The position numbers were made by a program, and so were the translations under genes. Below the pieces are notes generated by a model. The model was not told the origin of the DNA. It did no database searches and saw only the letters and a list, made by a program, of their open reading frames with translations. A stretch of 26,379 bases of DNA from positions 1 through 26,379 of IMG/VR virus record IMGVR_UViG_3300049914_000054. One strand, 5' to 3'. Source of the DNA: a virus. Each line of letters opens with the position of its first letter. Position 1 is the stretch's first letter. This document shows, one piece after another, positions 1 through 26,379 of this stretch.

Positions 1-22
1 GTATTCCTGTTCTGGGAACGAA

Positions 23-622
23 GTGAAACTACACGGTAACTCGTGCATGAATGATGGCGCTCGGTACCTGCAAGCAAAGGGGCTGACGCTAGCTGCAATT
101 GCGAAAATTGCTGGCGTTGGTCGCACGACTGCGTTTCGTTGGCGTGATGGTGTGACGCGTCCGCCTGCAGTCTGCCGCCCGGCGTTGCGCGACGTATTAC
201 AGATACCGATCGATTCTTGGGACACGGACTCGCCATCACCTAAGGGTCCGGGGGGTCGTCCTCCGAATCGACCGCCGCCGCTGGTATTACCATTCCCGCA
301 CGACGATCTGATTGATCCTGCGCTTGACGGCCCAGACGCGGCGCGCGAGTCTGCTAGACTGCTGGTGGTGAGGATGCGCAGACAGCGTGCAGCTGCCGAG
401 GCTCGAGGTGCACAGAGTACCGAGCTCGTGCGGTGGGCTGCCGCGGAGCGACGCGCGGTAATTGATTTTGGTCGATTCAACGGCGAGCTCACACCAGCAG
501 ACGAGGCGCGGCTTACGAAGACACCGCGATTCCAGGCGATCGTTAGTGCGGTGGCTAAAGCACTACTGCCGTATCCTGACGCAGCCCGTGCGGTAGAGGA
601 CGCGTTACGTGCATTTTTGTAG
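23..622 (+). CDS. HTH protein, candidate terminase small subunit
   Basis: The N-terminus holds a helix-turn-helix: 'LTLAAIAKIAGVGRTTAFRW' (about residues 21-40) has the IAxxxGVxRTTxxRW pattern of phage and transposon DNA-binding domains. A proline-rich linker (about 70-92) and a helical, Arg/Ala-rich C-terminal half follow. Small terminase subunits recognise viral DNA and hand it to the large subunit; DNA-binding N-terminus, helical C-terminus, about 200 residues and position two genes before TerL all fit. The family is inferred from context, not from a diagnostic motif. The start is uncertain: GTG at 23 and ATG at 47 are both possible, neither has a good Shine-Dalgarno, and the frame is open to the left edge, so the gene may begin outside the window. 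A transcriptional regulator is the alternative. Confidence 0.55.
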   Translation: MKLHGNSCMNDGARYLQAKGLTLAAIAKIAGVGRTTAFRWRDGVTRPPAVCRPALRDVLQIPIDSWDTDSPSPKGPGGRPPNRPPPLVLPFPHDDLIDPALDGPDAARESARLLVVRMRRQRAAAEARGAQSTELVRWAAAERRAVIDFGRFNGELTPADEARLTKTPRFQAIVSAVAKALLPYPDAARAVEDALRAFL

Positions 623-630
623 GAGGTCCT

Positions 631-927
631 ATGGTAGATATCCGCGGTATCGACAAAGCGTTAGTGCTACAGGCGCTATGGGATGGTGCGAAAGAGTTCG
701 GCAGGGGGAAGGTTAAGCACCCGTCGTGTACTGAGATCGAGGCCCGGGGCGTGACGTCGAAGGCGTCGAACGTGGGTCACGCCTATCGGTATGTGCGGGG
801 TCGATCGATCCAGTGCGATCTGTCGGGGGATACACTTGACCCCACGAGATATGACTCGGAGAACGGCAAGGACGCTGCGCAGCGAGCGATCGATAAGATC
901 AAGGCCAAGACGTTGGGTCGTGTGTGA
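631..927 (+). CDS. small conserved phage protein of the packaging region
   Basis: This 98-residue protein has the pattern I recognise from small phage proteins of unknown function near packaging genes: an N-terminal 'DKALVLQALWDGAKEFGRG' block, then 'YVRGRSIQCDLSGD', then 'YDSENGKDAAQRAI'. Relatives read approximately RDNGxGAAxRAI at the last block. No enzyme motif is visible. The start is well supported: AGGAGG overlaps the stop codon of the upstream gene and lies 4 bases before the ATG. Its own stop overlaps the GTG start of the large terminase gene (GTGA), so the two are probably translationally coupled. The function is unknown; an accessory role in packaging is only inferred from position. 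Confidence 0.8.
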   Translation: MVDIRGIDKALVLQALWDGAKEFGRGKVKHPSCTEIEARGVTSKASNVGHAYRYVRGRSIQCDLSGDTLDPTRYDSENGKDAAQRAIDKIKAKTLGRV

Positions 928-2591
928 CCACAACCAAGGCTCAGGAGGTCGCGATACGGACGACGCCGGAGGCGCGCACATTTGCTCAAGCAATGGCAGA
1001 TGGCATAGCGTGCGAGCAGGCGGCGCGTAGTCGCATCCAATGGCCGTCGGAGTACTACCGTACAAGACCTATCGAGTTCGCGCATGATATCCTAGGCATT
1101 GAGCAGTTGTGGGAGGGGCAATTGCGCATGATCGATTTGTACACTCGATCGTGGCGAATCGCTATTCGCTCTGGGCATAAGGTCTCTAAATCGTATACGA
1201 TTGCAATTATAGCACTGCATTTTTACTGCTGTTATGACGAGGCTCGTGTCGTACTGACTAGCGCTACGTCACGTCAGGTAGACGCCATTCTGTGGCATGA
1301 GATTAGGCGGATGTACCAACGCTCTGGTGTGTGCTCTGCATGTCTTATCTCGGGGTATGCCGGTCCGCGTCCGTGCCCGCACTCGGCGATCATTACGGGG
1401 GATATGCACGAGCTAGCGCGCAGTGGTCTTAAGTCCGACGACTATCGAGAGATCGTTGGGTTCACGGCGCGCGAGGCGGAGGCGGTTGCGGGGATCTCGG
1501 GTAAGAATCTACTATACTGCATAGATGAGGCGAGCGGTGTTGGCGAGGACATCTTTGAAGCGATCGAGGGTAATCGCGCGGGTGGCGCGCGGATTATGCT
1601 GACCTCTAATCCGACACGCACCGAAGGGGAGCATTACGAGGCGTTCGCGTCTAAGGCCGAATTTTACGACACTCTGACGATATCGAGTGAGGATACACCG
1701 AACGCACAGACAGGACAGGATGTAATCCCCGGACTCGCGACGCGAGAGTGGATCGAGGAGAAGAAACGAGAGTGGGGCGTAGACTCGTCGTTGTATAGGG
1801 TACGTGTACTTGGTCAGCACGTCCTCGCCGAAGAGGGGAAGATATTTAGCCTCCACACAATCGCAGAAGCGGAGGTGCGGTGGGCGGATACGTGTGCGGA
1901 GGGTCGATTGTATATAGGTCTTGACCCCGCCGGCCCCGGAGATGAGGGGGATGAGACAGCAGCTGCTGTGCGTAGGGGATCAAAGATACTACTGATTGAG
2001 GCGGTGCGTGGATTAGATGAGGTGAGCATCATCGCGTGGACAGTCGCGTTGATACGCGAGTATGTCCAGTATCGGGAGATACCGATATTGGTAGTCGATC
2101 GTGAGGGACAGGTCGGCGCTAGGGTGTACGGTGCGCTACGTAGCTATTTAGATCAGCACCCTGACGCGTTCGAGCTCGTCGGTGTGCGATCTAGTGAGCG
2201 CCCGGTGGGTCCCGACGGGGATGTGTACGATCGCGTACGGGATGCGCTGTATGGTAATTTCGCGTCGTGGATTCGAGAGGGGGGCGCGATTCCGGAAGAT
2301 GCGAGGCTGGCGAAGGAACTACACGCACCCGAATGGCGATCAGCTATTGAGACACACAACCGCTTGAAGGCCACACCAAAGCGCGAGATCAAGAAATCGC
2401 TCGGTCGCTCCCCCGATCGCGGGGACGCATGTCTCCTGTGCGTTTGGACTGTCGCGGTCTCGGTCCCTCCGCCGGAGTCCCCTCCCCCCGAGCCGGGACG
2501 GGCGCGTGGCGGCGCGCTCGATCCATACAGCGGGGGTCGTGGCCGGGAACGCGCGTTCGACCCGTACGCGGGTCGTGGAGGTCGAGGATGA
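924..2591 (+). CDS. terL: terminase large subunit (packaging ATPase-nuclease)
   Basis: The ATP-driven motor that pumps DNA into the prohead and cuts it. ATPase domain: Walker A-like 'RSGHKVSKS' (82-90), Walker B 'LLYCIDEA' (196-203, D201/E202), coupling motif 'LTSNPTR' (226-232). RNase H-like nuclease domain: 'YIGLDPAGPGDEGDE' (330-344, D334), 'ILVVDREGQ' (388-396, D392) and the late 'SPDRGDA' (496-502). Length (555) is normal. Oddities: the Walker A has SKS where GKS/GKT is usual; a CxxC...CPH cysteine cluster (137-152) sits between Walker A and B; and the C-terminus (about 527-555) is a Gly/Arg-rich tail with two DPY(S/A)G-type units. The GTG start overlaps the upstream stop, and the stop overlaps the next ATG (ATGA). 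Confidence 0.96.
   Translation: MTTTKAQEVAIRTTPEARTFAQAMADGIACEQAARSRIQWPSEYYRTRPIEFAHDILGIEQLWEGQLRMIDLYTRSWRIAIRSGHKVSKSYTIAIIALHFYCCYDEARVVLTSATSRQVDAILWHEIRRMYQRSGVCSACLISGYAGPRPCPHSAIITGDMHELARSGLKSDDYREIVGFTAREAEAVAGISGKNLLYCIDEASGVGEDIFEAIEGNRAGGARIMLTSNPTRTEGEHYEAFASKAEFYDTLTISSEDTPNAQTGQDVIPGLATREWIEEKKREWGVDSSLYRVRVLGQHVLAEEGKIFSLHTIAEAEVRWADTCAEGRLYIGLDPAGPGDEGDETAAAVRRGSKILLIEAVRGLDEVSIIAWTVALIREYVQYREIPILVVDREGQVGARVYGALRSYLDQHPDAFELVGVRSSERPVGPDGDVYDRVRDALYGNFASWIREGGAIPEDARLAKELHAPEWRSAIETHNRLKATPKREIKKSLGRSPDRGDACLLCVWTVAVSVPPPESPPPEPGRARGGALDPYSGGRGRERAFDPYAGRGGRG
1332..1379 (+). other. putative zinc-knuckle insertion in the TerL ATPase domain
   Basis: Residues 137-152 of the large terminase contain C-x2-C-x10-C-x-H (C137, C140, C151, H153 approximately). 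The spacing suits a small metal-binding loop. This is pattern recognition only. Confidence 0.4.
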
Positions 2592-2809
2592 GGGTAATAG
2601 ACGCAGGCGGACGGGTGCGGTACGTATCAATTGGTCGGACGCGACTGTTGGCTCTGTTGTGCGCAGTCCCGGCCGTCACCGTGGCGCAGACGATTCGGTG
2701 CTCGCGATCTGCTGTCGCGTCGTGGTCGGCGGGACTCCGGTGTCCCGAGCACGCGCCGCGGGTACGACTGATGGTGGCGTACGGGATCCCGACCGAGTCT
2801 TGGGACTGA
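2588..2809 (+). CDS. small unknown ORF between terminase and portal
   Basis: A 73-codon frame begins at an ATG overlapping the terminase stop (ATGA at 2588-2591), the same coupling used by most genes here, and it fills the only sizeable space between terL and the portal gene. The predicted protein is Arg-rich with a hydrophobic stretch at about residues 20-33 ('LLALLCAVPAVTVA') and two later cysteines. I do not recognise the family. The hydrophobic stretch could be a weak signal or membrane segment, but the composition also resembles an out-of-frame translation. A competing frame ending at 2874 overlaps the portal start and has no coupled start, so I prefer this one with modest confidence. 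Confidence 0.45.
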   Translation: MRVIDAGGRVRYVSIGRTRLLALLCAVPAVTVAQTIRCSRSAVASWSAGLRCPEHAPRVRLMVAYGIPTESWD

Positions 2810-2810
2810 T

Positions 2811-2826
2811 TGTCACGCTCGTGACA
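2811..2826. promoter_or_regulatory. perfect inverted repeat upstream of the portal start
   Basis: TGTCACG-CT-CGTGACA has 7-bp perfect arms and a 2-base centre. It begins 1 base after the stop of the small upstream ORF and ends 23 bases before the portal GTG, followed by a second short palindrome (GACCGGTC, 2831-2838). There is no T-run, so it is not a typical terminator. It may be an operator-like site or an mRNA hairpin affecting the weak ribosome-binding site of the portal gene. Confidence 0.4.
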
Positions 2827-2849
2827 GCGCGACCGGTCACAATACGGAT

Positions 2850-5396
2850 GTGGGAATCCGCGATCGTGCTGTAGCTGCACTCCAGGCGCTGTTGGGCATC
2901 TCGACGTATGAGCGCCCGCCCACCGCGTCTGGTCCGTCGCTTGATAGTCCAGCAGTAGAGGCGGTACGCGAAGCGCTGGGCGGTCAACTAGCCCCACCCC
3001 CGACGACGCAGACGCGTTGGTATATGGAAGATTTGGAGACTGCGGAGTATGCCGCAGATCGAGGGGATCTTTCGTGGGCTGCACGGATGATGAAATCGGC
3101 GAGGAAAGACGCCGTCTACGTCGGTCAGCTGGCGACGCTCTGTGGCGGCGTGGTCGCGCTCCCTCGAAAGTATCGCGGCGATGCGGAACTCGCTGCTGCG
3201 CTAGACATTGGTCACGAGAGCCCGACTGCCTCGGTGCGATCGCTGTTCGAGGAAATGGTCCCCCCCGCGGAGCTGGCGTTGCTGATTGCGGATGGGGTAG
3301 AGCTTGGAGTTGGGGTTGGCGAACTACTGCCCGTTAAAGGTCGGGATTACCCTGTCTTCGTGCGCCTCCCGCCCGAGTGGCTGATCCAGCGGTGGGCGGA
3401 GAATCGTTGGTATTACAAGTCAAATGCCGCACTGTTACCAATCACTCCAGGTGATGGTAGATGGGTACTACACGTCCCCGGTGGTAGGATACAGCCGTGG
3501 CAGGCGGGGAAGTGGCGCGCGATCGCGAAAGCGTATATTCGTAAAGATCACGCAGGGGAGAGGAAAGACGCGTGGGAAAGTAAGCTAGCGAATCCCGCGC
3601 GCGTGGCCGTATCTCCCGCTGGTGCGTCACAAGACCAGGCGCAGTCGTGGTGGCAGGCGGTGATGGCGTGGGGGATCAATTCGGTGTTCGGCACTCCACC
3701 GGGATACGACGTCAAACTAATCGAATCGAATGGTCGCGGTGCGGATGCATTCGACCGTACACAGGATCGATCCGATCGTGACTATATGATCGCTATCTCC
3801 GGTCAGGTAGGAACGACTGAGGGGGGCGCGGGATTCTCGAATAAGGACCTATTCGAGGCTGTACTCGCATACATCATTAACGAAGTCGCTGCATCTGTTG
3901 CGTATACGGTTAATACACAGATCATCCCCCCGTGGGTACTATCGCATTACGGTATCGAGCGATTGCAGGCGGGTGGCGTGGTGATGCAGTATAATACGCG
4001 TAAGCCGCGCGATAGTCATATCGTCGCAATGGCATCTCAAGCGGCTGCAGCAGCGACGATGGCGTGGCGTACGGAACTACCTTACCACGCGGTGCAAACG
4101 AGTGACGGATCGATTAAAGTACCCCAGCTGGACATTGCACAGATTTGTGCCGATGCGGGTATACCAATCCTCGGCGATCGCGATAGCGACGGAAAGCCAG
4201 AGCCTGACGCGGAACCTGCTCCTGTTCAGGCGACACTGCGCGTAGTGGCGAGTGCGGATCGTCCGCACCGATGCGATACCATCATTGACATCCTATCCGA
4301 TGACGGTGTCGAGAGACCCAGTCCGGGTGCGGCCCCTACAGCGTTTCGGATCTGGCATGCGGGCGAGAATCAGACGGATCACGGTCCAGTCGTCTTCAGT
4401 GAGCGGTCGGCTGCACTACTTATGCTAGCGCAAGGGTTGCGGGGAAATCTGTACTCATTCGACGTCGACCATATGTCGCTGTCGAAACAAGCCCCACCCG
4501 AGTCTCACGCGGCGGTTGGGTGGCACAGACTCGAAGTACGCGATGGGGATCTCTGGGCGGTAGCGGTCGATTGGGATGCGTCAATTCGCGCAGGGATCGA
4601 GCAGCAACCGCCGAAGTGGCGATACTTCTCCCCCGCGTACGATATAGACAAGACGACGAATGAGGCAATTGCGTATATTAATACAGCACTCACCATTAAT
4701 CCGGCGACGTGGCAGGTAACTGCACTAGCGGCGGTGGACGTAGAGGAGACGAGGACTATGAAAAAGTCGGAAATCATTGCGGCTATGGAACATATTGCGA
4801 GCGGCACTGGCGATGGCGCGTCTGCGGCCGCCGCGGTGCTCGCGATGATTAAGGCGGGGGAAGTCCCGAAGGACGATGGGGACAAGCCCGAAGCGGAGGA
4901 CAAGCCCGAAGCGGAGGACAAGCCCGAAGCGGAGGACAAGCCCAAAGAGACGACTGTGGTAGCTGCCGCAGTCGACGTCGTGGCGATTGCTCGCGATCTC
5001 CAGGCAGAGCGCGTCGCCGCGGCCGACGTGGAGACACGGACACGCATTTTGGCGTCGCGCCCGGATCTGACACCCGCGATGGTCAAGGCACTAGCCGTCG
5101 TCCCTGCGAGCGGTCTACAGGCGGTGGTCGATTCCTTTCCGCGGATCGCGACTCCCCCGTCAGGCGTAGTGACGGCGGCGGACGCACTCGCGGCTACGCG
5201 GGTGCAAGCGACGGTTGGATCGAATACAGTGCCGAGCGCGGAGAATCTACAACTACGGGAGCAGATGGGACTTAGTCGTAATCTCAGTCATGTGTTGACG
5301 TTCGATGAGGTTACGCAAAAGCACTCACTACACGCAATTTCGGCGAGTGATGCGAAGACGATTTTGGCGTCGCGTACGACGCAGAGGACGGTGTGA
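2850..5396 (+). CDS. portal - Mu gpI-like protease - scaffold fusion
   Basis: One uninterrupted 848-codon frame covers three head-assembly functions. Residues 1 to about 458 look like a Mu gp29/DUF935-type portal: 'MGIRDRAVAALQALLG' start, 'WAARMMKSARKDAVYVGQL' and a 'FSNKDLFEAVLAYIINEVA' region. About 470-630 matches the Mu I-protein protease family: 'FRIWHAGENQTDHGPVVF', 'FDVDHMSLSK' (H541), 'GWHRLEVRDGDLWAV', 'YFSPAYD' (S594) and 'INTALTINPATW'. About 637-848 is an acidic, Ala-rich helical segment with KPEAED repeats, as in phage scaffolds. In Mu, portal and protease are separate genes with gp30 and gpG between them; no gp30-like minor head gene is seen here. The GTG start has only a weak ribosome-binding site. 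The portal would have to be released by cleavage, or work with the protease attached. Confidence 0.9.
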   Translation: MGIRDRAVAALQALLGISTYERPPTASGPSLDSPAVEAVREALGGQLAPPPTTQTRWYMEDLETAEYAADRGDLSWAARMMKSARKDAVYVGQLATLCGGVVALPRKYRGDAELAAALDIGHESPTASVRSLFEEMVPPAELALLIADGVELGVGVGELLPVKGRDYPVFVRLPPEWLIQRWAENRWYYKSNAALLPITPGDGRWVLHVPGGRIQPWQAGKWRAIAKAYIRKDHAGERKDAWESKLANPARVAVSPAGASQDQAQSWWQAVMAWGINSVFGTPPGYDVKLIESNGRGADAFDRTQDRSDRDYMIAISGQVGTTEGGAGFSNKDLFEAVLAYIINEVAASVAYTVNTQIIPPWVLSHYGIERLQAGGVVMQYNTRKPRDSHIVAMASQAAAAATMAWRTELPYHAVQTSDGSIKVPQLDIAQICADAGIPILGDRDSDGKPEPDAEPAPVQATLRVVASADRPHRCDTIIDILSDDGVERPSPGAAPTAFRIWHAGENQTDHGPVVFSERSAALLMLAQGLRGNLYSFDVDHMSLSKQAPPESHAAVGWHRLEVRDGDLWAVAVDWDASIRAGIEQQPPKWRYFSPAYDIDKTTNEAIAYINTALTINPATWQVTALAAVDVEETRTMKKSEIIAAMEHIASGTGDGASAAAAVLAMIKAGEVPKDDGDKPEAEDKPEAEDKPEAEDKPKETTVVAAAVDVVAIARDLQAERVAAADVETRTRILASRPDLTPAMVKALAVVPASGLQAVVDSFPRIATPPSGVVTAADALAATRVQATVGSNTVPSAENLQLREQMGLSRNLSHVLTFDEVTQKHSLHAISASDAKTILASRTTQRTV
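4758..5396 (+). CDS. nested in-frame scaffold protein (internal start)
   Basis: An in-frame ATG (residue 637 of the fusion) has a strong purine-rich Shine-Dalgarno just upstream (GAGGAGACGAGG at 4743-4754). Translation from here gives a 212-residue acidic, helical protein starting 'MKKSEIIAAMEHIAS', containing the KPEAED repeats and no protease motifs. In Mu (I/Z) and lambda (C/Nu3), the scaffold is made from an in-frame internal start inside the protease gene. The arrangement and the RBS are seen; the scaffold role is inferred from this parallel and from the composition. Confidence 0.65.
   Translation: MKKSEIIAAMEHIASGTGDGASAAAAVLAMIKAGEVPKDDGDKPEAEDKPEAEDKPEAEDKPKETTVVAAAVDVVAIARDLQAERVAAADVETRTRILASRPDLTPAMVKALAVVPASGLQAVVDSFPRIATPPSGVVTAADALAATRVQATVGSNTVPSAENLQLREQMGLSRNLSHVLTFDEVTQKHSLHAISASDAKTILASRTTQRTV
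4881..4943 (+). repeat. 18-bp tandem repeat encoding KPEAED
   Basis: Three identical 18-bp units (GACAAGCCCGAAGCGGAG, 4881-4898, 4899-4916, 4917-4934) followed by a half unit encode DKPEAE repeats in the acidic scaffold segment. Loss or gain of a unit keeps the frame. Confidence 0.95.
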
Positions 5397-5397
5397 T

Positions 5398-6246
5398 ATG
5401 ACTCTCGCAGCGAATACGCATAGCATTTCCGCGTCGTGGAAAACACGACGTATGTGGCTTGCGCCAAACGTTACCCCCTATATCGATGGCGCTTGCGCGA
5501 TCGAGCTCACGGCGGGGGCGAATCAAGGACTGATTGTCCCCATGTCGGAGTCAACGACGCTGTTGTACATTGGTCACTTCAAGGAGCACTTCACCTCGAG
5601 CGCCAGCTCTGTGGAGTGTAACATCGATCTAATTACACCGATCGATCTGCAGTGGTATCTCAATACCGCGTCTCCAAACAATGTCGCATCGACCGATATC
5701 GGTCAGGTGTGCTATTTCGTTGACGCGAATCACGTGTCGATTACGTCTACGTCCCGATCGCTTGCGGGTCGGGTGTGGGCTGTTGATACGACTAAAGGCG
5801 TGCTCGTGCAGAAATTGTCGGGTAGTCAACTGACGGTGCAGACGGGGAATATCGCATCGAATCAAGTAGCGCACGGAACGGCGTATCAGATTCTTCGCAC
5901 GAATGCCGGCGCGACGGCATCTGAATGGGCAGCGGATCCGCTGAGCTATGGCACGATCGACGCGACGAATGATATCACAGTTGTTATCGCAGATGGGTTC
6001 ACACGACGAATCACGGCGTCGGGAGATGGGAAGAATATCACCGTTGGGACGACTGGTGCTCGCGCAGGGATGCAGATGACGATCATGCGCGCAGCCCTCG
6101 GCTCGACTACCGCTTGTAACGTTCTCAATGGCGGCGCCGGGACCGGGACGCTTATGGCGATGACGTCGAACAAGGCTGCGTCGTGCACCATCGCATTCGA
6201 CGGCACCAATTGGGCCCTCGCCTGCGGTACCTACCAAGCCGCGTAA
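5398..6246 (+). CDS. capsid decoration (cement) protein with C-terminal extension
   Basis: The 282-residue protein sits between the protease/scaffold and the major capsid gene, where Mu- and lambda-type phages keep head-stabilising proteins. Residues about 100-145 ('DIGQVCYFVDANHVS', then 'AGRVWAVDTTKGVLVQ') match the common phage decoration pattern DVGKxCYxxDxxTV...AGRVxxVDxxGVxV. The C-terminal part (about 180-282), starting near 'IDATNDITVVIADGFTRRIT', is beta-rich and Gly/Thr-rich and would add a second, probably surface-exposed domain. ATG 5398 is preferred over an upstream in-frame start at 5305 because it follows the fusion stop by one base and yields the family-like N-terminus. Its ribosome-binding site is not strong. 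Confidence 0.75.
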   Translation: MTLAANTHSISASWKTRRMWLAPNVTPYIDGACAIELTAGANQGLIVPMSESTTLLYIGHFKEHFTSSASSVECNIDLITPIDLQWYLNTASPNNVASTDIGQVCYFVDANHVSITSTSRSLAGRVWAVDTTKGVLVQKLSGSQLTVQTGNIASNQVAHGTAYQILRTNAGATASEWAADPLSYGTIDATNDITVVIADGFTRRITASGDGKNITVGTTGARAGMQMTIMRAALGSTTACNVLNGGAGTGTLMAMTSNKAASCTIAFDGTNWALACGTYQAA

Positions 6247-6256
6247 GGAGACTACA

Positions 6257-7342
6257 ATGCTGACGCCTAGTTGGTTTATGGATTTCGAGTCGAATATGCG
6301 GCTGATCGTAGAGAATACGTACGCGACACTCGCATCGACACTCTGGTGGTCAGACGTGGCGCGTGTGCTTCCCAGTAAGTCCAAGCGCGAGGTGATTGCG
6401 TGGTTGATCTCTACTGCTACGCTCGAGGATCAGGGAGACGGCGGGAATCAGGAGTACGATACGATCGAGGCGACGTACACTGAGATCGCTAACCGCAATG
6501 TCGGTAAGGGTCTCGAGATTGCACGTAATCAATTGGAGGACCTCGACGGAAATGGCATCCAAGCCGCGACACAGTGGTCGTCGGATATCGGGAGCGCATT
6601 TGCGTATTGGCCGCAAGAGCGGGTGTCGTATCTGATGAAGCATGGCGAAACCGCCGCGATCGCTACGGGGTATGACGCAAAGGCGTTGTTCGCCGTCGAC
6701 CACCCGGCGAATCCCGTGTTGTCGAATGGTGTGACGTTCGCCAACTTTTTCACCGGCGACGCGTACGGCGGAAGCGCGCCTCCGGCTGGGTGTGATGCGT
6801 ACTATCCTGGTGCGCTACCGATCCACGAATCGGTGACCGCGGATGTGGCGCTTGCGAATATGAGCAAGCTCGTGTCGTATATGGCGCGAGTTAAGCAACC
6901 GAACGGCCAGTATCCACGACGTCTACGGCCCGTAGGGTGGTTCGTACCGCCAGCACTCATGTCTCGGGGTACGCTGCTGACTGACGCAAGATTTATCGCG
7001 ATGTCTGCAGGCGCCGCGGCCGCACAGGGCGGATCGACGGACGTCCAGGGGATGATCGCGAAGCTGAATTTCGGCGCACCTGTCGTGTGTGACGAACTCG
7101 GTGCGTCATTCGACGGTGGATCGGACACGACTTACTACGTGGTATTCGCACCCTTGGGTGGCGCCCGGAGCACGCTAGGTGGTATTGTCTATCTAGAGCG
7201 CGAGGCATTTAGCGTCACGTACCACGGTCCGATGACATCGGCAGAGCTGGCTAGGCAGCGCAAATTCCAATGGCTGGCGGATGGTCGTAATGCGGTAGCT
7301 CCTGGACATCCCTACGAGATCGTCAAAGTCTGCGCGACATGA
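6257..7342 (+). CDS. major capsid protein, Mu gpT-like
   Basis: The 361-residue protein carries features of the Mu gpT-type major head subunit: N-terminal 'FMDFESNMRLIVENTY', a central 'LEIARNQLEDLDGNGI', then 'DAKALFAVDHPANP', which matches the family's LFxxDHPxNP signature, and a C-terminal half with 'GWFVPPALMSRGTLLTDARF'. It forms the icosahedral shell. AAGGAG lies 6 bases before the ATG and overlaps the upstream stop codon, one of the strongest ribosome-binding sites in the window, as expected for an abundant protein. Its stop overlaps the next start (ATGA). I see no obvious N-terminal delta domain; scaffolding is supplied by the upstream gene. Confidence 0.9.
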   Translation: MLTPSWFMDFESNMRLIVENTYATLASTLWWSDVARVLPSKSKREVIAWLISTATLEDQGDGGNQEYDTIEATYTEIANRNVGKGLEIARNQLEDLDGNGIQAATQWSSDIGSAFAYWPQERVSYLMKHGETAAIATGYDAKALFAVDHPANPVLSNGVTFANFFTGDAYGGSAPPAGCDAYYPGALPIHESVTADVALANMSKLVSYMARVKQPNGQYPRRLRPVGWFVPPALMSRGTLLTDARFIAMSAGAAAAQGGSTDVQGMIAKLNFGAPVVCDELGASFDGGSDTTYYVVFAPLGGARSTLGGIVYLEREAFSVTYHGPMTSAELARQRKFQWLADGRNAVAPGHPYEIVKVCAT

Positions 7343-7836
7343 GTAACTATCTACCTACCCTGGACGATTTTCTCACGCGCACGGTCATGCCGTCAGATAG
7401 TGTGCTTGCGCTTGAGGAGAGACATCCGGGGTGGGTAGTAAGCCGATCGGAGATTCGATCAGCCCGGATCGATGGGCGGCTCCGGAAACGATATGACGTT
7501 CCATTTCTGGAGCCGCATCCGGTAATCGTAATTGGATGGTGCGTGGATCTAGTCACGCTCGATGCGTATATCAAATTGGGTATCGCGCCATCTGACGCGC
7601 AGATGGCCACGATAGCAGCAGCCGCGGATCGTGCGGAGACTGAGATTCGCGAGGCTGCAGATGCGCAGGGCGGTCTCTACGATCTTCCGCTTCGTGCGGA
7701 TACTACGACGACGGGGATTCGTGGCGGACCGCTTGCGTATAGTGAGGCGAGTCCGTACGTCTGGCGTGACGTGCAGTATGACGCAGCCGTGGCGGAGGAC
7801 GAGAATCGAAGTGGTACGTCGCGAGGTGCGCGATGA
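7339..7836 (+). CDS. head-tail connector, Mu gp36 / DUF1320-like
   Basis: The 165-residue protein directly after the capsid gene has the layout of Mu gp36-like adaptors: a helical N-terminus, then 'SEIRSARIDGRLRKRYDVPF' (the family's 'I(D)xYLxxRYxxP' step), a hydrophobic helix 'VIVIGWCVDLVTLDAYI' and a later helix 'AAADRAETEIREAADAQGG' leading to 'LYDLPLR'. Such proteins join the portal to the tail. The ATG overlaps the capsid stop (ATGA). The C-terminal 40 residues are polar, Arg-rich and probably disordered. The assignment rests on motif layout and position. Confidence 0.7.
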   Translation: MSNYLPTLDDFLTRTVMPSDSVLALEERHPGWVVSRSEIRSARIDGRLRKRYDVPFLEPHPVIVIGWCVDLVTLDAYIKLGIAPSDAQMATIAAAADRAETEIREAADAQGGLYDLPLRADTTTTGIRGGPLAYSEASPYVWRDVQYDAAVAEDENRSGTSRGAR

Positions 7837-8276
7837 ATGCCGCGGGTTTCGCAGCAATGGATCAAATATTGGATCAGCTGCGCGCAATCGGCGGGCTCGC
7901 GGAATCGGGCGCACCTATGGTGGCCGAGAAGATTCGCGAGTTATGTATTGAAAATGTTCGCGCGCAGCGAAACCCATATGGTGATGCGTGGACGCCTGCT
8001 CGTGATGGTCGGCGGATGTTTGTCGGTATCGCAGGCGCAATCACTGCGCGCGCAATCGGGACTGTGGCGATGATTCGGCTGTCTGGTGTTGAGGTCATGC
8101 ATCACATCGGTAATGCTCGTGGGTACCACGGCGGATCAGCTAGACTGGGTGGTTTTCGTCGGAATATGATTCCCATTTCAGGTCTGCCACGATCGTTTCG
8201 GCACGGGATCAAGGACGTGCTCGAAGAGCGTTTCCAGCATCTCGTCAAACGTGGCGGAAGGTACGTACCTAGATGA
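7833..8276 (+). CDS. virion morphogenesis / neck protein, Mu gpG-like
   Basis: The 147-residue protein shows the pattern of phage virion morphogenesis proteins: helical N-terminus, 'QRNPYGDAWTPARDG' (family form: xxPDGxxWxPL), a His-Gly turn 'GNARGYHGGSARLGG', and the C-terminal 'PISGLPRSFRHGIKDVLEE', which parallels 'RPFLGLSxxDxxxIxxxI' in the family. These proteins act at the head-tail interface. Starts and stops overlap both neighbours (ATGA at 7833 and 8273). Confidence 0.75.
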   Translation: MNAAGFAAMDQILDQLRAIGGLAESGAPMVAEKIRELCIENVRAQRNPYGDAWTPARDGRRMFVGIAGAITARAIGTVAMIRLSGVEVMHHIGNARGYHGGSARLGGFRRNMIPISGLPRSFRHGIKDVLEERFQHLVKRGGRYVPR

Positions 8277-8839
8277 GTGCGACACTTGCACTTGAGTTGC
8301 TGTATGAGTACGCATGCGTGACGCTTCCCGCTGTTGCGCCTGGTATATCGGTAGTATTTGGACATCGAGAGATTGTACGACAGATCAATCAAGGTTTGGG
8401 GTGTGCGAATCGGGTGGTATTTGATCCATTCGATACGGTAAGCACCGATGATCCCGCGAGGGGGTTAGGTCAGAATCCGAGATCTGTGGCATCTCTTGGC
8501 GAGGGATTTGCGATCTATCTTTGGACTTACGATGCGTCGTCTCCGGAAAAGGAGCTCGTGCAATGGCGCGCGGCTCGTGTACTCTATGACAAGGTCCGGC
8601 TTATGCTGTACCTCGCAGCTGGCGATGGTACGATCGGGACACCAATCGGTGTCAAGTCCGTGGGGTGGGTACCACAACGGGAGCGGGGGCTGGGATGTGA
8701 GATGCGCCTGGTGTGCACTATCGGTGCGAAGATCGCGGATGAGGATACAATCTGTGCACTACTAGACGCAGCGGCGTTGCGTTATCGTGAGGGCACGGCG
8801 GATGAGTCTATACTGACAATCTTGCGAGCGGAGGAATGA
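8273..8839 (+). CDS. probable tail terminator / tail completion protein
   Basis: The 188-residue protein lies between the gpG-like neck protein and the sheath, where Mu-type phages place the gp37-like tail completion protein. Visible features are an N-terminal helix followed by 'VVFGHREIVRQINQG', 'GFAIYLWTYDASSPEKELVQW' (a beta-strand pattern seen in tail terminators, which often carry 'xVxVxAxDxxxPENE'), a helix 'RAARVLYDKVRLMLYLA', and a strand-rich C-terminus. No diagnostic signature is present, so this is mostly positional. It overlaps the upstream gene by ATGA. Confidence 0.55.
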   Translation: MSATLALELLYEYACVTLPAVAPGISVVFGHREIVRQINQGLGCANRVVFDPFDTVSTDDPARGLGQNPRSVASLGEGFAIYLWTYDASSPEKELVQWRAARVLYDKVRLMLYLAAGDGTIGTPIGVKSVGWVPQRERGLGCEMRLVCTIGAKIADEDTICALLDAAALRYREGTADESILTILRAEE

Positions 8840-8840
8840 T

Positions 8841-10616
8841 ATGATTCCGTATGTACGTATTACCACAGTTGATGGTACGATGCCTGGCGTGCCCGCAGGC
8901 GCGAGTCTCTACGCGGTAGCGGGGCCGGCGATGGCTGGTACTGCGTCAGTCGCGTATGGTCCGTTTGCGCGTAAGGATGACGTCATTGCAGCACTCGGCG
9001 CTGGACCGCTCGTAGAGATGGCGTCGATGCTGACAGACGCTGGTCTTCCGGTGTTGTGCTTTCGTACGCCCACGTCGATTGAGGGTACGGCGGGTGAGCC
9101 GATTGGGGCTGTTGCAGGTACGTGCAGTGCTGTGACGCACCACGGCACAGGGGCGTCTGTTGGATCGATTCACACGAATCCTACGCCTAGTGCTGTCTTT
9201 TCAGTCGTTGTGCTGTTCCCCGTCGGCGGTACAATCGGTACAGAGGGTATCGTATATCAGACATCGCTCGACGGTGGTGCGACGTACACAGTCGCGGCCG
9301 CACTCGGCACTGCGGCGTATATCACAATCGCCGGCGCGGGTGGTGTGCGAATCGATTTCACGACCGCTACTATCGTGGCTATGGATTCGTACACATTTAC
9401 GACGACTGCGCCGATCGTGGCGTCTGACGGATCGCTAGTTGTAGATTTCGACGCGGGTAGTACGTGCGTACCTACGATCAACGGTAGTAGCGCGCCGTAT
9501 GACGATTTCGAATGTGGTATTCGATTTCAGACGGGTGGCAGTATCCACACTGCTGGGATCACGTATCAGACTACGCGGGACGGCGGTCGTAATTGGTCGT
9601 CGGAAGTCTATGCGTTGGGTACGGCGACATCGATTACACTAGCTGGCGTAATCGTAGATCTAGCTGACGGGTCAATTACTGCGGAGGATGAGCTCAGTTT
9701 TTGGACGACGGCTCCTGAGTCGTCGTCGGGAGATCTCGCCGCGACAACCACGGCGCTTGAGGCAACGGCGCAGCCCTGGGATGCGCTAGTCCTGGTGACA
9801 CCGGTCACGGCCGCGATCGGCGGTGCTCTGGATACGCTGGTAATCGCGCTCGAAGAAGATGGCGAGCCGCGTCGCTGGATCGCCCCGTTTCGGTTGCCGA
9901 CTTACGGCGAGACGCACTCGGATTATGTCGCTGCCGCGGCTGTGCTTAGTGCGTCGTATCGATCGCCGCTCGGGCGGGGGACAGTCGTAGCTGGCGCGGC
10001 GGAGGTCGTGTCCGCAGTGTCTCGATGCGTCTACCGCCGCTCTGCTATGTTCGCGGCGGTGGTGAAATGGTTGAGCGTGTCGGAAGAGGTCAATATCGCA
10101 CAGATTGATCCTCCGGGGGGACTGCTGACTGGTGCGTCGATTACATACGACAACGGCGACCCAAAGCACCATGACGAATGGGTGACACCAGGTTTGGACG
10201 ATCTGGGGTACATGGTTCTCCGGACGATGCCCCAGCAGGGGAAGCTGGTATTCGTAAATCGTCCGCTGGTATTCTCTCCAGCTAGTTCGGATTTCAAGAT
10301 CGAGCCGCACTGGCGTATCTATAAGCTAGCGCTTCGAACGATCTACGGGTACTTTTTACACCGTCTCAATCGCGGTGCGCACTTGTCGAAACGCACGGGG
10401 TATTTGCTTCCGAGTGCGGCGATCGAAATGGAATCTGGTGCGTATAGATCGTTGGAGGCTGTGCTCACCGGTAAGGCCTCTGACTGGACAGTCGTGCTAG
10501 ATCGGAATATCGATCTGCGTCCTGCGGGGTCTCGACTCACAGGGACCTGGGGCGTGCAATGTGACTATTATCCTGAGGGCATCGAGCTTACGGGCCGTCT
10601 CTCAGTACCAGTCTAA
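8841..10616 (+). CDS. contractile tail sheath protein with duplicated insert domain
   Basis: At 591 residues and followed by a tube gene, this is the sheath. The C-terminal half (about 310-591) has the sheath layout: 'PWDALVLVTPVTAAIGG', 'LSASYRSPLGRGTVVAG', 'DPPGGLLTGASITYDNGDPK', 'VFVNRPLVFSPASSDFK', and the final 'RLTGTWGVQCDYYPEGIEL', resembling DUF2586-type sheaths. Inserted near the N-terminus are two homologous domains (about 118-191 and 222-292), each with 'GIxYQTxxDGGxxx', 'ALGTAxxITxAG' and ending 'TTAP', so an internal duplication is likely; such inserts decorate the sheath exterior. GGAGGA sits 5 bases before the ATG, a strong site as expected for an abundant subunit. Confidence 0.82.
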   Translation: MIPYVRITTVDGTMPGVPAGASLYAVAGPAMAGTASVAYGPFARKDDVIAALGAGPLVEMASMLTDAGLPVLCFRTPTSIEGTAGEPIGAVAGTCSAVTHHGTGASVGSIHTNPTPSAVFSVVVLFPVGGTIGTEGIVYQTSLDGGATYTVAAALGTAAYITIAGAGGVRIDFTTATIVAMDSYTFTTTAPIVASDGSLVVDFDAGSTCVPTINGSSAPYDDFECGIRFQTGGSIHTAGITYQTTRDGGRNWSSEVYALGTATSITLAGVIVDLADGSITAEDELSFWTTAPESSSGDLAATTTALEATAQPWDALVLVTPVTAAIGGALDTLVIALEEDGEPRRWIAPFRLPTYGETHSDYVAAAAVLSASYRSPLGRGTVVAGAAEVVSAVSRCVYRRSAMFAAVVKWLSVSEEVNIAQIDPPGGLLTGASITYDNGDPKHHDEWVTPGLDDLGYMVLRTMPQQGKLVFVNRPLVFSPASSDFKIEPHWRIYKLALRTIYGYFLHRLNRGAHLSKRTGYLLPSAAIEMESGAYRSLEAVLTGKASDWTVVLDRNIDLRPAGSRLTGTWGVQCDYYPEGIELTGRLSVPV

Positions 10617-10626
10617 GGAGGACGAC

Positions 10627-11160
10627 ATGCCTGGTATAGCTATTGGTACAGGATTTGGGTCTGGGACGAGCGCAGCCGCGGGCGGATCACCGGATACACT
10701 GCGAGTCAACGGATATCTATTATCGTGGGGTGATTGCATACTCACAATCGGAGATCGGCGCTGGTACAAGGCGACGTCGATCGATTACGAGCAGAAGCGC
10801 CCCCGGGTGCTGGGGTATGGTCAGAGCAAGGCGCATGCGCCTCTGGCGATGTCCCGCGGTCGCACAGAACCTGGACCATTCAAGGTCAAGATGTTCACCG
10901 AAATGGCTACAGATTTGCGGCTTTATGTCGCTAGTATATCTCTTAGTGGTTACAGCTACGGTAATCCGATGTTACCGATCTATCTCCAGTACGTCAAGCT
11001 GGGGAAGGTGTCGACTGTAGAGGCGATCAACTGCGTCGTAACGAGCGACGGATCGTCACATGAGGAGTCGGCGGATCCATTACAGACGACGTGGGAATGG
11101 CAACCTACTGGGTATCTTATCGACGGTGTAGGACTAGCTGACACAGACGAGGACGAATGA
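10627..11160 (+). CDS. tail tube protein
   Basis: The 177-residue protein directly follows the sheath and precedes the tail chaperone, the invariant place for the tube subunit of contractile tails. It has short beta-strands ('RRWYKATSIDYEQKRPRVLG', 'PGPFKVKMFTEMATDLRLYV') as in gpM/FII-type tubes, although I see no family-specific signature. The start is ATG 10627 rather than the upstream in-frame 10561 because AAGGAGG (overlapping the sheath stop) lies 5 bases before it. It ends in an acidic tail (DTDEDE) and overlaps the next start (ATGA). Confidence 0.78.
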   Translation: MPGIAIGTGFGSGTSAAAGGSPDTLRVNGYLLSWGDCILTIGDRRWYKATSIDYEQKRPRVLGYGQSKAHAPLAMSRGRTEPGPFKVKMFTEMATDLRLYVASISLSGYSYGNPMLPIYLQYVKLGKVSTVEAINCVVTSDGSSHEESADPLQTTWEWQPTGYLIDGVGLADTDEDE

Positions 11161-11561
11161 ACCGGGATGAAATGAAGGCACGGTTAGCGGTTGCGCTAGT
11201 GCGTAAGACTCAGGTGATTGCAGAAGCGGAGTCTGCGATTGCGGATCGCAGACTTGAGTCTGAGGTCGCGGTGGCGGAGCACGAGGGTATCCGCGGTCGT
11301 GATTTCGGTGCGGTATATACGCCGGATGGTGCGGTGGTGCTCGTCCGGCCACCACCCGCTGTCGTGTGGCAAAAATACCGAGACCGGATGCTAGCGCAAA
11401 AGTTAGCGACGAAAGATCTGGACGATCTCGTACATCCGTGTCTCGAGGACGTGCCGGCTTTCGAGGCGCTATGCACTCGCTGCCCGGCGCTGCTTGATCT
11501 AGTCGCTAATGCAGTCGTTAGCCTAGCGGGGATGACGGAGGAGACACTCGCGGGAAAATAG
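11157..11561 (+). CDS. tail assembly chaperone, gpG-type (frame 0 product)
   Basis: This 134-residue helical protein between tube and tape measure genes matches the first tail assembly chaperone: a helical N-terminus, then 'DLDDLVHPCLEDVPAFEALC' and 'CPALLDLVANAVVSLAG', resembling the family's 'xLVxxCVxxPxxAxFxxL...YPGLxxxLAxALLxLAG'. It coats the tape measure protein during tail assembly. Its last sense codons GGA AAA lie in a GGGAAAA slippery heptamer immediately before the TAG stop, so a minority of ribosomes probably continue in the -1 frame. Confidence 0.85.
   Translation: MNRDEMKARLAVALVRKTQVIAEAESAIADRRLESEVAVAEHEGIRGRDFGAVYTPDGAVVLVRPPPAVVWQKYRDRMLAQKLATKDLDDLVHPCLEDVPAFEALCTRCPALLDLVANAVVSLAGMTEETLAGK
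11552..11558 (+). promoter_or_regulatory. -1 ribosomal frameshift slippery site GGGAAAA
   Basis: The heptamer has the correct phase (G GGA AAA with respect to the frame 0 codons GGA, AAA) and is directly followed by the frame 0 stop TAG. This X XXY YYZ form is the same class as the lambda G-GT site (GGGAAAG). The -1 frame is then open for 58 codons. I did not find an obvious stable downstream stem. Confidence 0.8.
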
Positions 11562-11734
11562 TGGACGGGCGATCGGAGGCGATGCGTAATCCTATATTCG
11601 CAGCTGATTGCCTGTCGCGACTGATTCACCCAGATGTGGATAGTGACCAAGAGCGGGAAACGATTGCATTAATACTAATAGCGGAGGGGTTGAACGATCT
11701 GCGAGTGATTCGGAAGGCGCTGACGAATGGGTGA
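11558..11734 (+). CDS. tail assembly chaperone -1 frameshift extension (gpGT-type)
   Basis: Read in the -1 frame from the slippery site, 58 codons follow without a stop, up to TGA at 11732-11734, which overlaps the tape measure start by 8 bases. The predicted segment is helical and acidic ('DVDSDQERETIALILIAEGL'), giving a 192-residue fusion with the chaperone, the expected architecture for a gpG/gpGT pair. Without frameshifting this would be an unexplained gap of about 165 bp in an otherwise gapless operon. The alternative is a separate 50-codon gene from ATG 11582, which has GGAGG only 2 bases upstream, too close for efficient initiation. Confidence 0.75.
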   Translation: MVDGRSEAMRNPIFAADCLSRLIHPDVDSDQERETIALILIAEGLNDLRVIRKALTNG

Positions 11735-13730
11735 CGAAACTACAGCGACGTTCTCTGTCGATCTAGAAAATCGCGCATCTGGTCCGGCGGATGCGGCGGC
11801 TTCGTCTGTCGGTGCGCTTCGCAACAGACTACAAGATGGGCTTAAGTCGGTATCGTCAATGAATCGCGCTATGTCCCTCATGCGCGGCGCTAATCTTCAG
11901 GCGACGAAAGGCTACCGCGATCTACGCGATCGTGTCGTTGCGCAGAAGACGACGAATGCACAACTAGTTGAGCAGTATCATCGCACTGGTCAATCGATGT
12001 CGGATCTGTTTGCGCACGGTGTCGAGGGTAAGAGCGGTATCGATGCTATTATTGCTAGCGCGAATCTCGCAGGCGGTCCGATGGGGGGCATGATCGCTCG
12101 TGGTCAATCGTTGATCAAGACTCTAGGATCGGCTGGACTCGCGGGCGTCGCGATCGTCGCGGCCGCGGCCGTCGTTGTCTTAACAGCTGCGCTGGCGGCT
12201 AGTGTCGCGGTGATAGCGACGTACGCACTACGTGTTGCAGACGCGTATCGATCCGAGCGGTTGTTGCTAGAGGGGATGACTAAGATCCCCAACTGGTTCG
12301 GTCTTGCGGCGGGCAAGGCCGGGGATCTACAGATCGCGATCGATAACGTTGCGTCGTCGAGTGCGCTTAGTCGAGACCGTATAGCAGGGCTTGCGCAAGA
12401 GCTGTATCGTAGTGGTGCGCGTGGCGCGAATCTAAGTCTCGGCCTTCAGGCCGTGGCTACAGCAACGTCTGCGGCGGGCGAGTCGTACGGTGGCATGATC
12501 AAAGGGATGGTGGCCGGCGCGGCGTGGATGGGTCAATCCGTGACGCGGTATACTAAGTGGATTGAGAATCGATTCGGTGCGATTGCGCGCGGGCAGATGC
12601 TGTCGTTGTCTACACAGATGCTTAAGTTCCGCGAGAATGTCGCTAGACTATTTCAAGGCCTGCGAATCGAGGGGTTTTTATCCGCTCTTCGCGAGGTGCT
12701 TAGTCTATTCGATCAGTCGACGTCTAGTGGTAAAGCTCTGCGTCAGATGGTCGAGGTACTGCTGTCGCCTCTTAATAGTGCATTCATTGCACTAGCTCCT
12801 TTGGTGCATCGATTTTTCCAAGGTATGGTGATTGCTGCGCTGCGATTCATGATCGTGGTCAATGACGCGCGCCTTGCGCTGCGTCGTGCATTTGGTGGTA
12901 CTGACCTACTGCGAGGACTGGATCTCCAGCGGGTTGCGATCTACGCTGGTATGGTCGCACTCTACGCGTTCGTTGGCGTACTCGGGCTGGTAGCGGTAGC
13001 TGCCACCGCGGGGGCGATTGCGCTTACTTTGATGTTTGCGCCATTGATCGCGGCAGTGCTTCTCGTCGCGGGCGTGGTCGCTGGCCTCGCGTACGGACTG
13101 TACGGCTTTGGTGTCATGATAGCTGACGGTATTCGGTACGCGATTCGCTGGCTTGAGAATCTAGATCTATCCGCCGTGGCCGCGGCCGATGCATTTATCA
13201 CCGGTCTGGTGAGTGGCATCGAGCGCGGCGCGGCGCGTGTGTGGGCTGCGGTCAAGGCACTCGCACTCGGGATTGGCAAGACCCTAGCTGGGAGACTCGA
13301 AGTGCATAGCCCTAGCCGGCTAGCATTCCGCGTTGGCGCGGGTTTCGATGCTGGCGCGGAGCTCGGTCTCCAGGCCGGCATCCCCCGTGTCCAGCGGGCG
13401 GTGGGGCGGCTGGGGGCGGCTTTTGATCTCGCTCGTCCGGAGGCTCCCGAGGCTCCGAAATTTGAGGCGCGCGGGCGAGTCGATGCGGGCATGCGGCTGC
13501 CTTCAATGCCTCGATTCGAGTACGACGCGAAGCCGTTATCGGTGTTGACGACTAACGTGCGAACCGAGGGGGATCGAAATACGGCCAGCACACGATCTGT
13601 TAGTGTGACGATTCACGAGCTACATGTGCATTCCCAGGCGCCTGGTGCGCAGGGAATCGGGGAGTCACTACGAGATGAGATAGCTCGTGTGCTAGAGCGC
13701 GTCGCCGTGCAAATGGGGGTGCGGGCATGA
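11727..13730 (+). CDS. tail tape measure protein
   Basis: At 667 residues this is the largest tail gene before the baseplate cluster, and it follows the chaperone pair. It has a polar helical N-terminus, a hydrophobic segment (about 136-168, Ala/Val-rich), a large hydrophobic region (about 403-470) with three or four helices, and a C-terminal 'LEVHSPSRLAFRVGAGFDAG' (about 524-545), a version of the tape-measure signature IxSPSRVFxxxGxxxxxG. It sets tail length and probably helps DNA entry. At 0.15 nm per residue of helix it predicts a tail of about 100 nm. Its stop overlaps the next start (ATGA). Confidence 0.92.
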   Translation: MGDETTATFSVDLENRASGPADAAASSVGALRNRLQDGLKSVSSMNRAMSLMRGANLQATKGYRDLRDRVVAQKTTNAQLVEQYHRTGQSMSDLFAHGVEGKSGIDAIIASANLAGGPMGGMIARGQSLIKTLGSAGLAGVAIVAAAAVVVLTAALAASVAVIATYALRVADAYRSERLLLEGMTKIPNWFGLAAGKAGDLQIAIDNVASSSALSRDRIAGLAQELYRSGARGANLSLGLQAVATATSAAGESYGGMIKGMVAGAAWMGQSVTRYTKWIENRFGAIARGQMLSLSTQMLKFRENVARLFQGLRIEGFLSALREVLSLFDQSTSSGKALRQMVEVLLSPLNSAFIALAPLVHRFFQGMVIAALRFMIVVNDARLALRRAFGGTDLLRGLDLQRVAIYAGMVALYAFVGVLGLVAVAATAGAIALTLMFAPLIAAVLLVAGVVAGLAYGLYGFGVMIADGIRYAIRWLENLDLSAVAAADAFITGLVSGIERGAARVWAAVKALALGIGKTLAGRLEVHSPSRLAFRVGAGFDAGAELGLQAGIPRVQRAVGRLGAAFDLARPEAPEAPKFEARGRVDAGMRLPSMPRFEYDAKPLSVLTTNVRTEGDRNTASTRSVSVTIHELHVHSQAPGAQGIGESLRDEIARVLERVAVQMGVRA

Positions 13731-14263
13731 CCACGTGGGTCAATCCGCTGTCGACACCGGTCAACTACGTCCGGGTCAACGGTGCGCGTACGCCTATGAC
13801 CTACTCGACGATTCGCGGTGCAGAGGACAAGCGGAAGTACGATGAGCTGGTGGGTCCCGGATTGAGTGGTGGATACTCGCGATTCTTAGGTAAGCGCTTA
13901 TCGCATTTCGAGCTCTTGATGTACCTCTATACCCCTGAGGATTGGTCAGCATGGTATCGATTTAAGCCTGTGCTGGCGGCGCTACCTAAATCGTTCATGG
14001 GTAAGTCGTTTGCGATTTGGCATCCCTGGTGTGTCGATTGCGGGATCACGGCGGCGTGTGTGGAGACGATCAAACAGCCGAAAGAGCTCGAGCCTGGTGT
14101 GTACGTTATCGAAGTCGAAATGATCGAATTTCGTATACCGAAACGACAAGTAGCGAAACTCGTCGGAACGACATCTGTAGTGTCAGATCCATACGAGATG
14201 CAGATATCGCAACTATCGGATCAGTTAGCGAAACAACAAGAACTACTAGCGGGTAAGCCGTGA
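13727..14263 (+). CDS. tail/baseplate adaptor protein after the tape measure
   Basis: The 178-residue protein resembles a phage family found directly after tape measure genes: 'ARTPMTYSTIRGAEDKRKYD', then 'SGGYSRFLGKRLSHFELLMYLY' (family-like GxxGxxTVFxGxxLxxFxVxxxLW), 'PEDWSAWYRFKPVLAALP', 'FAIWHPWCVDCGITAACVE' (family-like LGIxHPxLxxxxITxVVVE), and 'GVYVIEVEMIEFRIPKRQVA'. The C-terminus is a short coiled-coil-like helix ('MQISQLSDQLAKQQELLAG'). Position corresponds to the Mu gpN/gpP hub region, so it probably links tube and hub, but the biochemical role is unknown. It is coupled to both neighbours by ATGA and GTGA overlaps. Confidence 0.65.
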   Translation: MTTWVNPLSTPVNYVRVNGARTPMTYSTIRGAEDKRKYDELVGPGLSGGYSRFLGKRLSHFELLMYLYTPEDWSAWYRFKPVLAALPKSFMGKSFAIWHPWCVDCGITAACVETIKQPKELEPGVYVIEVEMIEFRIPKRQVAKLVGTTSVVSDPYEMQISQLSDQLAKQQELLAGKP

Positions 14264-15423
14264 TCACGATCAACGGACACCGGGTAGTAGAGCTCCTCGT
14301 ATCAGTGCCTAATCGTGGTGTGTGGTCTGCCGAGTGCCGACTTGATGACGATACAGTGCTCGGCGGATCCGTCACGATTCTGGTCTCTGGGTTGTCACTG
14401 CGAGGCGTGGTATCTTCGTCACTGTCGAGTACATTCAACGGTGTTTCGCGTGTATTCGTCGTCGGCGGTGCGGGTGGTTGGTCACAACGGATACCCCGTA
14501 AGTCGTATCATGCTGATACCAGCGTGCGGGCTGACATCGTCATCAATGATATTGCGCGCGCCTGTGGGGAACGCGTAGTCGATCCGCCTAGCCGGACGCT
14601 GGGTCGATCGTGGATACGGCCAGCGTCGATCGCATCGACGTCACTAGAATCTACGATTGGTGACACCCTGTGGTGGGTAGATTACGAGGGGGTGACACGG
14701 ATTGGTGCGCGCCGAGGCGCGTCGCTAGCGCGTGAGACGTACCAGTTGCTCGATTACGATTTGGTCAATCACGTTGCGGTGCTTACTGCGGACGATCTAT
14801 CAGTCGTACGTATCGGATCAACGGTGGTAGATGGGCTTCCGACCTCCGGTGTCATTCGCGAGTTGGAGATCCTAGCTACTGCAGATAGCGTGCGCGTTCG
14901 CGCATGGTTGTCGACTGATGAGACAGCGGGGTCGAGGATTGAGCAGTCGCTGACTGCGATCGCTGAGCAGATCGTCAGTAAGCGTATTTTCGGAAAGTAC
15001 CGATATCGTGTCTACAGCATGGCTGATAGGCGGGTCAATCTCCAGTCTGTGTCGATCGCAGAGGGGTTACCCGACGCGCTATCTGTCGACATGGTACCGG
15101 GTATCGCGGGGGCTTGGGCACAGCTGACTCCGGGTGCAATCGTGTTCGTGGAGTTTATCGCGGGGGATCTGCGAGATCCCATAATCTCCGGTTTTTCCGA
15201 TATCTCAGATCCTAAATTCGTACCCGTTCGGCTCGTGCTTGGGGGGGTGGACAATGCGCAGGACGCTGCGCGAAAGGGAGACTCTGTGCGAGTACTCTTG
15301 CCCCCCGCGTATTTTATCGGTACAGTCGGCGGACAGCCGGCGACGGGCGTGGTGTCGTTCCCTGGCGGCTACTCGCTCGGCACGATCACGATCGGGAGCT
15401 CGAAAGTGGGAATCGGGTCATGA
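14260..15423 (+). CDS. baseplate hub-spike protein (gpV/gp45-like)
   Basis: The 387-residue protein appears to combine a hub-like N-terminus with a spike. The N-terminal 230 residues are beta-rich, with strands typical of gp27/gpP-like hub proteins ('IGDTLWWVDYEGVTRIGARR', 'TSGVIRELEILATADSVRVR'). The middle (about 240-325) has the OB-fold pattern of gpV/VgrG proteins: 'KYRYRVYSMADRRVNLQSVS', then 'WAQLTPGAIVFVEFIAGDLRD', ending 'PIISGF', equivalent to 'PGxxVxVxFxxGDPxxPVVxGF'. The C-terminus is Gly/Val-rich and could form the trimeric spike; no PAAR-type tip is evident. It is the cell-puncturing part of the contractile tail. It starts with GTG overlapping the upstream stop. Confidence 0.8.
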   Translation: MITINGHRVVELLVSVPNRGVWSAECRLDDDTVLGGSVTILVSGLSLRGVVSSSLSSTFNGVSRVFVVGGAGGWSQRIPRKSYHADTSVRADIVINDIARACGERVVDPPSRTLGRSWIRPASIASTSLESTIGDTLWWVDYEGVTRIGARRGASLARETYQLLDYDLVNHVAVLTADDLSVVRIGSTVVDGLPTSGVIRELEILATADSVRVRAWLSTDETAGSRIEQSLTAIAEQIVSKRIFGKYRYRVYSMADRRVNLQSVSIAEGLPDALSVDMVPGIAGAWAQLTPGAIVFVEFIAGDLRDPIISGFSDISDPKFVPVRLVLGGVDNAQDAARKGDSVRVLLPPAYFIGTVGGQPATGVVSFPGGYSLGTITIGSSKVGIGS

Positions 15424-15917
15424 GTCTTGACGCGCTAGGAGGCGGCTCAGTTTCGTTGGGGTTCTGTCTCCCCGGTGCTTTCGCGGCGCTGGCTGTTGCG
15501 ATTCCGGATCTCCAAGCGCGGGTTGATGCGCTTATAGATTTCGCTCCGTCGCTGGGGGGCTTCAGTGCGGATCTATCGCTTGCTGGAGGTATCGAGACGA
15601 ATCTCGAGGGGGCGATCGCATTAGGCCTAACACCTCCTAGTCTCCAGGTGCAGATCGATGCGGTACTCGATCTACTAGCGTTATTACAAGTGCAGCTAGC
15701 ACTTGTACTTGGGTTCGCTGATCTCGCAGCGACGGGGGGGATTTGGGCATATGCGTACGATGGTCGAGCGGATGGGCTGGGTCCCGCGTTATCGGCAGAG
15801 CTGTCAGCGGGTTTCCCTGGGGGTGGACCAGCTGATCATGCGAATGCAATCGTGCTCTGCACGACGGTGGGTGCGACGTGGTCAATACTGGGTCAGGTAT
15901 TCCAGGTGACGCCGTGA
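15420..15917 (+). CDS. conserved tail protein of unknown function next to the spike
   Basis: The 165-residue protein is rich in Ala and Leu and has repeated amphipathic helices ('LQARVDALIDF', 'LQVQIDAVLDLLALLQVQ') followed by 'GIWAYAYDGRADGLGPAL' and a Gly-rich turn 'FPGGGPADHANAIVLCTT'. I have the impression of a conserved family next to gpV-like spikes in several contractile phages (pattern W/H-x-Y-x-Y-x-G, then 'LPGG.....HxNAIVLxT'), with no known function. The helices could form a coiled coil associated with hub or spike. It overlaps both neighbours (ATGA at 15420, GTGA at 15914). Confidence 0.6.
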   Translation: MSLDALGGGSVSLGFCLPGAFAALAVAIPDLQARVDALIDFAPSLGGFSADLSLAGGIETNLEGAIALGLTPPSLQVQIDAVLDLLALLQVQLALVLGFADLAATGGIWAYAYDGRADGLGPALSAELSAGFPGGGPADHANAIVLCTTVGATWSILGQVFQVTP

Positions 15918-16408
15918 GCGATTTTAGCGATGCATATGATGAGATGCTGGCAGCGGTAGTGCCGATTGCGCCGGCGTATGATGACGATATCTACGGCGTG
16001 GATTTGTCGTGTACTAGCGATGTCGATGCGGGTATGCGCGACGTGTCGGGTGTTGAGGCAGTACTACAATCTGACTACCGACGACTCTCGACCCCCCACG
16101 GATCGCTGTGCGATGCGACGAGCTCGACGCTGGTAGATCTAGACTACGGACTGGATATCATGTTGTGTCTCAATCGACGTACGTCGGCAGAGGAGATACG
16201 CGAGCTACCAAGCGCGATCGAAGCCGAGCTAATGCGCGACGATCGCCACGCGGACGTTCATGTAGATGTGACATTCCGGTCGAATATACTACGAGTGTCA
16301 ATAACGGGAACGCTTGTAGGTGCGGGACCATTTACGCTTATCGTAAGGGCTACGGATGCGGGGGTACTACTAGAGGCTATGTCGAGCAATGGCCAAGCAA
16401 TCGATTGA
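15914..16408 (+). CDS. baseplate wedge protein, Mu gp46 / T4 gp25-like
   Basis: Residues about 20-75 show the gp46/gp25 pattern: 'IYGVDLSCTSDVDAGMRDVSG' region, then 'YRRLSTPHGSLCD' and 'LVDLDYGLDIMLCLN', equivalent to 'LxRxLxTPRGSLxxDPDYGxDL'. The C-terminal part is a 'DVHVDVTFRSNILRVSITGT' beta region. The 164-residue length is typical. I chose GTG 15914, which overlaps the upstream stop as GTGA and gives an N-terminus 'MSDFSDAYDEM'; an upstream in-frame ATG at 15878 would overlap the previous gene by 40 bases. The protein joins sheath and baseplate wedges. Confidence 0.8.
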   Translation: MSDFSDAYDEMLAAVVPIAPAYDDDIYGVDLSCTSDVDAGMRDVSGVEAVLQSDYRRLSTPHGSLCDATSSTLVDLDYGLDIMLCLNRRTSAEEIRELPSAIEAELMRDDRHADVHVDVTFRSNILRVSITGTLVGAGPFTLIVRATDAGVLLEAMSSNGQAID

Positions 16409-17582
16409 GGATCTGATTACGCCGTTGACCCCCGTAGAGGTAGCGGCGAAAATTTATGAGCTTATGGTTCGGCTCCGTCTGTCCACAACGGCTTGGAAGC
16501 CGGGGGCTGTCGTACGGACGATCGTATCCGCGGTGTCGATCGTATTCGCTGCGATATCCGTACTGATCGCGAATATAGCCCGAAGTGCATTCGTGAGTAC
16601 CTCGCATGGGAAGTGGTTACGGCTTAAGGCAGCGGAGGATTATGGAATCGATTGGGTACCTGCGAGTGCAGCCGCGGGAGGACTTGTAGTTGTGAACAAC
16701 TCCGGCGGTACGTATGACTTTGAGATTGGGGATTTGATAGTCGCGTCATCTGTGACTGGGAAATACTATACGAATCAGGAGATTAAGTCTATCATTGGTG
16801 GTGGGGGTACGGTCACGATCGCGATCGCGGCCACTGAGGTAGGCTCCGAATCGTCGGCGGCTGTAGGAGATATCACGGTGGTGGTGTCCGATCAGTTAGG
16901 TCTGACGTGCTCGAATCCTGGAGCGCTCGTAGGCACAGATGATGAGACAGATGCGCACTTGCAGATCCGTATGTCGGATGCGGCGAGTGCGATATCGCCG
17001 AACGGTCCGCGGGATATCTATGAGTACGTAGCGCTGCACGTAGCGCGTATCGACGGATCTACGATCTGCGATCGCGTCGGTACATCCCTGTCGTCGACGA
17101 CGGGACACGTCACAGTCACAGTCGCTGGTCCTGACGGTCCGGTGGATGATGTGTTGGAAGTGCATGCGCGTCCCGATGGTAGTTCGGGGCTACTAACTGA
17201 TCTAGGATTTGTCGATTGGTATCTACAGCGGAGCGCAGTCCCAGCGACGGTGACACTCACGACAGCTAGCGCGACCGTAGTACCCATCGCCGTGACGTAC
17301 ACAGCGTGGGTGGTACCGAATGCGACCACACAGTCTGCTGGTCTCGATGCTGCGATTGTCGTGGCGCTGGCGTCATTCATGCGATCGCTACCGCTTGGAG
17401 GATACAAGATCCCCGGCAGTGCACAGGGGTACGCGTGGGTCGATGGTATTCGTCGCGCGATTGCGGACGTCAGTCCCAATATCTTCCGCGTCGTTGTGAG
17501 TATCCCGTCTGATAACGTTTCGCTCGATGACAGCGAAGTAGCAGCGCTGGGCACAGTCGCAGGTACGGTGGTAGCGACATGA
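16389..17582 (+). CDS. baseplate J-like wedge protein, Mu gp47-like
   Basis: The 397-residue protein fits the baseplate J family: N-terminal helices with 'AWKPGAVVRTIVSAVSIVFA', 'SAFVSTSHGKWLRLKAAEDYG' (family-like 'ATGxWLDLxAxxxxGxxR'), the beta domain starting 'GGLVVVNNSGGTYDFEIGDL', then 'GTDDETDAHLQIRMSDAAS' (family-like 'GxDxESDEALRxR') and 'GPRDIYEYVALHV'. It forms the wedge that holds the baseplate in its resting state. It overlaps the previous gene by 20 bases, more than the usual 4, and its stop overlaps the next ATG. Confidence 0.88.
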   Translation: MAKQSIEDLITPLTPVEVAAKIYELMVRLRLSTTAWKPGAVVRTIVSAVSIVFAAISVLIANIARSAFVSTSHGKWLRLKAAEDYGIDWVPASAAAGGLVVVNNSGGTYDFEIGDLIVASSVTGKYYTNQEIKSIIGGGGTVTIAIAATEVGSESSAAVGDITVVVSDQLGLTCSNPGALVGTDDETDAHLQIRMSDAASAISPNGPRDIYEYVALHVARIDGSTICDRVGTSLSSTTGHVTVTVAGPDGPVDDVLEVHARPDGSSGLLTDLGFVDWYLQRSAVPATVTLTTASATVVPIAVTYTAWVVPNATTQSAGLDAAIVVALASFMRSLPLGGYKIPGSAQGYAWVDGIRRAIADVSPNIFRVVVSIPSDNVSLDDSEVAALGTVAGTVVAT

Positions 17583-18310
17583 CTGACCTGATCAAGGCCA
17601 GAGACGCGATCAGTCGGATAGTACCCGGGTGGCTCCGCGGTACAGTGGGGGCGCGACTACTGTATGCAATCGCGGTGATTCTCGACGATTTAGTCGACTC
17701 CGCAGTCGCTGCGGTGCAGATTAGATTCCCGAATTACTACTCGGAGGCGTCGCTAGCGCGCCTTGGCGTCGATCGTGGTATCTGTCGCGGGTATGATCAA
17801 TCCGCGGAGTCATACGCTGCGCAGTTGCGACGGTGGCGGCAGGACCGCGCGATCGACGGCTCGCACGTGCCGCTTGCGCAGCAGTTGCACGCGTATTTCT
17901 CGGGGCACGATGTGCCGATTGAAATCGTCAATAACAACGGGCGCACGACTGCGATCGATGCCGCGGGGTATGTCACAATCACTGATGCCTACCCGACCTG
18001 GGATTGGGACGGACATCCCGAGTGGTGGTCGCGATTCTGGATTGTTATACATGCGCACAACATCTGGAGTACAGATGGCGTGTGGGACGACCCCGGTGTG
18101 TGGGACGACGGTGGGGTGTGGGATTGCGACGCGACGCCGGAGCAGGTCGACTCGATTCACGCAATTGTGCGCGCGTGGCGACCCCCACATGCCGAGTGCA
18201 CGAATATCATAGTGGTGCTCAAGGCGTCGGAGTGGATCCATGTCCCCGACGGGACATGGGGTGATTGTTACGGCCGGGATCCAAATCTATCCTACTGGGC
18301 TGGTGCATAA
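17579..18310 (+). CDS. baseplate wedge protein, Mu gp48 / tail protein I-like
   Basis: The 243-residue protein directly after the J-like wedge fits the gp48/tail-protein-I role. Recognisable blocks are 'LDDLVDSAVAAVQIRFPNYY', 'SLARLGVDRGICRGYDQS', 'YAAQLRRWRQDRAIDGSHV', 'WDWDGHPEWWSRFWIVIH', and 'IHAIVRAWRPPHAECTNIIV', equivalent to 'WLRRWRxxxRxxGxxxxLxxQL', 'WDWDGxxxxWSRFWVIIx' and 'IRxIVxxWKPAHxxCxNIIV' in a phage family I recall. A tandem GVWDD-x repeat (about residues 167-184) is inserted before the last block. It overlaps both neighbours (ATGA at 17579, TAATG at 18308-18312). Confidence 0.78.
   Translation: MTDLIKARDAISRIVPGWLRGTVGARLLYAIAVILDDLVDSAVAAVQIRFPNYYSEASLARLGVDRGICRGYDQSAESYAAQLRRWRQDRAIDGSHVPLAQQLHAYFSGHDVPIEIVNNNGRTTAIDAAGYVTITDAYPTWDWDGHPEWWSRFWIVIHAHNIWSTDGVWDDPGVWDDGGVWDCDATPEQVDSIHAIVRAWRPPHAECTNIIVVLKASEWIHVPDGTWGDCYGRDPNLSYWAGA
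18077..18130 (+). repeat. 18-bp tandem repeat encoding GVWDD-x
   Basis: Three consecutive 18-bp units sharing GTGTGGGACGAC (the third degenerate) encode GVWDDP, GVWDDG, GVWDCD within the gp48-like wedge gene. Related phage proteins often have a Trp/Gly-rich loop at this place. Confidence 0.85.
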
Positions 18311-18945
18311 TGAGTGAGTACATCGGTGCGAATGCGTGGCAGGATCATATAGATCTTCCCGACGGTGGGGATCGTAGGAATATGACTAACGTTGGAGTAC
18401 CACTACAGCAGTTGGCGGATCGAACATTCTACGCCTACGCGCACACTATGATCAAGGCACAGCGTGCATACGATGCGGTGTCGATCTGGCGCGTAATCGG
18501 TTCTCCGCCTATCTTCGATGCTGATCTCGTATCGGCTAGTGCGGGTATGTACACATTTCTCGGCACCACCGGAGCGGTGCTCTACTGGCCGTTCCAAGTC
18601 CCCGATCGGAGTATCATCACTGATGTGGAGATCTACGTCAGAGGAGCGACAGGGACGCGGGACGAGAACACGATGACTTTTTCGCGTATCGATCTCGATC
18701 GGATTACGATTGACGGTACGACGACGTCAATCGGATACGCTATGGATCTCATCCGTGCACCTGGATATACAGCTTATCATCCTGTGATCGTTCCCACGGT
18801 GGCGGAGTCAGTTATCTATGCAGATGCTGCGATGTACTGTATCCGTTTGACAGGCGAGCACGGTGCGGGATCGCTGGCTGGGCTTACTGCGACGCACCCG
18901 CGAGTTAAGGTGACTGCGGGATTTATCGACGGGTGGACGCCATGA
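18310..18945 (+). CDS. tail protein of unknown function at the start of the fibre region
   Basis: The 211-residue protein is not recognised. The first 55 residues are polar and helical ('MTNVGVPLQQLADRTFYAYA'), similar to the attachment segments of fibre proteins that dock on baseplates. The remainder is beta-rich ('RSIITDVEIYVRGATG', 'FSRIDLDRITIDGTTTS'), consistent with a fibre head or adaptor. The position after the last wedge gene suggests a baseplate-to-fibre connector. ATG 18310 is chosen because it overlaps the upstream stop (TAATG); a longer in-frame start at 18265 would run into the previous gene. Confidence 0.6.
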   Translation: MSEYIGANAWQDHIDLPDGGDRRNMTNVGVPLQQLADRTFYAYAHTMIKAQRAYDAVSIWRVIGSPPIFDADLVSASAGMYTFLGTTGAVLYWPFQVPDRSIITDVEIYVRGATGTRDENTMTFSRIDLDRITIDGTTTSIGYAMDLIRAPGYTAYHPVIVPTVAESVIYADAAMYCIRLTGEHGAGSLAGLTATHPRVKVTAGFIDGWTP

Positions 18946-20261
18946 ATCGATTGATCGTAGTCGTGTGTGTATGCATCTCGATGCTCGCGTGTCACCGCGA
19001 TCGCACTGTCGGGTCGATGCTAGATCCGCTCGTCGCGGGGAGTACCGCTGTGCGCGTTGATGGCGTGCAGCAGACAAGGCGTGCGGCGATTAACTTTACC
19101 AACGCCGCGGCTACGGACGATCCCGTCGAGGATATGACGACAGTTGTGCTAACTGCGAACGCCATCAATGGCCGCCTACCCGGCATGCTCGAACCTGTGC
19201 GCGCAGTCGCGACGAGCCCGATTACGTTGGCGGGGACGCAGGCGATTAGTGGTGTCATCGTAGCGGTGGGTAATAGCGTATTGACGACGGCGCAGACGAA
19301 TGCCCCGGACAATCGCCTGTGGGTAGTGGCTTCTGGTGCCTGGACGGCTAGATCGGACTTCAACGCATCGTCTGTTGTCCGCTCTGGTGTGCGCGTCCCC
19401 GTCGCCGAGGGGCTGCACTCTGGCGTGTGGCATCTCGCAACTATCGGTACGATCGCGCTAGGTACTACGTCCTTGTCATGGATCTACGACAGCGGCCTGC
19501 CGGCGCCACGTGTGGTGCGCGCCACGACAACGTCTAATATTGTGGTGTTTCAAGGCGCACAGACGCACGACGGTGTCGATCTTGTAGATGGCGATTCGGT
19601 ACTCGTAGCTGCGCAGACAGACCCCGCCCAGAACGGGATCATGGTAGTGCACGAGCCGCTTGCGATGCCGGACGGGGGTACGGGCAGTGGGTACTGGCTC
19701 CGACGGTATGACCTAGACGAAAATGCTGAACTCGTCGGCGGGCTATCCGTATACGTCCAAGAAGGTACTATTAATGCCAATACGACATGGCATATGCTTA
19801 CACCAATCACGCCCGAAGGTGGCACATGGGGTATCAGCCTTGTACCTTTGGTGTGGATTAAGGACCAGAAGCGCGCGCGCCATTTCGCCCACGTGACGAC
19901 AGGGTTGTCGCTAATTGCGGACACAGGGCCTGTACAGTTAGTATCGCTAGCATTTACGACGAGCGTTGTGGGGGACGTACATACAATCGTTTCTGGCGCC
20001 ACACTGTGCACCATGGATCAACAGTTGGCATTTACGACTTATCTGGATAGTGTACTCGTAACGGATGAGGGGTCGTATTATCAGGTAGTGCCATCGTCTG
20101 GTATGACAGCACTGCACGCCACGGGACATGTCGGTGCGGTCGCCGCTGGTGCGCATACAGTAGCAGTGAGTTGGTCATTAGTCGGCGGTGGGTCGTGCCT
20201 AATGGGGGACGGGGGGCATCAGGCAAGTCACGCGGAGCTGGTAGTGGATTCTGTGGAATGA
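18942..20261 (+). CDS. fibre-like protein with apparent lipoprotein signal peptide
   Basis: The ATG overlaps the upstream stop (ATGA). Residues 1-17 read as a short lipoprotein signal: 'MNRLIVVVCVCISMLAC' with basic residue, hydrophobic core and a terminal Cys (-3 to +1 MLAC, an imperfect lipobox). After that the protein is fibre-like: a 'DGVQQTRRAAINFTNA' segment, then two related beta domains (about 83-185 and 187-300), each with 'ITLxGxQ', 'GVxVxxGxSVLxxAQT', 'A.N.L/I.VV' and a Trp-rich end, the pattern repeated in many tail fibres, and a beta C-terminus (300-439). If translation starts instead at ATG 19017, the signal disappears and an ordinary fibre of 414 residues remains. Which start is used decides between virion fibre and outer-membrane lipoprotein. 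Confidence 0.7.
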   Translation: MNRLIVVVCVCISMLACHRDRTVGSMLDPLVAGSTAVRVDGVQQTRRAAINFTNAAATDDPVEDMTTVVLTANAINGRLPGMLEPVRAVATSPITLAGTQAISGVIVAVGNSVLTTAQTNAPDNRLWVVASGAWTARSDFNASSVVRSGVRVPVAEGLHSGVWHLATIGTIALGTTSLSWIYDSGLPAPRVVRATTTSNIVVFQGAQTHDGVDLVDGDSVLVAAQTDPAQNGIMVVHEPLAMPDGGTGSGYWLRRYDLDENAELVGGLSVYVQEGTINANTTWHMLTPITPEGGTWGISLVPLVWIKDQKRARHFAHVTTGLSLIADTGPVQLVSLAFTTSVVGDVHTIVSGATLCTMDQQLAFTTYLDSVLVTDEGSYYQVVPSSGMTALHATGHVGAVAAGAHTVAVSWSLVGGGSCLMGDGGHQASHAELVVDSVE

Positions 20262-20539
20262 TCATGACTACCTGCATCCCCTCGCCATGTCCGTATGCCG
20301 ACGCGCTCGATCGGAAATTGGATCGTATAGATCTAGCCGTGCGGGGAGATGGGACGGAGGCTAATCCTGGCGTGGTTGGGCACGTCCGGTCGCTACTAGA
20401 TGATCGTCGGCGGACGGAGCGAGGTCGCGCATGGCGGATGGCAATACTCGCCAGCGTAATCAGTGCGGTAGTAGCGTCTGTCGTTACGCACGTAATACCA
20501 ACTACAGCTCATGCGGAGGTGATTCATGACCACAGGTAA
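20258..20539 (+). CDS. small membrane protein with charged N-terminus, XhlA-like (lysis accessory candidate)
   Basis: The 93-residue protein has a charged helical N-terminal half ('DALDRKLDRIDLAVRGDG', 'LLDDRRRTERGRAWR'), one transmembrane helix (about 61-80, 'MAILASVISAVVASVVTHVI') and a short tail ending HDHR. This coiled-coil-plus-single-TM layout resembles XhlA-like proteins of phage lysis regions. The position just before a second small membrane protein and cell-wall enzymes supports a lysis role, which is inferred. ATG 20258 overlaps the upstream stop (ATGA). Confidence 0.65.
   Translation: MIMTTCIPSPCPYADALDRKLDRIDLAVRGDGTEANPGVVGHVRSLLDDRRRTERGRAWRMAILASVISAVVASVVTHVIPTTAHAEVIHDHR
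20515..20524 (+). promoter_or_regulatory. near-consensus Shine-Dalgarno for the small TM gene
   Basis: GGAGGTGATT is almost fully complementary to the 16S rRNA 3' end; the GGAGG core ends 6 bases before the ATG at 20526. It is among the strongest sites in the window. Confidence 0.8.
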
Positions 20540-20711
20540 CGTCACGCTGGACACGGTACTCGGGTGCGTAGGAGCACTATACATTCTAATCTCGACGCTT
20601 GGGAACGTCCTTCCCAAGACGTGGGGGGTGACGCAGGTATGCATGAGAATCGCTCTTGCGATTCGAAAAGCACATGTACCTGGAATCCCCGAGGAGACTA
20701 CGAAACCATGA
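20526..20711 (+). CDS. small single-TM protein, holin candidate
   Basis: The 61-residue protein has one hydrophobic helix (about 9-29, 'DTVLGCVGALYILISTLGNV'), a Pro-Lys-Thr-Trp turn and a basic amphipathic C-terminal helix ('VCMRIALAIRKAHVPG'). Size, topology, the very strong ribosome-binding site and location before two cell-wall/protein hydrolase genes suit a small holin or pore component, but no family signature confirms it. It overlaps the upstream gene by 14 bases and the downstream start by ATGA. Confidence 0.6.
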   Translation: MTTGNVTLDTVLGCVGALYILISTLGNVLPKTWGVTQVCMRIALAIRKAHVPGIPEETTKP

Positions 20712-20929
20712 AACGATTGATCGTCGCGGTAGCGCTGATTGGTTGCACTAGCGCGAGAGTACCGACTGCGGAGGACCTAGCTGTCTGCGTCACGCCTGAG
20801 ATTGTACCGATTCTCCAGGATGCGATCTGCGGCACTCCCCCACCCCCGCAGTACGCTGAGCGTGTCGCCTGGTGTCTCGCACAACAGGCGGTCAAGCGAC
20901 TGCTGGGAGCTACCCCATGCTCGCAATGA
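20708..20929 (+). CDS. small lipoprotein (spanin-like candidate)
   Basis: The 73-residue protein begins 'MKRLIVAVALIGC' with a good lipobox (L-I-G-C, lipidated Cys13). The mature part has further cysteines at about 27, 41, 56 and 71 and a short proline run (PPPP). In Gram-negative phages an outer-membrane lipoprotein with a proline-rich stretch next to holin and endolysin is often the outer spanin (Rz1-type), but this one is cysteine-rich and not nested in another frame, so that role is only a suggestion. The first eight residues closely resemble those of the fibre-like lipoprotein at 18942. It is coupled by ATGA on both sides. Confidence 0.65.
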   Translation: MKRLIVAVALIGCTSARVPTAEDLAVCVTPEIVPILQDAICGTPPPPQYAERVAWCLAQQAVKRLLGATPCSQ

Positions 20930-21204
20930 GGGTGTTGTTGGTCGCGGCGCTGGCGACGTGCCAGCGTCCACCTACCCCCGCGACGGACGACGACTGTGCA
21001 CAAGCAGAGGCCCGAGTTTTCGCACTCCAGTGCCGTACCGACACGGGAGTGCCGCTGTGGCAAACCCCGGCTGGCGCGTCGTTTCGCGACGCTTGCCGAG
21101 CTGCGCTTGCGGACGCCCCTCGCCGGGATTGGCATCCCGCGTGTATCGCGAGACTTGAGTCCTGCGCAGATTTGAATCGCGTCGTGGCTGGGGGTTGTCA
21201 ATGA
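20926..21204 (+). CDS. small Cys-containing lipoprotein-like protein
   Basis: The 92-residue protein starts 'MRVLLVAALATC' (lipobox-like L-A-T-C, less canonical because of Thr at -1), followed by a Pro/Thr segment 'QRPPTPATDDD' and at least six more cysteines. It looks like an exported or lipidated, disulfide-rich small protein. Two in-frame starts exist (20917 and 20926); 20926 makes the ATGA overlap typical of this operon. Function unknown; location suggests lysis or envelope modification. I found no homology-like motif. Confidence 0.6.
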   Translation: MRVLLVAALATCQRPPTPATDDDCAQAEARVFALQCRTDTGVPLWQTPAGASFRDACRAALADAPRRDWHPACIARLESCADLNRVVAGGCQ

Positions 21205-21998
21205 CGCGGCCGCTACCCGGGATCCAACCGGATCGACGCGAATCGCGGATTCGATATCAGCAAGAGCGATCGCTGCGATTCGGTGCCACGATCGATCCCA
21301 TCATCGTCCAGCCGATCATGGGTATCCGCAGTCAGCTATCTAATCCGTCGTGCGGCGGGCAGGCGTTTGCGGCAGGGATCGATGCGGTGCTTGGCATACC
21401 TCGCCTAGCCTCGGCGATTGGGATCTGGAAAGATGCGCGGAGACGACAGGGGAATCTACTAGACATCATGCGAGGGATCGCTCTGGAGTTTGCAGTAGAA
21501 TCACTCGTCCACTACGGCTGGCGCGCATACGTGCTCGGTGAAGATAGCCAAGATCATTCGAGTGATGACGCGCGAGAAGACACGCTAGCTGAGCAGTTGG
21601 ATGCATACGACCATCGCGAAATTGGTGTGACGCACTTCGTGCCACCACTAGGAGATCTAGACGCCGTGGACTCGGCGTTGGCGCAATCGACTACGGCGCT
21701 GGTGTTTGGCACTAGTACATCTACTGCATATAGCGATTTCCGATCTACGCCCGATCGTCCAGATGCGGTACTCGATTTAGACGTCATCGGAGACGGCTTT
21801 ACCGGTGGGCACGCGCAGCGAATCGCCGCGCGTTGGTTCATCGGGGGTGTGCGACAGTATTTGGTTCAGAATTCTTGGGGTCCGTCTTGGGGCGGTTGTC
21901 ACCTCCCCGATGGGTCGTGGCAGTCTGGGTGCGCTTGGGTCACCGAGGACGTGATCCGTTACTCGTGGGACATCCACGGTCTGGAGATACGTGTGTGA
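21201..21998 (+). CDS. papain-like (C1A) cysteine peptidase
   Basis: The 265-residue protein has the complete papain-family active site in order: Gln45 and Cys51 in 'RSQLSNPSCGGQAFAAG' (Gln six residues before Cys, as in papain's oxyanion hole), His204 in 'DGFTGGHAQRIAARW', and Asn224 in 'YLVQNSWGPSWGGC' with the hallmark NSWGxxWG. The spacing and about 220-residue catalytic span fit a mature C1A domain; there is no pro-domain and no signal peptide. C1A enzymes cut proteins, sometimes peptides of cell-wall or surface layers. Between lipoproteins and a lytic transglycosylase it probably acts in lysis, in envelope penetration from the tail, or on host proteins. It starts at ATG 21201 overlapping the upstream stop; TTG 21195 is less likely. 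Confidence 0.85.
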   Translation: MTRPLPGIQPDRRESRIRYQQERSLRFGATIDPIIVQPIMGIRSQLSNPSCGGQAFAAGIDAVLGIPRLASAIGIWKDARRRQGNLLDIMRGIALEFAVESLVHYGWRAYVLGEDSQDHSSDDAREDTLAEQLDAYDHREIGVTHFVPPLGDLDAVDSALAQSTTALVFGTSTSTAYSDFRSTPDRPDAVLDLDVIGDGFTGGHAQRIAARWFIGGVRQYLVQNSWGPSWGGCHLPDGSWQSGCAWVTEDVIRYSWDIHGLEIRV

Positions 21999-22654
21999 TT
22001 ATTCACGCGATAGTTGCAGCGCTGTTAGCTAGGGAGATATGCCCCATGCCGTACCGATGGCGCACCGATACCAATGGTGTGATCCACGTCACTGGAGATG
22101 ACGGGGAAGAGCGCATACCGGTACTATCTGGAGATTGGGTCAATAGCTATAATCACGTCGACGCCCGTTGGCGCCCGCTGGTGACTCAGGTAGCGGAGCG
22201 GTGGGGGCTAATGCCTGAGTGGTTGCTCGCGATGGCGTGGCGCGAGTCGGGCGGGGAGCCGGATTCGCACAGTGCAGACGGTGGCGTAGGTCTGATGCAG
22301 ATCACAAATCCTGCGCTCAAAGGCGGTCGCACCGATGCGCAACTGTGCGATCCCGAGACGTCGCTGGAGATCGCTGCTCGGTTCATCGCGCGTGATCTCA
22401 TCCCTCGGTACGGTCGCGATTTTCCGCGTGTCGCGGCAGCATATAACGCAGGATCCGTGCGACCGTCGTCGATGAATGCATGGGGGATGGTGTGCACGGG
22501 ATCGCATATCGACAGTGAGGTATGCGCGCTGAACTATGCGATTATCGAGCGAATGCGGTTAGAAGCGGCGGAGTTGGAGCAGACACTAGCGCTGGTATAT
22601 ACGACTAGTACGATGATGATGATACAAGATACGGAACCTAGGAGATACTCATGA
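21995..22654 (+). CDS. SLT-type lytic transglycosylase (endolysin or tail lysozyme)
   Basis: The soluble-lytic-transglycosylase core is clear: 'LLAMAWRESGGEPDSHS' with catalytic Glu84, 'DGGVGLMQITNPALKGG' (96-112) and 'RVAAAYNAGS' (145-154), the ES-GLMQ-AYNAG triad of family 23. It cleaves the MurNAc-GlcNAc bond of peptidoglycan. The start is uncertain: GTG 21995 (GTGA overlap, GGAG 8 bases upstream, adds a hydrophobic 'IIHAIVAALLA') or ATG 22046 (AGGGAG 9 bases upstream, gives 202 residues without the hydrophobic lead). The first would allow signal-arrest-like export. Its place after holin candidates suggests the endolysin; a virion-borne lysozyme is possible since tail genes follow. Confidence 0.85.
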   Translation: MIIHAIVAALLAREICPMPYRWRTDTNGVIHVTGDDGEERIPVLSGDWVNSYNHVDARWRPLVTQVAERWGLMPEWLLAMAWRESGGEPDSHSADGGVGLMQITNPALKGGRTDAQLCDPETSLEIAARFIARDLIPRYGRDFPRVAAAYNAGSVRPSSMNAWGMVCTGSHIDSEVCALNYAIIERMRLEAAELEQTLALVYTTSTMMMIQDTEPRRYS

Positions 22655-23082
22655 CTATCGGGAATACATTCGAAAACGATCTACAGAAGCTCATCTTTCA
22701 AGCGGTTGCGATTGCGGACATCGCAGAGAATGATTCATCGAGTCCTCTGACTGTACTAGAGGTTAGTCTGCATACAGCGAATCCAGATGAGACGGGGACG
22801 CAGAGTACAAGCGAAACGGCGTATACCAACTACGCCCGCGTCCCTGTGGCGCGCACCGATGCCGGTTGGACGGTGAGTGCTGCTGTTGCGTCTAACGCAG
22901 CGGAGATTGCGTTCGCTGCATGTGGTACGACCGGGGCAACGATTACACACATTGGGATCGGTACGGCACATACATCGACGGGGAAGCTGTTGTACTACGG
23001 TCAAATGACTGCGCCGCTCGTCGTGTCGACAGGGGTCACGCCGAAGATCGCACTCGGTGCACTCACTGTGACGCTCGACTAA
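22651..23082 (+). CDS. small tail-tip/fibre-associated protein
   Basis: The 143-residue protein has the outline of a common phage tail protein: a helical N-terminus ('FENDLQKLIFQAVAI'), 'LTVLEVSLHTANPDETGTQS' (family-like 'xLxVALHTADPG.xGTQ.xxEx'), 'YTNYARVPVARTDAGWTVS' ('YARVxVxRxxxxW') and a beta end with 'ATITHIGIGTAHTSTGKLLYY'. This family forms small beta-sandwich subunits near fibres. It overlaps the transglycosylase stop (ATGA) and ends in TAA before the only sizeable intergenic spacer of the fibre region. Confidence 0.75.
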   Translation: MTIGNTFENDLQKLIFQAVAIADIAENDSSSPLTVLEVSLHTANPDETGTQSTSETAYTNYARVPVARTDAGWTVSAAVASNAAEIAFAACGTTGATITHIGIGTAHTSTGKLLYYGQMTAPLVVSTGVTPKIALGALTVTLD

Positions 23083-23090
23083 CTCCGAGA

Positions 23091-23123
23091 GGGGGGGGAT
23101 CGGATCGGATCGGATCGGATCGG
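23091..23123. repeat. G8 tract plus five ATCGG microsatellite units
   Basis: In the 49-bp gap between two tail genes there are eight consecutive G (23091-23098) followed by ATCGG five times (23099-23123), running straight into the GGAGGG ribosome-binding site (about 23122-23127) of the next gene. Simple repeats of this kind are prone to slippage and would alter spacing or structure near the start. Confidence 0.95.
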
Positions 23124-23131
23124 AGGGTACT

Positions 23132-23626
23132 ATGGGCACAGTAGTGCAGTATGTCGACGTCCTAGCTGCGCGTTTCTTGGCCACGGCCTATCCGGCGTTG
23201 TGGTCTGCGGGTACGAATTTCCAGGTCGAGGGGTTGGCCTTTGACTCGGCTGCGAATGAGTGCGCGTACTACCCGATCCGTCTCGGAGGGTACGGATCGG
23301 GGAATATCACATTCGACATCGACTGGATTGCCGACACCGGCACGTCCGGAGCTGTCGTGTTCGGTGTGTCGATTGGTGCGATTACGCCGGGGGACAACGT
23401 CGATCTCACAACCGATGCGCTCGACACCGAGGCCACGACATCCAAGAATCATGACGGGACGACAGCCCGCCGGCCGCATCGGACGACTGTAGTCGTATCC
23501 GCACTTGATAGTGCAGCCGCGGATGATATCGTGCACTTCCGCCTCAAACGATTGAGTGCTGGAAATGGTCTATCCGGTGACGCAATCGTCACGGGCATGA
23601 TCAAGGTCTCCTACTCGGATACGTAA
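23132..23626 (+). CDS. small beta-rich tail structural protein
   Basis: The 164-residue protein looks like a phage tail accessory domain: 'LAFDSAANECAYYPIRLG', 'YGSGNITFDIDWIADTGTSG', 'GDNVDLTTDALDTEATTSKN' and 'AADDIVHFRLKRLSAG', matching a beta-sandwich family often found next to fibres ('xLxxxWxAxSATSGxVxWxVxxxxxxPGD...V...LDxxxAGDLVxLxLxR'). It probably caps or decorates fibres. The start ATG 23132 has GGAGGGT about 5 bases upstream, directly adjoining the microsatellite. Its TAA stop touches the next ATG. Confidence 0.75.
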   Translation: MGTVVQYVDVLAARFLATAYPALWSAGTNFQVEGLAFDSAANECAYYPIRLGGYGSGNITFDIDWIADTGTSGAVVFGVSIGAITPGDNVDLTTDALDTEATTSKNHDGTTARRPHRTTVVVSALDSAAADDIVHFRLKRLSAGNGLSGDAIVTGMIKVSYSDT

Positions 23627-26379
23627 ATGGCTGTCAGAAATGCAGCAAATGGAAATTACCTGACGCAGTCTGCGACTGTGGCTAGTCGTGGATATAGTCT
23701 CACGTGTTGGGTCGAACCGTTCGGAGACACGAATAACTACTCTGGCGTCATCGAGCACGCTACGACTAACGCCAATATCATGTGCCTCGCGACCGAGGCC
23801 GACGGCACAACTCTGTCGATGTGGACAGGGTACTCATCGTACAACCTCGGCACGCTAACTGTTGGTAATCGGTACTATTGTGGATTCAAGTCAACCTCCG
23901 CGGGGGTGATGAAGGGGTGGATGTCACCAGCCGGGGGTGGGGCATTCTCATTCGTAGCGGGTGGTACAATCGCTAGCTACAATGGTACGCTATGGGCACT
24001 GACTGATAACGAGATCGAAGAGTTCAACGGCGCGATTTCGAACGTAATCGTATGGGCCGCCGAGGTTGACGACGCTACGGTGATTCAGCAGATGTACTCA
24101 TACCGACCTGTGCGGACGGCAAATCTCGCAGGCTGGTGGCCGCTACGATCCGCTGCGAATGTCAATGACTATTCGGGATTGGGTAGGAATTTCTCGAAGA
24201 CCGGGACTGGGCATACTACCGTCGATGGTGCACGGCTATTCCAGCGCACGAACGGATCGCGGATCTATATGCCCGCCGCGGCGGGGGACGGGGCGCTGGC
24301 CGGGACGATCGCCGCAACCGGGACGGTGGTCGCCGCGATCGTGGCAGACGGGGCGCTGGCCGGGACGATCGCGGCGAGCGGGGTAGTGGTTGCGGCGATC
24401 GCGGGAGACGGGACGATCGCGGCATCGATCGCCTCGACCGGGACGGTAGTCGCGGACATCGCGGGAGACGGGACGATCGCGGCATCGCTCACCGCGACCG
24501 GGACGGTGGCCGCGTCGATCGTGGCGGACGGGGCGATCGTGGCGGCGCTCACCGCGACCGGGGCGGTAGTCGCGGGCTTCGCTGGTCTTGACTTTATGGT
24601 CGCGGATCTCACCGCGACCGGGGCGGTAGTTGTCGCGATCGTGGGGGACGGGGCGGTAGTCGCGGCGTTGGCCGGGACCGGGACTGCAGTCGTGGATATC
24701 GCGGGGGACGGGACGATCGCGGCGTCGATCGCCGGGACTGCGGCCGTGGTCGCGGACATCGCGGGGGACGGAACGATCGTGGCGTCGCTCACTGCGAGCG
24801 GGACGGTGGTCGCCGCATTCACGAGCGCCTCGGTTGTCGAGGCCTATCACGTAGTCTTCACGACCGCACCGACCACTGCGGATGGTGACCCGTGTGCTAT
24901 TTGGAGTACAGGTCAACCGCTAGTGATTCGTGATTGTCACACTAGCGGCAGTGGTCAGCTTGTCGCGATCGTGACGGTACCCCATGATCCATACGACGGT
25001 ATCCGCACCGTATGGGCGCTGGTGTCGTCGAATTTCGGCGCTTCGTGGTCGACGCTTGAGTTAGGGGATATCGACTATTTTGGCGAGGTCGGGGCGTGCG
25101 CACAAGACTCGACAGGTGTTGTACACCTACTATTAGTGTCTGGGGGATTCAAATACGGTCGCGTATCATTTACGTACACTGCCGGAGCGATCACGGGACG
25201 ATCGTGGACGACGCCATTCGCAATCCCGTTGACCCCCGAGGGCGGACAGACGCGTCCGTGCATTCACGCAGTGCGCGATTCTAGCGGGACCGAGTGCTTA
25301 GTATATACTGTGACCGACGGATCGGGATCGGCACTATCTGTATACATGGGTAAGGGTCCGCTTAACGCGACGCAATCGTCGCACTTCACAAAACTCGACG
25401 GCACGGCGGGATACGATACAGTACTCACAGATACGACTCCCTGGGACGCACACGAGAGTGCGTGCACGTTTGCGCAGATTACTAGTGATAGGACACTCGT
25501 ACTCACGCTCGGATACACGCCATCGGAGTACACCAGTGTATCGCAAAAACATATCGTATTCCCGACCAGTGGCGATCATACGTGGTCGCAGGGGAGTACG
25601 TATACCGAGGCTACTGGATACACGTACTCTGGAGTAGCGGTCAACGGCATCAATTGCATCTATCGATCTAGCCTGTACCCGACGGGTGTGAAGGTCGACA
25701 GTATCGCCGCGAATGGGACACTCACGCTCGATGTATTTCCGATGCCCTATGCGGAGGATCCCGGGCTGGGGTGGACTGCACTATCCGTATCGGCGGATGA
25801 GACGAAGTGCTGTATCGTATACATGTTGGAGGATAATAACATCTGTGGATTTGCCGTATATCACAGTGGATCATGGCATAAGTGGGAAACGACGTGTACT
25901 GCGTTGTCCCCCTATGGCATGGCGACTACTGATAACTGGACTGCGGGAGTCGCTGCAATTGCTGTCGATAATAGCGTCGCCACGCCTATCTATCTCGGTA
26001 CTGCATACTATATAGAGCTGATCGATGGCCCGATGGCTGGGTCGATTGTCGCAACTGCGGCTGTAGTCGCGGCGATCGTGGCGGACGGGGTGATCATGGC
26101 GGCGCTCACCGCGACCGGGACGGTGGCCGCGTCGATCGTGGCGGACGGGGCGATCGTGGCGGCGCTCACCACGACCGGGACGGTGGCCGCGTCGATCGTG
26201 GCGGACGGGGCGATCGTGGCGGCGCTCACCGCGACCGGGGCGGTGGCCGCGTCGATCGTGGCGGACGGGGCGATCGTGGCGTCGCTCACCGCGACCGGGG
26301 CGGTGGTCGTGACGATCGTGGCGGACGGGGCGATCGTGGCGTCGATCGCCGGGATGGGGACGCTGGCAGGGATGCTCTA
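23627..26379 (+). CDS. giant tail fibre / receptor-binding protein (3' end outside window)
   Basis: From ATG 23627 (immediately after the upstream TAA) the frame is open to the window edge, at least 917 codons. About residues 20-215 are a LamG/concanavalin-like domain: 'GYSLTCWVEPFGDTNNYSG', 'GTLTVGNRYYCGFKS', 'FNGAISNVIVWAAEVDD', 'NLAGWWPLRSAANVNDYSG'. Residues 220-398 are about nine 20-residue beta repeats. Residues 399-802 form a large domain with an Asp-box-like motif ('SNFGASWSTL', 'VHLLLVSGGF') and repeated strand-turn patterns like a sialidase-type propeller. From 803 the same 20-residue repeats resume and run off the window. This suggests two rigid shafts separated by binding domains, a receptor-binding fibre. 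Repeat DNA is visibly more GC-rich than its surroundings. Confidence 0.85.
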   Translation, partial: MAVRNAANGNYLTQSATVASRGYSLTCWVEPFGDTNNYSGVIEHATTNANIMCLATEADGTTLSMWTGYSSYNLGTLTVGNRYYCGFKSTSAGVMKGWMSPAGGGAFSFVAGGTIASYNGTLWALTDNEIEEFNGAISNVIVWAAEVDDATVIQQMYSYRPVRTANLAGWWPLRSAANVNDYSGLGRNFSKTGTGHTTVDGARLFQRTNGSRIYMPAAAGDGALAGTIAATGTVVAAIVADGALAGTIAASGVVVAAIAGDGTIAASIASTGTVVADIAGDGTIAASLTATGTVAASIVADGAIVAALTATGAVVAGFAGLDFMVADLTATGAVVVAIVGDGAVVAALAGTGTAVVDIAGDGTIAASIAGTAAVVADIAGDGTIVASLTASGTVVAAFTSASVVEAYHVVFTTAPTTADGDPCAIWSTGQPLVIRDCHTSGSGQLVAIVTVPHDPYDGIRTVWALVSSNFGASWSTLELGDIDYFGEVGACAQDSTGVVHLLLVSGGFKYGRVSFTYTAGAITGRSWTTPFAIPLTPEGGQTRPCIHAVRDSSGTECLVYTVTDGSGSALSVYMGKGPLNATQSSHFTKLDGTAGYDTVLTDTTPWDAHESACTFAQITSDRTLVLTLGYTPSEYTSVSQKHIVFPTSGDHTWSQGSTYTEATGYTYSGVAVNGINCIYRSSLYPTGVKVDSIAANGTLTLDVFPMPYAEDPGLGWTALSVSADETKCCIVYMLEDNNICGFAVYHSGSWHKWETTCTALSPYGMATTDNWTAGVAAIAVDNSVATPIYLGTAYYIELIDGPMAGSIVATAAVVAAIVADGVIMAALTATGTVAASIVADGAIVAALTTTGTVAASIVADGAIVAALTATGAVAASIVADGAIVASLTATGAVVVTIVADGAIVASIAGMGTLAGML
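24284..24820 (+). repeat. repeat block A of the fibre gene (60-bp units, diverged)
   Basis: About nine 60-bp units encode two 10-residue halves of the form x-D/T-G-x-I/V-x-A-x-I/L-x-A. One unit is replaced by 'GFAGLDFMVADL' (about 24573-24608). The Gly every 10 residues with alternating small and aliphatic residues suggests a beta-solenoid or beta-fibre shaft. Confidence 0.9.
26033..26379 (+). repeat. repeat block B of the fibre gene (near-identical 60-bp units, continues beyond window)
   Basis: Five consecutive near-identical 60-bp units (26075-26134, 26135-26194, 26195-26254, 26255-26314, 26315-26374) encode ADGAIVAALT-ATGTVAASIV-type pairs. They are more uniform than block A, suggesting recent expansion or homogenisation. 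A 68-bp stretch (26103-26170) is identical to 24486-24553 in block A. Confidence 0.95.

What the first reader, a model, noticed from the sequence alone, without database searches (positions are those of the whole stretch)
2850..5396. Portal, maturation protease and scaffold encoded as one polypeptide
A single uninterrupted frame of 848 codons starts as a Mu gp29-like portal, continues as a Mu I-like protease (FDVDHMSLSK, YFSPAYD, INTALTINPATW) and ends as an acidic scaffold. In Mu and lambda the portal is a separate gene, and Mu has gp30 and gpG in between. A fusion would deliver exactly one protease/scaffold copy per portal subunit, tying portal position to maturation and possibly requiring self-cleavage near residues 455-470 (a Pro/Glu/Asp-rich linker).
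Basis: partly seen in the sequence, partly recalled or inferred. Interest (0 to 1): 0.75.

Follow-up and report, generated by a model that had tools for sequence, protein, structure and literature searches.

The report
Phage portal fused to maturation protease
In this phage fragment (its relatives point to myxobacterial hosts), the ring through which DNA enters the head, the enzyme that matures the head and the head's internal scaffold are joined in one protein; the joining is real and turns up in a second, independent phage, but it is a rare and small change from neighbours in which the same genes sit side by side, and the scaffold can probably still be made on its own.

Summary
Confirmed: window 2850-5396 (+) is one 848-codon frame holding a Mu/JBD30-type portal (Pfam Portal_Mu, aa 81-402), a disordered linker (aa ~442-487), a Mu gpI-type protease with a herpesvirus-assemblin/T4-gp21-like fold (aa ~496-628; invariant Asp538, His541, Ser594) and a scaffold-like tail (aa 637-848). 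An assembly slip is unlikely: an independent contig (L031, ~50% identical) carries the same three-part fusion at the same junction. It is rare: in 114 unfused relatives the portal stop usually overlaps the next start (NTGA in 100), gp30 is not between them, and no other portal-protease fusion appeared in viral contigs, phage records or 379 Myxococcota genomes. The fusion amounts to loss of one stop-start overlap. Best mechanism (inferred): portal subunits carry protease-scaffold arms into the prohead, co-assemble with free scaffold, and are released by proteolysis, perhaps at VVAS (aa 465-468). New variant of a known kind (head-gene fusion).

The parts
2850..5396 (+). portal-protease-scaffold fusion gene (848 codons, GTG start)
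   Evidence: the GTG aligns with the start of relatives such as L007 and L010; no strong Shine-Dalgarno before it
3090..4055 (+). Mu-type portal domain (Pfam Portal_Mu, aa 81-402); portal homology to relatives runs on to aa ~457
4173..4310 (+). linker aa 442-487: former portal C-terminus and protease N-terminus; no predicted structure, very low pLDDT
   Evidence: junction aligned with L031, L023, L008
4242..4253 (+). VVAS (aa 465-468), candidate self-cleavage site, aligned with ICAS of L031 and IFAS of L023
   Evidence: enrichment in this region not beyond shuffles, so only a lead
4335..4733 (+). maturation protease domain, assemblin-like fold (aa 496-628)
4470..4472 (+). His541 (DVDH), invariant, candidate catalytic residue
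4629..4631 (+). Ser594 (FSP), invariant, candidate catalytic nucleophile
4744..4748 (+). AGGAG, Shine-Dalgarno of the nested scaffold start
4758..5396 (+). nested scaffold reading frame (ATG, 212 codons, same frame), like Mu gene Z within I
4880..4947 (+). 18-bp tandem repeat (3.8 copies), codes EDKPEA repeats in the scaffold hinge
924..2591 (+). terminase large subunit (context)
5399..6246 (+). virion structural protein after the fusion gene (context); the ATG at 5399 was read from the sequence
6257..7342 (+). Mu gpT-like major head protein (context)
8841..10616 (+). tail sheath (context: contractile tail)

Best explanation
A real, derived gene fusion in a Mu-like myovirus whose relatives occur in myxobacteria. 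In its relatives portal and protease-scaffold are neighbouring genes whose stop and start codons overlap by four bases; here that overlap is gone and the two frames run together. Two products are made: (1) the 848-aa portal-protease-scaffold protein, and (2) free scaffold from the nested start at 4758. The portal C-terminus points into the head, so a fused protease-scaffold arm would hang inside the prohead, where it can recruit free scaffold and head protein; after assembly the protease cuts the scaffold and probably itself off the portal in the flexible linker. Shown by computation: fusion, fold, conserved candidate catalytic residues, nested start, rarity, second instance. Inferred: that both products are made, the arm's position, cleavage.
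For: Single frame with both domains. Same fusion in the independent contig L031, 883-codon open frame, portal + Mu-I protease + tail. Protease model matches T4 gp21 Z 8.5 and herpesvirus assemblins; D538, H541, S594 invariant in 35 aligned proteases. Portal matches JBD30 and Mu portals. Linker from aa 454 of very low confidence, no structure. Unfused relatives: NTGA overlap in 100 of 114 (both fusion genes left out). Nested start with SD of 4+ bases in 32 of 34 Mu-I-type genes against 206 of 910 control zones. Relatives in genomes of Sorangium, Labilithrix and other Polyangiaceae. No second protease in the window.
Against: No expression, proteomic or structural data. Two cases only; reads were not available, so a sequencing slip in either contig cannot be fully excluded. 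L031's nested start has a weaker SD (AAGG). Portal and protease trees do not make the two fusions sisters, although neither rejects it (AU p 0.094 and 0.22). The record is a 26-kb fragment, so a second protease outside it is possible.
Confidence: 0.6

Rival explanations
1. Assembly or sequencing artefact: an indel joined two frames that are separate genes in the real phage.
For: Nearly all relatives have separate overlapping genes; no reads available; only two cases.
Against: L031, an independent contig about 50% identical, has the same fusion with a similar junction (ATLRVVASA / AATRICASA). The conserved EAA end of the portal and the SD-ATGA start signal of the unfused genes are absent from the linker in the frames read. 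Portal homology to aa 457 and protease homology from aa 478 lie in one frame.
Confidence: 0.06
2. Neutral fusion: the frames joined by chance in the lineage, the scaffold is still made from its nested start, translation was already coupled, and early self-cleavage makes the joined state irrelevant to assembly.
For: Overlapping, coupled genes are one small change from fusion. The fusion is rare and patchy, and the nearest portals (L026, L030, L035) are unfused with another protease class. Disordered linker.
Against: If of single origin, it persisted to about 50% identity with no stop or frameshift, which hints at tolerance or selection; single origin is not shown.
Confidence: 0.27
3. Stoichiometric device: each portal subunit brings exactly one protease and scaffold, with no free scaffold.
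For: No strong SD-bearing start for a free protease in the linker.
Against: Conserved nested scaffold start with SD right after the protease, also in the window (AGGAG, 9 bases before ATG 4758). Twelve scaffold copies would be far fewer than known proheads hold (own knowledge).
Confidence: 0.07

Closest known systems
Bacteriophage Mu head genes: gp29/H portal, gpI protease with nested gpZ scaffold, gpT
   Same: Portal_Mu, Mu-like_Pro and Mu-like_gpT families in the same order; scaffold nested in the protease frame
   Different: In Mu (own knowledge) the portal is a separate gene and gp30 and gpG lie between; here portal and protease are one protein and gp30 is not in this slot
Unfused relatives in IMG/VR and Myxococcota genomes (for example L023, L008, L124)
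   Same: about 45-55% identical portals, Mu-I-type protease, same nested scaffold start
   Different: two genes, usually overlapping by NTGA with an SD in the portal's end
Known head-gene fusions: portal-MuF (Arthrobacter cluster AK, PMC5513430; Microbacterium EA/EB, PMC7302621), MuF-protease (Microbacterium EG) and protease-scaffold-capsid (EE and others)
   Same: neighbouring head genes joined into one frame
   Different: none joins the portal to the protease; no paper found in the library describes that
Herpesvirus assemblin-scaffold (UL26/UL26.5 type) and T4 gp21
   Same: protease fold by model comparison; in herpesviruses (own knowledge) the protease lies upstream of a nested scaffold
   Different: no portal in the same polypeptide; sequence identity about 6-12%

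Membership tests
Mu-type portal (Pfam PF06074) | profile match over most of the model | tested here: met
   positions 4-321 of 336, E 1.7e-30, 106.9 bits against cut-off 23.9
Mu-type portal (Pfam PF06074) | portal fold | tested here: met
   best PDB matches JBD30 8rka_A and Mu 9khx/9knu; the sequence profile also finds 8rka and 9khx
Mu-type portal (Pfam PF06074) | dodecameric ring at one vertex | not testable with these tools
   needs cryo-EM
Mu gpI head maturation protease (PF10123, phrog_328) | profile match | tested here: met
   E 7.2e-12, 45.9 bits against 25.2; phrog_328 E 2.8e-13
Mu gpI head maturation protease (PF10123, phrog_328) | conserved candidate catalytic His and Ser | tested here: met
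   H541, S594 and D538 invariant in 35 rows; the catalytic role itself was not tested
Assemblin-like (herpesvirus S21 / T4 gp21) fold | similar fold of the catalytic domain | tested here: met
   T4 gp21 Z 8.5, VZV protease Z 8.0, then many herpesvirus proteases; unrelated rows at about 4
Assemblin-like (herpesvirus S21 / T4 gp21) fold | proteolytic activity and cleavage specificity | not testable with these tools
   needs biochemistry
Nested protease/scaffold gene (Mu I/Z, lambda C/Nu3 type) | in-frame internal start with ribosome-binding site after the protease | tested here: met
   ATG 4758, AGGAG at 4744-4748; 32 of 34 genes with SD of 4+ bases
Nested protease/scaffold gene (Mu I/Z, lambda C/Nu3 type) | separate scaffold protein is produced | not testable with these tools
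   needs expression or proteomics

The most novel reading that the evidence does not exclude
The fusion is functional: twelve portal subunits carry protease-scaffold arms into the prohead, so that the portal itself seeds the scaffold core and only portal-bearing proheads receive protease; portal incorporation and licensing of maturation are coupled in one molecule.
Probability: 0.3. Interest if true: 0.65.

Novelty: new variant of a known kind. Interest (0 to 1): 0.42.

Why it matters
How a prohead gets exactly one portal, and how the protease is confined to correctly started proheads, are open questions. A natural protein in which portal, assemblin-like protease and scaffold are one chain suggests that the portal's interior end tolerates such a load, and gives a test object for whether the portal seeds the scaffold. 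It adds portal-protease to the list of head-gene fusions.

Tried and rejected
Single-protein scan of viral contigs with the whole fusion found nothing; terminase, portal and protease scans worked. Protease scan of genome contigs found nothing. The full-length model has low confidence in the protease, whose alignment was two rows deep there; the separate domain model was used. Cleavage motif [VILFMC]xAS: not beyond shuffles before the protease (7 against mean 2.8, max 9), but above shuffles in the last 40 residues of Mu-I-type proteins (12 against mean 2.4, max 6) and not in S49-type tails (5 against 6.4); kept as a lead only, because the sequences are related. Ten long Portal_Mu frames in Myxococcota genomes were checked: three are portal-MuF fusions, one is portal plus 5'-3' exonuclease, the others have no second domain of another kind in Pfam; none is portal-protease. 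Paper searches for a portal-protease fusion gave none; the library holds open-licence papers only. NCBIfam: no match.

Full report
What is there. Window 2850-5396 (+) is one open frame of 848 codons from GTG to TGA. Pfam finds Portal_Mu at aa 81-402 (E 1.7e-30) and Mu-like_Pro at aa 516-723 (E 7.2e-12), both over their curated cut-offs; PHROGs agrees. The neighbours are a large terminase upstream and a structural protein, a Mu gpT-like head protein, connector-like genes, tail sheath and baseplate genes downstream, so this is the head region of a contractile-tailed, Mu-like phage. G000 is a 26-kb virus record.

Domain identity. A profile of portal relatives finds the solved portals 8rka and 9khx by sequence, and the full-length model matches the same portals best by fold (JBD30 and Mu). 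The protease part alone, folded with 31 relatives, has mean pLDDT 86; its best structural matches are T4 gp21 (Z 8.5, 125 residues, 3.7 A) and a long series of herpesvirus proteases (Z 8.0 downwards), standing above unrelated rows at about 4 (Foldseek). D538, H541 and S594 are invariant in 35 aligned proteases, including those of known phages; a His-Ser pair fits an assemblin-like serine protease, but the catalytic assignment is inferred. The linker (aa ~442-510) has no predicted structure and very low confidence.

Is it real. The terminase scan brought nine relatives and a portal scan 80 loci; a protease scan gave 30 loci and a broader one 40, largely the same contigs. In these, portal and protease are separate genes, with one exception: L031 (the same contig as L098 and L150), where one 883-codon open frame (872 aa from its first GTG) holds portal, Mu-I protease and tail. 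Window and L031 are about 50% identical over the whole chain and their junctions align (ATLRVVASA with AATRICASA). Two independent assemblies with the same fusion make an assembly slip unlikely, though reads were not available.

What it came from. Of 116 relatives with a portal frame end, 102 show NTGA at the end of the frame; two of these are the fusion genes themselves, where the site is the end of the whole gene, so 100 of 114 unfused portals overlap the next start by four bases. These portals typically end in EAA, which is where the next gene's Shine-Dalgarno sits. In the window this signal is absent; portal homology runs to aa ~457 and the start of the unfused protease of L008 falls at about aa 469 (alignment). 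No gp30 gene lies between portal and protease in these relatives (they abut or overlap), so the fusion removed nothing but the stop-start site. On the portal tree the window groups with L031 and three unfused S49-type relatives (97/92); on the protease tree it does not group with L031. Neither tree rejects the two fusions as one clade (AU p 0.094; 0.22). One or two origins are both possible.

The nested scaffold. Directly after the protease domain an in-frame ATG at 4758 follows AGGAG (4744-4748). In 34 Mu-I-type genes the best start in this zone has an SD match of four or more bases in 32, against 206 of 910 control zones of the same size elsewhere in the same genes (the sequences are related, so this is no exact probability). 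This is the arrangement of Mu I/Z and lambda C/Nu3 (own knowledge). It argues against one scaffold copy per portal. The fusion's own start has no strong SD, which would favour free scaffold over fusion (inference).

Mechanism. By established portal structure (own knowledge) the portal C-terminus lies on the inner side of the head. A protease-scaffold arm fused there would be inside the prohead. The likely course is: portal ring forms with arms; free scaffold and head protein assemble on it; the protease cuts scaffold and itself away. A site VVAS (aa 465-468) lies at the junction and resembles the (V/L/I)xA|S consensus of herpesvirus assemblins (own knowledge); ICAS and IFAS stand at the aligned place in L031 and L023, but the motif is not enriched there beyond shuffles. 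Cleavage is therefore a proposal. A neutral reading, in which fusion arose from coupled genes and self-cleavage hides it, is the main rival.

How rare. No record in the phage collection holds the fusion (six records matched, none over 80% of the query; gene layouts of four). In 379 Myxococcota genomes 43 have a Portal_Mu match and 34 a Mu-like_Pro match; of ten long portal frames checked, some are portal-MuF or other fusions, and by coordinates and frame lengths no match of the two families shares one frame. Papers found describe portal-MuF, MuF-protease and protease-scaffold-capsid fusions (PMC5513430, PMC7302621), none portal-protease.

Verdict. It is a rare new variant of a known kind of event.

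Noticed in passing
L006-L132, slot after the portal: The maturation protease changes class between close relatives (S49/SppA-type, phrog_53, in most; Mu-I/assemblin type in about 30) while portal and scaffold tail stay homologous; at least 6 changes on a 37-row portal tree.
   Followed up: partly
L140:1537-3885 (+): In a Myxococcota genome a Portal_Mu domain is fused to a complete 5'-3' exonuclease (both Pfam halves) in one 783-aa frame; portal frames of the same length occur again in that genome and in another.
   Followed up: partly
L137, L138, L139: Portal-MuF (Portal_Mu + Phage_Mu_F) fusions of 831-909 aa in three Myxococcota genomes.
   Followed up: partly
window 4880-4947: 18-bp tandem repeat (3.8 copies) in the scaffold hinge; L023 has a different repeat (EEKKEASEASD) at about the same place.
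   Followed up: no
last 40 aa of Mu-I-type proteins (window 5277-5393): A motif like ILAS near the scaffold C-terminus is enriched in Mu-I-type but not S49-type proteins, reminiscent of the maturation site of herpesvirus scaffolds.
   Followed up: partly
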